A model generated the notes under the pieces. The model searched no databases, was not told the DNA's origin, and worked only from the letters and a program-made list of their open reading frames with translations. This document shows positions 1 through 64,000 of a DNA stretch of 64,000 nucleotides, one piece after another. This DNA comes from Ensifer adhaerens (lineage in GTDB: Bacteria > Pseudomonadota > Alphaproteobacteria > Rhizobiales > Rhizobiaceae). The stretch spans positions 1,364,001 to 1,428,000 of the forward strand of contig NZ_CP118610.1 of assembly GCF_028993555.1 (NCBI RefSeq). The letters run 5' to 3'. Every line of letters begins with the position of its first letter. Within the stretch, counting starts at the first letter, position 1. The translations under genes were made by a program, and so were the position numbers.

Positions 1-2
1 GC

Positions 3-182
3 GACCTGCCGGGTATCGAGGAGTTGAAGGGGGCAGGGCTGCTTTCCGGCCGCGTGCCGTCCAATCTCAATATTCCCGTTCCGGTAGGTGAAGACGAGCT
101 TGCCGAGAACGAAGACCCCATCACCCAGCTCGACCTTGAGGAATTGGGGCTCTTGACACCGAAGGGCGAAGAAGCCGATTAA
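3..182 (+). CDS. scpB: ScpB, C-terminal end (segregation and condensation protein B), partial
   Basis: The window opens inside this gene; 59 codons and a TAA remain. The reading frame starts DLPGIEELKGAGLLSG, which matches the conserved C-terminal part of ScpB, where a DLPG...ELKAAGLL segment closes the second winged-helix domain. After it comes an acidic tail ending in EEAD. ScpB works with ScpA and Smc in chromosome condensation in the cytoplasm. Only the tail is visible, so the call rests on this short motif and on its place upstream of tatABC, an arrangement familiar from rhizobial chromosomes. Confidence 0.75.
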   Translation, partial: DLPGIEELKGAGLLSGRVPSNLNIPVPVGEDELAENEDPITQLDLEELGLLTPKGEEAD

Positions 183-257
183 AACCTGAATGGGGATATC
201 GGCTTTCCCCGGCGCCGGCCGTTCAGCGGGCGCGACTGGTGTCAAGGAATGCAAAGC

Positions 258-1367
258 ATGGTTTCAGATCCGCAGGACGCTCCCGTCATGACAACGCGAC
301 GGACGGCGGGCGTATCCTTCGCGGCGAGCCTGTCCTTCGAAGATATTCATCACAGCTACCACGCCAAGGAAACGATCAAGGGCGTCAGCCTGGCGGCCAA
401 GGCCGGTGAGGTCCTCTGCTTGCTCGGCCCTTCGGGCTCCGGAAAAACCACCTTGTTGCGTATCGCCGCAGGCATCGAGAAGCAGAGCGCGGGACGCCTT
501 CTGCTCAATGGCCAGGAGATTTCCGGTCCCTCGGTCTTCCTGCCGCCCGAAAAGCGCGGCGTCGGCCTGATGTTCCAGGATTTTGCGCTGTTCCCGCATA
601 TGTCCATTCGCGACAACGTCCGCTTCGGCCTCACGGCGCTGCCAAAGAAGGAAGCCTTGAACCAGGCGGACGCAGCGCTCGAGCGTGTGGGGCTCTCCCA
701 TTACGCCGACCAGTATCCACACGTCCTTTCCGGCGGCGAGCAGCAACGTGTGGCGCTCGCCCGTGCGCTTGCGCCGCGTCCAGCCGTGCTCCTGATGGAC
801 GAACCGTTTTCCGGGCTCGACTCGCGTCTGAAGGATTCGATCCGCGCCGATACGCTCGCCATTCTCAGAGAGACCCGGGCAACCGCGATCGTCGTCACCC
901 ATGATGCGGAAGAAGCGATGCGGATGGCCGACCGGATTGCGCTGCTGCAAGACGGACGGTTGGTTCAGGTTGGTACGGCGGACGAACTTTATCGTCATCC
1001 GAGAAACCTCTTTGCAGCCGGTTTCTTCTCTGAAATCAACGTGTTCAACGCCCAGGTTCGCGACGGCCGCGTCGATACGCCGGTTGGTACCGTTGCGGCC
1101 GGGCGCCACAACGAAGGGGACCGCGTTTCGGTCGCGGTCAGGCTTTCCGGCGTGCGTGTCGGCGAGGAGGGCGATATTCCCGCGCGTATCCTCTCGCGTC
1201 GCTTCATCGGTGTCGTGGAATTGCTGGAGCTGGCCGTCCCGCGTTGCGAGGATGTGGTTCGAGCGCGCATCCGTGCGGACCAATTGCCGCAAGGATTGCG
1301 CGATGTAATGCTTTCAGTTAACGAGCGGGATATATTACTGTTTGAAAAAGATGGTTCTGCATCTTAG
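258..1367 (+). CDS. ABC transporter ATP-binding protein (MalK/FbpC-like, with C-terminal TOBE-like region)
   Basis: A 369-residue nucleotide-binding subunit. Visible motifs are Walker A GPSGSGKTT (about 57-65), the Q-loop in LMFQDFALFP (Q107), signature LSGGEQQR (157-164), Walker B VLLMDEP (177-183) and the switch histidine in VVTHD (H215). About 120 residues follow that resemble a TOBE regulatory domain. The PPEKRGVG segment before the Q-loop is typical of importers for iron(III), polyamines or sugars. No permease or binding protein lies beside it, so the substrate is unknown and the protein would have to serve distant membrane subunits. I chose the ATG at 258 because AAGGA lies nine bases upstream; ATG at 249 or 288 is possible. 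Confidence 0.8.
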   Translation: MVSDPQDAPVMTTRRTAGVSFAASLSFEDIHHSYHAKETIKGVSLAAKAGEVLCLLGPSGSGKTTLLRIAAGIEKQSAGRLLLNGQEISGPSVFLPPEKRGVGLMFQDFALFPHMSIRDNVRFGLTALPKKEALNQADAALERVGLSHYADQYPHVLSGGEQQRVALARALAPRPAVLLMDEPFSGLDSRLKDSIRADTLAILRETRATAIVVTHDAEEAMRMADRIALLQDGRLVQVGTADELYRHPRNLFAAGFFSEINVFNAQVRDGRVDTPVGTVAAGRHNEGDRVSVAVRLSGVRVGEEGDIPARILSRRFIGVVELLELAVPRCEDVVRARIRADQLPQGLRDVMLSVNERDILLFEKDGSAS

Positions 1368-1458
1368 GCTCTGTCGCCAAGAACGGCGCGTTTAGCGCGC
1401 GCCTGAAAATTGACATGTGATAGAGCCTATATCGGGGAAGGCTCAGAGGAGTAAGAGC

Positions 1459-1665
1459 ATGGGTTCCTTTAGCATTTGGCACTGGCTGATCGTTTTGGTC
1501 GTGGTGCTGCTCTTGTTCGGTCGTGGCAAGATTCCCGAACTGATGGGCGATGTTGCGAAAGGCATAAAGAACTTCAAGAAGGGTATGAGCGACGAGGAAG
1601 CAGGCGCGACCGACAAGACGCTCGACAGCAAGACCGTTGACCACAAGTCTGACGAAGTTCGCTAA
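1459..1665 (+). CDS. tatA: Twin-arginine translocase subunit TatA
   Basis: A 68-residue protein with the TatA layout: a short periplasmic N-terminus (MGSFSIWHW), one transmembrane helix (about residues 9-21), the FGRGKIPEL hinge, an amphipathic helix with GIKNFKKGM, and a short polar tail. TatA oligomers form the pathway for folded, often cofactor-bearing, proteins across the inner membrane. Start ATG 1459 has AGGAG eight bases upstream. A longer in-frame ORF from 1417 would add a non-TatA extension and is not preferred. It opens the tatABC operon. Confidence 0.95.
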
Positions 1666-1739
1666 CGGTCTGGCGTCGATGGAACCGGTCCGGTATCGGT
1701 ATCGGACCAGTTCCTTCACGGGTTTGCAGGACATTTCGA

Positions 1740-2429
1740 ATGCTTGATATCGGCTGGACCGAGCTTGTCGTCATCGCCATCGTTTTGATTGTCGTTGTCG
1801 GGCCGAAAGATCTTCCGCCTATGCTGCGTGCTTTCGGCCGCATGACGGCGAAGATGCGAGGCATGGCCTCGGAGTTTCGCCAGCAGTTCGATGAAGCGTT
1901 GCGCGAAGCGGACCTCGACGAGGTTCGCAAGACGATCAGCGATGCGCAAAGTCTCAACCCGGCCAATGCGCTCCGGGATGCGATGAATCCGCTTCGCCAG
2001 ATCGGCAACGATATCAAATCGGACCTGCAGAAGGCTGCGACGCCCGATAAGCCGGCCGCAACGGGCACGACGGATCTCGCGACTGCGGAGCCGGTCACGG
2101 CCGCTCCGGTGGCTGCGGCCGAAACAAAGCCCGCAGATTCGGTCGCCGCTGCGGCCGTAGGCTCTGCCACTCGCCAGCTGGAGCGCGCCGAAGTTGCCGT
2201 CCCGGCTGAAAGGCCCAAGCGGGCGCCGAAGGCGAAGGCCGATCCGGCACCGGCGGCAAAGCCGGCGGTGAAGAAAGCCGCAGCGCCCAAGGCGACGGCA
2301 CCCAATACTTCGGCAAAGGCACCCGCGAAGGCGGTGGCCGAGAAGAAGTCGTCGAAGCCCGCTTCAGCCGAGCCGGCTACCAAGACGTCCAAGCCGCGCG
2401 CCAGCACGCGCAAGAAAGGTGAAGCATGA
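1740..2429 (+). CDS. tatB: Sec-independent protein translocase TatB
   Basis: A 229-residue protein beginning MLDIGWTELVVIAIV, the usual TatB start, with one N-terminal membrane helix, the GPKDLP hinge and an amphipathic helix (about 30-75). Residues from about 95 onward are a long low-complexity tail rich in Ala, Lys and Pro, as in other alphaproteobacterial TatB proteins. TatB pairs with TatC to receive twin-arginine signal peptides. It lies 74 bases after tatA, and its stop overlaps the tatC start (ATGA), which points to translational coupling. Confidence 0.95.
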   Translation: MLDIGWTELVVIAIVLIVVVGPKDLPPMLRAFGRMTAKMRGMASEFRQQFDEALREADLDEVRKTISDAQSLNPANALRDAMNPLRQIGNDIKSDLQKAATPDKPAATGTTDLATAEPVTAAPVAAAETKPADSVAAAAVGSATRQLERAEVAVPAERPKRAPKAKADPAPAAKPAVKKAAAPKATAPNTSAKAPAKAVAEKKSSKPASAEPATKTSKPRASTRKKGEA

Positions 2430-3268
2430 GCGGCGATATCGAGGACCGGCCGCAGCCGCTGATCGAGCATCTGATCGAATTGCGCAAGCGCCTGATGTGG
2501 GCCATCGGCGCGTTCTTCATTGCGTTCCTCGTCTGCTTCTACTTTGCCAAGGGTCTCTTCAACCTCCTGGTACTGCCGTTCAAATGGGCAGTGGGCTGGG
2601 CTGGTCTCAACCATCGCAATGTCGAACTGATCTATACGGCTCCCCAGGAGTTCTTCTTCACGCAGATCAAGGTGGCGATGTTCGGCGCGCTGGTCATCGC
2701 CTTTCCGGTGATTGCCGCGCAGATCTACAAGTTCGTGGCTCCAGGCCTCTACAAGAACGAGCGAGCCGCCTTCCTGCCATTCCTCATTGCCTCGCCGCTC
2801 CTGTTTCTGCTCGGCGGCGCCCTGGTCTATTTCTTCTTCACGCCGATGGTGATGTGGTTCTTCCTGGCGATGGAGCAGGGCGGTGGCGAGGGCCAGGTGG
2901 CCATTCAACTTCTGCCGAAGGTCTCGGAATATCTGAGCTTGATCATGTCGCTGGTCTTCGCCTTCGGCCTTGTCTTCCAGCTTCCCGTCATCACCACGCT
3001 TCTCGCCCGCGTCGGCTTCGTCACCTCGCAGGGCCTTGCGGAGAAACGCAAGTACGCGATCGTGATCGCCTTCATCGTGGCAGCGGTGCTGACGCCGCCT
3101 GATCCGGTTTCCCAGATCGGCCTTGCACTACCAGCCATCCTTCTCTACGAAATTTCGATCTATACGGCGCGACTCGTCGAAAGACAGCGGGCAGCAGACG
3201 CGCTCAAGAGCGAGGCTGCCGAGTCGCAGGAAGGAACTTCCGGAGAGGTCGGTCCCGCCAAGGGCTGA
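2426..3268 (+). CDS. tatC: Twin-arginine translocase subunit TatC
   Basis: A 280-residue polytopic membrane protein with about six hydrophobic segments. Near the N-terminus, PLIEHLIELRKRLM matches the conserved cytoplasmic TatC segment that contacts signal peptides. The APQEFFFTQIKVA and PGLYKNERAAF motifs are also characteristic, the latter being the conserved region after TM2. TatC is the receptor core of the Tat translocase. The start overlaps the tatB stop by four bases. The polar C-terminal tail after the last helix is longer than in the Escherichia coli protein. Confidence 0.96.
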   Translation: MSGDIEDRPQPLIEHLIELRKRLMWAIGAFFIAFLVCFYFAKGLFNLLVLPFKWAVGWAGLNHRNVELIYTAPQEFFFTQIKVAMFGALVIAFPVIAAQIYKFVAPGLYKNERAAFLPFLIASPLLFLLGGALVYFFFTPMVMWFFLAMEQGGGEGQVAIQLLPKVSEYLSLIMSLVFAFGLVFQLPVITTLLARVGFVTSQGLAEKRKYAIVIAFIVAAVLTPPDPVSQIGLALPAILLYEISIYTARLVERQRAADALKSEAAESQEGTSGEVGPAKG

Positions 3269-3314
3269 GCATTCGAGATTTCGCGCCGTGACTTGACCAA
3301 CGCGTGGAACGACA

Positions 3315-4598
3315 ATGCTTGATATCAAATGGATCCGTGAGAATGCCGAGATGCTGGACGCCGCCCTGGCGAAGCGGGGCGCGGAGCCTTTGTCGGCATC
3401 GCTGATCGCCCTCGACGAACGCCGCCGCACGATCCTCCAGTCGCTGCAGGACATGCAGTCGCGCCGCAATGCCGCCTCGAAGGATATCGGTGCGGCCATG
3501 GCACAGAAAAACGCCGAGCTTGCCGAAAAGCTGAAGGCCGAGGTGGCCGATCTCAAGAATGCCATGCCGGCGCTTGAGGAAGACAGCCGCAAGGTGGAAG
3601 CCGAGCTCAACGATGCGCTCTCCCGCATTCCGAACATCCCGCTCGAGGATGTTCCGGTCGGCGAGGATGAGACCGGCAACGTCGTCAAGCGTGTGGTTGG
3701 CAACAAGCCGACCTGGAACCACCAGCCGCGCGAGCACTTCGAAATCGGCGAGGCGCTCGGCCTCATGGATTTCGAAGGGGCTGCCCGCATTTCCGGATCG
3801 CGGTTCACGATCCTCAAGGGACAGTTGGCGCGGCTCGAGCGTGCGCTCGGCCAGTTCATGCTCGACCTGCACACTCAGGAGCACGGCTACACCGAAGTGC
3901 AACCGCCGCTCCTCGTGCGCGACGATGCGATGTACGGTACGGGACAGCTGCCGAAATTTTCAGAGGATCTGTTCCGCACGACGGACGGCCGCTGGCTGAT
4001 CCCGACTGCGGAAGTGCCGCTCACCAACATCGTTCGCGAGCAGATCCTCGAAGGCGAAAAGCTGCCGTTGCGCTTCACTGCGTTGACGCCGTCCTTCCGC
4101 TCGGAGGCCGGTTCGGCCGGTCGCGACACCCGGGGCATGCTGCGCCAGCACCAGTTCAACAAGGTCGAGCTGGTCTCGATCACCGATGCCGAAACCTCGG
4201 TCGACGAGCACGAGCGCATGACGGCTTGTGCGGAAGAGGTGCTGAAGCGCCTCGGCCTGCACTACCGTGTGATGACGCTCTGCACCGGCGACATGGGCTT
4301 TGGCGCCCGCAAGACCTATGATCTGGAAGTGTGGTTGCCCGGACAGGATACCTACCGCGAGATCTCGTCCTGCTCGGTCTGCGGCGATTTCCAGGCGCGC
4401 CGGATGAACGCGCGCTATCGCACCAAGGAAGACAAGGGTACGCGCTTCGTTCACTCGTTGAACGGTTCCGGTGTCGCCGTCGGGCGCGCGCTGATCGCCG
4501 TCATTGAAAACTATCTGAACGACGACGGCTCGGTATCGGTGCCGGATGTGCTTGTGCCCTACATGGGCGGCCAGACACGCATCGAGAAAGCCGTCTGA
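3315..4598 (+). CDS. serS: Seryl-tRNA synthetase
   Basis: A 427-residue class II aminoacyl-tRNA synthetase. Residues about 1-110 form the long antiparallel coiled-coil arm that grips the extra arm of tRNA-Ser. The catalytic core follows with class II motif 2 around [14 protein letters not shown] and motif 3 near the C-terminus ([17 protein letters not shown]). It charges tRNA-Ser, and tRNA-Sec where present, in the cytoplasm. Length and start ([10 protein letters not shown]) are those usual for bacterial SerRS. It lies 46 bases after tatC, with surE downstream, and may belong to the same transcription unit. Confidence 0.97.
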
Positions 4599-4625
4599 GC
4601 GGACGTCAAGGGAAGGACGGCAACC

Positions 4626-5393
4626 ATGCGGATCCTGCTGACAAACGATGACGGCATTCATGCTGAAGGTCTCGCTGTGCTCGAAAGGGTGGCCAGGACA
4701 ATCTCGGACGATGTCTGGGTCGTGGCGCCCGAAGCGGATCAGAGCGGTTTGGCGCATTCGCTGACGCTGTCGGAACCCCTGCGGCTCCGGCAGATCGCGG
4801 AGAAACGCTTTGCCCTCCGCGGCACGCCGACGGATTGCGTCATTATGGCCGTTCGCAAGGTGCTGGATCGCAAGCCTGATCTTGTGCTCTCCGGCGTCAA
4901 CATCGGTGCCAACATGGCCGATGACGTGACCTATTCCGGCACCGTGGCGGGCGCCATCGAGGGCACGTTGCAGGGCATTCGCTCCATCGCGCTCAGCCAG
5001 GCCTATCACCACGCCGTCGGCAAGGCCGTGCCTTGGGATGTGGTAGAGACGCACGCGCCGGGCCTGATCCGTAAAATGATGGCCGTGGACCTGCCAGACG
5101 GCACGCTCCTCAACGTCAATTTCCCGAATTGCTCGGCCGACACGGTTGCCGGTGTCGAGGTAACGTCGCAAGGCAAGCTCGATTTCGGCCTGTCGATCGA
5201 CGAGCGTACGGACGGCCGTGGCTTTCCCTACTTCTGGCTGCGCTTCGGCGAGCGACTCGGCGACTTCCGCGCCGGGACCGACATTCATGCGCTGCGCGAG
5301 AATCACATCTCGGTGACGCCGCTCAAGCTCGACTTGACGGACTATAGCGTCCAGGACCGTCTTATGCGGGCATTGAACGAAGGGGCTCATTGA
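4626..5393 (+). CDS. surE: 5'/3'-nucleotidase SurE
   Basis: A 255-residue SurE-family phosphatase. The N-terminus [16 protein letters not shown] contains the metal-binding Asp pair in the NDDG motif. The [13 protein letters not shown] loop and [12 protein letters not shown] segment are also conserved parts of the active site. SurE dephosphorylates nucleoside monophosphates and is linked to stationary-phase survival. It ends exactly one base before the pcm start, and the surE-pcm pair is a widely conserved operon for stress survival and repair. Confidence 0.96.
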
Positions 5394-6047
5394 TTGAGCG
5401 TGCGCGTTTCGGAACAGGAAGGCTTTGCCAAGATGGTGCTGCGGCTGCGCGCCGCCGGCATTACCAATCATGACCTCCTCAAGGCGGTCGAACAGACCTC
5501 GCGTGGCCAATTTGCGCCGCCGCAATATCAGGCCGAGGCCTATTCGCAGCGGACCATCCCGCTCGAATGCGGCTCGTTCATGGAAGGTTATGATTTTGCG
5601 GTTCGGCTGTTGCATTGTCTGAACCTGAAGGCAGGACAGCGCGTTCTCGAGGTCGGCACCGGCAGTGGCTTCACCGCGGCTGTGATGGGGCGGGTCGCCG
5701 AGCGTGTCCTGACGATCGACCGCTACCAGACGCTCGTCGGTACGGCCCAGAAAAACCTTGAGAAATCAGGCGTTCGCAACGTCATCGTCCGCCATGCCGA
5801 CGGCAGCGCCGGCGTGCCGGGCGAGGGCACCTTCGACCGCATCCTGATCACCGCTGCCTTCAACAGCCTGCCGCGCATGTTTTCCGATCATCTCGTCTCG
5901 GGCGGAACCTTGGTGGTCCCGATCATGATGAGCGAGACCCATTGCCGGATCGTCAGGGTCAATCGAACCGGAAGCCGCTTCGACCGCGAGGATCTGTTCG
6001 ATGCGCCTTACCTTTCGATCGTGCCGCAGCTCGCATCGTTTCTGTGA
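5394..6047 (+). CDS. pcm: Protein-L-isoaspartate O-methyltransferase
   Basis: A 217-residue SAM-dependent methyltransferase of the PCMT family. Motif I is VLEVGTGSGFTAAV (about residues 83-96), and the preceding PLECGSFMEGYDFAV region corresponds to the substrate-binding segment. The enzyme methylates isoaspartyl residues in aged proteins to start their repair. The likely start is TTG 5394, directly after the surE TGA; GTG 5400 is an alternative. The zero-base spacing implies translation coupled to surE. Confidence 0.93.
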   Translation: MSVRVSEQEGFAKMVLRLRAAGITNHDLLKAVEQTSRGQFAPPQYQAEAYSQRTIPLECGSFMEGYDFAVRLLHCLNLKAGQRVLEVGTGSGFTAAVMGRVAERVLTIDRYQTLVGTAQKNLEKSGVRNVIVRHADGSAGVPGEGTFDRILITAAFNSLPRMFSDHLVSGGTLVVPIMMSETHCRIVRVNRTGSRFDREDLFDAPYLSIVPQLASFL

Positions 6048-6219
6048 GAGGGCCGCTGCTCGCGCCCGTGGTGACGCGTTAAGGAGTCGTTAACCGCCTC
6101 CAGCTTCGCGTAAGCTTCGCGCCATACCCCTCTACTGCACGATAGGTTCCGCCTGTGAGTCGTCGCTCTTGCACGACCGCGGTGTTGCTGCCGGATCGTG
6201 AGATTGACGGAGACGGCAA

Positions 6220-6864
6220 ATGCAGATCGCGAACAGGCTGACGGCCACAGCATCGGGCGACGGGCTGAACAATCTTGCAGGGCGCAGCGCAGGCCAGGCG
6301 AATTCCGCCGGCAAGGACGAACAGGCCGCACAGGCGCTCGCGGCGAGCTTCTTCGACCCTACGCCGCGCATCTCGCTTTCCGCCGATGCTCTGCTCTATC
6401 TCAGCCAGACAAAGAAGGCATCGGACGGACAGCCGGCGCTGAGCCGCGACGAGTGGAACAATCGCTTGTCTCCGCAACTGGCGCTGCGCGAATACCAGGC
6501 CTTCGGCAAATTTCTCGATGCCGGGGACCATGGGGCCTACTACAAGAATTTCATAGACTACTACGACAGCCTTCGTCCCGAAGATAAGGACAGTCTGCGC
6601 TATTTTGGGACGCGCGAGGCCGCAGTCGCCGGTCTGCGGTCGCTTGAATATGAACAGGCAAGTGGTGCCGACGGCGAAGCCACATTCCAGACGCTGGTGA
6701 GTGTGCTGCTAGAAGAAGACAAGACCGCTCAGTCCGAAACCCCGGTCCGTCCCGAGGGGCGCCCGATCTTCGCCTGGGATCTGACAAGCATCAGCTATGA
6801 AGACGAACCAACGGAGCGGCGATCCGTTTCGGAAATCGAGCGCCTCTATTCCGAACTGAGCTAG
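6220..6864 (+). CDS. Hypothetical protein, 214 aa, no recognised domain
   Basis: I do not recognise this family. The protein is soluble, with no signal peptide or membrane segment, and is polar with many Asp, Glu and Ser residues. It starts MQIANRLTATASGDG, and the central part is helical-looking and rich in Tyr and Leu (for example REYQAFGKFLDAGDHGAYYK). The start at 6220 follows GGAGACGGCAA, a fair ribosome binding site. It lies 172 bases after pcm and 164 bases before the LytM-type lipoprotein, on the same strand. Codon use matches the neighbours, so it is probably a real lineage-specific gene. Confidence 0.7.
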   Translation: MQIANRLTATASGDGLNNLAGRSAGQANSAGKDEQAAQALAASFFDPTPRISLSADALLYLSQTKKASDGQPALSRDEWNNRLSPQLALREYQAFGKFLDAGDHGAYYKNFIDYYDSLRPEDKDSLRYFGTREAAVAGLRSLEYEQASGADGEATFQTLVSVLLEEDKTAQSETPVRPEGRPIFAWDLTSISYEDEPTERRSVSEIERLYSELS

Positions 6865-7028
6865 ATTTGCCGTAAGCCAGGCCGGCCGGCGATCTTCGGA
6901 TCGCGGGTCAGACCTATGGTTAGCGTTTCGTCAAATTAGTCCTTTGGTGGTGCTGACCTTAACCGGGCGGTAACTCTAATACGCTTTAATCATCCCACAT
7001 CGAGTTGCGTTCGGAGTGGGTAAGCGTC

Positions 7029-8588
7029 ATGCGTCAGTTTGTATCTCCCGGGGTTGGAAAGTCCACGATCCGCCTGTGCGTGGCGGTCTTGCTAGCAGGC
7101 GCCGCAACGGGCTGCAGTTCGGATGCCAGCCGATTTGACGGCCTGTTCTCCCGGTCGGACAACATCACCACAAATTCGATCCCACGTGACGCGACGCCAG
7201 TGCCGCGTGGTGATGTGGCTGTCGGTCAGATGGCGGCGACGTCTCCGGCAGATTCGCGCAACACGGCTCTCGGTCAGCCTTATCCGACCGCAGGTGCGCA
7301 GGGCGGATATGATCCGGTAAATACCGCTTCCACTCCGGTATCGTCTGCCCGCGGTGCATCGACACCGATCTCCGTCCAGCGCACGACCCTGGCCGATCCG
7401 AGCACGACGACACGTCAGCGCCCCGAAGCGCAGCCGTTCCCCGCCGCTCGTCAGCAGGCAGCAATTGCGACGCAGCAGACGCTCGGGGCTGCTGTCAACG
7501 AAACCGCAAGCAAGAGCGGCTGGACCACGCAGAACGCCCCGACGATCATGGTTCGGCCCGGCGACAACGTCGCGGCTCTCTCCAAGCGTTTCGGCGTTCC
7601 GGAGAAGGAAATTCTGAAGGCCAACGGTCTGCAATCGGCCGCCCAGGTCGAAACCGGCCAGCGCCTGGTGATCCCGACCTTTGGTTCCGTCGGTAGCCCG
7701 GCGAAAGGGGCGGCGACCAACTCGATTGCCGGCCTCGATGGTAGCAAGCGCCAGCCTTCGCCCTTGCCAAACGACCAGCGCGACGTTGCAATCCTGCCGG
7801 GCTCCGCCCAGTCCCGCGAAAAGAACGCTGGCAAGACGGATGTCGTGGCCGGCAAGCCGGCGACGAACGGCGAAGGCAGCAGCGGCGGCACCTACACCGT
7901 CAAGCCAGGCGATTCGCTCAATCGCATTGCCAAGTCGACTGGTGTGTCTGTCGCAGCACTCAAGCAGGCGAACGGCCTGAACGCAGAATCGATCCGCGTC
8001 GGCCAGACGCTGCAGTTGCCGGGCGCAACGGGCGGTGCGGTGGACCAGGTCAAGACCGCATCGGTTCCGAGCAAGAAGACCGAGCAGCCACAGGTTGCCT
8101 CGCTCGAGAAGAACAAGCCGGCGGAATACCAGCCGCCGGCCGCAAAACAGAGCGTTACGGACGTTGCTTCGCTCAAGACGGATGTCGATGAGGACTCGCC
8201 GAAGTCGACCGGGATCAGCAAGTATCGCTGGCCCGTTCGCGGCGCAGTGGTCGCCGGCTACGGCGCCAACGTCGACGGTAACCGCAACGACGGCATCAAC
8301 ATCTCGGTACCCGAGGGTACGCCGATCAAGGCGGCCGAGAACGGCGTCGTCATCTACTCGGGCAGCAGCCTGAAGGAACTCGGCAACGCTGTCCTGGTCC
8401 GTCACGACGACGGCACGGTCACCGTCTACGGCAATGCTTCCGAACTCAAGGTTCAGCGCGGCCAGAAGGTTCAGCGCGGCCAGACGCTCGCTGCTTCCGG
8501 AATGACCGGTCGCGCCAGCCAGCCGCAGGTACACTTCGAGGTGCGCAAGAATGCGACCGCGGTGAACCCGGCGACCTTCCTCGAATAG
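7029..8588 (+). CDS. LytM/M23-domain lipoprotein with two LysM repeats, degenerate active site (NlpD-like)
   Basis: A 519-residue envelope protein. The N-terminus has a lipoprotein signal with a lipobox ending at C29 (GAATGC). Two LysM peptidoglycan-binding repeats follow, starting IMVRPGDNVAAL and YTVKPGDSLNRI, joined by Pro/Ser/Thr-rich linkers. A C-terminal LytM (peptidase M23) domain occupies about the last 125 residues. The zinc ligands expected in M23 enzymes are missing: NDGINI stands where H-x-G-x-D is expected, and QVHFEV where HxH is expected. This fits the NlpD/EnvC/DipM class, which activates amidases during cell division rather than cutting peptidoglycan. ATG 7029 is preferred over TTG 7005 because it gives a compact signal peptide. 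Confidence 0.88.
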   Translation: MRQFVSPGVGKSTIRLCVAVLLAGAATGCSSDASRFDGLFSRSDNITTNSIPRDATPVPRGDVAVGQMAATSPADSRNTALGQPYPTAGAQGGYDPVNTASTPVSSARGASTPISVQRTTLADPSTTTRQRPEAQPFPAARQQAAIATQQTLGAAVNETASKSGWTTQNAPTIMVRPGDNVAALSKRFGVPEKEILKANGLQSAAQVETGQRLVIPTFGSVGSPAKGAATNSIAGLDGSKRQPSPLPNDQRDVAILPGSAQSREKNAGKTDVVAGKPATNGEGSSGGTYTVKPGDSLNRIAKSTGVSVAALKQANGLNAESIRVGQTLQLPGATGGAVDQVKTASVPSKKTEQPQVASLEKNKPAEYQPPAAKQSVTDVASLKTDVDEDSPKSTGISKYRWPVRGAVVAGYGANVDGNRNDGINISVPEGTPIKAAENGVVIYSGSSLKELGNAVLVRHDDGTVTVYGNASELKVQRGQKVQRGQTLAASGMTGRASQPQVHFEVRKNATAVNPATFLE

Positions 8589-8631
8589 TCCGGCCTGTGG
8601 GTCTGACGGATCTAGGAAGCCTGAGAATCAA

Positions 8632-8662
8632 ATACCGCCCGCCGGATTTCGGCGGGCGGTAT
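8632..8662. terminator. Rho-independent terminator, probably bidirectional
   Basis: A perfect 13-bp GC-rich stem (8632-8644 with 8650-8662) around a five-base loop, followed by TTTCTTTG. It lies between the 3' ends of the convergent LytM lipoprotein gene and the AAA ATPase gene. Confidence 0.85.
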
Positions 8663-8711
8663 TTCTTTGTCTAAGGTCGAGCCGATTTAGCCAGCGATCC
8701 GACCGCCAGGC

Positions 8712-9581
8712 CTATGCGTCCAGTCGATGCCGCATGCGTCCGGCAAGATCCTGAATGAACTGCCAGGCGACGCGGCCGGACCTTGCGCCTCGGGTCGTCG
8801 CCCATTCGAGCGCTTCGGCGTGCAGGGTTTCGGCCTCGACCGCGAAGCCGTAGTGCTTCGCATAGCCGTCAATCATGGCAAGATAGTCTTCCTGGCTGCA
8901 CTTGTGGAAGCCGAGCCACAGCCCAAAGCGGTCGGACAATGAGACTTTTTCTTCGACCGCTTCGGAAGGGTTGATGGCGGTCGACTGCTCGTTTTCCATC
9001 ATGTGGCGCGGTAGCAGATGGCGCCGGTTCGATGTCGCATAGAGCAGCACGTTCGCCGGCCGACCTTCGACACCACCGTCAAGTACGGCTTTCAGCGATT
9101 TGTAGGACGTATCGTCATGATCGAAGGACAGGTCGTCGCAGAAGACGATCACCGGCACCGGTGCAGTCTTGAGGATGTCCATGAGGGCGGGCAGGGTGGC
9201 GATGTCCTCTCGATGGACCTCGACCAGCTTGACCGCGACGCCGGTATCGCGGGCAACCTGCGCATGCACGGATTTCACCAGCGAAGACTTGCCCATGCCA
9301 CGGGCGCCCCAAAGGAGCACGTTGTTGGCAGGAAAGCCCTCTGCGAAGCGCAGCGTGTTGTCGAGCAGGATGTCACGGACGTGATCGACGCCGGTAATCA
9401 GGGACAGTTCAATGCGGTTGGGCTTGGCGACCGGTTGCAGGTGATTGGTGGCCGGGGCCCACACGAAACATTCTGCCGCGTTCCAATCGTTGCTCGCTGC
9501 GGCCGGACCGGCCATGCGCTCGATCGCCGCGGAAAGCTTCTGCATTTCCTTGATGAGAACGTCGATCTTTGCTTCCGGCAT
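8712..9581 (-). CDS. DUF815-family AAA ATPase
   Basis: A 289-residue P-loop ATPase of the DUF815 type. Walker A is GARGMGKSS in NNVLLWGARGMGKSSLV, the Walker B-like strand is VIVFCDDLSF, and YATSNRRHLLP is the sensor-1-like segment; ARSGRVAWQF closes the C-terminal lid. The cellular role of this family is poorly defined. The upstream in-frame ORF extends to 9761, but ATG 9581 has GGAGA seven bases before it and starts at the usual MPEAKIDVLI. It is divergent from yajC and convergent with the LytM gene. Confidence 0.85.
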   Translation of the reverse strand: MPEAKIDVLIKEMQKLSAAIERMAGPAAASNDWNAAECFVWAPATNHLQPVAKPNRIELSLITGVDHVRDILLDNTLRFAEGFPANNVLLWGARGMGKSSLVKSVHAQVARDTGVAVKLVEVHREDIATLPALMDILKTAPVPVIVFCDDLSFDHDDTSYKSLKAVLDGGVEGRPANVLLYATSNRRHLLPRHMMENEQSTAINPSEAVEEKVSLSDRFGLWLGFHKCSQEDYLAMIDGYAKHYGFAVEAETLHAEALEWATTRGARSGRVAWQFIQDLAGRMRHRLDA

Positions 9582-9883
9582 ATGTCTATCTCCAACAACT
9601 GAATCAATCATTTGGTCGCGCCGCGACGACAACGGGGCGCCTGAAACGGCATACGATTGCCCCGCAATTGCGACGCTACCGTTAACAGACACCCGGTAGC
9701 ACGCAGGTTTGCGCTGGAAAAGGCCGCAGAGCCCTGCGCGGGGGGTTCTCCTCTTGTCCAAATTGTGTCAGAGGCACAGGAACGGGTAAGGGTGCCGCCG
9801 CTTTGCAGCGCGGCCGCGCGCCCCTATATTCCGGCCGATTTGGTGCGGAGGAACCGCCGATATTTGAACTCAAGGAGTGATCG
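9582..9883. other. Divergent intergenic region between the AAA ATPase gene and yajC
   Basis: 302 bases without a credible gene. It must hold the promoters of both the minus-strand ATPase gene and the yajC-secDF operon. AAGGAG directly before the yajC start is its ribosome binding site. I see no strong palindromic operator. Confidence 0.6.
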
Positions 9884-10219
9884 ATGTTCATTACCGAAGC
9901 TTTTGCGCAGACAGCCGGTGCCCCTTCCGCCGGCGGCGCGGACATTCTCATGTCCATCCTGCCGTTCCTGCTGATCTTTGTCGTCATGTATTTCCTGATC
10001 ATCCGTCCGCAGCGCGCCCAGATGAAGCGCCGCGAGGAGCTGTTGAAGAACATCCGTCGTGGTGATCAGGTGGTGACCGGCGGCGGCATCGTCGGCAAGG
10101 TCACGAAGGTCGTCGACGACAACGAACTCGAAGTCGAAATTGCCGAAGGCGTGAAGATCCGCGTCGTTCGCAGCGGCGTATCTGAAGTTCGCGTCAAAGG
10201 CGAACCTGTGAAAGAATAA
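9884..10219 (+). CDS. yajC: Preprotein translocase subunit YajC
   Basis: A 111-residue membrane protein with one N-terminal transmembrane helix (about 25-45, ending in YFLIIRPQR). The conserved basic segment QMKRREELLKNIRRGDQV and the VTGGGIVGKV motif that define YajC follow. YajC associates with SecD and SecF and supports Sec-dependent export. AAGGAG lies just upstream of ATG 9884. It is the first gene of a yajC-secDF unit, with 46 bases to secDF. Confidence 0.95.
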   Translation: MFITEAFAQTAGAPSAGGADILMSILPFLLIFVVMYFLIIRPQRAQMKRREELLKNIRRGDQVVTGGGIVGKVTKVVDDNELEVEIAEGVKIRVVRSGVSEVRVKGEPVKE

Positions 10220-10265
10220 GGACGCGAACAGTCACCATCCGACGAACAACTGGAGCGTTTGAGGC

Positions 10266-12836
10266 ATGCGCAGATTTCCGCCGTTGAAACGTATCCTCGT
10301 CTGGTTGGTGGCTCTCGCCGGCATCGCCTTTGCCTTGCCGAACGTCCTTAGCCGTGAAGAGGCAGCCGGGCTTCCGTCCTGGATGCCTCATCGCCAGGTG
10401 GCGCTCGGTCTTGATCTCCAGGGCGGCTCGCACTTCATGCTGCGGGCTGCGCGAAGCGATGTCGTTGCCGAGAGGCTCGAAACCGTCGCCAGCGAAGTCG
10501 GCAAGTCCCTGCGCGATGCCGACATCGCCTATATCGGCCTGTCGGGCGAAGGGCAGTCGATTTCGTTCCGGGTTCGGGACCGTGCGCAACTTCCGGCCGC
10601 TCGCGACAAGCTGAAGACGCTGACCGCCCCGGTCGATGCCGGCGGGTTCGGCTCCGGGTCTATTTCCGAAGTGGTGTTTGACAGTGCCGAGGAGGATGAA
10701 CTCGTCCGCCTGCGCCTGACGGACGAAGGCATCGACTACCGGCTGTCACAGGCTCTTGCGCAGTCGATCGATGTGGTGCGTCGCCGTGTCGCTGAAGTTG
10801 GCGTTCTGGAACCACTGATCCAGCGCCGTGGCGAAGATCGGCTCATCGTTCAGGTGCCCGGGCTCGACGACCCGCAACGGCTGAAAGATCTGCTCAGCCA
10901 AAGCGCACATCTGACTTTCAGATTGCTGGATACGTCCGTGCCCGTCGAGCGCGCCGTCGATGGCCAGGTTCCGGCGGGTGCGGAAGTCCTCTATTCTTAT
11001 GATGATCCGCCGGTCCCCTATCTGGTTGAGAGGGAGGCGCTGCTGGCGGCTGCCAGTTTTGTCGCCGCACAGCCGGAAGCAGATGCCAGCGCCGATACGG
11101 CCTCGGTCGCGGTCAAGCTCGATGCGGCTGCACAGCAGCGGGTTGCCGCCGTCACGGCGCAGCAGCCGGAGGCGAAGGTTGCGATCGTCCTTGATGGCCA
11201 GGTTGCCGCGACGCCCAAGCTTGCGGACGCCGTCAAGGGCGACACGGCGCGCATTTCTGCCGAGCTTCCGGCCGACTCTGCTGCCGATCTCGCCGCTCTG
11301 ATCCGGACCGGGCCGCTGCCGACGCCGCTGACTTTCGTCGAGGAGCGGACGGTCGGCCCCGGCGTTGGTGACGACGCAATTGCCGACGGCCTCAAGGCCG
11401 GCCTTGTCGCGGCGATCGCCGTCGCCGTCTCGATGATCTTCTTCTACGGCGTTTTCGGCACCTTTGCCGTCATCGCGCTTGCCTTGAACATCGTCTTGAT
11501 CCTTGCGGTGCTGTCGGTGTCGGGGGCAACGCTGACCTTGCCGGGGATTGCCGGGATCATCCTGACGATCGGCGTTGCGGTCGATTCCAACGTGCTGATC
11601 TACGAGCGCCTTCGCGAGGAGGTTCGTGGCGGCGAGCCGTTGCGCCGCACGGTCAACAACGCTTTCTCCCGCGTCTTCAGCAGCATCTTCGACGCCAACC
11701 TGACGATGCTGATCGCCAGCGCTATCCTGTTCTACCTCGGTTCCGGGCCAGTGCGCGGGTTCGCCGTCACATTGGCGATCGGCAGTGTCACGACGCTCTT
11801 CACGGCCTACACGGTGACCCGTCTGATCGTGAAGCGTTGGCTCCGGCAGTGGAAGTCGGAACGCCTGCCGAAGGGCATTCGAACCGGGCGCTTCAGCGAT
11901 CTGGACATTCGCTTCATGCGGATCCGCAATCCGGTGTTCATCCTGATGGCTGCTTTGTCGGCCGCCTCCGTGCTCCTGCTCGCGGGCATCGGGCTGAATC
12001 TGGGTGTCGACTTCAAGGGCGGCTCCATCATCGAGTTGCATTCCAAGGGTGGTCCGGTAGACGTCGCAGACCTCCGCGCCCGCCTCGACGAACTGAACTT
12101 TGGCGAAGTCCAGGTACAGCAACTAGGATCGGGCGAGGACGTGCTCGTTCGGGTTCCTTCGCAGGAGGCGGGCGACAATGCCGAGCAGACCGCAGCCAGT
12201 GTCATCCGGACGGAATTGGCTGACGAATACGACTTCCGCCGCGTCGAAGTGGTTGGCCCGGTTGTTTCGGGAGAGTTGACGCGCGCGGGAACGCTTGGGC
12301 TCGCAATCTCCTTCGTGGCGATCCTGCTCTATGTCTGGCTGCGTTTCGAGTGGCGCTTTGCCGTCGGTGCGATCATTGCCACGGTGCACGATGTGTTGCT
12401 GACGATTGGGTTCCTGGTGCTGACGGGCATCGAGTTCAATCTCGGGAGCATTGCCGCCGTCCTCACCATCGTCGGCTATTCTCTGAACGATACAGTGGTC
12501 ATCTACGACCGTATCCGCGAGAATCTCGGCCGCTATCGGCGCATGCCGCTTTCGGTGCTGATCGATACGTCGATCAACCAGACACTCTCGCGCACGATCC
12601 TGACGGCGCTGACGACCATTCTGGCACTTGCCGCACTCTACCTCTTCGGCGGCGGCATCATCCGTTCATTCAGCATCACCATGCTGTTTGGTGTCGTCGT
12701 CGGCACGATATCTTCCATCTATATCGCCGGCCCGATCCTCATCCTCTTCAGGAAGCGGACCGACCACATTCCGGGGGACGAAAACGCCTCCGGCGCGGAT
12801 ACGGGTGCTGCCGGCGCGGCAAAGGGTACTGTTTGA
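10266..12836 (+). CDS. secDF: Protein translocase subunit SecDF (fused)
   Basis: An 856-residue fusion of SecD and SecF with about twelve membrane helices. The SecD half carries the D1 motif LGLDLQGGSHFML near residue 48, a large periplasmic domain (about 60-370) and GVAVDSNVLIYERLREE in the RND-like membrane part. The SecF half begins near residue 545, with LGVDFKGGSIIE and YSLNDTVVIYDRIREN. SecDF uses the proton-motive force to complete Sec translocation on the periplasmic side. Fusion is common in alphaproteobacteria. The downstream gene starts one base after its stop. Confidence 0.97.
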   Translation: MRRFPPLKRILVWLVALAGIAFALPNVLSREEAAGLPSWMPHRQVALGLDLQGGSHFMLRAARSDVVAERLETVASEVGKSLRDADIAYIGLSGEGQSISFRVRDRAQLPAARDKLKTLTAPVDAGGFGSGSISEVVFDSAEEDELVRLRLTDEGIDYRLSQALAQSIDVVRRRVAEVGVLEPLIQRRGEDRLIVQVPGLDDPQRLKDLLSQSAHLTFRLLDTSVPVERAVDGQVPAGAEVLYSYDDPPVPYLVEREALLAAASFVAAQPEADASADTASVAVKLDAAAQQRVAAVTAQQPEAKVAIVLDGQVAATPKLADAVKGDTARISAELPADSAADLAALIRTGPLPTPLTFVEERTVGPGVGDDAIADGLKAGLVAAIAVAVSMIFFYGVFGTFAVIALALNIVLILAVLSVSGATLTLPGIAGIILTIGVAVDSNVLIYERLREEVRGGEPLRRTVNNAFSRVFSSIFDANLTMLIASAILFYLGSGPVRGFAVTLAIGSVTTLFTAYTVTRLIVKRWLRQWKSERLPKGIRTGRFSDLDIRFMRIRNPVFILMAALSAASVLLLAGIGLNLGVDFKGGSIIELHSKGGPVDVADLRARLDELNFGEVQVQQLGSGEDVLVRVPSQEAGDNAEQTAASVIRTELADEYDFRRVEVVGPVVSGELTRAGTLGLAISFVAILLYVWLRFEWRFAVGAIIATVHDVLLTIGFLVLTGIEFNLGSIAAVLTIVGYSLNDTVVIYDRIRENLGRYRRMPLSVLIDTSINQTLSRTILTALTTILALAALYLFGGGIIRSFSITMLFGVVVGTISSIYIAGPILILFRKRTDHIPGDENASGADTGAAGAAKGTV

Positions 12837-12837
12837 A

Positions 12838-13224
12838 ATGCCCAAGGGTATTGAAATTCGCGAAGCGCATTTTCCGGGCCGAGCACCAATCGATGCCTAT
12901 GGCAACGGCGGTTTTCGCTTTGCGGACATGTCGCATCGCGGATCGATCCTGATGCTGCCCTCGGGTGTCTATGCGTGGGATGTCGCCGAAGGGGACCCCT
13001 TGGCCGTCGATCAGTTCCGCAGGGTCATCGATGAGGCGAAAGACATCGAAGTGCTGCTGGTCGGCACCGGCAAAGACATCCGCCCGCTGCCCGCTGACCT
13101 GAAGGCCGCATTGCGCGCCGTCAACGTATCGTCGGATCCGATGAGCACCGGGGCTGCGGTTCGCACCTACAATGTGATGCTGGCCGAATCGCGTGCTGTC
13201 GCCGTCGCGCTGATCGCTGTCTGA
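12838..13224 (+). CDS. Mth938-like (DUF498/NDUFAF3-type) domain protein
   Basis: A 128-residue single-domain protein of the Mth938/DUF498 family, whose eukaryotic relative NDUFAF3 helps assemble respiratory complex I. The core is SHRGSILMLPSGVYAW, followed by EVLLVGTGKDIRPLP and STGAAVRTYNVMLAE, all typical. The start at 12838 comes one base after the secDF stop, so translation is probably coupled. The next gene is an NDUFAF6-like protein, and that neighbour pairing supports a shared role in complex I biogenesis. This role is inferred from family knowledge. Confidence 0.85.
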   Translation: MPKGIEIREAHFPGRAPIDAYGNGGFRFADMSHRGSILMLPSGVYAWDVAEGDPLAVDQFRRVIDEAKDIEVLLVGTGKDIRPLPADLKAALRAVNVSSDPMSTGAAVRTYNVMLAESRAVAVALIAV

Positions 13225-13245
13225 GCGGCATTCGGGGAAGACGAC

Positions 13246-14088
13246 GTGCAAGATATTTCCGCTCAGATCCTGGTCGACCTCAGGGATACGGATCGCGACC
13301 GTTATCTCGCCTGCCTGCTTGCGCCTGCCGACAAGCAGCGCTCGCTCGCAGCTCTCTATGCCTTCAACGCGGAGATCGCTCGAATTCGCGATCTCGTGCA
13401 TGAGCCGATCCCAGGAGAAATCCGCATGCAGTGGTGGCGCGATCTCATCGGCAACGACGCCGCCTCCGGCGAGGGGCATCCGCTCGCCGAAGCGCTGCTG
13501 CAGTGTATCCGCGAGCACAGACTGCCGGTCCCGGTGTTGCAGAACATGATCGATGCCCGGATCTTCGATCTCTATGACGATCCCATGGAAGACCGCTCGG
13601 CGCTCGAGGGCTATGCCGGTGAGACGGCTTCGGCGCTGATTCAGTTGTCGTCACTGGTTCTGGACCCGCAGAATGCTGCAAGGTCGGCAGAAGCCGCCGG
13701 TCACGCCGGCGTCGCGCAGACTGTCGCCGGTCTCCTGATGCTGTTGCCGCTGCATCTGAGACGGGGCCAGGTCTACCTGCCGGCGGAACTGCTGCGCGCG
13801 ACCGGCCTCGACCGCGAAGCACTCATCGCTGGTGAAGACAGCGACGGAATCGGCCGGGCGATCCGGGCCTTCACGGGATTCGGGCGGGATCATCTGGCCA
13901 AGGCGCGGGCGCAGGCGGCAGCGATCTCGCCGTTAAACTTTCCGGCCTTCGTGCCGCTTGCTTTGGCTGAGCCGATCTTCGATCGCGCCGAGGCGGCCGG
14001 CGCCGGAATCTTGAAGACGCCGGTCCGTCCGGCGCAATGGCGGCGGCAATGGTGGATGTGGCGCGCCGCTCGGCGTCGTCGCTTCTAG
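13246..14088 (+). CDS. Squalene/phytoene synthase-fold protein (NDUFAF6-like)
   Basis: A 280-residue protein of the squalene/phytoene synthase superfamily. Family landmarks are RSLAALYAFNAEIARIRD, EIRMQWWRD and GETASALIQL; LRRGQVYLPAELL aligns with the second motif region. The two Asp-rich magnesium motifs of true prenyl synthases are absent: FNAEIARIRD stands where DDxxD is expected. That pattern fits NDUFAF6, a complex I assembly factor, rather than carotenoid or hopanoid synthesis. The start is GTG 13246 after GGGGAAGAC. The C-terminus is unusually basic (WRRQWWMWRAARRRRF). Confidence 0.8.
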   Translation: MQDISAQILVDLRDTDRDRYLACLLAPADKQRSLAALYAFNAEIARIRDLVHEPIPGEIRMQWWRDLIGNDAASGEGHPLAEALLQCIREHRLPVPVLQNMIDARIFDLYDDPMEDRSALEGYAGETASALIQLSSLVLDPQNAARSAEAAGHAGVAQTVAGLLMLLPLHLRRGQVYLPAELLRATGLDREALIAGEDSDGIGRAIRAFTGFGRDHLAKARAQAAAISPLNFPAFVPLALAEPIFDRAEAAGAGILKTPVRPAQWRRQWWMWRAARRRRF

Positions 14089-14205
14089 CGCGGCAAGGCA
14101 GCCGGCTGCAGGGGAGCGGCTGCAATTCCGTTCGGCGTCGGCGCGCCCGACGAGACGCCAAATTGGCACAAGCCTCGCGGTCTATAGAAGCGGTTTATCG
14201 GCGTC

Positions 14206-14700
14206 ATGCCGAGCGAAGGGGAGCGCCCGCGGATGCTTTGGTTATTGCTCATCGCCGTCATTGTTCTGGTCGGCGCATTCTACATGTGGATGAACGCGCG
14301 CGCGGAGCGGGATTGGGACAATCCCGATGCAGGCTCGGCGATGGTGGAGTTCGGGCGCGCTTTTCCGGATGAGGCGATCCGTGCGCTGCATTCGACTGCG
14401 GATCGGAAGGCGATCTTCCTGAGGCTGCACGACGGCAAGGCGGGTTTCATCCAATCGCATGGCACGCACTATGTCTGCCACGTGATCGAGCCTGGAAAGG
14501 TGCGGGTGAACAGCTCGGAGACCGGCCGCGGCCTGATCGTGCATTTCCCCGATTTTGCCTATCTGGACAATGCCTTCGAGTTTCAAAACGCCGGCGAGGC
14601 GGCCGAGGTTTCTCTGTGGCTGCTCGGCAGCTTCAATCCGAAATCCGAATTCACGCAGCCTCAGTCGGAAGCGTCCGCGACGGTGCAGGCGAGCGAATAG
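14206..14700 (+). CDS. Conserved membrane-anchored hypothetical protein
   Basis: A 164-residue protein with one N-terminal transmembrane helix (MLWLLLIAVIVLVGAFYMW, from about residue 10) and a soluble domain behind it. ATG 14206 or ATG 14233, directly before the helix, could be the start. The soluble part reads like a small beta-rich domain (KAIFLRLHDGKAGFI, SHGTHYVCHVIEPG, GRGLIVHFPDF). I do not recognise a named family. It stands alone between the NDUFAF6-like gene and a strong terminator. Codon use is typical of the region. Confidence 0.7.
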   Translation: MPSEGERPRMLWLLLIAVIVLVGAFYMWMNARAERDWDNPDAGSAMVEFGRAFPDEAIRALHSTADRKAIFLRLHDGKAGFIQSHGTHYVCHVIEPGKVRVNSSETGRGLIVHFPDFAYLDNAFEFQNAGEAAEVSLWLLGSFNPKSEFTQPQSEASATVQASE

Positions 14701-14724
14701 ACGTTTCATAGATCCATTCAAAAG

Positions 14725-14760
14725 AAACGGCCCGCTGGCGTTAGCGCCAGCGGGCCGTTT
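14725..14760. terminator. Rho-independent terminator, bidirectional
   Basis: A perfect 16-bp stem (14725-14740 with 14745-14760) around TTAG, with A residues before and T residues after. It separates the convergent membrane-anchored protein gene and trmFO. Confidence 0.88.
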
Positions 14761-14783
14761 CGCGGTCTGAACTTCTGTTGCCG

Positions 14784-16202
14784 TCAGGCGGACTTGCCGA
14801 GCCATGCGGCGCAGTCGGCGAGCGCGCGCAACGCTGTTGCCTGCTTTTTGGCAACGGCCTTTTCCTTGCCGCGGAACCGCTTGGCGCCCTCCGGCTTGGT
14901 GATCGCTCCCGGATCGAGCGGCGGGAACAGGCCGAAGTTGACGTTCATCGGCTGGAACGAACGCTTGCCCGGCTCGTCGTCGGAAACGATATGCCCACCG
15001 GTGATGTGGTTCAGCAGGGCGCCGAAGGCGGTGGTCGCCGGTGGTGCTGCCAAAGTCTCGCCCTTGCGCTCGGCAGCAGCGAAGCGCCCGGCAAGGAGAC
15101 CGATGCTTGCGCTTTCAACATAACCTTCGCAGCCGGTGATCTGTCCGGCGAAGCGCAGGCCCGGGCGCGACTTCAGAGTCAGCGTCCCGTCGAGCAGCGT
15201 CGGCGAGTTGATGTAGGTGTTGCGGTGCAGGCCGCCGAGGCGCGCGAACTCGGCGTTCTCCAACCCCGGGATCATGCGGAAGACCTCGGCTTGAGCGCCG
15301 TATTTCAGTTTCGTCTGGAAGCCGACCATGTTGTAGAGCGTGCCGAGCGCATTGTCCTGGCGCAGTTGCACGACCGCGTAGGGCTTGACCGTGGGGTTAT
15401 GAGCATTGGTGAGGCCCATCGGCTTCATCGGCCCATGGCGCAGCGTCTCGCGGCCGCGCTCGGCCATGACCTCGATCGGCAGGCAGCCGTCGAAATAGGG
15501 CGTGCCTTCCCATTCCTTGAAGCCGGTCTTGTCACCGGCTACCAGCGCGTCGACGAAGGCATTGTACTGCTCCTCGGTCATCGGGCAGTTGATATAGTCT
15601 TTGCCGGTGCCGCCGGGGCCGATCTTATCGTAGCGCGACTGGAACCAGCAGACGTCCATGTCGATCGTTTCGGTGTAGACGATCGGGGCGATAGCATCGA
15701 AGAAGGCGAGCGCGTCGGCGCCGGTTTCCGTGCGGATCGCCTCGGCAAGGCCGGGTGCGGTCAACGGGCCGGTCGCGATGACCGCAAGATCCCATTCCTT
15801 CGGCGGCAGACCGGTGATTTCCTCGCGCACGACCGTAATCAGGGGGTGGGCGGCGATCGCTGCGCTGACGGCGTCGGAAAAGCCGTCACGATCGACGGCA
15901 AGTGCCCCACCGGCCGGGACCTGATTGGCGTCGGCCGACTTCATGATCAGCGAGCCGGCAAGGCGCATTTCCGCATGCAGCACGCCCACGGCATTGCTGG
16001 TCGCGTCATCCGAGCGGAACGAGTTGGAACAGACGAGTTCGGCGAGGCCATCGGTCTTGTGCGCATCGGTGCCGCGCACGCCGCGCATCTCGTGCAGGAT
16101 GACCGACACGCCGGCCTCAGCGATCTGCCAGGCGGCTTCCGATCCGGCAAGTCCGCCGCCGATGACATGGATGGGGGAGTGGGAAGAGGTGTCTTTGCTC
16201 AT
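14784..16202 (-). CDS. trmFO: Methylenetetrahydrofolate-tRNA-(uracil-5-)-methyltransferase TrmFO
   Basis: A 472-residue flavoprotein of the TrmFO/GidA-small family that makes m5U54 in the T-loop of tRNA, using methylene-THF and FADH2. The N-terminal FAD motif is [34 protein letters not shown] and CGFTGEGY-like elements (here [20 protein letters not shown] and [11 protein letters not shown]) are characteristic. Length is within the family norm. It is monocistronic on the minus strand, with a terminator at its 3' side. Confidence 0.95.
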
Positions 16203-16254
16203 GGCCGGCTTCCTATCACGGCTCGGCCCTTGGTTCCAACGCCAATAAACGAAA

Positions 16255-16275
16255 ACGGCGCCCTAGAGGCGCCGT
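16255..16275 (-). terminator. Terminator of the first DUF1127 gene
   Basis: An 8-bp stem of ACGGCGCC/GGCGCCGT around a five-base loop. Read on the minus strand it is followed by TTTTCGTTT. It lies 27 bases after the stop of the DUF1127 gene that ends at 16302. Confidence 0.75.
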
Positions 16276-16301
16276 CTTGGAAGTCTGGTTGTTCGTTCCG
16301 A

Positions 16302-16445
16302 TTAGCGGAAGGAACGGGCCGCAATGTTGCGGATGTCGTAGCGGGTGATGCCGATGTCATTGAGAGCGTGGTTCGACAGGTTGCCGAGCTCGCTGACGGT
16401 GCGGCGGTAGTTGATCCAGCTTTTTGCGATACGAATCGGGTTCAT
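16302..16445 (-). CDS. DUF1127 small protein (47 aa), copy 1
   Basis: A 47-residue basic protein with the DUF1127 signature: SWINYRRTVSELGNLS, then LNDIGITRYDIRNIA. Short DUF1127 proteins are abundant in Rhizobiales. In Agrobacterium some have been tied to small-RNA turnover and phosphate or carbon physiology; the biochemical role is otherwise open. The start at 16445 gives the standard family length, and a longer frame to 16598 is not conserved-looking. A second DUF1127 gene sits about 430 bases upstream on the same strand, with its own terminator, so the two are separate transcription units. Confidence 0.85.
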   Translation of the reverse strand: MNPIRIAKSWINYRRTVSELGNLSNHALNDIGITRYDIRNIAARSFR

Positions 16446-16800
16446 GGTCTTTTCCTCAAAATCAGGTTGTCGCGACAGCCATCTGTCTGCGTCGTTGAAG
16501 TTCTTATACGCTTGTCTAATTAGAAGGTGGAGTGCAAAGAAAATGCAGCTGCTATGCATTTGTGCAGTGCATCGCCGCATAGATGGGCACCGCTTCAAAA
16601 GATGGCATCGATTAACCTTTGGTTAAAATGCGAACTGCTTTGTGCTAACTGTCTGTCTTTAATTGGTTTTCAAAGGCGAGGCGCGAGCGCGCGCCATGAA
16701 CATGGCGCGGTTGCTCGCTCCAAGGTCGTCGGCCAGGTACGCGTCAGCCCTTCGCAGTTGCGAAGGGATCGCGGTGTCGCCGGAACAAGACGCAAAAGAA
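16446..16800. other. Intergenic region upstream of DUF1127 copy 1
   Basis: About 355 bases with no gene. The part nearest 16446-16560 is AT-richer than the surroundings and should hold the minus-strand promoter of DUF1127 copy 1. Nothing else is recognisable. Confidence 0.5.
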
Positions 16801-16830
16801 AACGCCCTCCGGAATGAACCGGAGGGCGTT
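16801..16830 (-). terminator. Terminator of the second DUF1127 gene
   Basis: A perfect 12-bp stem (AACGCCCTCCGG with its complement) around AATGAA. Minus-strand flank is TTTTCTTTTG. It lies 38 bases after the stop of DUF1127 copy 2. Confidence 0.82.
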
Positions 16831-16868
16831 TTTACTGGAGGTCGGTTGCGCTCGAAGCGCAGCCTGAA

Positions 16869-17012
16869 TTACTTGATCGCCTGGCGAGCAACGTACGGGA
16901 TGTCGCCACGGCCGATGCCGAGGTCGCTGAGTTCCCGGTCGCTCATGCGGCCGAGCTCGTTGCAGGTCTGACGATACTTGCGCCAATTGTTGAAAGAACG
17001 TGCGAGGTTCAT
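16869..17012 (-). CDS. DUF1127 small protein (47 aa), copy 2
   Basis: A 47-residue ORF on the minus strand, from ATG at 17012 to TAA at 16869. It reads MNLARSFNNWRKYRQ, then ELGRMSDRELSDLGIGRGDI, which is the DUF1127 pattern (Trp-Arg-Lys-Tyr, then ELxxLSDRELxDLGIxRxDI). It is a closer match to the family consensus than copy 1. Upstream (17013-17030) is an AGGAT-like ribosome binding site. As with copy 1, the likely role is RNA-linked regulation, known only in outline for the family. Confidence 0.88.
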   Translation of the reverse strand: MNLARSFNNWRKYRQTCNELGRMSDRELSDLGIGRGDIPYVARQAIK

Positions 17013-17235
17013 GATCCTATCCTTTCTAGGGTCGTGTGCCAGCGCTCATCTCTCTTGCTGGCCGTCATCTGATGATCTGGAATATAGTCGTTTTGAGCAG
17101 AAGTTACAGAGACAATGCTGCATCGCACCCATGCAGGGCGTGCAAGCCTGATCGCGGCGGGCGCATACTGGATGGCGTTCGGAACGCATCGCTAATCGGG
17201 GCTTGATGAGTGAGGCCCGCGACCCGGATTCAGGG

Positions 17236-17370
17236 CCGAAAAACAAACAACGCTCGCTGGGGGAGGAGATCCAGCGAGCGTCGCTTTGTTCTGATCGGCA
17301 ACCGGGAGGAGGAGTGTCGCCGATCCAAATCGAGGGGCGCTGGGAGGAGGAGTGCGCCGCCCCGATCGAT
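17236..17370 (-). ncRNA. alpha-r14 (NfeR1)-type small RNA, copy A
   Basis: Read on the minus strand, this stretch folds into three consecutive hairpins, each with a CU-rich loop containing CTCCTCC. The stems are 17334-17339 with 17358-17363, 17293-17299 with 17319-17325, and 17250-17260 with 17271-17281. The last stem is followed by TTGTTTGTTTTT, an intrinsic terminator. Three anti-Shine-Dalgarno loops are the hallmark of the rhizobial alpha-r14 family (NfeR1 in Sinorhizobium meliloti), a trans-acting regulator linked to osmoadaptation and nodulation efficiency. The ends are estimated from the structure. A similar RNA lies 153 bases upstream on the same strand. Confidence 0.82.
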
Positions 17371-17522
17371 GAGTTCAAGATAGTATGGGGCCGTGCCGAG
17401 GGGTAGCGCTGATCCAGAATGGCACCTATGCGCTGAGTGCATGGCGGAGAATGGATATGACAAAAGTATGCACGAATATTGTGCAACTGCGCAAAGGCTG
17501 AGGGTCTTCTTGCTGGGGGACG

Positions 17523-17652
17523 GTTAAAAACAATAACGCCCGCTGGGGGAGGAGGTCCAGCGAGCGTCATTTGAAGTGATTGGCAACTGGGAGGAGGAGT
17601 GTTGCCAATCTGATCGGGGGAGCGTTGGGAGGAGGAGTACGCTCGCCCGAAT
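17523..17652 (-). ncRNA. alpha-r14 (NfeR1)-type small RNA, copy B
   Basis: This is a second copy with cleaner folding than copy A. On the minus strand the stems are 17615-17625 with 17639-17649, 17578-17587 with 17601-17610 (a perfect 10 bp), and 17536-17546 with 17557-17567. Each loop carries CTCCTCCC or CCTCCTCCCCC. ATTGTTTTTAACC follows the last stem as terminator. The loops are conserved while the stem sequences differ from copy A with compensation, which supports real RNA structures. The position upstream of tig is similar to that reported for the tandem S. meliloti copies. Confidence 0.87.
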
Positions 17653-17951
17653 TCTGTCGGGTTTTACCCGGGTCTTTCCCAGTATCCTGAGGCGGTTGAC
17701 CTTTTCCGCTGGCGACCGTCTGGCTTGCTGCCTTCGTTCGCCTTTGATGATTTGAATATAGGGTCTTTAAATCGATTTGTGCAGTGCAATATCCGCATGG
17801 AAGATATGCGCATTGCGCAAGCCGTTCATCAGTCCCTGGCGGCGTGGGGCCGCAGTCGCGACAGAGCGATTGTATTTCCGCGCCGATACGTGATTAGTTG
17901 GTGACGGAACCGGATCAATTCAAGCATCGGATTCTTGAGGCTGGGGGCAGG

Positions 17952-19061
17952 ATGTATCGCGCGCGTCTCGAGCGAGATTTCAAACACTGGATCGACAAGG
18001 GGCTGCTGCAGGAAAATGCCGCGCGCGCCATGCTGGCCGAGTACGACGGACGCGAGTCGACGTTCAGAGCAGGGCGCGTCCTGCTGATGCTGGCGGCGCT
18101 GCTGCTGTCGGCTTCGATCCTGTTGCTTGTCGCTGCGAACTGGGAGGAGCTGCCCCGCCTTGCGCGCGTCGGAGGCATCGTCGCCCTGATCTGGGGGTTC
18201 CACTTCGCTGCCGCCTGGCTGATCCAGAGTGGCAGGACGACATTTGCCGCCGCGGCGCTGGTCCTGGGCGCGGCCGCCTTTGGGGGCGGGATCGCGCTCA
18301 TCGGCCAGATGTATCATCTGTCGGGCGATGCGGCGGATGCAGCACTGCTCTGGTTCGTCGGCGCCTGCCTTTCCGCGCTCGCGTTTCGTTCTGCGGCAAT
18401 GGCAACGGTCGCTGGCGGGCTCGCGTGGTTCTATTTCGGTACCATGTTGACGGAAAGCGGTTTCAGCACGGCATCTGACTGGCATTTGTGGTCCGTGCCG
18501 GTTCTGGCTGTGATCGTCGTTCTTCTGGTCCGCTTCACGGAAGCGGGCAGGGCCCGGCATCTGGCCTATCTGCTCGTCCTCTCCTGGCTCGGTTGGCTGT
18601 ATCTGGACAATCCGTCACTTTCTTTCGCGGTCGGCCTTGCTGTCCTCGGTCTTGCGGCGTTTCTGGTTGCGACCTTGCCGGGTTCGCCCCTGCGCCAACT
18701 TGCGCTCGATGCGGGGTCGGCACCCGCATTCTATTCTTTCGCGCTCGCCTTGCTCGGGTTCACCGGACTTCAATACGAGGCGGTCGGCGTACCGACGGAG
18801 GTGGCGACCGGAGCAGGCACGTTGTTGGTGGCGCTACTCGGCATTGCGCTTGCCGGCGCGCAGAACGGGGCGGTGCGCTATCTCGGTTACATCGCCTTTG
18901 CGGGCGAGCTTCTTTATCTCGCCTTCGAAACCCTGGGATCGATGCTTGGGACATCGGGTTTCTTCCTGATCTCGGGCCTGGTCGTTGCATGCATCGCCTG
19001 GCTGGTCATTCGGATTGAGGGGCACATGGCGCGCACACGTCAGGCGGAGGCTTCGCAATGA
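17952..19061 (+). CDS. DUF2157 domain membrane protein
   Basis: A protein of about 369 residues with a short cytoplasmic N-terminus (MYRARLERDFKHWIDKGLL) and about ten membrane segments. Conserved DUF2157 pieces include ASILLLVAANWEELPR and GGGIALIGQMYHLSGDA. The biochemical function of the family is not known. GGGGGCAGG precedes ATG 17952, which I prefer; the frame is open back to TTG 17898. The stop overlaps the start of the GDYXXLXY-domain gene (ATGA), and these two are a recurrent pair. Confidence 0.85.
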   Translation: MYRARLERDFKHWIDKGLLQENAARAMLAEYDGRESTFRAGRVLLMLAALLLSASILLLVAANWEELPRLARVGGIVALIWGFHFAAAWLIQSGRTTFAAAALVLGAAAFGGGIALIGQMYHLSGDAADAALLWFVGACLSALAFRSAAMATVAGGLAWFYFGTMLTESGFSTASDWHLWSVPVLAVIVVLLVRFTEAGRARHLAYLLVLSWLGWLYLDNPSLSFAVGLAVLGLAAFLVATLPGSPLRQLALDAGSAPAFYSFALALLGFTGLQYEAVGVPTEVATGAGTLLVALLGIALAGAQNGAVRYLGYIAFAGELLYLAFETLGSMLGTSGFFLISGLVVACIAWLVIRIEGHMARTRQAEASQ

Positions 19062-19645
19062 GCAGCGGTGCATCGACCAAGCGTTGGCTGAACCCGCTGC
19101 TCGCCGCCCTGCTTGTCGCCGGCGTACAGACGGCGGCGCTCGGCTACATGATCGAGAGTAGGGCTTCTATCCTCCGGAGCGGAAGGGACGTTCTTCTGAA
19201 GACCGTACCCGTCGACCCGCGCGATCTGCTCAGAGGCGACTATGTGATTCTGAGCTACGATATCTCCAGGCTGCAACCGGAACTGTTCAAAGGCGGCCTT
19301 CCTGCACAATCGGGCGAAATGGTGGTTTATGTCAGGCTGGAGAAGCAGCCCGACGGTTTCTGGACGGCGACGGAAGCCTCGGCGCAGCCGCTGCCGCTCA
19401 CAGGCGACAGCGTTGTGCTTCGCTCGCTGCCGTTCACCTACTATCCGTCGTCGCCGCCGTTGCCCTTGACCATCGACTACGGCATCGAGCGTTTCTACGT
19501 GCCGGAGGGCGAGGGGCGCGCATTGGAGGAGGCGCGCAATGCTGAGGCGCTCTCCGTCAACATCCGCGTTGACGGCAAGGGCAGGTCGCAGATCCGCGAG
19601 ATCGCGGTCAACGGAAGCCCGGTCTATGAAGAGCCCTTATATTGA
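19058..19645 (+). CDS. GDYXXLXY domain protein
   Basis: A 195-residue membrane-anchored protein. One N-terminal transmembrane helix (about 11-28) is followed by an extracytoplasmic domain holding the family signature LLRGDYVILSYDIS, the GDYxxLxY motif. YYPSSPPLPLTIDYGIERFYVPEGEGRALE is also family-typical. It is translationally coupled to the DUF2157 gene upstream, and such pairs occur widely in proteobacteria. The molecular role is unknown; an envelope function is inferred from topology. Confidence 0.87.
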   Translation: MSSGASTKRWLNPLLAALLVAGVQTAALGYMIESRASILRSGRDVLLKTVPVDPRDLLRGDYVILSYDISRLQPELFKGGLPAQSGEMVVYVRLEKQPDGFWTATEASAQPLPLTGDSVVLRSLPFTYYPSSPPLPLTIDYGIERFYVPEGEGRALEEARNAEALSVNIRVDGKGRSQIREIAVNGSPVYEEPLY

Positions 19646-19828
19646 GGCTTCGCTGGTGCGCTCCGATCCGTCGTGGAATTCCGCATTTTCCCTTTGATCC
19701 CGCGAGAACGAGTGATATAGAGACGCCGCGCTCGGGAAAGCCCTGAACTTTCAGCATGCCCATTGTATCCGCGGTATTCCGCTGGTTGGACTTGCGGGAA
19801 TACGAACAGGCGGTGCGATTGTCTGAAC

Positions 19829-19913
<85 letters not shown>

Positions 19914-20091
19914 GACAGCGATCGCGCCTAAAGTCCGGATTCTGCGAGGATGAAGGGGGCTGGAGTGCCATTTTGCTTGCAAAACGGTTGCAGAACTGCG
20001 TAAAGCCACTCCCGGCAAATGGATCGGCTCACGTGCTCGCCAGACCTTTCGAAGGGGAAGAGCACAGTCAACGTGAAATGAAGGTTTGAAC

Positions 20092-21570
20092 ATGCAGGTT
20101 ATCGAAACGCTCGCTCAAGGGCTGAAGCGCGAACTCAAGGTCGTTATCCCGGCCAAGGACATGGAAGCTCGTATGAACGAGCGCCTGGCCGAAGTGAAGG
20201 ACCGTGTAAAGATCAACGGCTTCCGTCCGGGCAAGGTGCCGGTTGCGCATCTGAAGAAGGTCTACGGCAAGTCGATCATGGCTGACCTCGTCAACGAGAT
20301 CGTTCGCGAGAAGCCGACCGAGATCCTGTCGGGCCGTGGCGAAAAGTCGGCAACCCAGCCGGAAATCGCGATGACCGAGGACGAGGCCGAAGCCGACAAG
20401 ATCCTCAACGCCGAAGCTGACCTTGAGTTCACCGTTGCCTACGAAATCATCCCGGCAATCGAACTCAAGGACGTCAGCGGCATCAAGGTTACCCGCGAAG
20501 TCGTCGAGATCGCTGACGAAGAAGTCAACGAGCAGATCCTGAAGATCGCCGAAAGCGCCCGCAGCTACGAATCGAAGAAGGGCAAGGCCGCCAACGGCGA
20601 CCGCGTCACGATCGACTACCTCGGCAAGGTCGACGGCGTTGCCTTCGACGGCGGCAAGGACGAAGACGCTGAGCTGGTTCTCGGCTCCAACCGCTTCATC
20701 CCGGGCTTCGAAGAGCAGCTCGTCGGCGTCAAGGCTGGCGACGAGAAGACGATCACCGTCACCTTCCCGGCTGAATACCCGGCTGCAAACCTTGCAGGCA
20801 AGGAAGCGACCTTCGACATCACCGTCAAGGATGTTGCCGGCGCCCAGGACATCGAAATCAACGACGAACTGGCCACCAAGCTCGGCCTCGAATCGGCTGA
20901 CAAGCTGAAGGAAATCGTCCGCGGCCAGATCGAAGGCCAGTACGGCAACCTGACCCGTCAGAAGGTCAAGCGCCAGATCCTCGACCAGCTCGACGAACTC
21001 TACCAGTTCGAAACGCCGGAGCGCCTCGTCGAAGCCGAGTTCGAAAACATCTGGCGCCAGATCAACACCGACCTGCAGCAGGCCGGCAAGACCTTCGCCG
21101 ACGAAGAAACCACCGAAGAAGAAGCCCGCGCCGAATACCGCAAGCTCGCTGAGCGTCGCGTCCGCCTCGGCCTCGTTCTCTCGGAAATCGGCGAAAAGGC
21201 CGGCGTTCAGGTGAGCGACGACGAACTGCAGCGTTCGCTGTTCGAACAGCTGCGCCAGTTCCCGGGCCAGGAAAAGCAGATCCTCGACTACTTCAAGAAC
21301 ACCCCCGGCGCTGCTGCTTCGCTGCGCGCTCCGCTGTTCGAAGAAAAGGTCGTCGACCACCTGCTCGGCGAAATCTCGGTAACCGACAAGACGGTTTCCA
21401 AGGAAGAGCTGACGGCTGACGACGAAGAAGGCGAAGGCAAGGCTGCCAAGAAGGCTCCGGCCAAGAAGAAGGCTGCTGCCAAGGCTGAAGCCGCTGAAGG
21501 CGAAGAAGCTGCCGCTCCGAAGAAGAAGGCTCCGGCCAAGAAGAAGGCCGCTGACGACAGCGCCGAGTAA
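20092..21570 (+). CDS. tig: Trigger factor
   Basis: A 492-residue ribosome-bound chaperone and peptidyl-prolyl isomerase. The N-terminal ribosome-binding domain contains the GFRPGKVP signature loop near residue 44. The FKBP-type domain follows ([20 protein letters not shown], about 166-185), then the helical C-terminal arms. The last 45 residues are a Lys/Ala/Glu-rich histone-H1-like tail, absent from the E. coli protein but common in rhizobia. ATG 20092 is preferred over TTG 20086, with GAAGG upstream. Codon bias is very strong, as expected for an abundant protein. Confidence 0.96.
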
Positions 21571-21593
21571 TCGGATCGAAGCCTTAGAAATCG

Positions 21594-21623
21594 AAAAGCC
21601 CTGCCGCTTGCGGCAGGGCTTTT
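21594..21623 (+). terminator. Rho-independent terminator of tig
   Basis: An 11-bp GC-rich stem (AGCCCTGCCGC with its complement) closed by TT, flanked by AAA and TTTTTCG. It lies 24 bases after the tig stop. Confidence 0.9.
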
Positions 21624-21674
21624 TCGTTTGAAGCACGTTGACGAGGTCGCCGTCTCAGCGACGTCGCGAGATGC

Positions 21675-22478
21675 CTAACCGATGTCCAGGAGGAGGGCGC
21701 GATGGTCGGAGACTTCCGGCCGCGCGACGACATCGAACCGGGCGACTTCAACCCCACCGTTCACCAGCATGTAATCGGCAAAGCGGCCGCTCTTCAGATA
21801 GTGCGACGTCCGAGTATCCGTGTGCCCACGGGACACGACGAGGTCAGTCAGCCCTAGCTCTGCGAGTACCTGAAAGGTCACGCTGTCCGGGAGCACGTTG
21901 AAATCACCGCACACGATAAGCCGTTCGTTGCCCGGCCAGACCTGACGGACGAGGCTTACCAGTGCGCCTGCCTGTGCGCGCCGTGCCGCTGTGTCGTTCT
22001 TGCCGTCGATCTCCCGCAGGCCGTGCATCTGGGCGATAGTAATTGCCGTGCCGGCATCATGGTCGAACAGACGGATGCAATGTGCATTGCGGGCGCGTGG
22101 ATGTGGCCCCCAGCCCCCGGATGAAAAGCTGCCATGCACGAAGCCGAGCGCCTGACCGGTGATGGAATGGGAGCGGCGGACGAAGGTCGCGAGCCCGAAT
22201 TCCGAGGCCACGTGCCGGTCGCCTTCAAAGAGCGTGCCGCGCGCCGTCGGGCAGAAGAAGCCATCGTGACCGGGAAGCACTTCCGCGATCTCGTCGAAGA
22301 GGTTGGCGCGTTGCGGCAGTTCCACATCCGCATCGCGATAGGTCAGCCACTCGGCATTGGTCGTCGGTGAGCGGGCGACCTCCTGCAGGCACAGCACATC
22401 GGCGTCGACTTCAGCGAGATATCTCATCAACGGCGAATGGAGCTTGCCGCCCCAGGCATTGAGGGAAAGGATGCGCAT
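21675..22478 (-). CDS. Endonuclease/exonuclease/phosphatase (EEP) family hydrolase
   Basis: A 267-residue EEP-fold enzyme. It begins MRILSLNAWGGKL with the catalytic Asn-containing strand. LCLQEVARS carries the metal-binding Glu, VCGDFNVLPDS the GDFN motif, and EVSDHRALLLD the terminal SDH with the catalytic His. The family cleaves phosphodiester or phosphomonoester bonds in nucleic acids, lipids or small molecules; the substrate cannot be told from sequence. No signal peptide is seen from ATG 22478. A longer frame to 22616 lacks a convincing ribosome binding site. It is convergent with tig and downstream of sthA on the same strand. Confidence 0.85.
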   Translation of the reverse strand: MRILSLNAWGGKLHSPLMRYLAEVDADVLCLQEVARSPTTNAEWLTYRDADVELPQRANLFDEIAEVLPGHDGFFCPTARGTLFEGDRHVASEFGLATFVRRSHSITGQALGFVHGSFSSGGWGPHPRARNAHCIRLFDHDAGTAITIAQMHGLREIDGKNDTAARRAQAGALVSLVRQVWPGNERLIVCGDFNVLPDSVTFQVLAELGLTDLVVSRGHTDTRTSHYLKSGRFADYMLVNGGVEVARFDVVARPEVSDHRALLLDIG

Positions 22479-22684
22479 GGGTTCATGTCTCGTTATCAGG
22501 AGAGGCGAAGCTACCCGATTCTCTGGCATGGCGGCCATGCACGCAATTTTGCGCGCCTGCTTGCAGGGCAGGCGCAGATTGCCGCGAACGGTGACGAAGC
22601 GGAACGCCTTCGTCACCTATGTGCGATGGACCACGTCCAGTGCGGTCGTCGTCTTTGACACGCCCCGGATATGTCGCCTGCGGC

Positions 22685-24100
22685 TTACGCTTTTGGCAAT
22701 TCCTGCTTGATCTCGCCCATGCGGTTCCAGGCGTCGAGGCCGGCAATCTTGTAGGCCTCGGCAAGCGTCGGGTAGTTGAAGGTGTTCTCGACGAAGTATT
22801 CGACCGTGCCCTTGAGGTTCAGCACGGCCTGGCCGATGTGGACCAGTTCGGTCGCGCCTTCGCCGATGATATGCACACCGAGCAGCCGGCGTGTCTTCAT
22901 CGAGAAGATCATCTTCAAGAGGCCGGAATCGAGACCCATGATGTGACCGCGCGACGTTTCGCGGAAGCGGGCAATGCCGCATTCATAGGGGATGCCGCGT
23001 TCCTTGACCTCTTCTTCCGAAAGGCCGCAGGTAGAGATTTCCGGAACGGCATAGATGCCGTAGGGGAAATACTTCTGCGGCTCCATGGCGATCGCGCCGA
23101 TAGCAACGCGCGCCGCGATGCGGCCCTGTTCCATGGAGGTCGAGGCAAGGCTCGGGAATCCGACGACGTCGCCGGCGGCATAGATGTTCGGAACCGAGGT
23201 CTGGAACGTCTCCGGATTGACCTTGAGCCGCCCGCGGCTGTCCGCTTCCAGCCCCGCCGCAGGCAGGTTGAGCGTGTCGGTGGCACCCATCCGCCCGGCT
23301 GCGAAGAGCACCATGTCTGTGGTGATCCTGCGGCCGTTGTCGAGTGTCAGCAGAACCTTACCATCGTCGAGCCGTTCGACCTTGTCGGCCTTCTGCCCGA
23401 GGTGCAGCTTCATGTTGCGGTCGCGCAGCTGGTAGGTGAAATCCTCGACGATCTCCTTGTCGATGAAATCGAGCATCGTCGTCTTGGGGTCGATTACAGT
23501 CACATGCGTGTCGAGCGCGCTGAAGATCGTTGCATATTCGATGCCGACGACGCCGGCGCCGATGACGACGAGCGAACGTGGTAGTGATGCGATATCGAGC
23601 AGTTCGTCACTGTCGAGCACGGTCTTGCCGTCGAACGGCATGTAATCCGGACGGAATGGCTTCGTGCCGACGGCAAGCATGATGCTCGTTCCTGAAACGA
23701 GCAGGGTCTCGCCATCGTCCTTGACGACCTCGAGCGTGGTCGGATCGACGAAACTTGCCTTGCCGCGCATCTGCTGTACGCGATTGCGGGCAAACTGGTG
23801 TTCGAGAACCTCGACCTCATGATTGAGAGTGATGATGAGGCGTTGCCTCAGGTCGTCGGCGCTGATCTCCTGTTTGACGCGATAGGCGCGGCCATAGAAG
23901 CCCCGCTCGCGCCAGCCTGAAAGATTGAGCGCCGTCTCGCGCAAGGTCTTGGAGGGGATTGTCCCCGTGTGCACCGACACGCCGCCGACGCGCTTTCCCT
24001 GTTCGATGACGAGGACCCTCTTGCCAAGCTTGGCGGCCTGGATGGCGCCGCGACGGCCGGCGGGCCCGCTTCCGACGACGATGAGATCGAACTGGTTCAT
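22685..24100 (-). CDS. sthA: Soluble pyridine nucleotide transhydrogenase SthA (Si-specific)
   Basis: A 471-residue FAD-dependent pyridine nucleotide oxidoreductase. The FAD motif is DLIVVGSGPAGRRGAIQ. The region that holds the redox disulfide in lipoamide dehydrogenases reads GGVSVHTGTIPSK, with neither cysteine, as expected for a transhydrogenase. The NAD(P) Rossmann motif is VVIGAGVVGIEYATI, and HIIGEGATELVHIGQAV is the dimerisation segment. SthA moves hydride between NADPH and NAD in the cytoplasm. ATG 24100 gives the usual MNQFDLIVVG start. Confidence 0.94.
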   Translation of the reverse strand: MNQFDLIVVGSGPAGRRGAIQAAKLGKRVLVIEQGKRVGGVSVHTGTIPSKTLRETALNLSGWRERGFYGRAYRVKQEISADDLRQRLIITLNHEVEVLEHQFARNRVQQMRGKASFVDPTTLEVVKDDGETLLVSGTSIMLAVGTKPFRPDYMPFDGKTVLDSDELLDIASLPRSLVVIGAGVVGIEYATIFSALDTHVTVIDPKTTMLDFIDKEIVEDFTYQLRDRNMKLHLGQKADKVERLDDGKVLLTLDNGRRITTDMVLFAAGRMGATDTLNLPAAGLEADSRGRLKVNPETFQTSVPNIYAAGDVVGFPSLASTSMEQGRIAARVAIGAIAMEPQKYFPYGIYAVPEISTCGLSEEEVKERGIPYECGIARFRETSRGHIMGLDSGLLKMIFSMKTRRLLGVHIIGEGATELVHIGQAVLNLKGTVEYFVENTFNYPTLAEAYKIAGLDAWNRMGEIKQELPKA

Positions 24101-24302
24101 GGGCATTTCCGTTTGAAGGGAGGAATCGTTGTGCATTGCGAAAACTCTCGCTTGCAAGCGTCTATACCGTCAATGGCACGGTTTGATGAAGTGGTTTTCA
24201 TAGCCCAAACAGCTGGATGAGAATATAAGGGAATGTGCGTATGCTTGGCTTCGTTACGACATGCCGGGCCCCATCGGCGTCGTATTTGCCTGGAGGGTGG
24301 CG

Positions 24303-25346
24303 ATGGGATTGGAGCTGACGAACAGGGCGGTGCCGCAGTCGGACGGCGAGGGCGTCGTACCGCAAACGGAGCATCGGCCGGGTGTCGTTGCGGCGGCGGT
24401 TTATGAGAACGGCGTAAGGGTACGCGATATCCGTATTGAAGATGCCGGCATGTGGCGCTCGCGGCCGGGCGCGGTGATCTGGATTGGACTGCATGAGCCC
24501 GATGCGGAACTGCTTCATCAGGTACAACGAGAATTTGACTTGCACGATCTGGCTATCGAGGACGCCTGCAAGGCGCACCAGAGGCCGAAGCTGGAGATCT
24601 ACGGCGATTCGATGTTCGTCGTTGCGCGCACGGCCCATATGGTCGGCGACGAGATCGCCTTCGGCGAGACACATCTGTTCGTCGGGCGCGGCTACGTCGT
24701 CTCGGTGCGGCACGGCCCGTCGACTTCCTACATGGCTGTCCGCCAACGCTGCGAGTCCTCACCGGCGGCTCTTGCCCATGGCGAAAATTACATCCTCTAT
24801 TCGATCCTGGATTTCATCGTCGACAACTACATGCCCGTGATCGAGGCTATTCACGAGGAGGTGGAAGAGCTCGAGGACCGCCTGTTGCGGGAGCGGCTGA
24901 TCAAGGGTGACATCGAGCGCCTTTATCTGCTCCGGCGCAATCTCCTGAGGCTGCGCAACGCGGTCGTGCCGCTGGTCGATGTCTGCCGACGGCACGAACA
25001 CATCGACCTGCCAGGCATGGATGCGGCACTGCAGCCGCTCTTTCGTGACGTGACGGATCACGTGCGCCGGGTTCAGGAGGATATCGACGCATTGCGCGAG
25101 GTTCTGGCCTTCACCTTCGAGGCGAGCCTGATGGTCGGCCAGTCCGAACAGACGGAAATCTCGCGCAAGCTTGCGTCCTGGGCGGCGATCCTCGCCGTGC
25201 CCACGGCGATCGCCGGCATTTACGGCATGAACTTCGACGACATGCCGGAACTGAAGTTTCGCTACGGCTATTTCGTCGTTCTTGCGGTGATTATCGGCTT
25301 GTGCGGGACGCTCTACCGGTTTTTCCGCCGCGCGAAATGGTTGTAG
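24303..25346 (+). CDS. CorA family magnesium/cobalt transporter
   Basis: A 347-residue CorA-type cation channel. The large N-terminal cytoplasmic domain (about 1-270) includes AIEDACKAHQRPKLEIYGD, and a long helix follows. Two C-terminal membrane helices carry the signature YGMNFDDMPEL (GMN motif) between them. The protein ends in basic residues (RFFRRAKWL). GGAGG ten bases before ATG 24303 decides the start; the frame opens at 24261. It is divergent from sthA. Confidence 0.93.
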   Translation: MGLELTNRAVPQSDGEGVVPQTEHRPGVVAAAVYENGVRVRDIRIEDAGMWRSRPGAVIWIGLHEPDAELLHQVQREFDLHDLAIEDACKAHQRPKLEIYGDSMFVVARTAHMVGDEIAFGETHLFVGRGYVVSVRHGPSTSYMAVRQRCESSPAALAHGENYILYSILDFIVDNYMPVIEAIHEEVEELEDRLLRERLIKGDIERLYLLRRNLLRLRNAVVPLVDVCRRHEHIDLPGMDAALQPLFRDVTDHVRRVQEDIDALREVLAFTFEASLMVGQSEQTEISRKLASWAAILAVPTAIAGIYGMNFDDMPELKFRYGYFVVLAVIIGLCGTLYRFFRRAKWL

Positions 25347-25726
25347 GCGCGGAGCACGTTCCAGGAACGTGTGACGCGGTACTCAGTCCGGAATTGCTCG
25401 ACCGTCCTCAAGTCAGATGTCCATCCTTGCTCTTGGTGACGCGATCGCGGGAGGCGGTACCGAGCAGCCCCGCCGTGTGAGCCCGAGTGGTCGGGACAGC
25501 ACGAGCCGTTATGGCGCACAATGCGGGTTCCTCGGCAATGTGGTAAGCTTTGCGCCAAGTGAGGGCCTCATCTCATGGGGCGCCGCGTCGGCATGGTCGC
25601 TCGCATCGCGCAGCAATCTGAGCTGACGTGTCGTATCGCCGTGCTCGGCACAAGGCCTTTCGTGATCAGCCGGTAGAGCGACGCCACAACCGGTCGACAT
25701 TGCAATTCTCGAAATCGGAGGACGCG
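25347..25726. other. Intergenic region, nothing recognised
   Basis: 380 bases between the CorA-type gene and the zinc-peptidase gene. A perfect short palindrome (CACGTTCC A GGAACGTG, 25355-25371) lies just after the CorA stop. CGGAGG before 25727 is the downstream gene's ribosome binding site. Confidence 0.5.
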
Positions 25727-26899
25727 ATGGCAACCCTTTTGGAAACGCTCGGTGACTTGATCGGCACGAACTGGAAGCACCGCGACGTGGCCAAGCGGTA
25801 CTCGCGCACTTTTTTGTGCCGCTGCGGCAGCCATATTTTCTTCGGCAACATCCTTTGCAACAGCTGTCAGGCGCCGCTCGGATATTTGCCTGGTGAAGAC
25901 GCGTTGGTGCCACTCGAGCCCGGCCCACTGCCCGACACGTGGGTCGCGGGCGAGGAACGGCCATTGCTGAAGTATTGCGGCAACCGCGACACGCCTGCGC
26001 AGTGCAACTGGATGCTGGCGGCCAGCGAACCGAGGTCCCTTTGCATCGCCTGCCGGCTGAACCGGACAATTCCCAATCTCGATCGCGAGGACAATGCCCG
26101 CCACTGGGGCCTGATCGAGGTGGCGAAGCGAAGGCTGGTGTCGCAGCTGCTGGCGCTCGGTTTGCCGGTGAAGTCCAAGGTCGACGAGGACGAGAAACAC
26201 GGCTTGATGTTCGATTTCCTGCGTTCGCCCGAGAAAGGGCCGCGCGTGCTGACTGGGCACGCCGATGGTTTGATTACGGTCAACATCGAGGAGGCGGATT
26301 CGGTTCAGCGGGAGAAGATGCGGCTCGAACTGCATGAACCCTATCGAACGTTGCTGGGCCATTTTCGACACGAGGTCGGTCACTACTATTGGAATCGGCT
26401 CGTTCTGCACGGCTCTTGGCTGGAGCCCTTTCGCATGCTCTTCGGTGATGAGCGCGCCGACTACGCGCAGGCATTGAAGGCGAACTATGAAAGCGGCCCA
26501 CCTGCAGACTGGGCTGATCGATACATCAGCTCCTATGCTTCCGTGCATCCCTGGGAAGATTGGGCCGAAACCTGGGCGCACTACCTCCATATGATCGACA
26601 GCCTTGGCACTGCATTCGGATTTGGGCTTGACGCTGGGGATATAGAGGCTGTCATCCAACCGTTCGAACGCGACGCATTGTATGCGCCCGACGACGCCGG
26701 CGCCGACGGTTTTCTTTCGCTGCTAAACTCCTGGATCGAAATGACTATGGTGCTCAACGAGCTGGCGCGCAGCATGGGGCAGCCGGACTTCTACCCCTTC
26801 GTGATGTCGAAACCCTCAGTGGCCAAGCTGCAGTTCGTGCATATGGTTGTTGAGGGCGCCCGCTCGGCGACGGCGTCTGGAGGAGATGGCTCGCTCTAG
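25727..26899 (+). CDS. Zinc-ribbon metallopeptidase family protein
   Basis: A 390-residue cytoplasmic protein. An N-terminal zinc ribbon is formed by paired cysteines (FLCRCGSHIFFGNILCNSC, about 29-47) with more cysteines around CIACR. A long domain follows with a zincin active site FRHEVGHYYW and a downstream Glu-rich WAETWAHYLHMID. This matches the 'putative zinc-binding metallopeptidase' family often seen in rhizobia. The substrate is unknown. ATG 25727 is preceded by CGGAGG; an in-frame extension to 25628 lacks one. It is the last intact gene before the core/accessory junction. Confidence 0.82.
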   Translation: MATLLETLGDLIGTNWKHRDVAKRYSRTFLCRCGSHIFFGNILCNSCQAPLGYLPGEDALVPLEPGPLPDTWVAGEERPLLKYCGNRDTPAQCNWMLAASEPRSLCIACRLNRTIPNLDREDNARHWGLIEVAKRRLVSQLLALGLPVKSKVDEDEKHGLMFDFLRSPEKGPRVLTGHADGLITVNIEEADSVQREKMRLELHEPYRTLLGHFRHEVGHYYWNRLVLHGSWLEPFRMLFGDERADYAQALKANYESGPPADWADRYISSYASVHPWEDWAETWAHYLHMIDSLGTAFGFGLDAGDIEAVIQPFERDALYAPDDAGADGFLSLLNSWIEMTMVLNELARSMGQPDFYPFVMSKPSVAKLQFVHMVVEGARSATASGGDGSL

Positions 26900-27168
26900 C
26901 TGTTGGCCTTCATCGTTGTGCGTTGCCCGGTGTCTCCTCCCGGCTGACGTTGCACAGGATATGCCATTCATGCTTTTTTGAGGTGCCGGGTTAGTTTCGC
27001 GTCCAGGCGCTCAAAGTAATGGCTGCAGCCTGGTGGACGGCGACGGCCCATGCGACGCGGCGGGAGACAATCGCCTGATGCACTCATAGCATCAGACGAG
27101 ACATGACGTTCGCAGCGAGCGAAAAAATTCTGTTGGCGCCACCCGAGCGGCTGCGCGAGCCCGAGCGT
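26900..27168. other. Intergenic region before the radC remnant
   Basis: About 270 bases with no credible ORF. The base composition is still like the core genome. Confidence 0.4.
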
Positions 27169-27340
27169 TCAGAATAGCCGAAGGCCATTCAGGCTGACGT
27201 GTCCATCCTTGCCGATGATGATGTGGTCGTGCACGGCGATGCCAAGTGGTTTCGCCGTTTCGACGATCAGCTTGGTCATGTCGATATCGGCGCGCGACGG
27301 GGTAGGGTCGCCTGAGGGATGATTGTGGACAATCCTAGCA
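27169..27340 (-). pseudogene. radC remnant (C-terminal JAB-domain fragment)
   Basis: On the minus strand, an uninterrupted 57-codon frame reads [38 protein letters not shown] and [18 protein letters not shown], then stops. This is the C-terminal third of a RadC (DUF2466, JAB/MPN) protein, including the metal-binding HNHPSG motif. Upstream of about 27340 the homology stops abruptly and sequence becomes AT-richer, with no start codon or N-terminal domain. The gene has therefore been cut, most likely by the insertion or deletion that created the accessory region to the right. Confidence 0.85.
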
Positions 27341-27566
27341 TTCTAAGTAACTTATTGAAAATGAGACATAAAAGGCAGGCGGAAATCAGACTGGGGTAGG
27401 TTCTTGGGATCGAAAATTTGGCCGACCCCAGCTTTTTTCATCGTTGATCACTCTCTCTCTCCCGCCGAGTCATTTGGCCGACCGCACGGGCGTGGTCGGC
27501 CTACCCGATCAGGCAGTGGCGATCACGGCCGTAGAGACACACATTAGGCTCTACAGGAGATCAGCC
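27341..27566. other. Junction sequence at the start of the accessory region
   Basis: About 225 bases between the cut radC end and the HtrA-like gene. The first 60 bases are AT-rich (CTAAGTAACTTATTGAAAAT) and unlike both sides. No tRNA, attachment site or integrase can be seen here. ACAGGAG before 27567 is the next gene's ribosome binding site. Confidence 0.45.
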
Positions 27567-28442
27567 ATGACCGAACCTAGCTTCCTCGCTCAATTATCCT
27601 CCAAGATCGTCGAGGCCGCCGCTGCGGTGGCGCCGAGCATTGTTGAAATTGCCTCATCCGGTTCGCTCGCCACCGGTTTCGTCTGGCGCGAAGGGCTCAT
27701 CATCACCGCAGATGAAGCTCTTTCCGACGAAGGTCAGATCCTCATCGAATTCTCGGATGGCACACAGCACCCGGCCAGTCTGGTGGGGCGCGATCCGTCG
27801 ACTGACATCGCGCTGCTTCGCGTCGAGGGCGCCGACGCGCCGCCGGTTGTGCTCGACCAAGAGGTGCCTCGAGCTGGCGCACTCGTCGTGGTTGCCGCGG
27901 CCGCCGAGAGCGCGCCGCTTGTTTCATTCGGCAGCGCGATCGCGGTTGGTCCTGCGTGGCGATCGATGCGCGGCGGGAAAATCGATGCACGTATCGAGCT
28001 CGACGTGAGATTGCGACGTCGGGCGGAGGGGGGCTTGGCGATCAGCGCGGAGGGCAATGTCTTTGGAATGGCCGTGCGCGGGCCCCGGGGCCGAACCCTC
28101 GTCATCCCCTCTGCAACAATTGAAGGCGCGGCCGCTCTTCTCATAACGCATGGCGAAATCCCGCGTGGCTATCTCGGCCTCGGGCTCCATCAGGTCGCGG
28201 TCACCGGTGGCGGCCAGGGGGCGATGGTCATGAGTGTTGACCCCGATGGACCCGGCGCTATTGGTGGGGTCCTGCAAGGAGACATCATCGTCCACTGGAA
28301 CGGTGAGGCCGTTCCTTCGGTCAATGCGCTGGTACGGACCCTCGACCATCAATCGATTGGCAGATCGGTCTCCTTGGGGATCAGGCGTGCGGGCGCTGAT
28401 GTCGAGGCGACGGTCACAATCGCGAACCGACCCCGCCAATGA
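27567..28442 (+). CDS. HtrA/S1C-like protein with PDZ domain, apparently catalytically dead
   Basis: A 291-residue protein with a trypsin-like S1C fold (about 10-190) and a C-terminal PDZ domain (about 198-287, [12 protein letters not shown] and [17 protein letters not shown]). The Asp of the triad is present ([12 protein letters not shown]80). The His region reads LIITADEAL instead of TNxHV, and the Ser region EGGLAIS instead of GNSGGPL. Both His and Ser are therefore missing. There is no signal peptide, so it probably acts in the cytoplasm as a binding or sensing protein. It overlaps the next gene by four bases. A longer frame to 27444 lacks a ribosome binding site. Confidence 0.8.
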
Positions 28443-28798
28443 GTGACTCGGGCCCTGTTACGATCGCGGTGCGCATCGACGATCCGGCGCTTGCGGAGCG
28501 GTTGAGCGAGTTGCTGACGTCAGTCGATTGGGTGCGTCTGGCGCCGGAAGGGGAGGAGTTCGAGCTGGTCCTCTCCACGGCGCGGGCCGCCACGGAGGGG
28601 GTGGGCTTGTCTTCCCGCGAACGCGAAGTCGTGGCGCTTCTCGCAGACGGCCTTTCGAATAAAGAGATTGCTCGCAAACTTGGCATCTCTGTCGATACAG
28701 CGAAATTTCATGTCGGCCGCGTCATCGACAAGCTTGATGCCACCGGCCGCACAGATGCTGTCGCCCACGCCGCGCGGCGCGGCGTGATTCATCTGTGA
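28439..28798 (+). CDS. LuxR-type HTH protein lacking a normal receiver domain
   Basis: A 119-residue protein whose C-terminal half is a GerE/LuxR DNA-binding domain: [20 protein letters not shown], then [20 protein letters not shown]. The N-terminal 55 residues are too short for a receiver and carry no phospho-acceptor Asp pattern. They look like a shrunken remnant of one ([20 protein letters not shown]). The start overlaps the stop of the HtrA-like gene (ATGA), so the two are made together. A plausible reading is that the dead protease binds a signal and controls this DNA-binding partner; that is inference. Confidence 0.82.
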
Positions 28799-28917
28799 AA
28801 GCGCTTTGTAGGGTGATTTTCGATCCGCGTGTGGGTCGGCGTGGCGATCATTGCGCCGTCTCGACAGAAGCGAACATCCGCAAGGTACCTCGCTGAATCC
28901 CCCTTAGTGGCCCTCAG

Positions 28918-29154
28918 TTAAGTCGGCGCTCGGTTTCCTGCGGAATCTGTAGCCTTTTGAGGCCGTTGCTGGTTGCTCCTGTGCTTAAGAAGATAGGCAT
29001 TGGTGGGTTGGCGCTTGTCGCCGGTGTAGTGTTGGTTGGCGCCAATCCCCGCGTAGTAATCGCCATCACATTCTTGCGCAGAAGAAGAAAGGGGGGCGGC
29101 GGTTGTTATGGCGGAGATTATCGCCGCGAGCAATATTCTACGTTTCTGGTTCAT
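28918..29154 (-). CDS. Possible small secreted protein (78 aa)
   Basis: An ORF from ATG 29154 with GGGAGAA six bases upstream. The first 26 residues look like a Sec signal peptide (MNQKRRILLAAIISAITTAA, with a likely cleavage after SSA). The mature part of about 52 residues is polar, with Gln, Asn and Lys, and one Cys. I recognise no family. It is alone on the minus strand in a gene-poor stretch, so it could be a chance frame, but the ribosome binding site and signal peptide together argue for a gene. Confidence 0.5.
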   Translation of the reverse strand: MNQKRRILLAAIISAITTAAPLSSSAQECDGDYYAGIGANQHYTGDKRQPTNAYLLKHRSNQQRPQKATDSAGNRAPT

Positions 29155-29651
29155 TGATTTCTCCCGCGTCGAGGACATTGTTGCTCGTTCTCCCATTCCG
29201 AAATGGCCCCGGTCGCGGGTACCCGGAATTCGACGAGACGTCTGAAATCTCCCGGTCTACCGCATTGAATGGAGCATGACAGACGAGGTGGCAGCAATGC
29301 GTTTACGCGCTCATCAGCAGTCCAATACTGCGAGCATAAGCGGGCAATTTCGAGACTTGTATTAGGAGTGCGTATCTGGAATGAGGTGGACTCTGGTACC
29401 ACCCGGCTAAGCGAGCTTCTTGATTTCCGGGATCAGGGCTAGTTCGTCCCCAAGGTCCACTTTCGCTTTCTTGAGATCTTTGCTCATTTGTTGGCGCGAT
29501 GGCGCGCGACTGTTCAGAGAAGGGTGCCCGCGCAATCTGCTGGGTACCAGCCGAGAACGCCACCTCTGGTTCTATTAAGTTGCCTCATTACCCGCAGGGC
29601 CGACGATGGAAAGAACTGCCCGGGCAGGTGTAAACTGTTGTCGCGCGGACA
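29155..29651. other. Intergenic region, gene remnants only
   Basis: About 500 bases without a complete gene. A 26-codon minus-strand frame ending at 29407 (starting MSKDLKKAKVDLGDELALI) has some coding look and may be the tail of a lost gene. Nothing else is supported. Confidence 0.4.
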
Positions 29652-30578
29652 CTATGCCAGGCCTGTCTCTGGAGCCGGGCATTGCTGCGCGCGATCATGC
29701 AAGCGCTCAATCAGCCAGCGCCCCGCAGGACCGGGCGGCGCATCCTGCCGATGCACGGCGTACATCGGCATTTGGTTTCCCTGTGGCCAGACCTCGGTGC
29801 CAACGGCGAGTTCCACCAAATCTCCGGCCGCAAGGTCTGCCCCGATCATCCACGTTGGCATGCTGCCCCAGCCAAATCCAGCTTTGAGGAACGCATGCTT
29901 TGCGCCAAGGTCGGCAAGCCGCCACGTCTTTGGCGCAATGACGCCGAACTCCTTACCTTCGGAGAGGCTCGACCGATCCGTCAGCACCAGTTGGACATGC
30001 CGTGCGAGCTGTTCTGAGAATGTGTCGCGCATTTGCGCCAGAGGGTGCCGGGGTGAGGCGACCAGCGTCAAACGGACAGCCAGCAGTCGCTCAAGGCTGA
30101 GTTCCGGCGGAAACAGCGCAACGGATCCGGCCACGGCAAAGGCGCAATGTTTGTCGAGGACCGGTTGGATTACAGCACCGAGGCTTTCAACATAGACCCG
30201 CAGAGCCGTATCGGGGAAGGTCTCCTCGAATTCCGCTACGGCCGAGGTGAAGATGTCGATCGGGAACATCACATCGACAGCGATCGAGAGCTCCGGCTCG
30301 ATACCGCCGGCGAGATCGCGCGCCCGGGCCTTGAAGTGATCTGCTTGACGCAGCACGGCACGCGCCTCGCTTACCAGCGCAGCTCCGGCCTCGGTCAATA
30401 CGGGCAAGCGGCCGTCGCGGTCGAACAACGCCACCTTCAGTCGGACTTCAAGGCCCGAAATCGTCTGGCTAACGACGGACTGCGCGCGACCGAGCCGCCG
30501 GGCGGCGCCCGAAAAGCTTCCTTCTTCGGCGGCCGCGACGAGTGTGCGCATCTGGTCGAGCGTAATGGCTTCAATCAT
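29652..30578 (-). CDS. LysR-family transcriptional regulator
   Basis: A 308-residue LysR-type regulator. The N-terminal winged helix (about 1-60) contains LVAAAEEGSFSGAARRLGRA and QSVVSQTISGLE. The rest is the periplasmic-binding-protein-like effector domain (about 90-300). It is divergent from an azoreductase/DoxX/pirin operon with 111 bases between the starts, the usual arrangement for a LysR regulator and its target. The ligand may be a quinone or other electrophile, judged only from the target genes. Confidence 0.92.
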   Translation of the reverse strand: MIEAITLDQMRTLVAAAEEGSFSGAARRLGRAQSVVSQTISGLEVRLKVALFDRDGRLPVLTEAGAALVSEARAVLRQADHFKARARDLAGGIEPELSIAVDVMFPIDIFTSAVAEFEETFPDTALRVYVESLGAVIQPVLDKHCAFAVAGSVALFPPELSLERLLAVRLTLVASPRHPLAQMRDTFSEQLARHVQLVLTDRSSLSEGKEFGVIAPKTWRLADLGAKHAFLKAGFGWGSMPTWMIGADLAAGDLVELAVGTEVWPQGNQMPMYAVHRQDAPPGPAGRWLIERLHDRAQQCPAPETGLA

Positions 30579-30689
30579 CTATCTATCTGGAAGATACTTT
30601 GTATCGATTAATATCGTCTGGTCAGATGTAAATGCTGATCCTACCTTTCAGTCAAGCCTAATTGACCCCGTTTGAAAGGACTACGGATC
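30579..30689. promoter_or_regulatory. Divergent LysR/azoreductase control region
   Basis: 111 bases between the LysR and azoreductase starts. The AT-rich centre (30595-30640) contains ATCGATTAATATCGT, an interrupted dyad of the T-N11-A type that LysR proteins bind. Exact promoter boxes cannot be fixed by eye. Confidence 0.5.
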
Positions 30690-31298
30690 ATGAAACTGCT
30701 CCATGTTGACTCCAGCATTCTCGGCCCGGCATCTGTCAGCCGCCAGCTCTCGCGAGCGATCGTTGCTGCCGAAGTGGCGGCGCGTCCGGATATCGAGATC
30801 ATCCGCCTCGATCTCGCCGATCAGGCGATCGGTCACCTGACCGGCCAGCACCTCGCCGCAGCCCAGGGCATTGCGCCGGAGGCACCGGCACTGGCCGGAG
30901 ATGTCGCAGCCGGCAACGCCGCACTTACCGCGTTTCTGGGAGCCGATATCGTCGTGGTCGGGGCACCGATGTACAACTTCGGCATTCCGAGCCAGCTCAA
31001 GGCCTGGATCGACCGCCTGGCGGTTGCGGGAAAGACCTTCCGCTACACCGAGAACGGGGTGGAAGGTCTCGCCGGAAGCAAACGCGTGATCATCGCCTCC
31101 TCGCGCGGCGGCACGTATGGCGCCGGAACGCCGATGGCGGCGCTGGATTACCAGGAAACCTACTTGCGCAGCATCTTCAACTTCTTCGGGATCACCGACG
31201 TGGCGTTCGTCAGGGCTGAGGGCGTAGCGCTCGGTGAGGACCAGCGCAAACAGGCGATTGCGGCTGCCGAGGCGGAAATCCAGAAGCTAGCGGCATAG
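30690..31298 (+). CDS. azoR: FMN-dependent NADH:quinone oxidoreductase / azoreductase
   Basis: A 202-residue flavodoxin-fold AzoR enzyme. [19 protein letters not shown] is the N-terminal FMN phosphate-binding loop. [20 protein letters not shown] is the characteristic FMN isoalloxazine-binding segment, and SRGGTYG is the third FMN contact. AzoR reduces quinones and azo compounds by two electrons, which limits redox cycling. GAAAGGA precedes ATG 30690. It is the first gene of an operon with DoxX and pirin, under the divergent LysR regulator. Confidence 0.93.
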
Positions 31299-31314
31299 GC
31301 GAAGGGAAGAGTAC

Positions 31315-31695
31315 ATGCCTGACAATCTCTTGAGGCTGTGTGCACGTGTTCTGCTCGCCATCCTGTTCGTCTTTTCCGGTTTCGGCAAGCTCGCCGATCC
31401 CGCCGGGGTCTCGGGGCTGCTGGAGAGCCTGCATCTGCCGGTGCCGCTGGCGCTGAGCTATCTGGCTGGCATCTGTGAGATCGCCGGTGCGGTTGCAATC
31501 GTCGCTGGCTTCCGCGTCCGGCCGGTTGGTCTGCTGCTCGCCATCTGGTGCATTGCCACCGCCTTGGTGGTGCACCTGCAAACGCCATTCGACTTGATGA
31601 AGAGTCTTGGCCTGGCCGGTGGCTTTTTACTGCTCGCTGCCGATGGAGCCGGAAAACTGGCGATGGCACGTCGCCAAGAACCTGCCAAATCTTAA
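31315..31695 (+). CDS. DoxX family membrane protein
   Basis: A 126-residue protein with four predicted membrane helices and the DoxX pattern (LLAILFVFSGFGKLADPAGV at the N-terminus). DoxX-family proteins are often linked to thiosulfate:quinone chemistry or redox stress, but for most members the function is not established. It starts 16 bases after azoR and is followed 26 bases later by the pirin gene. The pairing azoR-doxX-pirin with a LysR regulator is a common stress module in proteobacteria. Confidence 0.87.
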   Translation: MPDNLLRLCARVLLAILFVFSGFGKLADPAGVSGLLESLHLPVPLALSYLAGICEIAGAVAIVAGFRVRPVGLLLAIWCIATALVVHLQTPFDLMKSLGLAGGFLLLAADGAGKLAMARRQEPAKS

Positions 31696-31721
31696 CCGGA
31701 CGTCGATCGGAGCATCACATC

Positions 31722-32573
31722 ATGCAACATCACCGTGCAACGGCGTTGGCAAATGCCAGCCCTGCCGAGCGAAAAGTCGTCCACCGGATACGGTCCTCGG
31801 GACGCGGTCCCATCGATCGCCTCATGAGCCCCTCCGGCCTGGGACAGTACCTGAAGCCCTTTGTTTTCCTTGACTTCGTAGATGCCGATGCAGCCATCGC
31901 CCGCGGTATCAATGTTCACCCGCATTCTGGAATTGCAACTGTCACTGTGATCCCGGAAGGCAATCTGCAGTTCGACAAGGGCGAATGGGGGGCGGGTGTG
32001 CTGGACTATGGCGGCGTTGAGTGGATGCGCGCTGGAAGCGGCATCTGGCACGGTGACGAATTCCAGCCGGGTCCGGCAGAGCGGTTCAAGGCGTTCCAGC
32101 TTTGGGTTGCTCTTCCGGCCGAGCTGGAACTGAGTTCTCCCGAATGGCAGTTCGTCCCATCAACTGAAACGCCTGGGGTGGGCCCGGCCCGGGTGATTGT
32201 CGGGACCTATCAGGGCCACCGCAGCCCGGCCCGCTCGTTCGAAGGCCTGAACTATCTACTGGTGACGCTCGCTCCCGGTGAGGGATGGATCTACGAGACG
32301 CCGCCGGGGCACGAGGTCGGCTGGCTCGGCGTGTCGCACGGTTCCCTGTCGGGAAATGAAGCCTTCGTCGCCGGGGACATGATCGCCTTCGACAAGAGCA
32401 CAGCTCCGATTCCGCTGACGGCCGGACCGGACGGCGCCACATTCGTGCTGGGGTCAGCGATACCACATCCCCACGAACTGGTGTTCGGCCACTACTCCGT
32501 CCATACGTCGCAGGAGGCGCTTGAGAAGGGTGAAGCACGGATCGAAGAAATCCGGCCGCATTCCGCACGATGA
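31722..32573 (+). CDS. Pirin family protein
   Basis: A 283-residue bicupin. The N-terminal pirin domain holds the metal-binding signature NVHPHSGIATVTVI and the following GGVEWMRAGSGIWHGDEF, with the three His and one Glu typical of pirins. The C-terminal domain includes GEGWIYETPPGHEVGWLGV. Bacterial pirins can act as quercetin-type dioxygenases or modulate central metabolic enzymes. ATG 31722 with CGGAG upstream is preferred over the long frame from 31548, which runs through doxX. It is the third gene of the LysR-controlled operon. Confidence 0.9.
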   Translation: MQHHRATALANASPAERKVVHRIRSSGRGPIDRLMSPSGLGQYLKPFVFLDFVDADAAIARGINVHPHSGIATVTVIPEGNLQFDKGEWGAGVLDYGGVEWMRAGSGIWHGDEFQPGPAERFKAFQLWVALPAELELSSPEWQFVPSTETPGVGPARVIVGTYQGHRSPARSFEGLNYLLVTLAPGEGWIYETPPGHEVGWLGVSHGSLSGNEAFVAGDMIAFDKSTAPIPLTAGPDGATFVLGSAIPHPHELVFGHYSVHTSQEALEKGEARIEEIRPHSAR

Positions 32574-32784
32574 CGGAAGCGAACGGCGGTCAAGGGCCGC
32601 ATCAAGGGTGCGGTGCGGGAACGCCTGCCCGAAGGTGTCCGTGCAGCCGCCTTGCCGCTGGACGTGGCCGTTTCGCGCCGGGGACGGCGTTGTCCACGGG
32701 GGAGGACGTGCAATCCTTGAGGAAGATCGGGCCTGAGGCCTACCTGCTCGCGTTCGCGTCCTCATTGCGCGCCAACACATCGTT

Positions 32785-32815
32785 TCTGGCAGCGGAGGCT
32801 CGATCCGCTGCCAGA
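32785..32815. terminator. Hairpin between pirin and GYD genes, possible terminator
   Basis: A perfect 12-bp stem (32785-32796 with 32804-32815) around a seven-base loop, lying between two convergent genes. The T-tract is weak on both sides, so termination is likely but not certain. Confidence 0.5.
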
Positions 32816-32836
32816 GCTGTTTCAACCAGTGGTCTG

Positions 32837-33169
32837 CTATTTTGCCGGGGGCTTGTAGGAAGATGCGATTGTGCCCGCCTTCTCTTGCGCAGCCTTGAAT
32901 TCTGCACCCGTGTAGGCTCGCACGGTTTTGACATTCGAGACGGCTCCCGATGCGCCGATGACGAGAAGTGCGGGTACCAAGTCCGCGCCATCGTCGAATT
33001 CCGTGATGGCTATCCAATCGGTTTCGCCGGTCGTGACGTAGAAGGAATGCAGTTTCCCGCCCGCTGCTTCCATGATGCCACGGGCCGCCTTTTCTCGGTT
33101 CGATGGACTGTCAATCATTCCCTTCGCTGATGTGGCTGTATAGCACCCTGTGGTTATGAACAGTGGCAT
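32837..33169 (-). CDS. GYD domain protein
   Basis: A 110-residue protein of the GYD family. It begins MPLFITTGCYTATSAKGMID and continues with AAGGKLHSFYVTTGETDW, the segment that gives ferredoxin-fold GYD domains their pattern. These are small cytoplasmic proteins of unknown activity. AGGGAGGATGTACT precedes ATG 33169, a strong ribosome binding site. The frame is open to 33298, but that extension is not family-like. It stands next to the left end of an IS element. Confidence 0.82.
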   Translation of the reverse strand: MPLFITTGCYTATSAKGMIDSPSNREKAARGIMEAAGGKLHSFYVTTGETDWIAITEFDDGADLVPALLVIGASGAVSNVKTVRAYTGAEFKAAQEKAGTIASSYKPPAK

Positions 33170-33320
33170 AGTACATCCTCCCTCGATGATTGAGCAGATC
33201 GGGTGATCTGCCGTACTCAATATCTCAAAAAACTTGGCGCTAGACGAGCGTCGGACCGCGGAGCGCTTGATTGGTGGCCGCCTGTCTAGGCGTGTCATGG
33301 AACAGTGCCGAATGGCTGCT

Positions 33321-34923
33321 TTGGGCCGATACCGTTGAAAAACTCGGCATTGCGGGCACTTGGGACGCGTGATTCAATCCTCTGAGTGATTTGGCAGGGG
33401 ATCAGGCGAATGATGGGAACGCAGGCGGCTCCGGCGCAGCTCTTTTACGATTTCAGTCTCGATGAGCACGTGCCAGTCGACCATCTTCTCCGCCGGATCG
33501 ACAACCACCTGGACCTCGATGGCGTCCGCGCGCAGTTGAAGCCCTACTACAGCAGCACCGGCCGTCCGTCGATCGATCCGGAACTGATGATGCGCATGCT
33601 GATCATTGGCTACAGCATGGGCATCCGGTCGGAGCGCCGGCTGTGCGAGGAGGTTCATCTCAATCTCGCCTATCGTCTGTTCTGCCGGCTTGGACTGGAC
33701 GGCAAGGTGCCGGATCATTCCAGCTTCTCGAAGAACCGCCACGGACGTTTCCGGCAAAGCGATATCCTTCGGCATCTGTTCGAGACGGTGGTTGAGCGCT
33801 GCCTGGTACAGGGTCTTGTCGGTGCTGAAGGCTTTGCCGTCGATGCCAGCTTGATCGCCGCGGATGCCAACAAACAGCGCTCGGTATCTGGCGCAGAATG
33901 GAGCGCGCACGAGGCGAAGGAGAATGCAGGCCGCTCCGTTCAAGAATATCTGGCGGTGCTTGATGACGCTGCTTTTGGTGCGGCTTCGCCGGTAACGCCG
34001 AAGTTCATTTCCCCGTCAGACCCGGCAGCCCAGTGGACCGGTGCCCATAAAGGTCACGCCTTCTTCGCCTACGCCACCAACTATCTGATCGACACCGACC
34101 ACGGCGTCATTCTTGACGTGGAAGCCACCCGCGCCATTCGACAAGCTGAAGTTGGCGCTTCACGCACCATGATCGACAGAACAGAGAACCGCTTTGGTCT
34201 GAAGCCGGGCTATCTGGTCGCCGACAGTGCCTACGGCTCGGCTGACAATCTGGCTTGGCTTGTGAAGGAAAAGGAGATTGCTCCGCACATTCCAGTGTTC
34301 GACAAGTCCAACCGAACAGACGGGACTTTCTCGCGTGCCGACTTCAACTGGGATGGCGAGGCAGATCGCTACATCTGCCCGGCGGGCAAGGAATTGGTGC
34401 AGTTCCGCCGCACCTACGCGACGCCCCGATCGGGCATCACCAGTGAGGGCACCCGGCTCTATCGGGCCAGCAAGAAGGACTGCGACGCATGCGAACTCAA
34501 ACAGCGCTGCTGTCCGAATGCAGTTGCTCGCAAAGTCCCTCGTGATCTCAATGAGGATGCCCGTGACGTCGCCAGAGCCATTGCCGGCACTCCCGATTAC
34601 GAGCGTTCACGGCATCGTCGCAAGAAGGTCGAGATGCTCTTCGCTCACCTCAAGCGCATCCTGCGGATGGCCAGGTTGAGACTGCGCGGTCCATGTGGTG
34701 CACGCGATGAATTCCTGCTCGCAGCAACGGCACAAAACCTCAGAAGGCTGGCAAAGCTTAGACCTTCTCGCCTCCCATCCGCCACCATGGCTGCATAACG
34801 GCCCGTGGCCCGGAGCCATCCCAACGCATCACAACGAGAGACACATTGCCAACTCTTCGGAAAACCGCGTGTGCAGAGCGTCGCGGACGCTCAACCTGCG
34901 AGTTTTTCAACGATATCGGCCAA
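33321..34923 (+). mobile_element. IS1182-family insertion sequence
   Basis: About 1.6 kb bounded by imperfect inverted repeats of about 24 bases: GGCCGATACCGTTGAAAAAC on the left (from 33324) and its near-complement GTTTTTCAACGATATCGGCC on the right (to 34921). The repeats differ at a single position within the core. One complete transposase gene lies inside. A target duplication could not be identified with certainty. The element sits between the GYD gene and the FAD oxidase gene and interrupts neither. Confidence 0.82.
33410..34798 (+). CDS. IS1182-family transposase
   Basis: A DDE transposase of about 462 residues. The N-terminal region (LDEHVPVDHLLRRID, then RPSIDPELMMRMLIIGY) is the IS1182/IS5-superfamily DNA-binding part. 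Catalytic acidic residues are seen in FAVDASLIAAD, YLVADSAYGSADN and KKVEMLFAHLKRI. A Cys-rich zinc-finger-like segment lies before the last motif (CDACELKQRCC). It looks full length and uninterrupted. The start may be ATG 33410; a GTG at 33386 is in frame. Confidence 0.9.
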   Translation: MMGTQAAPAQLFYDFSLDEHVPVDHLLRRIDNHLDLDGVRAQLKPYYSSTGRPSIDPELMMRMLIIGYSMGIRSERRLCEEVHLNLAYRLFCRLGLDGKVPDHSSFSKNRHGRFRQSDILRHLFETVVERCLVQGLVGAEGFAVDASLIAADANKQRSVSGAEWSAHEAKENAGRSVQEYLAVLDDAAFGAASPVTPKFISPSDPAAQWTGAHKGHAFFAYATNYLIDTDHGVILDVEATRAIRQAEVGASRTMIDRTENRFGLKPGYLVADSAYGSADNLAWLVKEKEIAPHIPVFDKSNRTDGTFSRADFNWDGEADRYICPAGKELVQFRRTYATPRSGITSEGTRLYRASKKDCDACELKQRCCPNAVARKVPRDLNEDARDVARAIAGTPDYERSRHRRKKVEMLFAHLKRILRMARLRLRGPCGARDEFLLAATAQNLRRLAKLRPSRLPSATMAA

Positions 34924-34983
34924 GACCAGACACTATACGGCCCGAGCTGGGTGGCAGTTATCAGTGGGGCTTTCCCCCCGACC

Positions 34984-36366
34984 TCATTGCGGCAGAATGT
35001 TCTGGTTCAAGTGGAAGAGATTGTCTGGATCGAAGTTGCGCTTGACCTTCTGAAGCCTTGCGTAGATTTCCGCACCGAACGCATCGCGAACCAGATTTTC
35101 ACCTTCCCCAAAACCAGGAAAGTTCAGGTACAGGCGGCCGGTGGAATAGGGCTGCATGTCGCGCCAGACGTCGCGAACCCACTCGATGTTGGTGTCGTCT
35201 TCCGTCGGATCGGACCAGATTGCATCGAGGCTCAGCATAAAGGGCATGGAGCGGTCACCGAAGGCTGTGGCATCAGAGGCAACCCGTTTTACCGCACCGC
35301 CAAACTTCCAGATCGAGGCAAGTGTCATCTCGGACGGTCGTTTCGCCACGCGTTTAGTGATATCGGCGATAACGCCATTGTCGAGGCCCGACAGGTATGT
35401 CGATTTCCAGTAGCAGCGGTCGCGGCCAGCGGGAAACAACCCGTCGTAGATGGACTGAAGTGCACGGTATGGCATGCGGCCGCTGAAATCGAGCAGCGGT
35501 TCGCCAAGGCTGAGCAGGGGCTGCGTGACATGCTCTCCCTCTTCAGCCGGACCATCATAGACGGTGGCGAGCGTCAGCACACGCTTGCCCCATATGTCTT
35601 TCGGGTAGGCCGGGTCATTGGGTATGGTGGAAAACTCGGCAAGACCGCTGACTTCGTCCGGCGCCGAGGCCATATAGTCACGCCATTGCGGAAGGATGTC
35701 GTCGGCGCGCTCTTCGGGGTAAGCGGGAGCGCAGAGCATCAGCTCTTCCGCGATCGGATGGAGCCGAAATTCAAAGTTCACGACGATGCCGAAGTTGCCG
35801 CCACCGCCCTTCAGTGCCCACAGCAGGTCGGCGTTTTCCGTCTCGCTCGCATGGATCAGATCACCGCCGGCGGCAACCACGTCGGCGGCAACGAGATTGT
35901 CGCAGCTAAGACCGTGCATACCTCGCAGCCAACCGATGCCACCCGACAAGGTAAGCCCGGCCACGCCCGTGGCTGAAATCAGCCCGCCGGGCGTGGCGCG
36001 TCCGAAAGGCGTCGTAGCGGCGTCGACATCGCCCCAGGTGGCCCCGCCTTCGACATACGCCCGGTCAAGTCCAGACGTGATGCGGACTGCATTCATCGGA
36101 GACAGGTCGATCATCAGCCCGCCATCACAGACGGCATAGCCGGCGACATTGTGCCCGCCACCGCGAACGGCGATGGCGAGCCCGTGGGTGCGGGCGTGGT
36201 TTACCGACGCGACGACGTCGGCGGCGTTCCGGCATCTGGCGATCAGCGCGGGCCGCCTGTCGATCATGCCGTTCCATACCACTCGCGCAGCGTCGTAAGC
36301 GGCGCTTCCCGGAGCAAGCAGCTCGCCGCGCAGTTCACAGCGGAGTGCTTCATGCGTCATGTCCAT
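34984..36366 (-). CDS. FAD-binding oxidoreductase (berberine-bridge-enzyme type)
   Basis: A 460-residue flavoprotein of the PCMH/BBE superfamily. The FAD-binding domain includes AVRGGGHNVAGYAVCDGG, with H72 in the position used for covalent flavin attachment. GMHGLSCDNLVAADVV provides C155 at the second attachment site, so bicovalent FAD is predicted. The C-terminal BBE segment is RNFDPDNLFHLNQNILP. Such oxidases act on sugars, alcohols or alkaloid-like compounds. No signal peptide is present. AGAGGAGAC precedes ATG 36366. It is divergent from the GlxA-type regulator, which probably controls it. Confidence 0.88.
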   Translation of the reverse strand: MDMTHEALRCELRGELLAPGSAAYDAARVVWNGMIDRRPALIARCRNAADVVASVNHARTHGLAIAVRGGGHNVAGYAVCDGGLMIDLSPMNAVRITSGLDRAYVEGGATWGDVDAATTPFGRATPGGLISATGVAGLTLSGGIGWLRGMHGLSCDNLVAADVVAAGGDLIHASETENADLLWALKGGGGNFGIVVNFEFRLHPIAEELMLCAPAYPEERADDILPQWRDYMASAPDEVSGLAEFSTIPNDPAYPKDIWGKRVLTLATVYDGPAEEGEHVTQPLLSLGEPLLDFSGRMPYRALQSIYDGLFPAGRDRCYWKSTYLSGLDNGVIADITKRVAKRPSEMTLASIWKFGGAVKRVASDATAFGDRSMPFMLSLDAIWSDPTEDDTNIEWVRDVWRDMQPYSTGRLYLNFPGFGEGENLVRDAFGAEIYARLQKVKRNFDPDNLFHLNQNILPQ

Positions 36367-36450
36367 GTCTCCTCTAGGCTTCGTATCAGCCTAGTAGCGT
36401 CGGACCTTTGGGACTAAAGTCAAATATGCTGAAAAGCGGTCGTTTCTGCC

Positions 36451-37545
36451 ATGCTCGATCAAGAGGGCCGCATCAAAGTTGCTATCCTGGCGGTGCCGGA
36501 GGTCACGGCCTCGGCGTTGTTCGGCATGTTTGACCTGTTTTCTTCACCGGGCCGGGACTGGTCCTACATCGTCAGTGGCGAAGCAGGCGAACAGCGCATG
36601 CAGCCCTATATCGTTGCACGATCCCGTGAGGGTTTCGAAGCCGCGAATGGCATCCGGGTGAAGCCAGACTATGATTTCAACGGATGCCCGCGCCCTGATA
36701 TCGTTTGCATCCCGGACTTCTTCGTGAATCCGGGCGCGAGTGTCACCGGACAGTATGAACCTGAAGCACGATGGCTGAAGCGGTCGCATGAGGACGGCGC
36801 GATGTTGGCCAGCGCCTGTTCAGGTGCGGTGTTGCTCGGCGAAGCCGGGCTGCTCGTTAATTGTGATGCTACAATTCACTGGGGCTATGTCGCGACGCTC
36901 ACCAACAACTATCCGGGCGTCCGAGTGAGAGTGGATCGGTCTCTCGTGCTAAGCGGCGAAGCGCAGCGCATCGTCATGGCGGGAGGCGGATCGAACTGGC
37001 AGGACCTCGCACTGTACCTGATCGCGCGATTTGTCGGTCTGAAGGAGGCAATGGAAGTCGCCAAGGTCTACATGCTGCAATGGCATGACTTGGGACAACA
37101 GCCATTCGCATCGCTGGTGAGCCTCCGGCAGAGAACCGATGTGGTGATAAACAGATGCCAGCAGTGGGTGGCGACGAACTACAAGACTCACGCTCCGGTC
37201 GCCGCGATGATAGCACTTTCAGGCCTTCCGGAACGTTCCTTCATCCGGCGCTTCACCAAGGCCGCAGGCATGACTCCCCTCGACTATGTGCATGCACTGC
37301 GTCTTGAGGAAGCCAAGCAGATGCTGGAGACCACCGATCTGCCGTTCGAAGCCGTGGCCAATGAAGTTGGCTATGAGGATGCGGGCTTCTTCGGCCGACT
37401 GTTCCGCCGTGAAACGAGCCTGACACCCCGGCACTATCGGCTACGATTCGGCTCCTTGCGCAGAACGCTGAAGGACAAGAACGGAGGCATGGGCCCCAAG
37501 CTGATTGCTCCTTTGGAACATAAACAAGCTGCAACTCGGCTTTGA
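36451..37545 (+). CDS. GlxA family transcriptional regulator (DJ-1/PfpI plus AraC HTH)
   Basis: A 364-residue two-domain regulator. Residues about 8-210 form a DJ-1/PfpI (glutamine amidotransferase-like) domain, with ASACSGAVLLGEAGLL at the nucleophile-elbow position. The AraC-type HTH occupies about 235-335 (LSGLPERSFIRRFTKAAGMT, then VANEVGYEDAGFFGRLFRRE). Members of this family sense small metabolites. It is divergent from the FAD oxidase gene with 84 bases between the starts, so that gene is its likely target. The stop overlaps a truncated GNAT gene. Confidence 0.9.
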   Translation: MLDQEGRIKVAILAVPEVTASALFGMFDLFSSPGRDWSYIVSGEAGEQRMQPYIVARSREGFEAANGIRVKPDYDFNGCPRPDIVCIPDFFVNPGASVTGQYEPEARWLKRSHEDGAMLASACSGAVLLGEAGLLVNCDATIHWGYVATLTNNYPGVRVRVDRSLVLSGEAQRIVMAGGGSNWQDLALYLIARFVGLKEAMEVAKVYMLQWHDLGQQPFASLVSLRQRTDVVINRCQQWVATNYKTHAPVAAMIALSGLPERSFIRRFTKAAGMTPLDYVHALRLEEAKQMLETTDLPFEAVANEVGYEDAGFFGRLFRRETSLTPRHYRLRFGSLRRTLKDKNGGMGPKLIAPLEHKQAATRL

Positions 37546-37778
37546 TGAATTCCAGCCACCGAACCCACGGACTTCGGTCTCTGCACGAGCACTCACTCGC
37601 TCATGCTCGCGCCAAGGGCTATCGAGCCATGCAATTCAACTTCGTCATCAGCAGCAATGAACGTGCGGGACGGCTGTGGCAGTCGCTCGGATTTGAGACC
37701 GTCGGTCGGCTTCCGGAAGTGTTCGTTCACCCCTCGCTCGGCTACGTCGACGCCTTCGTGATGTTTCGCAAGCTTTAG
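37542..37778 (+). pseudogene. GNAT acetyltransferase, C-terminal fragment
   Basis: 78 codons whose last 60 read AKGYRAMQFNFVISSNERAG and RLWQSLGFETVGRLPEVFV, the end of a GNAT N-acetyltransferase (helix 4 to beta 7). The acetyl-CoA-binding motif (R/Q-x-x-G-x-G/A) and everything before it are missing. The N-terminal residues overlap the stop of the GlxA-type gene and are not GNAT-like. It is therefore a remnant joined to foreign sequence, probably by deletion. Confidence 0.75.
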
Positions 37779-38244
37779 CCGAATGCTTCATACACTGCAT
37801 TTGCGAGGGGGAAAGAGCGATCAATTTCATCGCGGCTCGCTGTGCCCGACGAGTCTGCGGAGAAACGCACCATGAAAGGCCGGGTCGTCGACACGCCGGT
37901 CCGTCAACGAAATTACGCACCTCGGCGGAGATCTCGGATTGGGGTGTCGTACGGAACCGCTGTTGCTTTGATCAGTGGTGATCGCGTGTCGACCAGATAA
38001 GGTTGTGGACGCCTCGATGCGGGCGCCGCTGTGGCTCGGGTCGAAGGAGATCGGGCCGGAGCGGTTTTTTCGGCGAACGGATGGCGCGCGATGGCGTTCC
38101 GTTGAGCAGGCGACGATCGTTGGCAATGGACTCCGCAAGTGTGGCGTCCGGCGTCCCACGCATACTTCCTTTCTTTGATGGTGTCTTTAGCTGAGTGCGC
38201 CCTGTTCTGTGTCACGAGAAGCCGGTGCGAAAGGGGGGCGCTGG
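37779..38244. other. Intergenic region, nothing recognised
   Basis: 466 bases after the GNAT remnant and before the stop of the TadG-like gene. Several overlapping open frames exist on both strands, as expected in GC-rich DNA. None has a family match I recognise or a good ribosome binding site. Confidence 0.45.
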
Positions 38245-39582
38245 CTATCGGACCAGGCGGATCGCACCGGGATTGTTGATGGTGTTGTTGGCAAGTGCCG
38301 CCTTGCAATCCAGCTTGAAGCTGCTGTTGCCGATCATGGTGATCTCCTGCGCGACGATGCGCACGCATTCGCCGCCGGTGGAGCCGTTGCCGGCATACTG
38401 GATCTCGTTCGATGCCGGCATGTAGATGATGCCGGCAAGCGACGAGGCGCTGTTGCCATTGATCGTTGCCGGCGCCGTATTGTTCCTGGCAGCAACGATT
38501 GCGAAACCTGCCCACTCACCCGTCAGGGATGGCGTGACCTTGAAGGTCGAGCCGCCGTGAATGTCGAGCTGCGCACCGTTCAACAGGAAGAAGGTGACAC
38601 CTTCGCCGCTGATCACCGACTGGCTGGCGAATTTTAGGTTTCCGCCGTCGATGATGTAGTAGCCCGGCCGCAGAAGAACCTTGCCCTTGATCTCTAAACC
38701 ACCGTAGGTGCCGGGCTTCAGTTGGACAGTGTAGCCGGCAGGCGCGTTGTTGGGCGTCTTGCTCGTGCCATTGCAGTCACCATTGCCGCCGCCACCAGCC
38801 ACGAAGTTCTGTCCGCATCCGGCAAGGCTCACCCAGCTCCCGGTTGTCGGCATTTTCTTGGACCCGAACGGATCGGAGATCGGCGCAACGTCCTCCACGG
38901 CCTTGGGGCAGGCAAGCGTGAGATGGGCAAGCGTCGCCGAAACCTTGCCCGTGGCATAAAGACACTCGGCCTTCAACGTGGCCGAACCGCTGAGATAGAT
39001 CGACTGCGCATCGCTCGAATTCGACGTGATGGTACAGCCTGAGGTGTCGACACTGGCACTGCCGCTCACTTCGAAGGCCCGGGTTGCGGTCGGGGAGAGT
39101 GCCAGCATGCATGCTTCCCGCCCTGGCATGCGGGCTGCCACGCTTGCGCGATCAATCGTATAGGGTTTAAGGCCCCAGAAGAGCGGCGCGTATTTGAGCT
39201 CATAGGTTGCCGTCGCCGTGGTCTCCACGCCGAGGGTACCGAAGGCGACTTTGATGGCCTGCGACTCCACCGGCGCCGAGCTCCCCTCCGAGCCGATATC
39301 TGCAACGATCTCCGGCGTGCCGAAGTTGGCGAAGAAGGTGTTGTTCGCCAGGTCTTTCGCCTTGGACTCATTCGCCCCCTCGCCATAGGACTTGACCGCG
39401 GAAAAGGCGGCCGCATCGAGCCCGTCCTGCATTTTGGCGGATTCAAGATTGATACGGGCGAGATTGATGGCGATGGACGCGCCGGTAAACAACGGCACCA
39501 ACGCCAGAGCTGTCAGGATGGCGAAGTTGCCGCCTTCATCCTTTCCTATGCGGGTAAGATTGTTTCTGAGAAAGCTTAGCAT
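38245..39582 (-). CDS. TadE/TadG-like pilus assembly protein
   Basis: A 445-residue protein. The N-terminus carries the Flp/Tad TadG-like domain: DEGGNFAILTALALVPLFTG (membrane helix), then ARINLESAKMQDGLDAAAFS. The rest is a large extracytoplasmic domain rich in Ser, Thr and Gly with several Cys (for example ACPKAVEDVAPISDP). No other tad genes (tadA, tadB, cpaC, flp) are near, so this is a solitary copy, as is frequent in rhizobia. ATG 39582 has GGGGGC upstream. It is divergent from the YcaO-TfuA operon. Confidence 0.82.
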   Translation of the reverse strand: MLSFLRNNLTRIGKDEGGNFAILTALALVPLFTGASIAINLARINLESAKMQDGLDAAAFSAVKSYGEGANESKAKDLANNTFFANFGTPEIVADIGSEGSSAPVESQAIKVAFGTLGVETTATATYELKYAPLFWGLKPYTIDRASVAARMPGREACMLALSPTATRAFEVSGSASVDTSGCTITSNSSDAQSIYLSGSATLKAECLYATGKVSATLAHLTLACPKAVEDVAPISDPFGSKKMPTTGSWVSLAGCGQNFVAGGGGNGDCNGTSKTPNNAPAGYTVQLKPGTYGGLEIKGKVLLRPGYYIIDGGNLKFASQSVISGEGVTFFLLNGAQLDIHGGSTFKVTPSLTGEWAGFAIVAARNNTAPATINGNSASSLAGIIYMPASNEIQYAGNGSTGGECVRIVAQEITMIGNSSFKLDCKAALANNTINNPGAIRLVR

Positions 39583-39942
39583 CGATTTGTTGCCCCCACG
39601 AATCACGACGGCTCCAGTGGCAGGTGGCCAACGAAATGGCGCATCCACTTCTCCTGAGGGAGAAGCGGTCCAGTCGGCCGCATTTTCCCCGCCGCCTCAA
39701 TCTGCACATTAGAAAAGAATAATATGGTGAAGCTAAAAAGCCGTTAAGCTACCCGGTCTGGCGCTACCGGGCTAGATCTGCCTTGACCTGCAGGCGGAAG
39801 TCGTGGCTGCTCTATGTGCCGTCAAGGCTGCAAGCTGCCGCGCAATTGGACCCTGGCGCTGCTGTTCCAAGAGGTTGGAGGCTTCGAACACGGGTGGTAT
39901 ATATTCTCAAACCATCATATAAGAGAGCGGCGGGGAAGGCGT
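39583..39942. promoter_or_regulatory. Intergenic region upstream of the YcaO-TfuA operon
   Basis: 360 bases between divergent genes. The middle (39712-39745) is AT-rich and is the likely promoter zone. A 6-bp dyad CCCGGT/ACCGGG (39752-39757 with 39766-39771) lies downstream of it and could be an operator or a weak hairpin. An in-frame extension of the downstream gene to 39814 lacks a ribosome binding site; GGGGAAGG before 39943 decides the start. Confidence 0.5.
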
Positions 39943-42900
39943 ATGCTCGAAAGTCGGGTCAACAATCCACGACAACCGACGAGACCTTCGGGACGCAAGG
40001 GACGCCTCTCCGAATATGGAGGCGAGCGGCGGATCGTCACCGCCCTTTGCTATGATCTCGTCGGGTCGACGAGACTCCTCCACCTCCTCGATATAGAAGA
40101 CTACCAGGAGCTGATCGTTGCGTTTCAGAATGCGGCGAAACACGCGATCATCTCGCATTCCGGCGTCATGCAGCTTGAGGCTGGCGATGGCGGCGTGGCG
40201 CTCTTTCCGATCGAGCTGGGCGCCAAGGATGCCGCATCACTTGCCATCCGGGCCGGTCTCGCGATCGTCGAAGGATGCGCGGGCGTTGCCCGGGAAACCG
40301 GGCGCGACGACTTGCGCGTTCGCGTCGGGATTGCGACATCCGTCGCGCTCATACAAGAGACGCAGGAGGAGAAGGGGGAACCGGTTACCGGTGCCGCACT
40401 GGCTATCGCCACCCGCCTGGAAGAGATTGCCGACCCGGACAGCGTTTTTGTTTCGGAGGACACGCGCGACCTGGCTGGCAGGTCGCATGCTTTCGTGTTC
40501 GAAGGTGCAAGGACGCTCAAGGGCTTTACGGTGCCCGAGAAGGTATGGCGTGCACTCGGGCACAAGATTGATGTCGACAGGTTCTACGCTTTCGGTAGCC
40601 TCGGCGGCCCCTTCATCGGCCGCGAAAGCGAGTTGAACACGATCGCGGGCTGTTGGGAAAAGGTTCGCACGCAGGGTGGCGAAATCCTCGTGCTCGAAGG
40701 CGATGCAGGCATCGGAAAATCGCGGCTTCTGCGGGAGATTCGCAAGATGACGCGCGACCGGCGATCGGGACTGTACTTCTTTCAGTGCCTGCCAGGCGGG
40801 CACCGCTCGACGTTGCATCCCCTGTTGAACAGTCTTATGGGCGCCACGTCTGGACAGGACGATCAACTGGGCCTGTCAGCCTCCGCCGTAGCGACCCCCT
40901 TTGAACGAAACGGCATTCGCGACGCCGAAACGATTGAAACATTCGCCTATTTGCTGGGTGCGCTCGGGCGAAATCAGCGTCTCGCCGACAACGACCCCAA
41001 AGCCATTCGGGGAAGGGCTCATCGCGCCGTGTTTCGCGCACTCGCCGCCTTGTGCGCGAACGGGCCGATCGTCCTGGCTGTCGAAGACATCCACTGGATC
41101 GATCCAACCTCCCGGGATTTGCTGGTGGAGGCCGCTCGGGTTGCACGCCAACTTCCGATTCTCCTTGTCACGACCTCACGTCCCGGGTTTGCGTCGGATT
41201 GGCTCGACGCGGCCAACCCCACGCGGCTGACGTTGCTCCCGCTTGATCGTGACGAAACTCGGCGGGCGATAGAGGCAAGATGGCCGGAGCAGAGGCAGGC
41301 CATGCTGCCTGAGCTCTACGACGTTATCGAAAGGATATCCGGGGGCGTACCGCTCTTCATTGAGCAAATCTGCCAATGGGTCTCGGAGAACGTTGCCGCA
41401 GACACTATGAGCCTGTCGGAAAACGTTAAACCCAGCCATGTGTCGGCATTCGAGGAAATACTGGATGCGCGCCTCAACCACCTGGGTACGGCGAGAGACG
41501 TGGCGCGAGCGGGAGCAGTTGCGGGCAGCCGGTTCACGCTGTCGTTGCTGCGCGAACTTCTGCCGGGGCTCGGCAAGAAGTCTCTGGCCAAGGCTGCCGA
41601 TACCCTGAGTGATTCAGGGTTCCTGATGCGGATCAGGACGCGAGGGCATATCGCCTACGGCTTCCGGCACGTTTTGATTCAGGAAACGATCTACAACGCA
41701 CTCCTGCGCAGGCAGCGGCAGGCATTGCATCGGCGGCTGTTCGTTGCTGTCAGTAAAAACCGCCAAATGGCCGCTTGGATGGACACCGGAACGCTCGCCG
41801 AACATGCGGAACGAGCGGGGTTCATTGAAAATGCAATCGAATTGTACACGGCAGCGGGCAAGGAAAGCTCGAGCCGATCGGCCATGGTCGAGGCGCGCAA
41901 CTATCTGGAGCACGCCGTGGAGATTTGCGATCGTTTCGGCGAGGGACATGCGATCGAAACACTTCAGCTATCCGCGCTGACTTCGCTTGGCCCAGTTTTG
42001 ACCGGTCTTGTCGGCCTGAACTCACCTCCGGCCCGCAAGTTGTATGAAGACGGCGTGGCCATTGCCCGCCGGCAACCGATGGAAGAGCAATCCAGATGGT
42101 TTCCGATCTATTGGGGGTGGTGGCTCACGGGAACAGACTTTCGCGTTATGCGCGAACGCGCTCTGCAAGTGCGGGCCATGCAGTCGGGCACGGAAGATCC
42201 CGAGATCAAGCTTCAGGTCAACCATTGCAGCTGGGCCATCGATTTTAACCTCGGCCACCATCGGGAGGCTCAGGATGCGATCAAGGCCGGACTGGCGCTT
42301 TATGATGAGCAATCGGCGAAAACCAACAGAACGCTATTTGGCGGCCATGACGCCAAGGTGTGCGGCCTAGGGCAATTGGCCCTTTCGCTCTGGCTGACAG
42401 GACAACCGAAAGCCGCGGATAAGGCGCTTTCAAAGATGGTCGCGTTCGTTGACCGGATATCACACGCGCCCAGCAAGGCGCATTCGCTCGATACGGAAGC
42501 GGTGTCTGCCTTCTACCGGGACGACTTTGGTCGTCTCACCGAAATCTCCAAGAGAATGGGAGACTTCGCGAGATCGCATGAAATGCAGTCGCTATCCGGC
42601 CTGTCGCTGCTCTTTACTGGATGGGCTCTCGCGCATAGGGAAAGCCTCGCAAGCGGGCATGCGATGTTTCGCGAGGGCCTATCGCTCTTGAGAAGCCTCG
42701 GTGTCGTCGCAGATCTCCCGATTTATCTCTACATGCACGCCACGCTGCTCGGGCAAGCTGGCAACTATCAATCAGCACTCGAGGTCACGAATGACGCGAT
42801 CGAAAAGGCGAGGGAAACCGGTCATGCCTATTGGCTCGCAGAGCTCTACCGTCGCCGCGCCGTTCTTCAGGCGCGGGTCAGCACCACAAAGGATCCCATC

Positions 42901-43011
42901 ATCCTCGATCTGCTCTCAGCCGTAGATATCGCCGAGAGACAAGGAGCAAAGGCACTTCTAAGACGGGCGAGACACTCAATGCAGGAGCTTGGCGTTGCCG
43001 TCCAACGTTGA
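39943..43011 (+). CDS. Class III nucleotide cyclase-like / AAA ATPase / TPR regulator
   Basis: A 1022-residue multidomain protein, soluble throughout. Residues about 25-205 are a class III adenylate/guanylate cyclase homology domain with both metal aspartates (D38 in CYDLVGSTRL, D82 in EAGDGGVALFP). The Asn expected in the GxxVNxAxRL segment is replaced by Ala (GAALAIATRL, A154), so catalysis is doubtful. A STAND/AAA-type ATPase follows: Walker A GDAGIGKS (253-260), Walker B VLAVEDIHWID (377-387). The C-terminal 450 residues look like TPR-type helical repeats. It overlaps the ycaO start and heads the operon, so it probably senses a signal or drives the modification system with ATP. Confidence 0.85.
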   Translation: MLESRVNNPRQPTRPSGRKGRLSEYGGERRIVTALCYDLVGSTRLLHLLDIEDYQELIVAFQNAAKHAIISHSGVMQLEAGDGGVALFPIELGAKDAASLAIRAGLAIVEGCAGVARETGRDDLRVRVGIATSVALIQETQEEKGEPVTGAALAIATRLEEIADPDSVFVSEDTRDLAGRSHAFVFEGARTLKGFTVPEKVWRALGHKIDVDRFYAFGSLGGPFIGRESELNTIAGCWEKVRTQGGEILVLEGDAGIGKSRLLREIRKMTRDRRSGLYFFQCLPGGHRSTLHPLLNSLMGATSGQDDQLGLSASAVATPFERNGIRDAETIETFAYLLGALGRNQRLADNDPKAIRGRAHRAVFRALAALCANGPIVLAVEDIHWIDPTSRDLLVEAARVARQLPILLVTTSRPGFASDWLDAANPTRLTLLPLDRDETRRAIEARWPEQRQAMLPELYDVIERISGGVPLFIEQICQWVSENVAADTMSLSENVKPSHVSAFEEILDARLNHLGTARDVARAGAVAGSRFTLSLLRELLPGLGKKSLAKAADTLSDSGFLMRIRTRGHIAYGFRHVLIQETIYNALLRRQRQALHRRLFVAVSKNRQMAAWMDTGTLAEHAERAGFIENAIELYTAAGKESSSRSAMVEARNYLEHAVEICDRFGEGHAIETLQLSALTSLGPVLTGLVGLNSPPARKLYEDGVAIARRQPMEEQSRWFPIYWGWWLTGTDFRVMRERALQVRAMQSGTEDPEIKLQVNHCSWAIDFNLGHHREAQDAIKAGLALYDEQSAKTNRTLFGGHDAKVCGLGQLALSLWLTGQPKAADKALSKMVAFVDRISHAPSKAHSLDTEAVSAFYRDDFGRLTEISKRMGDFARSHEMQSLSGLSLLFTGWALAHRESLASGHAMFREGLSLLRSLGVVADLPIYLYMHATLLGQAGNYQSALEVTNDAIEKARETGHAYWLAELYRRRAVLQARVSTTKDPIILDLLSAVDIAERQGAKALLRRARHSMQELGVAVQR

Positions 43012-44233
43012 ACCAACGAGGCGGAAACCCGACGATCCGTCAAATCTTCAGCGGATGCTTGCGCGTTTTCGCGACGCCATACTTGCTGGCTTTAGCAATC
43101 CGCTTTCTCCCCCCGCGAACCTTGAAGAAGCCGAGCAATGCTTGCGCACGATTTTACCGCTTTGCCGTCGTACGGGCATAACCCGGCTCGGTGATCTGAC
43201 TGGACTTGATCGGCTCGGGCTTCCGGTTGTTCAAGCCGTTCGACCCATCGCCCTCTCTGAAGTCTCGTCGCTGGGGCGGGGCTTTTCCATGGTGGCAGCG
43301 GCAGTGGGGGCAGTCATGGAATCGCTTGAGCGGTTCTACGCCGAAGCCATTCCCTCCGAGCGAGTATTTTTCACAACGGCGGATGAACTCAAGATCGCGG
43401 ACGGCCTGTTTGACAATCTCCTGGCACTTGATCGCCGGGGGAACTGGCGGGCAAGGACGATACCCTGGATCACCGGCATCGACGTCGCTACCGGGTTCTC
43501 ACAATCGATCCCCCTGGAGCTTGTTCACACGTGCTACACGGATCCGCCGCCCGCCCATGATGGTCTATTCATGCGCACGACCACGGGGCTCGCCTGTCAC
43601 ATGACGGTTTTCGACGCGTTCCTGCATGGATTGTTCGAATGCATCGAGCGCGACGCTATCGCTCGCGCCTTCGCCACCCACGGCTTCTTCGATCGAATGC
43701 GCATTTCCCCACTCGGGCTGGGTGACGGAGTCGAGCACATACTTTCCATTGCGGGCAAGCACCATATTTCCTTCGGCCTTTGGCTAGCCTCTTCGCCGGC
43801 AGATGTCCCGGTGGTCTGGTGCCAGACAATCGAGACGGGCCCCGGCGAACCGATCCTTGCTCTTCCGACCGAGGGCTATGCGGCGGGACCGAGCATCGCT
43901 GCGGCAGCGGAGAGCGCGATGCTCGAAGCGCTGTCAGCACGGGCCGGGGCGATATCGGGTGCGCGCGACGACCAAACCCGGCGGCATTATAGACGCAGCA
44001 CCGATTTGATCGTCGCCAAAGCTCGCCAACTCATTCTTGCGGACACGTCCGGCTTGCCACGGCCGTCAATTGAACCGTGCGCCGTTTCGGATCTCGGCGC
44101 GCTTATCGGCAGGGTCATATCCGCCGGCATGGGGCCCATATTGGCTGTGCCAGTGGGAGCGGACGTCGAAACAGGCGTTCAGTGCGTGAGGACCATCCTT
44201 CCCGGAGCCAGCCCCTTTTTGATCGTGCGGTGA
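42989..44233 (+). CDS. YcaO domain protein
   Basis: A YcaO-family ATP-dependent amide-backbone-activating enzyme of about 414 residues. The unusual YcaO nucleotide-binding acidic motifs are visible: AVMESLERF (E111, E114), GLFECIERDAI (E217, E220) and AAAESAMLEAL (E308, E313). YcaO enzymes phosphorylate a peptide backbone amide, leading to azolines, amidines or, with TfuA, thioamides. No ThiF-like partner or Ocin domain is present. The C-terminus (ILPGASPFLIVR) lacks the PxPxP end of azoline-forming enzymes. The start is uncertain: TTG 42989 or 42995 overlaps the cyclase-like gene, while ATG 43055 would shorten it. Confidence 0.9.
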   Translation: MALPSNVEPTRRKPDDPSNLQRMLARFRDAILAGFSNPLSPPANLEEAEQCLRTILPLCRRTGITRLGDLTGLDRLGLPVVQAVRPIALSEVSSLGRGFSMVAAAVGAVMESLERFYAEAIPSERVFFTTADELKIADGLFDNLLALDRRGNWRARTIPWITGIDVATGFSQSIPLELVHTCYTDPPPAHDGLFMRTTTGLACHMTVFDAFLHGLFECIERDAIARAFATHGFFDRMRISPLGLGDGVEHILSIAGKHHISFGLWLASSPADVPVVWCQTIETGPGEPILALPTEGYAAGPSIAAAAESAMLEALSARAGAISGARDDQTRRHYRRSTDLIVAKARQLILADTSGLPRPSIEPCAVSDLGALIGRVISAGMGPILAVPVGADVETGVQCVRTILPGASPFLIVR

Positions 44234-45015
44234 GTGTTCACATGGTCGATGCGAGCGAGAAGGGGCCGATCCTGGTGTTTCTTGGTCCGACGCTTCGGCT
44301 GAGCGAAGCGGAGCCGGTTCTCGACGCCATCTACCTGCAGCCCGCCGCGCAAGGCGACATTCTGCTTGCAGCCCACGCATTCCGGCCGCGTGCGATGGTC
44401 CTGATCGACGGGCAATTCGAGGACAGGCCGGCTGTCCGACACAAGGAAATCCTCTGGGCGATGGCGCAGGGGATCGTCGTGATCGGCGCGGCAAGCATGG
44501 GCGCGCTCAGGGCGGCGGAACTCAGTGAATTCGGCATGATCGGCGTCGGTCTGATCTACAGGTGGTATCGGCGCTGGCGGCTTGCTCCCGATGATGCGGT
44601 CGCCGTTCTTTCGGGACCGCCGGAGCTTGGCTTTCTTCCTTTGACAGACGCACTGGTCGATCTCCAACGGACGTTTTCCACCCTGACACGCCGGAATTTC
44701 ATATCGGCCGCCGAGTGCACCTCGCTCACCACAACGGCGCGGAACATGAACTTTCGAGAACGCCGGTTCGAAGCGATTTTACGGGATGCAGGATGGCAGG
44801 AGGAGGGGCTCAAACAATTGCGGAAGGAGATAGTGGGGCAAAAAAGACGGGACGCTCTGCATGCACTGCGAATCGCGCCAACCCTCGTGCTGCGGGAAGA
44901 TGCAGCGCGGGTGAGGGGGAAGGACGCATGGGTTGCAACGAACACCTTCGTGCGTGATCTAGAGGCGGGCGGCATTGACTCAAAATTAGTAAACACTTAT
45001 AAATTGAATCCTTAA
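44230..45015 (+). CDS. tfuA: TfuA-like protein
   Basis: A 261-residue TfuA-family protein. The core reads ILVFLGPTLRLSEAE near the N-terminus, RPAVRHKEILWAMAQGIVVI, and GAASMGALRAAEL, the family hallmark. TfuA, first met in trifolitoxin biosynthesis, assists YcaO in thioamidation, and may help deliver sulfide. The start GTG 44230 overlaps the ycaO stop; ATG 44242 is an alternative. The tight coupling to ycaO strongly supports a joint function. The last 20 codons become AT-richer, matching the shift towards the low-GC gene downstream. Confidence 0.9.
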   Translation: MSVHMVDASEKGPILVFLGPTLRLSEAEPVLDAIYLQPAAQGDILLAAHAFRPRAMVLIDGQFEDRPAVRHKEILWAMAQGIVVIGAASMGALRAAELSEFGMIGVGLIYRWYRRWRLAPDDAVAVLSGPPELGFLPLTDALVDLQRTFSTLTRRNFISAAECTSLTTTARNMNFRERRFEAILRDAGWQEEGLKQLRKEIVGQKRRDALHALRIAPTLVLREDAARVRGKDAWVATNTFVRDLEAGGIDSKLVNTYKLNP

Positions 45016-45051
45016 ATCCCGGATTTTCAATCGTGGGGGGGCATATGTTCC

Positions 45052-46236
45052 ATGCGTCTGGTGCGCGACGATGCCCCCGAGTCCGGAAATGCGCGTGTCG
45101 GCACACGCTTTTGGATTTATCCGCAGCCTCCGTTCATTCCCGGATACGAACAGCCCGATCGTGTGTGGCTATCGATACCGCGCGACGAAATCGGTGAGGG
45201 CCCGAGCGACGTCTCCATGTATGTGGCGGATCCGCTCTATGACAAGCGGCCCTATGGCCTTGCGGGCTTGCCGCCATTCGGGGGGGCGAAGCGCGCGCCG
45301 GTGGGGCCTGGTCCGGACCGTCACTTCGATAACATCGATCCAGCCTCCCGTCCATTTCTTGCTGTTCACGCCTACGCCTGCGTGCGTTTTGTTCTCGACA
45401 TTTGGCAAAGTTATTTGGGGCGCCGGGTCCACTGGTTCTTCGATCAGACCTTTCCAAGGCTAGAAATCGTTCCATTTGTCGATTGGGACAATGCTCAAGC
45501 GGGCTACGGTTTTCTGGAACTGGGTTGGTCCGACGTCGATGGCATCCTGAGACCTTACGCGTTGAATTTTGACACGATCGCGCACGAGGTCGGGCATCTG
45601 ATCATGCTCTCGGAGACGGGTCTGCCAACAGTGACATCGCCTGATGGTGACTTCTTTTCGTTCTCCGAAGCTTTTTCGGACTCTGTTTCGCTGATCTCGT
45701 TCCTGCACTTTGATTCCGCGATTGACCGGCTTTTGCGGCGAACGAGAGGCAATCTGCTGCTCTACAATGAATTGAACCGCTTTGCGGAAACCAGCCCCGA
45801 AACGCAGATCCGTCTGGCCACCAATTTTCGGCGAATGTCCTCAGTTACCCGCGAGGTGCACGACCGCGCGCTGCCGTTCGTTGGCGCAATCTTTGACAGC
45901 ATCGTTGCACTTTATCATCGCGATCTGGTCGCGAACGGTTGCGCCGACAGGCGGCTTCTGGATGTCGATATTCGGGATCTGGCGCGGGACGAATTTGATA
46001 CGTTTCGTCAAGCGACGGCGGAGGCATTCAGCAAGAAGCCTTTATATTTCAAGTTGGCACTGATCGCAGCGCGCGACGCCGTGGGAGCAGCGCTAGCAAC
46101 CTCATTAAACAGGCTTGACCTGAACTCGCTGCGCCTTGAGCAGGCGGCAGAGGCCATCGTCACTGCGGCGAACGGGGCGGCGGCCGAACTGCTCGAAGAG
46201 AATTTTGCCTGGCGCGAAATCACCGCTTCTCGGTAA
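45052..46236 (+). CDS. Putative zincin metallopeptidase (gluzincin-like)
   Basis: A 394-residue protein with a zinc-protease active site: IAHEVGHLIML (H178, E179, H182), then FSFSEAFSDSVS with E206 24 residues later. The SEAFSD segment resembles NEAISD, where thermolysin-type enzymes place the third zinc ligand. No signal peptide is visible, so it is likely cytoplasmic. I do not recognise a named family outside the active site. It starts 36 bases after tfuA and ends 16 bases before the low-GC gene. A natural reading is leader-peptide removal or target cleavage in the YcaO-TfuA system; that is inference. Confidence 0.78.
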   Translation: MRLVRDDAPESGNARVGTRFWIYPQPPFIPGYEQPDRVWLSIPRDEIGEGPSDVSMYVADPLYDKRPYGLAGLPPFGGAKRAPVGPGPDRHFDNIDPASRPFLAVHAYACVRFVLDIWQSYLGRRVHWFFDQTFPRLEIVPFVDWDNAQAGYGFLELGWSDVDGILRPYALNFDTIAHEVGHLIMLSETGLPTVTSPDGDFFSFSEAFSDSVSLISFLHFDSAIDRLLRRTRGNLLLYNELNRFAETSPETQIRLATNFRRMSSVTREVHDRALPFVGAIFDSIVALYHRDLVANGCADRRLLDVDIRDLARDEFDTFRQATAEAFSKKPLYFKLALIAARDAVGAALATSLNRLDLNSLRLEQAAEAIVTAANGAAAELLEENFAWREITASR

Positions 46237-46252
46237 GTCAAGGGAGGAAAAA

Positions 46253-46915
46253 ATGAGTGGTTGTTACGCGAATCCTGTTGTTGGAGATGTGCAGGAACTG
46301 AAAGATAGAATTGACTACAAATCTTATAGACCGGGTGATGTTCGGCTCTATGGAAGGCCTGCAAAGCTATATGAAAAAAAGAAAGATGGTAAATATATAA
46401 AGGACAATTTGGACGATATCGAGAAGAAACTAAAGAGCATAGGAAATAAGGATGTGGCTGATGATGTAGGCAGTATAATACTAAAAATTATAGAGTATAT
46501 GATGGGTAGCTCTGGTATTGTTGGTGACGGAGTGACGGTTGCTGTGTTTGATGGTGATTGTTATAGTTTTCTTCCCGTCAGCATGAATGTGCCCAAGAAT
46601 TACATTAATAGTATTGGTGTAATTTATGGCTATGCCTATGAGGGGCATTGCTACAAGTTGCCGAAACCGCAGATCATGTGTCTATCTGAAAGACCGTCAA
46701 AAATCCTCAAGGGCGATTGCGGCTGTGATTGTGGGTTTGACCCGGCATTTGGATATGCTGTTTGGTCGATCGACAAGCTTGAACGGGCCATATCTCTCGA
46801 CATCCGTGCTGACGATCTAAAGACGCTGGTGCTGGACGAAAACCTGCCAGGCAACCGGTCGCCGCTCGCCTATGCGCAGACGATGGCGTTGGCGCCACAA
46901 CGGAACCGAGACTGA
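46253..46915 (+). CDS. Low-GC cysteine-containing hypothetical protein in the YcaO-TfuA operon
   Basis: A 220-residue protein with no family I recognise. Codons for about residues 1-136 are strongly AT-rich, unlike every neighbour; the last third returns to GC-rich usage. Seven cysteines occur at 4, 103, 133, 143, 156, 158 and 160, the last three as KGDCGCDCGFD. The first 65 residues are charged and helical-looking (DLEKK-like repeats such as NLDDIEKKLKSIG). AGGGAGGAAAAA gives an excellent ribosome binding site, 16 bases after the peptidase stop. It is the best candidate for the modified substrate or a target/immunity protein of this system; it could also be an unrelated passenger. Confidence 0.75.
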   Translation: MSGCYANPVVGDVQELKDRIDYKSYRPGDVRLYGRPAKLYEKKKDGKYIKDNLDDIEKKLKSIGNKDVADDVGSIILKIIEYMMGSSGIVGDGVTVAVFDGDCYSFLPVSMNVPKNYINSIGVIYGYAYEGHCYKLPKPQIMCLSERPSKILKGDCGCDCGFDPAFGYAVWSIDKLERAISLDIRADDLKTLVLDENLPGNRSPLAYAQTMALAPQRNRD

Positions 46916-46945
46916 CGGGGCGCACTTCTATTGGAGGAGGGCTCA

Positions 46946-47068
46946 ATGCCTGCACCGGTGATTTCCCAGCGTTCCAGGTTGGCAACTGCGCGGTTGCGCC
47001 CGACCGCACGGACTTATGCGATGAAGCGACGAGGTTCTCGTTTTGTGCGTTTAGATGGTGTTGTCTAA
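46946..47068 (+). CDS. Small basic ORF (40 aa), possible precursor peptide
   Basis: An ORF of 40 codons, 30 bases after the low-GC gene and on the same strand. GGAGGAGGG lies six bases before ATG 46946, the strongest ribosome binding site in the operon. The product begins MPAPVISQRSRLATARLR and ends RFVRLDGVV; it has about ten Arg/Lys and no Cys. A strong translation signal on such a short frame, last in a YcaO-TfuA operon, is what a precursor peptide gene would look like. The peptide matches no family I know, so a chance frame cannot be excluded. Confidence 0.45.
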   Translation: MPAPVISQRSRLATARLRPTARTYAMKRRGSRFVRLDGVV

Positions 47069-47399
47069 TCGCTCGGCATAGATCAAGCTCTTTTTGACAT
47101 GCTCAACAACGGCCGGCCGAGCATCGTTCGACCTGACGAGTGTCAAACTGCGGATGTGCGGACCGCTGTTTCGTGGTGCGGTGTTGATGACGTTTGCCGG
47201 GAGCACGGTTGTCTGCGCGGTCGATAGCTGATCGCCGCATGAAGGGTTTTCGCCGGAGGGATCTTCCAATGTAACGGACGCAGTATGGACGTGGGACACG
47301 TTCAGCTGCCAACACCATCTGCGGAATGACCCGACCTACGTCCCGGCAGGGACGATTCAACGCATCCGATAAGGCGGACTTAATTCCGACCTGGTGAAC
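47069..47399. other. Intergenic region between the YcaO-TfuA operon and an IS110 transposase
   Basis: About 330 bases. An 82-codon minus-strand frame (47051-47299) has fair GC3 but no ribosome binding site and no recognisable family. Otherwise nothing is seen. The right-hand part is probably the flank of the IS110-type element. Confidence 0.4.
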
Positions 47400-48425
47400 T
47401 CAGGCAGTCATGCCGGCGGACCGGTCAAAAGATTCGCCGGTTGTCAGCATTCTATGCATTATCACCGATAGCTTGCGCGCCACAGCAACTGCCGCTCGTT
47501 TGAAGCCGACCTTCTCTCTGAGCTTCATCCCCCAGGCACGAAGTGAACTGTCAGCATGGGCCCGGGTCAGGATCACCGTAGCGGCCTCATAAAGGAGGCC
47601 ACGCAGATGACGATCTCCCCGCCGAGAGATGTGGCCGTCATAGTCGACTTCCCCGGACTGATACCGTCTTGTTGTCAGTCCCAGCCATGCTCCCACCGAC
47701 CGGGAGATTCGGAAGTTTTTCGGATCCTCTATCGCCGCAACAAAGGAGGCGGAAGTCACCGCACCGATCCCGGGAATGGACTTCAGTACCTGACATGCGT
47801 CGCTCCGCCGTGCCATAGTGACGAGCTGACGATCAAGTTGCGCAGCGCGGCCTCGGATACTACGCCAAGCCTCGAGAAGGGGCAGGATGATCTGTTCTAA
47901 GGCCGCATTGCTAGCCAACAGATTGCGTACATTCGCCGCAAATACCAAGCCACTAGCTTTGGACACGACCAGCCCAAACGTCTTCATAACCCCACGGATC
48001 TGATTGGATAGCTCCGTCATGATCCCGATGAGCTTGGTGCGCGCGGTCACCAATGTGCGGATAAGCATGCTGTCATAGCCCTTCACGCGTACCTCGCGGT
48101 AGAAGCCGACCTCAGCCAGCTGTGCCAAGCCGTCGGCGTCTTTGGCGTCTGTTTTGTTCGGGGCCATGTCGAGCGCGGCCTTGGCATGGCGGGCGTCGAT
48201 ACAGATTGCCGGAAGCCCTTCTGCGCTCAGCGCATGATAGAACCACACAGACAAAGGACCGGTCTCGAACACCACCCGCTCTGCTGCCGGTGCGCGCTGG
48301 CGGATCACCTCTGCGAGCAGCTTCGGATCGGATGGGCATTTGCCGCGCCAAATCCTCTTGCCATCGCGCCGAACAGAAATCGCTGTCTCTTTCAATGACA
48401 CGTCGAGGCCGATATATTCGCTCAT
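47400..48425 (-). CDS. IS110-family transposase, copy 1
   Basis: A 341-residue DEDD transposase. The N-terminal RuvC-like domain begins MSEYIGLDVSLKETAISV (first Asp), with VVFETGPLS, and DAKDADGLAQL carrying further acidic residues. The C-terminal domain has the conserved SIPGIGAVTSASFVAAI helix-hairpin region and SVGAWLGLTTRRYQSGEVD, with the catalytic Ser within that region. IS110 elements lack terminal inverted repeats, so the ends of the element cannot be set by eye. GGAGAACAACC upstream of ATG 48425 is the likely ribosome binding site. It appears full length. Confidence 0.93.
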   Translation of the reverse strand: MSEYIGLDVSLKETAISVRRDGKRIWRGKCPSDPKLLAEVIRQRAPAAERVVFETGPLSVWFYHALSAEGLPAICIDARHAKAALDMAPNKTDAKDADGLAQLAEVGFYREVRVKGYDSMLIRTLVTARTKLIGIMTELSNQIRGVMKTFGLVVSKASGLVFAANVRNLLASNAALEQIILPLLEAWRSIRGRAAQLDRQLVTMARRSDACQVLKSIPGIGAVTSASFVAAIEDPKNFRISRSVGAWLGLTTRRYQSGEVDYDGHISRRGDRHLRGLLYEAATVILTRAHADSSLRAWGMKLREKVGFKRAAVAVARKLSVIMHRMLTTGESFDRSAGMTA

Positions 48426-48678
48426 GGTTGTTCTCCAATTGATGTTTGGGGCCCGGCATCCAGTCGTGAGCCCGTATTCGCATCTTATCGGGGAGCAACC
48501 ACCTTGCTATTCAGTACCATGACCAATCTGGCGCCCCGGGGCGGCTCGCTCCTGCGATTACCCCATGTAACGGGCGGAACCCGGCTCGCCAGGTTTGAAG
48601 GGCCAGTGGTCGTCCCTCACAATGATGGTGTCGCGGAGTCAGGAGTGGCCTGCTCCATAGCATCACGGAGAAACGACC

Positions 48679-49716
48679 ATGAAGCAGTATGCGGGCATCG
48701 ACGTATCATTGGAATACTCGAGTGTGTGCGTGGTGGATGCGGATGGCCGGATCATCATCGAGGCGAAGATCCTCAGCGAGCCGGATGCGCTGGTCGCCTG
48801 GTTCGGCGCGCACGGCGTGGCGATGGAGCGCATTGGTCTGGAGGCCGGCCCGTTGTCGCAGTGGCTCCATGCCGGGATGGTGAAAGCAGGTCTTTCTGTC
48901 GAGCTGATCGAGACGCGCCACGTGCGTGCAGCCTTTAAGACGATGCCGGTCAAGACCGACAAGAAGGACGCCCGCGGCATTGCGCAGTTGATGCGGCTTG
49001 GCTGGTTCAGACCGGTCCACTGCAAATCTCTTGCCGCCCAGGAGGTGCGTGCGCTGCTGACTGCCCGCAAGCTCATTCAGGGCAAGCTTCACGACATCGA
49101 GATGAGCATCCGGGGCATCCTGCGCGGCTTCGGCCTCAAGGTCGGGCCGACGACGCGGCGCACTTACGCGGGACGTATCCGCGCGCTGATTGCCGGCCAT
49201 TCGACCTTGGAAGCGATCGCTACGGCACTGCTCAAAGTGCGCGACGCGCTTGTGCACGAATTTGCAGGGTTTGACCGCAAGCTGCGTGCCATCGCCCGCC
49301 AGGATGACAACGCACTTCGGTTGATGACGACGCCCGGCGTTGGCGTCCTGGTGGCGCTGACGTTTGTCGCGGCCGTCGATGCACCGGAGCGATTCCGCTC
49401 CTCGCGGGCGGTCGGGCCACACTTCGGATTGACGCCGAAGAAATATCAATCGGGCGAGACCGATCATAGCGGTCGCATTTCGAAGATCGGCGATGGGGGT
49501 GTGCGAACCGCGCTTTACGAGGCGGCCAACGTCATCCTGACGCGACCGGTCAAAGGTTCCGATCTGAAGGGCTGGGCACTGGCGGTCGCCAGACGTGCCG
49601 GTCCGAGAAAGGCGCGTGTGGCGCTGGCTCGCAAGCTGGCGGTGGTGTTGCATTGCATGCTCAGGGACAGAACCAACTTCATTGCTCATAAGGGAGCGTC
49701 CGCCCTGCCGGGTTGA
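48679..49716 (+). CDS. IS110-family transposase, copy 2 (different subtype)
   Basis: A 345-residue DEDD transposase, clearly divergent from copy 1. It starts MKQYAGIDVSLEYSSVCVV and includes KTDKKDARGIAQLMRLGWF. TTPGVGVLVALTFVAAVDA and AVGPHFGLTPKKYQSGETDH are the C-terminal domain landmarks. It is in opposite orientation to copy 1, with 253 bases between the two starts. It appears intact. The adjacent, divergent pair suggests that a second element inserted next to, or into the flank of, the first. Confidence 0.93.
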   Translation: MKQYAGIDVSLEYSSVCVVDADGRIIIEAKILSEPDALVAWFGAHGVAMERIGLEAGPLSQWLHAGMVKAGLSVELIETRHVRAAFKTMPVKTDKKDARGIAQLMRLGWFRPVHCKSLAAQEVRALLTARKLIQGKLHDIEMSIRGILRGFGLKVGPTTRRTYAGRIRALIAGHSTLEAIATALLKVRDALVHEFAGFDRKLRAIARQDDNALRLMTTPGVGVLVALTFVAAVDAPERFRSSRAVGPHFGLTPKKYQSGETDHSGRISKIGDGGVRTALYEAANVILTRPVKGSDLKGWALAVARRAGPRKARVALARKLAVVLHCMLRDRTNFIAHKGASALPG

Positions 49717-50012
49717 CCGCAGGAGACGACAAGACAGGCGTTCGGACGGGCACAGCCATCAGCCCTCCGCAGCAAGGTCCCTTCGCCGGGACGATGGATG
49801 GGTTAGGCCGTTATGCGATCAGCAGCACGCGGTGACTGCGCCGTTTTAGATTGGCCAACCGGTCCTCAGCAGACCCCATAGAGCAGCGGCAAAGCTCCGA
49901 CTGCGGACAGAAGCAAGCACTCGGCGAGGGATTACGCGCACAAGGGATTGACGAGGCGCCCGTTACAGAAGGATCGCATAATGCATAGAGGCTTCGAACA
50001 CGTTGAGAGGCT
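49717..50012. other. Intergenic region between IS110 copy 2 and kup
   Basis: About 296 bases. The left part is presumably the downstream flank of the IS110 element. No gene or clear terminator is seen. Confidence 0.4.
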
Positions 50013-51914
50013 TCAGATCACCACCTGCTCGCCGAGTTCTACGACTCGGTTGGGCGGAAGGCTGAAATAATCAGCCGGATCGATCGCTGCCGATGCCATC
50101 GCGATAAACAGCTTGTCTTGCCATCCAGGAAGCCCGGAGTTCGGATCGGCGATCAGCTTGCGACGGCCGAGGAAGAAGGACGTGGACATGATCTCGAACT
50201 TGAAGCCGGCCTTCTTGCAGAGCGCGAGGGCCTTGGAGACATTCTGCGTGTCCATGAAGCCGAAGGTCAGCTCGATGCGAGTAAAGCGCTCGGAGAGGTG
50301 GGTGATCGCAAATCGCTCGCTTTCACGAACAAACGGTACGGAGGCGGTCCTGATCGTCAGTATGACGTTGTGGGTATGAAGGACGCGGTTGTGCTTGATG
50401 TTGTGGAGAAGGACTCCAGGCGTTTTATCGGGGACGCTCGTCAAAAATACGGCAGTACCGGGAACCTGTGCAGGAGCGTGGTCGGATTTTCGTTCGATCG
50501 AGGCGATGAATGCCTCCAGTGGTATATCGTTGCGCGTCGCCTTCTCCCGAAGCACCAGCGTCCCTTTGCGCCAGGTCCACATCAGGATCATGATGGTCGC
50601 CGCTATCAGGATCGGCACGTAGCCGCCATCATGGACCTTCAACAAATTCGCTGAGAGGAAGATGCACTCGAGGACAAGGAGCGGCATCAGAAAGCTAGCA
50701 GCAGAGAAGGCCGACCATCCCCAGGTGACACGGACGAACTGGAACGAGAGAAGCGTGGTCACCACCATCGCGCCTGTCACCGAAATGCCGTATGCGGTGG
50801 CGAGAGACTCTGAATCTCCGAAGGCAAAGATCAGCACCAATATGCCGACGAGCAACACCGAGTTGACGTCCGGAACGTAGATCTGACCGGTGTTGGATTC
50901 AGAGGTGAAGCGGATTTCGAGGCGAGGCAGAAAACCGAGATGGATGGCTTGGCGCGCAAGCGAGAATGCACCTGTGATCACCGCTTGGCTCGCAATGATT
51001 GTTGCAGCCGTTGCTAGAATGACCACGGGCAGCAGCGCCCATTTCGGAAACATCAGGTAAAAAGGATCTGAGGAGGCGGCCGGGTTGTCTAGGACCAGGG
51101 CACCCTGTCCGAGATAGTTGAGGGCGAGCGACGGGAACACTAGAGCGAACCAGGCTGCCTGGATCGGCCGCCTACCGAAATGGCCGAGATCGGCGTAAAG
51201 CGCCTCCGCCCCCGTGACCGTCAAGAACACGGCACCTAGTACGATCAGCCCGACGAAGCCCGCGTGCGTGATGAAGTAGACTGCATAGACCGGATTGAGG
51301 GCGTTCAGGATGGAAGCGTCGTCAGCGATATGGGCGAGGCCGCCGGCCCCCATCACGAAGAACCAGAGAACGGTGATTGGTCCGAAGAGGCTCGATACCG
51401 CGGCAGTGCCTCTCGACTGAACAAGAAAAAGTCCCAGCAATATCGTTGTCGAGATCGGCAGCACATAGTCGCCGAGGGCCGGCGTTACCAGCTTCAGCCC
51501 TTCGACGGCAGACAGGACGGAAAGGGCTGGCGTGATCATTGCGTCGCCAATGAAGAGTGCTGCACCGATGAGGCCCGCGAAGAACAACACCGTCGTGTGC
51601 CTCGTGGACTTCTTCATTAGGAGAGCAAGCAATGACAGCGTCCCGCCTTCGCCGTCGTTGTCCGCCTTCAGAAGGAAAAGGACGTATTTGACGGTGACGA
51701 TCAGTGTCAGCGTCCAGAGCATCAACGAAATCAACCCAACGACTTCGTCATGGCTTATGCCATCATGGGCGAAGGGGCGTAGCGCTTCCCGGAACGCATA
51801 GAGGGGGCTTGTACCTATATCGCCGTAGACAACGCCGACAGCGCCAAGAACGAGCGCGGCGAAGCGCCTCTTGTCAGCGCCATGGGCCACAGCGTCAGTT
51901 ACGGAAGTGGTCAT
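50013..51914 (-). CDS. kup: Potassium uptake protein Kup
   Basis: A 633-residue KUP/HAK/KT-type potassium transporter with about twelve membrane helices and a cytoplasmic C-terminal domain of about 170 residues. The signature [20 protein letters not shown] lies in TM1, with [14 protein letters not shown] after TM2 and [11 protein letters not shown] in the middle. Kup brings K+ into the cell with protons. CGGAGGATCG precedes ATG 51914. In rhizobia several kup paralogs are common; this one lies inside the accessory region next to transposases, but the gene is complete. Confidence 0.95.
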
Positions 51915-52362
51915 CGATCCTCCGGTCGCGGCGGGCAGCTATTCTTGCCGGGCTTCTCATCTCGTGAGTTGAGTCATTGATCCCAGCCTGCCTCACCTTG
52001 CAAGTGGCTCTCGGCGTTGAAAGGCGGTTCCCTCGGCCGTTTTCCAGAGACGAGATCGACCTCTATTTTGATGCGCAAACGGTCCACGGTAAATGCTCTT
52101 TGACCGTAACCTGCAACGATCCGAGATGAAATGCGACACCCGCTTGGAAGGGAATTAGTCAGTCACGTGCGACCGGTGCAGGTGTATAGTGGCGGTGCCA
52201 ACGCCGCAGGTCTGCACGACGTGAACCTGTTGTAGCTCCGTAATAAGCTAATTCGGCAGGAGTTGGTTCAGTGGCTGCTTCTAGACCAAAGCCAGGAAAC
52301 ATGTTGCCTTTGCTTGGGGACGGGATCGCGGACTCTGTTCCAACGAGATAGCACCGGCGAGC
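51915..52362. other. Intergenic region upstream of kup and the DUF4118 gene
   Basis: 448 bases between divergent genes, with the kup promoter presumably near 51930-52000. I see no riboswitch or conserved motif. A stop codon in frame at 52282 bounds any extension of the DUF4118 gene. Confidence 0.45.
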
Positions 52363-53106
52363 TTGGGCTATCTCGCAGCGGTCGTCCTGACTGTCATTGC
52401 GACAGTCGTCGCCATCGACGTCGACAGCGGTGTCTCGATCCCGAACCTTTCCCTCATCTTCGTGGTGCCAGTCGTCATTGTGCCCGTTACTTTTGGATTG
52501 GGGCCATCGGTGTGTTCGGCGGTTCTTGGCGCGCTTGCCTACAATTTCTTCCTGACTGAACCGCGCTACACGCTGATTGTCGATGACCCGGCGAACATCT
52601 GGGCTATCGGTCTTCTCTTTGTAGTCGGCCTGATTGTGAGCGGTGTAGCCTTCACCGCTCAGCGACGAGCGAAAGAGCTAGTGGAACTGAGGCGCGATGT
52701 TACCGTGTTGCAGGAGTATTGCCGTGACGTATCGAGGGTGAACAACAACACGCATGCGGCCGTCTCTACCGCTGCCAGGGTATTGGCCGAACTCTTCCAC
52801 GTGCCCGCTTTCGTAGCGATTGTTTCGGATGATCAGGTAACATTCTTCAAATGCGCTGGGGATCTGGAGCCGAGGGTCGCTGAGTTTGAAGCGGCACGAC
52901 TATCACTCGTGACGGGAACAGCTCAACGCGCCGGAACGTATCCGACCTTGGACTCGCGTTTCGATTTCTGGCCCTTGGCAACGACGGGGCAGGGTGTTGT
53001 GGTTGGCCTGTCCTTCGACCCTGACCGACGTCCCGCTGCGCCAGATGATCTGGTTGATATCGTGGGGAGGGTCCTGTCACTGGCGATCGAGCGGCAGCGC
53101 TCCTGA
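52363..53106 (+). CDS. DUF4118/GAF-like membrane protein (KdpD central-region homolog)
   Basis: A 247-residue protein. The first half has four closely spaced membrane helices with the DUF4118 pattern found in the middle of the sensor kinase KdpD (NLSLIFVVPVVIVPVTFGLG, then AYNFFLTEPRYTL). The second half resembles the GAF domain that follows in KdpD. There is no N-terminal UspA-like/KdpD domain and no HisKA or ATPase domain. It starts at TTG 52363 with no clear ribosome binding site. It may be a stand-alone sensor fragment or the remains of a kdpD gene; its place beside kup suggests a potassium link. Confidence 0.65.
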   Translation: MGYLAAVVLTVIATVVAIDVDSGVSIPNLSLIFVVPVVIVPVTFGLGPSVCSAVLGALAYNFFLTEPRYTLIVDDPANIWAIGLLFVVGLIVSGVAFTAQRRAKELVELRRDVTVLQEYCRDVSRVNNNTHAAVSTAARVLAELFHVPAFVAIVSDDQVTFFKCAGDLEPRVAEFEAARLSLVTGTAQRAGTYPTLDSRFDFWPLATTGQGVVVGLSFDPDRRPAAPDDLVDIVGRVLSLAIERQRS

Positions 53107-53279
53107 ACTCGTCGAAGAAAATGAGTTTCAAGCGCCTTAGAGTATCGAAATCGAGTTTCGGTGCGGCTCTACCGACCGGACTAGTCGTCGGCAAATGGGG
53201 GGCGCCAACCGGTCGGTCAGGTTGGCGAGGAGTCGCTTTGCAAATTGAAGATTTACCTGCAGGCCGCTACTGAAATCGT

Positions 53280-53561
53280 TCAACCTTCCTCCGGTGGCCT
53301 GACATGTCTGAACTGCAACAGCAGCAATAGGTCATAGGCGATCTTCAGCGCTGCGCAGATGAGGAGCGGCCAGGCCCGGTAGGACGCGGCAAACAGTGCT
53401 CCTGCCAGAGCGGGACTTGCGGCGGCAGCGAGACTGCGCGGCACGGATGTGAAACTTGCCGCCGCGGCGCGCTCCGCTTCCGTCACGACGGCCATCACAT
53501 AGGACGAGCGTGTCGGCACATCCATCTGAGAGAGTGGCTCGAATGTGCTGGCAACGGCCGC
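53280..53561 (-). pseudogene. MFS transporter, C-terminal fragment
   Basis: On the minus strand, the frame reads LSQMDVPTRSSYVMAVVTEA, then PALAGALFAASYRAWPLLIC and ends RHVRPPEEG. This is the last quarter of a major facilitator transporter (TM10-TM12). The rest is missing: upstream sequence belongs to a sulfite-oxidase-like gene on the other strand. The break lies near 53530-53560. Confidence 0.75.
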
Positions 53562-54344
53562 AGCCTGTTTGGACCGACCGTGTCTGGCGAAGCTTGGGGG
53601 CTGGGCGCCGTCAGAACGGCTGAATGGACCGGCGTTCCCATGATGGAAGTGCTTGAGCCAGCGGGCCTGCAACCTGAGGCGACGGAACTGACGTTCCGCG
53701 GTGCGGATAGCGGGCTCGTCGACGGGCACGGCACGCCGGTTCGTTTCGAACGTGGTCTCAGCCTGGACCAGATTCGTGAAACGGGCGCACTTCTTGCCTA
53801 CGAGATGAACGGCGAACCGTTGTCATCGCCCCACGGTTATCCGTTGAGGCTGATCGTACCCGGTTGGTATGCGGTCACCTCCGTCAAGTGGCTGGCCGAA
53901 ATCATCGTCTGCGACCAGCCCTGTAAGGCCCACTACCAGACTGAGAAATACTGGTGCCATTGGGTGCGCAATGGGTAAGACGAGCGCGCGCCGGTGGAGT
54001 TTATGAACGTGCGAGTGCTGATATCTTCGCCAGATGAGGGCGAGTGCCTGCCGCATGGCGAGACCGCGATCCGTGGTGTCGCGTGGTCGGGCGCCGCGAG
54101 CATATCCAGGGTCGACGTAAGCCTGAACGGCAGCTCTTGGCGCGAGGCGCGGCTCGTTGGTGAGCGGCGGCGCTCTTCCTGGCAATGGTGGGAGCTGATC
54201 ACGCGACTTGAGCAGACGGGGCCGCTCATAGTGCGGGCGCGCGCCACAGACATGGCGGGCCGGACTCAACCTGAGCACGCTGAGTGGAACCGACTGGGCT
54301 ACGGCAACAATTCGATCCACTCGGTAGCGGCAAACGTAGTCTGA
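53538..54344 (+). pseudogene. Sulfite oxidase-like molybdoenzyme, 5'-truncated and with an in-frame stop
   Basis: The frame enters at LECAGNGRSLFGPTVSGEAW, where the Cys of the sulfite oxidase family coordinates molybdenum, and runs through YPLRLIVPGWYAVTSVKWL. A TAA at 53976-53978 interrupts it. The same frame then continues with FMNVRVLISSPDEGE and GVAWSGAASISRVDVSLNG, the Mo-co dimerisation domain, to a normal end. The N-terminal third is missing, replaced by the MFS fragment on the other strand. Truncation plus a nonsense codon means no functional enzyme is expected. Confidence 0.85.
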
Positions 54345-54602
54345 AGGCGAGAAGGCGTGCGCCTCGGTAAGCGCCGCCACTGCAGGTACGGGGTAAGGTC
54401 AGATGCCTGCTGGTTTCTTGCGTGATCATGGTCTATCTCGCAAGCTACCATCTCTTCGATCGCGCCGCTTATCGGCGGCGGCGCATCGCCACCCGTTACG
54501 ACAAACCCGTGCGAAACTTCATTGCCGCCATCCAACTCGCCGCAACCAATATCTGGTGGGCTGATTGAGTCCGGGGCAGACGCCTCGAAATTCAGCAAGC
54601 GT

Positions 54603-55889
54603 TCAGCCAAGTTCCTGCGCGTTGCTCGCCACCTTCAGGATTTCCTCCGCGGCACGGGTGGCGCCTGCCGCTGCCTGCATCGTCTTCGCGTTTGCCTTCA
54701 GACGGGACTTCATCACCGCGTCTGAAACGAGATCGTCGATCGCGCCGGCGAGGTCGCCATCCGTCCAGCCGTAGCGATCGAGCTTTCGCCCGACGCCCGC
54801 CTCCGCGGCGCGGGTGGCATTGTCGTGCCCATCCCAGCAATAGGGCATGACCAGCGACGGCACGCCGTAGTAGAGCGCTTCGCAGAACGAGTTGTTACCG
54901 CCGTGGTGGATGAACAGGCGCGCCTGCTCGACCACTGAGGGTTGCGGGAACCAACTGTCGATGAAGACATTGTCCGGCACCTCGCGATATTCGTCACGCC
55001 AGTGCCCACCATTGACGAGGAAGCGGTAGGGTAGCGTGGCGAACACCGCGATCATGCGTTTCATCATATCGACATCCAAGGCGCCAAGCGAACCAAAGCT
55101 CGTCAACACCAGCGGTGCGTCGTTGTGGCTGGCAAAGCGCGGAGCCGCATAGGGAGCCTCGTGGCGGACACAGCCGTCGAGAAAGACGAACCGGCGAGGG
55201 TCCAGCGGGACCTGTCGATCATGACGGATGATCGTCGGCGCCAGAAGGAGGTTCAGCCATGGCGAGGCCGAAAGGAAGTTGGAGCTTTCCAGTGGTTTCA
55301 GGCCGCAGTCCGCCAGAAATGCGGAAAATCGACGGTGGGCCGGAGCGGTAACCCGTTCGTACGCCTTGGCGAACGCTTCCCAATCAGTGTCCGGCCTCTC
55401 GCCGCAGCCGGAGAGGTAGGGTGGCACGTTCGGGTCCGGCACCTCGGTCTCGGCGCAGGAGACAACACGGATCCATGGTACGCCGGCATTGGCGATCGCG
55501 GGAAACATCACGACGTTGTCGAGTACGATCGCATCCGGCTTCAGCCTGGATAGCAACTGGCGCAGCGGTTCCTCGACGCGGATCGCAGTGTCGACGATCG
55601 CGTCCCATGTCGGCCTGACATAGCTCTCAAGCTGATCGAATGGCGACTGCCGGAAGGCGTCCTGATGGCGCGCGATGAAGTCGTTCCAGTCCGTCGGCGC
55701 ACCGGAGGTGTCATCGGCGAGCTGGTACTCGGGGAAACCGTACTCGGCGAAAACGCCGGAAAAGCCGGGATGACAGATGAAGACGGGCCGCGCACCGAGG
55801 CGGCGCAGTTCCTGTGCGATCCCCACGCAGTTCAGCGCCGCGCCGAAGCTCGCTTCCGGAAAGAGCGCTATTGTCTTGGATGCGGCCAT
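54603..55889 (-). CDS. GT1-like (MGT-type) glycosyltransferase, copy 1
   Basis: A 428-residue GT-B-fold glycosyltransferase. The N-terminal acceptor domain begins KTIALFPEASFGAALNCVGI. The C-terminal donor domain contains SWFPQPSVVEQARLFIHHGG, then NNSFCEALYYGVPSLVMP and DGHDNATRAAE, the HxGxNS...E...P...D signature for UDP-sugar binding. No signal peptide is seen. The start at 55889 lies five bases after the gntR stop and the genes are on the same strand, so they are cotranscribed. It is a paralog of the glycosyltransferase at 61339, with identical length and similar motifs throughout. Confidence 0.85.
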   Translation of the reverse strand: MAASKTIALFPEASFGAALNCVGIAQELRRLGARPVFICHPGFSGVFAEYGFPEYQLADDTSGAPTDWNDFIARHQDAFRQSPFDQLESYVRPTWDAIVDTAIRVEEPLRQLLSRLKPDAIVLDNVVMFPAIANAGVPWIRVVSCAETEVPDPNVPPYLSGCGERPDTDWEAFAKAYERVTAPAHRRFSAFLADCGLKPLESSNFLSASPWLNLLLAPTIIRHDRQVPLDPRRFVFLDGCVRHEAPYAAPRFASHNDAPLVLTSFGSLGALDVDMMKRMIAVFATLPYRFLVNGGHWRDEYREVPDNVFIDSWFPQPSVVEQARLFIHHGGNNSFCEALYYGVPSLVMPYCWDGHDNATRAAEAGVGRKLDRYGWTDGDLAGAIDDLVSDAVMKSRLKANAKTMQAAAGATRAAEEILKVASNAQELG

Positions 55890-55894
55890 TGGGA

Positions 55895-56827
55895 TCAACG
55901 CGAAACGAGCTTGAAGGCGGGGGGCACGCCGCGGCCGGCCAGTCGCGGCCGCCGTTGGCGGGAGAGCTGCAGATGCACGCGCATGAGATCGGCGGCGAGG
56001 TCCATCTGGCCGCGCTCGATCTGTTCCAGGATCTGCAGGTGTTCGAGGTTCGACTGCATTAAGCGGAAGACTGCAACGTGGCCGGCTGGCGGAGATGCGC
56101 GGCGGCGGCGGTGATGGTTTGCCAGCGCCTCCGCCATGAACGGGTTGCCACAGCTCTTGGCGATCAGTGTGTGGAAGTCGAAGTCGGTCCGCTCGAAGAG
56201 CTTGCGGTCGAAGGTCGTCTCGTTCATCCCCTTCAGGATCAGCATGGACTGGCGCAGCGCAGTCAGCGCCGGCAGGTCGCGGCGAAAATCGGGAAGCGTC
56301 AGCGCCAGGGGCTCGGTGGCAAGCCGGAACTCGTAGCTCCAGGCGGCGGCGTCGCCGCTGACGGCGAACTGCTTCAACAGCCACTGCTGGCCGGCGCCCC
56401 GCTCGGCAAGGTTTTCCTCCGCCAGTTTCATCAGCGCATTTTGTACCGTCTGGCGAGACACGTCGTATCGCCGCTGCAAGGAGGCGATTGTTTGCATCTC
56501 AGCGATACGGCCGGCGGCGAGGTCGCGCAGGATCGCTGCGTGGATTTCGTTCTCGCCGTCTCCTCCCGAAGTGTCGTCCAGGCGCGCGGTCGCGGCCGGG
56601 TCGGCGGCGAGAAGATAGCCGCCCTCGGGCTCGGACGTCACAAGGCCGCGCTCGGCAAGTACCTGCAAAGCCTTGCGGATCGGCGTTCTGGAGACATTGC
56701 AGAGCGAGGCGAGTGCCTGTTCTGCCAGCCGTTCACCGGGCGAAAATCCACGCTCACCGGCGATGTCCAGTATTTTTTGCGCCAGTTCCACATGGCGATA
56801 ATTGTGGCGCTTCGGTTCCGGATTCAT
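55895..56827 (-). CDS. GntR-family regulator with two winged-helix domains and FCD-like effector domain
   Basis: A 310-residue regulator. The first winged helix (about 10-75) is a standard GntR domain (GERLAEQALASLCNVSRTPI, RKALQVLAERGLV). A second similar domain follows at about 92-152 (NEIHAAILRDLAAGRIAEM, YDVSRQTVQNALMKLAEEN). The remainder (about 165-300) resembles an FCD-type all-helical ligand domain, with FDFHTLIAKSCGNPFMAEAL carrying a metal-binding-type His. Ordinary GntR proteins have one DNA-binding domain. It is divergent from the ABC transporter operon, its probable target, and heads the glycosyltransferase copy 1 unit. ATG 56827 is chosen over 56899. Confidence 0.83.
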   Translation of the reverse strand: MNPEPKRHNYRHVELAQKILDIAGERGFSPGERLAEQALASLCNVSRTPIRKALQVLAERGLVTSEPEGGYLLAADPAATARLDDTSGGDGENEIHAAILRDLAAGRIAEMQTIASLQRRYDVSRQTVQNALMKLAEENLAERGAGQQWLLKQFAVSGDAAAWSYEFRLATEPLALTLPDFRRDLPALTALRQSMLILKGMNETTFDRKLFERTDFDFHTLIAKSCGNPFMAEALANHHRRRRASPPAGHVAVFRLMQSNLEHLQILEQIERGQMDLAADLMRVHLQLSRQRRPRLAGRGVPPAFKLVSR

Positions 56828-56933
56828 GCGCTCAAACTGGCCTCCATCGCCGCGCATGCTGCCTGTTGCGCCGCGGTTTCGCAAGTCTCGGGATGACAAT
56901 TTTCTGCTTTCTCGAACTGCGTCAGAATCCCTA

Positions 56934-56960
56934 TTGACGTATTTTTTTTCTAATTAATAC
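56934..56960 (+). promoter_or_regulatory. Candidate sigma-70-type promoter of the ABC transporter operon
   Basis: TTGACG at 56934 and TAATAC at 56955, with a 15-base AT-rich spacer (ATACTT at 17 bases is an alternative -10). It lies in the divergent region between gntR and the binding-protein gene, 89 bases before the latter's start. Confidence 0.45.
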
Positions 56961-57048
56961 TTCCCCACGAGAGGCAGCGGAGAGTTCGGATCAACCGACG
57001 GGCTGCATCGACAGAGGCCAGGAACAATTCAAACAAGGGAGTTTTTTC

Positions 57049-58107
57049 GTGAAAGCGAAGAACGGAACGGTCGCATTGCGCGCGGCCGCGGCATTTGTTG
57101 CCGCCAGCCTGACCGCGGGGACGGCCTCGGCAGCCGACCTCGTCATCTCCAACTGGGACGGCTACATGGCGAAAGACATCGCCGAAAGCTTCAAGGCTGC
57201 GACCGGGCTCGAGATCGAGGTGGTGAACCACGCCACCAACGAAGAGATCATGGGCAAGATCATGGCGGGCCAGGGCAAGGGCTATGATGTCGTGTTCGTC
57301 TCCTCGCCATTCGCAGAAATCCTCAACCATCAGGGGCTCGTAGAGCCGCTTGACAAGGCGGCGATCCCGAACCTCGCCAATCTCTATCCCGAAGCGGCGG
57401 CGCTCGCCTACGATCCGGGCAACGCCTTTTCCGTTCCCTATACTTGGGGAACCACGGGGCTCTGCTACCGCTCCGACAAGGTCAGCGGCACGCCCGACAG
57501 CTGGCTGAACCTGCTGCAGCCGTCCGACGACCTCAAGGGCAAGACGACCATGCTTGCCACCGACCGCTGGCTGATGGGGGCCGGCCTGCTTGCCAAGGGC
57601 TACTCGGTCAACGAGGCCGATCCGGCCAAGATCAATGAGGCGCGCGATCTCTTGATCGAGGCGAAGAAGACGCTGCTCGCCTATGACGACACCACCTTCT
57701 ACTCCAAGCTCGTCTCCGGCGAGGCTTCGCTCGTCCACGCCTGGGACGGCTGGTGCAACTACGGCATAACTGAAAACAAGGACATCAAGTTCGTCGTGCC
57801 GAAAGAAGGCTCCGATCTCTGGGTCGACACCATCGTGGTCATGAAGAATTCGGAGAAGAAGGAAAACGCGATGAAGTTCATCAACTTCATCCTCGACGCC
57901 AAGAATCACGCCTGGGCGGCCGAGAACATCCTCTACAAGGTGCCGAACAAGGCTGCGATGGAAAGTCTGCCGGCTTCCCTCGGTGAGCAGTATCCGAACA
58001 TGAAGATGACCCCGGCGGAGCTCACGAAATATGAGCTGCTGCGCGATCTCGGCCCAGCCCAAAAGGACTATTCGCGCGCCGTTAGCGAGATCAAGGCGGC
58101 GAACTAG
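57049..58107 (+). CDS. Polyamine-type ABC transporter substrate-binding protein (PotD/PotF-like)
   Basis: A 352-residue periplasmic binding protein. It has a Sec signal peptide (about 1-28, ending ASA-ADL) and then LVISNWDGYMAKDIAESFK, the start typical of spermidine/putrescine receptors. VPYTWGTTGLCYRSDKV and the C-terminal YPNMKMTPAELTKYELLRDL also fit the PotD family. It captures a cationic amine or similar solute for the membrane complex. GTG 57049 is the start, preceded by AAGGGAG. It is the first gene of the transport operon and divergent from gntR. The true ligand is uncertain. Confidence 0.88.
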   Translation: MKAKNGTVALRAAAAFVAASLTAGTASAADLVISNWDGYMAKDIAESFKAATGLEIEVVNHATNEEIMGKIMAGQGKGYDVVFVSSPFAEILNHQGLVEPLDKAAIPNLANLYPEAAALAYDPGNAFSVPYTWGTTGLCYRSDKVSGTPDSWLNLLQPSDDLKGKTTMLATDRWLMGAGLLAKGYSVNEADPAKINEARDLLIEAKKTLLAYDDTTFYSKLVSGEASLVHAWDGWCNYGITENKDIKFVVPKEGSDLWVDTIVVMKNSEKKENAMKFINFILDAKNHAWAAENILYKVPNKAAMESLPASLGEQYPNMKMTPAELTKYELLRDLGPAQKDYSRAVSEIKAAN

Positions 58108-58205
58108 AGCGCCGTGGGTTCATATGAACGCACAAAGGGCGCTCTAGCACTCTGATCCTAGAGCATCTTTCCGCTTTCATGCTTCGTTGAAGGCGGGATG
58201 CTCCA
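58104..58205 (+). repeat. RIME-like intergenic palindromic element, copy 1
   Basis: About 100 bases directly after the binding-protein gene (overlapping its stop). It contains two palindromes: CTAGAGC...GCTCTAG around TTCATATGAA, and GAGCATC...GATGCTC around CTTTCCGC...GCGG. The same sequence occurs inverted at 63701-63806. The arrangement matches the RIME-type repeats of Rhizobium and Sinorhizobium. It may act as a stabilising or attenuating hairpin between the first gene and the permeases. Confidence 0.75.
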
Positions 58206-58344
58206 GAGGCTTCCTTTTCCTAACGGGGAGAAGGCGTCGGCAGGTGGACGAGGGGCGGTTCCAGCGAGGCTGCGGCCGATGGGAAATTGCCCTTCATCCC
58301 GACGCTCCCCCCGAAGGCGGGGAGAGGGGAATCTGGCGCCGTGC

Positions 58345-58396
58345 CCGGGCTCATCAAATTGCGCGAAAAACCGGGCTCATCAAATTGCCCGAAAAA
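58345..58396 (+). repeat. Tandem 26-bp direct repeat
   Basis: Two adjacent 26-base units (58345-58370 and 58371-58396) starting CCGGGCTCATCAAATTG and ending in A-runs; they differ at one base. They lie 59 bases before the first permease start, in an intergenic region of 347 bases that otherwise holds repeat-like sequence. Confidence 0.8.
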
Positions 58397-58454
58397 AAAG
58401 TTGCCGAGCGGTCGCGCCGTTCCCTCACGAAACAACAGCAAGGCGAACACCGAC

Positions 58455-59318
58455 GTGTCTTCCAATGCCACCAGACCGAACCTGCTTGTCGCTCCCGGCG
58501 TTGCCTGGCTCGTCACCTTCATGGTGGTGCCGTGCCTGCTCGTATTGTCCTATGCCTTCATCCAGCGCGGGATGTGGGGAGGGGTCGAATACACCTTCAC
58601 GCTGGAGAACTTTGCCCGCGTCGCCGACCCCCTCTATGCGAAGATCTTCCTGAATTCGGCGCGCATTGCGCTGACGACCACGATCGTCGCCATCCTGATC
58701 GCCTATCCGGCGGCCTATGCAATCGCCCATGCACCGCGCATGCGCCAGCCGATCCTGCTGTTCTTCGCCGTGCTGCCCTTCTGGAGCAACTACCTGATCC
58801 GCACCTATGCCTGGATCGTGCTTCTGAACCGCGAGGGCCTCATTAACAACCTGCTGCGCGCGCTCGGCTATACCGGCGAGCCTCTGTCGCTGCTCTATAC
58901 GGAGTCAGCCGTCATCACGGGCCTCGTCTACAACTACCTGCCCTTTGTGATCCTTGCGATCTATTCCACGCTGTCGCGGCTGAATCCGGAATTGATGGAG
59001 GCTTCCCGCGACCTCGGTGCCGGTCCGGTCCGCACTTTCTTCCGCGTGACACTGCCGCTGACCCTCCCGGGCGTCGCTGCCGGCGGCGTGTTCGTCTTCG
59101 TTCTGTCGATTGGCAATTTCGTCACCCCCGCATTGCTCGGTGGCGGCCGGTTTCAGATGGTCGGCAATCTCGTCTACGACCAGTTCCTGACCGCGAACGA
59201 CTGGCCCTTCGGCGCAGCGCTTGGTGCGGCCCTGATCGTCACGATGATCGTGCTTCTACTAACTCAGGCCCGCGCCACCTCCCGTGCGAGCGGCGAGACG
59301 AGGGGGGTGCAGGCATGA
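58455..59318 (+). CDS. ABC transporter permease (PotB-like)
   Basis: A 287-residue inner-membrane permease with six hydrophobic segments and the BPD_transp_1 EAA loop EASRDLGAGPVRTFFRVTLP (about residues 179-198). PFWSNYLIRTYAWIVLLNRE is the segment typical of polyamine-type permeases of the PotB family. The start is GTG 58455 (MSSNATRPNLLVAPG), since sequence upstream reads through repeats. It overlaps the second permease gene by four bases. Together with the second permease and the ATPase it forms an importer for the upstream binding protein. Confidence 0.88.
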   Translation: MSSNATRPNLLVAPGVAWLVTFMVVPCLLVLSYAFIQRGMWGGVEYTFTLENFARVADPLYAKIFLNSARIALTTTIVAILIAYPAAYAIAHAPRMRQPILLFFAVLPFWSNYLIRTYAWIVLLNREGLINNLLRALGYTGEPLSLLYTESAVITGLVYNYLPFVILAIYSTLSRLNPELMEASRDLGAGPVRTFFRVTLPLTLPGVAAGGVFVFVLSIGNFVTPALLGGGRFQMVGNLVYDQFLTANDWPFGAALGAALIVTMIVLLLTQARATSRASGETRGVQA

Positions 59319-60160
59319 TCGGAGATACCGTAACAGGCGCGATCGCCGAGGCCCCGGTTGTCACAAGCCTGGCAGTGAGCGCCTTTCGCCGCAAGTTGCC
59401 GGGCCGCATCATCCTTCTGCTCGTCTTCGGCTTCCTCTACCTGCCGATCGCCGTGCTTGTCATGCTATCCTTCAACGATAGCGGGCTCCCGACTTCCTGG
59501 TCGGGCTTCTCCACCCGCTGGTATGCCTCGCTGCTCGGCAACTCCGATATCCTGCACGCGGCCTGGAACACGCTGGTTGTCGCCGTCTTCGCGACCCTGA
59601 TTTCCACAATCCTCGGCACGCTGCTGGCGCTCGGCATGGAGACCAGACGCCGCAAGAGCAATGGGTTGGAGGCGCTGGCGTTTGCGCCGATGGTGATCCC
59701 CGATATCGTGCTCGCCGTGGCGCTTCTCAGCTTCTTTTCGCGCCTCAACCTGATGATGGGGCTGCACACGATCATTGTCAGCCATGTCGTATTCGATCTC
59801 GCTTTCGTCTGCTCGGTGGTGCGGGCACGATTGAAGAACTTCGACTTCTCGATCGTGGAAGCCTCGCGCGATCTCGGTGCCTCGGGATGGACAACCTTCT
59901 GGCGCATCACTTTCCCGGTGCTGCTGCCGTCGATCGTCGCGGGCGCCTTGCTCGCCTTCACGCTTTCTGTCGACGAGTTCATCATCGCTTTCTTCACCGC
60001 CGGCGCCGGCCGCTCCTCGATCACCCTTCCCATGCAGATCTACTCCATGATCCGCTTCGGCATCACGCCCGAGGTCAATGCGCTCGCGACCATCGTCATG
60101 GGCATAAGCGCCACAGCACTGCTTATTTCGCAATGGCTTAACAAAGAGCAGGTCCGATGA
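59315..60160 (+). CDS. ABC transporter permease (PotC-like)
   Basis: A 281-residue permease with six membrane helices. FLYLPIAVLVMLSFNDSGLP is the PotC-type first helix, and EASRDLGASGWTTFWRITFP is the EAA loop. FTLSVDEFIIAFFTAGAG is also characteristic of this subfamily. It overlaps the upstream permease (ATGA) and the downstream ATPase gene (ATGA), so the three are translated as a unit. Confidence 0.9.
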   Translation: MIGDTVTGAIAEAPVVTSLAVSAFRRKLPGRIILLLVFGFLYLPIAVLVMLSFNDSGLPTSWSGFSTRWYASLLGNSDILHAAWNTLVVAVFATLISTILGTLLALGMETRRRKSNGLEALAFAPMVIPDIVLAVALLSFFSRLNLMMGLHTIIVSHVVFDLAFVCSVVRARLKNFDFSIVEASRDLGASGWTTFWRITFPVLLPSIVAGALLAFTLSVDEFIIAFFTAGAGRSSITLPMQIYSMIRFGITPEVNALATIVMGISATALLISQWLNKEQVR

Positions 60161-61215
60161 ACCCACAAACGCCTCCCATCCTTCGGATCGAAAGCGTGGC
60201 GAAGAGCTTCGGGCCGGTGACCGCCGTCGATGGAGTATCGCTCGACATCCGCGAGAACGAGTTCTTTGCGCTTCTGGGGCCGTCGGGCTGCGGCAAGACC
60301 ACGCTTCTGCGCATGCTTGCCGGCTTCGAGACGCCGAATGCCGGCCGAATTCTGCTCGATGGCCGGGACATCTCGCCACTGCCGCCGGAAAAGCGGCCGC
60401 TGAACCTGATGTTCCAGTCCTATGCGCTGTTTCCGCACATGACGGTTCGCCAGAACCTCTCCTACGGTCTGGAGATGGAAAAGCTCGACAAGACTGAGAT
60501 CCGCCGCCGGGTCGACGAGACGTTGGCAACGACGGACCTGACCCAATTCGCAGACCGCAAGCCGGAGCAGCTCTCGGGGGGACAGAAGCAGCGCGTCGCA
60601 CTCGCCCGCGCGCTCGTCAAGCGTCCGAAGGTCCTGCTCCTCGACGAACCGCTCGGCGCACTCGACAAGAAGCTGCGCGAAAAGATGCAGCTCGAACTGA
60701 AGCGAATGCAGAACGAGGCGGGCATCACCTTCATCGTCGTCACGCACGACCAGGAGGAAGCCCTGGTCATGGCGGACCGCATGGCGATCCTGAAGGACGG
60801 GCGGCTTTTGCAGTGCGGGTCGCCAGAGGAAATCTACGAGGCGCCGGCGGACCGTTTCGTCGCCAACTTTATTGGGGTGATGAACTTCATCGAAGGGACG
60901 GTGACAGGGGAGGGCCACTTTGTGGCCGAGGGCCTGCGGCTGGCGCTGCCCGATGCGAGACCGGGGCCGGCGACGCTTGCCGCGCGGCCGGAGACCATCG
61001 CTGTCGGTCAACCCGGACAGCGGCTGGCCGGCACGATCGCCGACATCGCCTATCACGGGCTCGACCGCGTGCTGCACGTCAAGACCGCCGCCTCGCCGGT
61101 ACCGCTGCAGGTCCGCGTGCTGGCGAACGGCGCCGCCGCCCACAGGATCGGCGACACACTCGGCCTGACCATCGACCCGGCCAAGTGCCGGCTCTTTGCG
61201 GGAGTGGCGGCATGA
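60157..61215 (+). CDS. ABC transporter ATP-binding protein (PotA-like)
   Basis: A 352-residue ATPase. Motifs are Walker A GPSGCGKTT, Q-loop NLMFQSYALFPHM, signature LSGGQKQR, Walker B VLLLDEP and H-loop VVTHDQEEAL. A C-terminal TOBE domain (about 270-350) is the PotA/MalK type. It energises import through the two permeases upstream, whose gene overlaps its start by four bases. The next gene is 123 bases downstream, past a repeat-like spacer. Confidence 0.93.
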   Translation: MNPQTPPILRIESVAKSFGPVTAVDGVSLDIRENEFFALLGPSGCGKTTLLRMLAGFETPNAGRILLDGRDISPLPPEKRPLNLMFQSYALFPHMTVRQNLSYGLEMEKLDKTEIRRRVDETLATTDLTQFADRKPEQLSGGQKQRVALARALVKRPKVLLLDEPLGALDKKLREKMQLELKRMQNEAGITFIVVTHDQEEALVMADRMAILKDGRLLQCGSPEEIYEAPADRFVANFIGVMNFIEGTVTGEGHFVAEGLRLALPDARPGPATLAARPETIAVGQPGQRLAGTIADIAYHGLDRVLHVKTAASPVPLQVRVLANGAAAHRIGDTLGLTIDPAKCRLFAGVAA

Positions 61216-61338
61216 GGGGATGGAGACGGCGAGGCTTGCCAGCTTCTCCCCGTTCACGCGGAGAAACTGGCGGCAGCCGGCTGAGGGGCTGAGCCCGAGG
61301 TAGAAACCGAATTCAGGGACGTCATAAAGAGGGAACAA
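61216..61338. repeat. Repeat-like spacer between the ATPase and glycosyltransferase genes
   Basis: 123 bases containing CTTCTCCCCGTTCACGCGG then GAGAAACTGGCGGCAGCCGG, an interrupted palindrome of a kind dispersed in rhizobial intergenic regions. Related CTCCCC/GGGAGAAGG sequence is found at 58219-58330 and 62641-62700 in the same operon. Confidence 0.55.
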
Positions 61339-62625
61339 ATGTCCAAGACCATCGCATTCTTTCCGGAAGCGGCCTTCGGGCCGGCGTTGAACTCGGTCGG
61401 CATCGCCCAGGCAGTACAGGTTCTCGGCCACAAGGCCGTTTTCCTTTCGGATCCGGGCTTCGTTTCGGTCTACGAAGGCTACGGATTCGAGGCCCACCCG
61501 GTGAACCTGTCCGAACCGATGCCGCCGGAGCAGATGGCCAGGTTCTGGGAGGACTTCATCAACGGCCACATCCCGAACTTCCGCAAGTCTCCGATCGAGC
61601 AGGTCGACAACTACGTCAAGGACTGCTGGACGGCGATCGTCGACAGCGCCAAGTGGGCACAGAAGGACCTGCCGGGTGTGCTCGCAAGGATCAAGCCGGA
61701 CCTGATCTGCGTCGACAACGTCATTCTCTTCCCTGCCATCAAGCAGTTCGGCAAGCCGTGGGTGCGTATCATCTCCTGCTCGGAAAACGAGATCGAGGAT
61801 CCGAAGATCCCGCCTCATCTTTCCGGCTGTGGCGAGAAGGACTACGCAGGTCACGCGGCCTATCGCGACCATTTCAATACAATCATCAAGCCGATCCACG
61901 ACGACTTCAATGCTTTCCTGACCGAGAACGGCGAAGTGGTCTATCCGATCGGTCAGTTCTTCGAGGCCTCGCCCTACATGAACCTGCTGCTTTATCCGGA
62001 GCCGGTGAAGTTCGAGCGCGAGCATCCGCTTGACCCGAAGCAGTTCCAGTATCTCGAAGGGTGCGTGCGCAAGGAGAAACCCTACGAGGTGCCGACCTTC
62101 GCCGAAAACAACGACAGCCCGCTGATCTACATCTCCTTCGGCTCGCTCGGCGCGGGCGATACCGACCTTCTGAAGCGACTGATCACGACGATCGGCAAGC
62201 TGCCCTATCGCGCGCTCGTCAATGTCGGCGACTACAAGGACCAGTACGAGAACCTGCCGGGCAACATCATCGTTGAAAGCTGGTTCCCGCAGCCTTCGGT
62301 GATCCCCCAGGTCGACGCCGTCATCCACCATGGTGGCAACAACTCGTTCACCGAGTGCCTCTATTTCGGCAAGCCGGCGATCATCATGCCCTATGTCTGG
62401 GACGGTCACGACAACGCCACCCGCGTCGACGAGACCGGCCACGGCTTCAAGATGCCGCGCTATGACTGGACCGACGCCGACCTTGCCGCCAAGCTCGACG
62501 CCTGCATCAACGATCCGGCGATGAAGACGAAGCTCGCCGCCAGCAGTGCCCACATGCAGGCCCGAAGCGGGCCGAAGAAGGCGGCAGCAATCCTCGATGA
62601 GCTGGTGAAGACGGGGGACCCATGA
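61339..62625 (+). CDS. GT1-like (MGT-type) glycosyltransferase, copy 2
   Basis: A 428-residue GT-B-fold enzyme, paralogous to copy 1. The N-terminus is KTIAFFPEAAFGPALNSVGI. The donor-site signature is SWFPQPSVIPQVDAVIHHGG, then NNSFTECLYFGKPAIIMP and DGHDNATRVDE. GCGEKDYAG corresponds to GCGERPDTD in copy 1, so the acceptor domains are also related. It has no signal peptide. It follows the transporter ATPase gene on the same strand and precedes a cupin gene, which suggests the imported compound or its product is glycosylated in the cytoplasm. The acceptor is unknown. Confidence 0.87.
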   Translation: MSKTIAFFPEAAFGPALNSVGIAQAVQVLGHKAVFLSDPGFVSVYEGYGFEAHPVNLSEPMPPEQMARFWEDFINGHIPNFRKSPIEQVDNYVKDCWTAIVDSAKWAQKDLPGVLARIKPDLICVDNVILFPAIKQFGKPWVRIISCSENEIEDPKIPPHLSGCGEKDYAGHAAYRDHFNTIIKPIHDDFNAFLTENGEVVYPIGQFFEASPYMNLLLYPEPVKFEREHPLDPKQFQYLEGCVRKEKPYEVPTFAENNDSPLIYISFGSLGAGDTDLLKRLITTIGKLPYRALVNVGDYKDQYENLPGNIIVESWFPQPSVIPQVDAVIHHGGNNSFTECLYFGKPAIIMPYVWDGHDNATRVDETGHGFKMPRYDWTDADLAAKLDACINDPAMKTKLAASSAHMQARSGPKKAAAILDELVKTGDP

Positions 62626-62725
62626 TGGCTGAGGAACCCCGCTTGTCGGCGTCCGCTTCGCACCGCTCTCCCCGACCGGGAGAAGGTGGCCCGGAGGAAC
62701 GGATGGCGGCATTCGCACGAAAAGG

Positions 62726-63097
62726 ATGAATAAGTTGACAGAGAACTTCAAATCGACCGCGCCCCACATCCACGGTGCCACCACCTATTCCGACCTGGTG
62801 GACTGGGGAGCCCAGCCCGACAGCCAGGAGGGAAACTCGCACTCCTCCGGCCGGCTCGTCTTCAAGGGACCGAACAACCAGCCCGAAAGCGGCATCTGGG
62901 TCTGCACGCCCGGCCGTTGGCGGCTTTCCATCCCGCGCGACGAGTTCTGCCACTTCGTTGCGGGCAGGGCTCTCTATCGCTCCGACGACGGCGAGGTGAT
63001 CGAGGTTGAGCCCGGCACGGTGGTTATGTTTCCCGGTGGCTGGACGGGGGAATGCACCGTCATCGAGACGATGCGCAACGTCTACATGCTCGTTTGA
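62726..63097 (+). CDS. Small cupin protein (DUF861-like), copy 1
   Basis: A 123-residue single-domain cupin. The conserved segment is WVCTPGRWRLSIPRDEFCHF, then GEVIEVEPGTVVMFPGGWTG and ECTVIETMRNVYML. This is the DUF861 (ureidoglycine aminohydrolase-like) cupin pattern. The short N-terminus includes YSDLVDWGAQPDSQEGNSHS. A second cupin at 63333 is clearly paralogous. The metal ligands are only partly recognisable, with His in FCHF; the activity is unknown. ATG 62726 has AAAAGG upstream. Confidence 0.85.
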   Translation: MNKLTENFKSTAPHIHGATTYSDLVDWGAQPDSQEGNSHSSGRLVFKGPNNQPESGIWVCTPGRWRLSIPRDEFCHFVAGRALYRSDDGEVIEVEPGTVVMFPGGWTGECTVIETMRNVYMLV

Positions 63098-63106
63098 GGT
63101 GAAACC

Positions 63107-63277
63107 ATGGCGACGCCTTGTCGGCCGGATACCGCCGCTGTCGCGATCAACGACCGGGTCCAGGCGTCACTCGAACACAATCGGCGGATGCGCGGCAAAG
63201 CGAACTCGGTCTCGTCTGATGCCGCCGTGGTCATTGCCACCGGCTGGACCGGCACTTCCATCATACCAGAACCCTGA
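63107..63277 (+). CDS. Small hypothetical protein (56 aa) between the two cupin genes
   Basis: A 56-codon frame nine bases after the first cupin stop, with GAGGTG five bases before ATG 63107. The product starts MATPCRPDTAAVAINDRVQA and ends WTGTSIIPEP; it is soluble and rich in Ala. I recognise no family. Its position inside the operon and its ribosome binding site support it as a gene, but it could also be a remnant. Confidence 0.5.
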   Translation: MATPCRPDTAAVAINDRVQASLEHNRRMRGKANSVSSDAAVVIATGWTGTSIIPEP

Positions 63278-63332
63278 CCGAGGCTCGTGTGAGCCGCGGC
63301 GATCGACGCACAAGGACAAAGGAAACACCATC

Positions 63333-63680
63333 ATGCCGATTACCCCCTTCATGAAGAAGCCGCTCGAGCAGACCGACCTCGTCGACTGGGGCGTCATCCC
63401 GACGATGATCGAGGGAGAGAGCCGCACCTCCGGCAAGGTCATCCACAAAGGGCCGAGCGGGGCGTCGGAATGCGGGCTGTGGGTATGCACGCCGGGCAAA
63501 TGGTTCTGCCACGTCACCCGCGATGAGTTCTGCCACTTCCTCGAGGGCCGTTGCACCTACGTTCACGAGAGTGGCGAAGTCATCGAGATCACTCCTGACA
63601 CGGCCGCCTTCTTCCCGCAGGACTGGAAGGGCGAGTGCACCGTCCACGAGACGATCAAGAAGGTCTACATGATCCGATGA
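63333..63680 (+). CDS. Small cupin protein (DUF861-like), copy 2
   Basis: A 115-residue single-domain cupin, paralogous to copy 1: TDLVDWGVIPTMIEGESRTS, then WVCTPGKWFCHVTRDEFCHF, GEVIEITPDTAAFFPQDWKG and ECTVHETIKKVYMI. Cys residues recur in the FCH motifs of both copies. AAGGAAAC precedes ATG 63333. Two related cupins in one operon may form a heterodimer or act on successive substrates. Confidence 0.85.
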   Translation: MPITPFMKKPLEQTDLVDWGVIPTMIEGESRTSGKVIHKGPSGASECGLWVCTPGKWFCHVTRDEFCHFLEGRCTYVHESGEVIEITPDTAAFFPQDWKGECTVHETIKKVYMIR

Positions 63681-63700
63681 GCCGGGGGAGGCCAGTGAGA

Positions 63701-63806
63701 CTAGAGAATCCCGCTCTCAAGTGGAATCACTGGAAGCGGAAAGATGCTCTGGAATCAAAGTGCTAGGGCGTCCTTAGTGCGTTCATATGAACGTACGGCG
63801 CTCTAG
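63701..63806 (-). repeat. RIME-like intergenic palindromic element, copy 2 (inverted)
   Basis: A copy of the element at 58104-58205 in opposite orientation; the best-matching part is 63735-63806, ending CGTACGGCGCTCTAG. It lies after the second cupin gene. The remaining sequence up to 63961 holds no gene I can support. Confidence 0.75.
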
Positions 63807-63961
63807 AAGGCCTGCCGCCGAGGCGCTCGCGTCAGTCAATCCTTGCCACTCATTTACCTGCGGGAGAGAGCCAGGAGAAGGGGCATGACCCGAAACGCAG
63901 CCGCCCCAAAGAACAAATCGAAGATGGATCCAACCCGTCACCGACAGAGAGAGGAACCCCG

Positions 63962-64000
63962 ATGTTCAACCCAGCCGAGCCGGTGTTCTACCGGCATCCG
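63962..64000 (+). CDS. Start of an unidentified gene, cut by the window end
   Basis: Thirteen codons (MFNPAEPVFYRHP) remain open at the window end. AGAGAGGAA lies seven bases before ATG 63962, a good ribosome binding site. Too little is visible to assign a family. It probably continues the transporter/glycosyltransferase/cupin operon, although a RIME-like element lies between. Confidence 0.55.
   Translation, partial: MFNPAEPVFYRHP

Follow-up and report, generated by a model that had tools for sequence, protein, structure and literature searches.

What does a YcaO–TfuA pair modify when it is encoded together with a gluzincin, a large cyclase-like ATPase and a fifth protein of 220 residues, with no transporter gene in the set? 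This question is raised by five consecutive genes in the window (the whole stretch of 64,000 nucleotides that was analysed), in which neighbours either overlap or are separated by gaps of 8–36 bases. Our reading, to which we give a probability of roughly two in three, is that the cassette directs the biosynthesis of a thioamidated RiPP whose leader is large and folded. The features are as follows.

39943..43011, plus strand: cyclase-homology/AAA_16 (STAND-like)/TPR protein P0001, 1022 aa from an ATG (the ORF opens at 39814)
42989 (or 42995)..44233, plus strand: YcaO (PF02624)
44242..45015, plus strand: TfuA (PF07812), likely ATG 44242, first in-frame start 44077
45052..46236, plus strand: gluzincin P0004, with HExxH and an M4/M36-like predicted fold
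46253..46915, plus strand: gene 5, probable RiPP precursor of 220 aa, from homologue alignment and leader and tail anatomy
46838..46912, plus strand: proposed core peptide, residues 196–220 (ENLPGNRSPLAYAQTMALAPQRNRD), from conservation of the tail motif
46847..46873, plus strand: tail motif PGNRSPLAY, within the proposed core
46946..47068, plus strand: 40-codon ORF, excluded from the system, without relatives or profile matches

Do these genes belong together? The earlier note had described six genes on one strand, and order, strand and spacing uphold five of them. The sixth, the 40-codon ORF, was rejected as a member: no relative below E=0.08 was found among ORFs of at least 30 residues at 120 other loci, and nothing at E≤1 in Pfam or NCBIfam, so the system ends at 46915. 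The five-gene neighbourhood, which that note had proposed to seek in relatives, is present in the same order and on the same strand at 104 of 121 loci, an arrangement that exceeds chance, though every locus was picked via its zincin. Another 15 loci carry YcaO, TfuA, zincin and precursor without the large ATPase; one (L065) has four genes in order with a precursor below the HMM threshold, and one (L070) has zincin and precursor only. The five genes, zincin and cyclase-like ATPase among them, are one co-inherited YcaO–TfuA system; the ATPase is not universal, 16 loci being without it.

The 121 loci comprise the window, 40 loci from the family and 80 from named genomes; 112 are distinct by zincin ORF, because nine are present in both sets. 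The family loci come from 40 of the 44 other genomes with a zincin (G051, G065, G089 and G150 were left out), and from 206 zincin relatives in named genomes only the best 80 were kept, so that this set is biased toward close relatives. HMMs were seeded from L033–L072 and the window. Among 297 genomes of the family, 45 have a zincin (E≤0.001), 86 a TfuA and 29 a match to the fifth-gene profile; the host genome (7.77 Mb) has one zincin gene and two YcaO genes. A sample of 398 genomes from the phylum gave eight zincin matches, four of them already known; YcaO, TfuA, zincin and precursor are kept in G460, G304 and G374, and next to the weak zincin match in G581 neither YcaO, TfuA nor precursor was found in the ~3.7 kb examined. 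Hosts in the named set are, among others, Ensifer/Sinorhizobium, Rhizobium, Phyllobacterium, Chelativorans and Pseudaminobacter, as well as Mesorhizobium, Stappia, Labrenzia, Microvirga and Aestuariivirga. Two of the symbionts are standard laboratory strains: S. fredii NGR234, which has the zincin, and R. johnstonii 3841, whose precursor is RL_RS31025; 124 plasmid records carry a zincin, 115 of them from Rhizobium.

What of ycaO–tfuA pairs without the flanking genes, which the earlier note held would speak against a single system? They exist, a YcaO being found in the fetched stretch at 18 of 20 chosen non-zincin TfuA loci, and the outcome of this test is mixed: in a tree that joins the 18 to 34 chosen cassette YcaOs (of 121 loci), 15 fall together (94/93) and three elsewhere. 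Cassette members form sets of 24 (100/99) and 10 (89/94), and neither cassette nor non-cassette YcaOs make up one clade (2 changes, forced by supported branches). Cassette TfuAs, in a quick tree of 34 chosen loci of the 121, are not one clade either (3 changes).

What, then, is the substrate? Judging from its sequence, gene 5 is probably the protein that is modified. A precursor-family gene follows the zincin at 120 of 121 loci by HMM and at L065 by eye, where the downstream ORF has a similar leader with (SRAMMQ)n repeats. We found 116 homologues of gene 5, and alignment gives a layout of N-terminal motif, hypervariable middle, conserved domain (about residues 117–195) and C-terminal tail; mean identity to the window protein, over 51 distinct loci of its tail type with the window counted in, is 0.51 (residues 1–36), 0.20 (37–116), 0.73 (117–196) and 0.81 (197–220). 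The low GC previously remarked on for this gene is confirmed (0.474 and 0.406 in two 500-base intervals covering its first half) and falls within the hypervariable middle section. GC was compared between this section and the conserved 3' part at 105 of the 121 loci, and the middle is the lower of the two at 62 of the 68 named loci that were measured and at 16 of the 23 loci L033–L055. No convincing Pfam or NCBIfam family was found for the protein, and other members of the alignment have scattered weak matches.

The motif PGxR[SANPT]PxxY is present in all 95 distinct single-core loci, and the tails, 21–30 residues long when counted from it, contain either APxR (51) or H[RK]xx[RK][LIM] (44). Distant members keep the conserved domain and then carry tandem repeats at the same place as the tail, with units (VSGAR, VSGAK, MNARG, ANARG, SAGSFVR, GRSSG-like and SRAMMQ) that mostly hold one basic residue each. 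Such repeat tails occur at 17 distinct loci (L056–L072), 16 of them identified by script and L065 by eye, and (VSGAR)n repeats are found as well in G374, which belongs to a different order of the class. Is the leader the same in both kinds? With tails and repeats removed before profile building, hhalign matched leaders of the window type (58 rows) to those of the repeat type (16 rows) at 93.3% (E 2.8e-7), and leaders of the second single-core type (46 rows) to the repeat type at 97.4% (E 9.5e-12), the repeat-type rows including five in which the trimming rule misplaced the cut (L058, L066, L070, L071 and L072). The matched leader domain ends at VLD/LLL, directly before PGNR or the repeats. A shared leader joined to an exchangeable, sometimes repeated core points to a RiPP precursor; the encoded precursor with leader and core that marks a thioamidated RiPP is thus found here, by sequence anatomy alone.

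Could gene 5 instead encode a complete working protein that stays in one piece after thioamidation, with the zincin as a client, a quality-control protease or a partner? YcaO enzymes do thioamidate intact proteins, namely uL16 at Met82 (PMC13063428) and McrA (PMC5589413), and the best NCBIfam matches of YcaO and TfuA in the window are McrA-type. The cassette's lack of a transporter would also suit an intact protein, as would the continuous, high conservation of residues 117–220, where conservation continues into the tail without a break, as expected of a functional protein. We nevertheless consider this explanation unlikely: the 17 loci L056–L072 have short repeats instead of the tail, an exchange hard to understand in a single folded protein, and residues 199–210 have a pLDDT below 50 in an AF2 model of moderate confidence (pLDDT 65). 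The tandem-repeat cores favour a peptide as the product rather than a modified protein.

For the chemistry, the profile matches argue that YcaO is probably an ATP-dependent thioamide-forming enzyme and TfuA probably its sulfur-delivery partner. YcaO matches PF02624 at 164.7 bits (cut-off 25.7) and TfuA matches PF07812 at 141.2 bits (cut-off 30); the best NCBIfam matches of both belong to McrA-glycine thioamidation, each below its cut-off (TIGR03266, 112 bits against 365, for YcaO; NF033432 ThioGly_TfuA, 173 bits against 235.2, for TfuA). Among PDB entries YcaO matches MJ1094 (E=8.9e-8), from which it differs in the third helix by having Ser in place of Gln, a point that tells against our reading; of the 120 cassette YcaOs, 95% or more keep the glutamate pairs ExxE and ExxER. 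TfuA is in order at 120 of 121 loci. Thioamide, azoline and amidine chemistries are all known for YcaO enzymes (PMC4603692, PMC8442711), and the Ser or Thr present in 95 of 95 single-core tails could be read as a sign of azolines or amidines. We regard that as very improbable, given that Cys occurs in none of the 95 distinct tails, that TfuA stands beside YcaO in all 120 cassettes that have a YcaO, and that no ThiF-like or nitroreductase-type/FMN dehydrogenase match appeared among the six ORFs and nine neighbouring ORFs, in agreement with the earlier note. Azol(in)e RiPPs (LAP/TOMM) have just such a ThiF/E1-like partner and an FMN dehydrogenase, absent here among the ORFs tested, and their cores offer Cys, Ser or Thr for heterocycles.

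Who would release the peptide? The zincin is plausibly the leader peptidase, its predicted structure having an M4/M36 thermolysin-like fold, with 10–16% identity in structural alignments. Its HExxH motif occupies residues 178–182 (45583–45597), E206 (from 45667) lies within EAxxD, and H178, E179, H182 and E206 are invariant in 48 zincins. Thus far the likeness is to thermolysin and fungalysin, in predicted fold and in HExxH plus downstream Glu; unlike those M4/M36 metallopeptidases, P0004 has no Pfam match (Peptidase_M4 included), no signal peptide visible by eye and no visible pro-peptide, and it sits in a RiPP-like operon. It gave nothing at E≤1 in NCBIfam, and Peptidase_M4 reached E≤0.1 in 3 of the 48 zincins (best 0.046). 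HEXXH proteins once annotated as metallopeptidases, and zincin-like, have turned out to be alpha-ketoglutarate enzymes in RiPP pathways, with PflC/PosC carrying out hydroxylation or oxidative cleavage (PMC12636437). Could P0004 be an iron/alpha-ketoglutarate enzyme of this kind (IPR026337-type), hydroxylating or oxidatively cleaving the tail? The absence of a dedicated Pfam family would fit, and the peptide would in that case be oxidised as well as thioamidated; we judge this improbable, somewhat more so than an intact gene 5 protein. With a leader peptidase as the preferred reading, we note that the literature searched holds no description of a thermolysin-like leader peptidase for RiPPs.

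The large cyclase/AAA/TPR protein is a probable sensor or regulator. P0001 matches Pfam AAA_16 at 75 bits and Guanylate_cyc at 19.8 bits, below the cut-off of 21.9, and its E. canadensis orthologue is annotated with 3072 bp. It also matches the TOMM kinase/cyclase profile TIGR03903 at 293 bits (profile positions 269–1267), and differs from that family in falling below the cut-off (705.75), in being without the first ~270 positions and in having a linked YcaO of TfuA type. Large cyclase/AAA proteins are present at 105 of 121 loci (104 single-core loci and L065), and within their cyclase domain a YDxVGST-like first metal motif is retained by 95 of 105 and GDG[GI] by 97 of 105. At the presumed transition-state Asn site of class III cyclases, none of 80 readable sequences has Asn and 70 have Ala (25 of the 105 were unreadable). 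The 16 repeat-core loci without the large ATPase all have a separate cyclase-family ORF of ~590–690 aa (14 found by clustering, those of L057 and L070 by HMM), which adjoins the precursor gene at 15 loci, on the opposite strand at 11 and on the same strand at four, and lies upstream of the zincin at L070. Cyclase-family genes are common in rhizobia, so the linkage between cyclase and cassette could partly be coincidence.

For thioamidation, its site, tail cleavage and regulation alike, we infer the following course. Gene 5 would give a 220-aa precursor, and YcaO, with ATP and with sulfur delivered via TfuA, would bind its leader domain (about residues 117–195) and replace the oxygen of at least one backbone amide in the Cys-free tail by sulfur, probably near the invariant Arg202; Gly200 or Asn201 are our guesses for the site. 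The apparently cytoplasmic gluzincin would then cut the modified tail off the leader, giving a peptide of ~20–25 residues, and where the core is an array of repeats, as in the sister loci, its cuts would yield short peptides. Control of the pathway may lie with the cyclase-homology/AAA/TPR protein, in response to a signal that it senses.

Is thioamidation the constant part of this system? In R. etli CFN42 (p42c), R. indigoferae and L070, the cyclase, the zincin and a repeat-tailed precursor relative are kept and no YcaO or TfuA lies nearby; in the first two a 1875-bp cyclase-like gene lies upstream on the same strand. For the zincin–precursor pair, thioamidation is therefore either not essential or supplied in trans. 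In a broader view, which we hold in even balance with its opposite, this pair would be the heart of a modular RiPP class not described before, in which the leader is large and folded, the tail or repeat array is swapped from one lineage to another, a thermolysin-like leader peptidase is dedicated to the pathway and the cyclase-family partner is apparently constant, YcaO–TfuA being usually but not always added; the thioamide peptides of rhizobia, whether kept in the cell or released, would be controlled by a degenerate nucleotide-cyclase STAND ATPase.

How does the cassette compare with what has been described? A close parallel is thiovarsolin (varA-varY-varT-varO, Streptomyces varsoviensis), in which YcaO and TfuA likewise act on a repeated, Arg-containing core, thioamidating the Pro–Arg bond of the repeated APR unit, and in whose relatives the repeat number varies, down to a single copy (PMC6511847). 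That pathway has a dehydrogenase-like VarO and, according to its authors, no specific protease (PMC6511847); the rhizobial cassette has a gluzincin and a cyclase-family sensor, with no VarO-like gene among those tested. The APR/GPR repeat core is absent, the window having a single PGNRSPLAY...APQRNRD tail and its relatives VSGAR, MNARG and others. In its unusually large leader, its own gluzincin and its cyclase-family sensor, the system would depart from known thioamidated RiPPs, and there is a fair chance that it deserves a class of its own. Many of these loci have probably been counted already, since an antiSMASH/RiPPER catalogue holds more than 500 TfuA clusters from Rhizobium, in whose main-text sections on TfuA clusters neither such a zincin nor such a large precursor is mentioned (PMC8120280). 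RiPPER retrieves peptides of 20–120 aa from apparently non-coding regions (PMC6511847), so precursors of the size annotated in five records (131–219 aa) probably escape it. Among the papers listed in literature searches, none describes the five-gene architecture in its title or at the start of its abstract. With its precursor named, the operon is no longer an orphan and its pathway can be put to the test; it offers a candidate for the leader peptidase and, in symbionts of plants, ties the maturation of a peptide to a protein of the cyclase family.

Two further observations concern the surroundings. A Nostoc plasmid carries a zincin without a recognisable precursor, beside ferritin-like and radical-SAM genes. 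In the window, a gene for a FAD/berberine-bridge-type oxidase lies 3.6 kb upstream of the cassette, on the opposite strand.

Base composition is uneven along the precursor gene, the fifth of the cassette: GC content in the hypervariable middle (window 46361-46600 and its counterparts in relatives) falls below that of the conserved 3' part in 62 of the 68 named loci measured, with means of 0.474 versus 0.565, and the same direction is seen in 16 of the 23 loci L033-L055. The cassette is closely followed on its downstream side by two transposase genes, and the window also holds a tandem pair of small RNAs:

47400-48425, minus strand, IS110-type transposase gene
48679-49716, plus strand, IS110-type transposase gene
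17245-17370, minus strand, ar14 alphaproteobacterial sRNA
17531-17655, minus strand, ar14 alphaproteobacterial sRNA

The window's own genome carries a second YcaO-TfuA pair (L153, G000:C2:1949524-1951031), with neither a cassette-type zincin nor a cassette-family precursor in the 16-kb stretch examined there. At L172 (genome G064), a different YcaO-TfuA pair is followed by a cyclase/AAA protein resembling P0001, the large first protein of the cassette (537 bits), and no zincin accompanies them. On a plasmid of Nostoc sp. UHCC 0302, typed as conjugative, the zincin has as its neighbours a pair of ferritin-like proteins and one radical SAM protein, with no YcaO nearby (L175).

Among the 16 repeat-core loci, which have tandem-repeat precursor tails, six (L056, L060, L061, L062, L068 and L069) carry an acetyltransferase-like ORF, GNAT-like by eye, past the ∼600-aa cyclase gene; N-acetylation is present on the thiovarsolins (PMC6511847).
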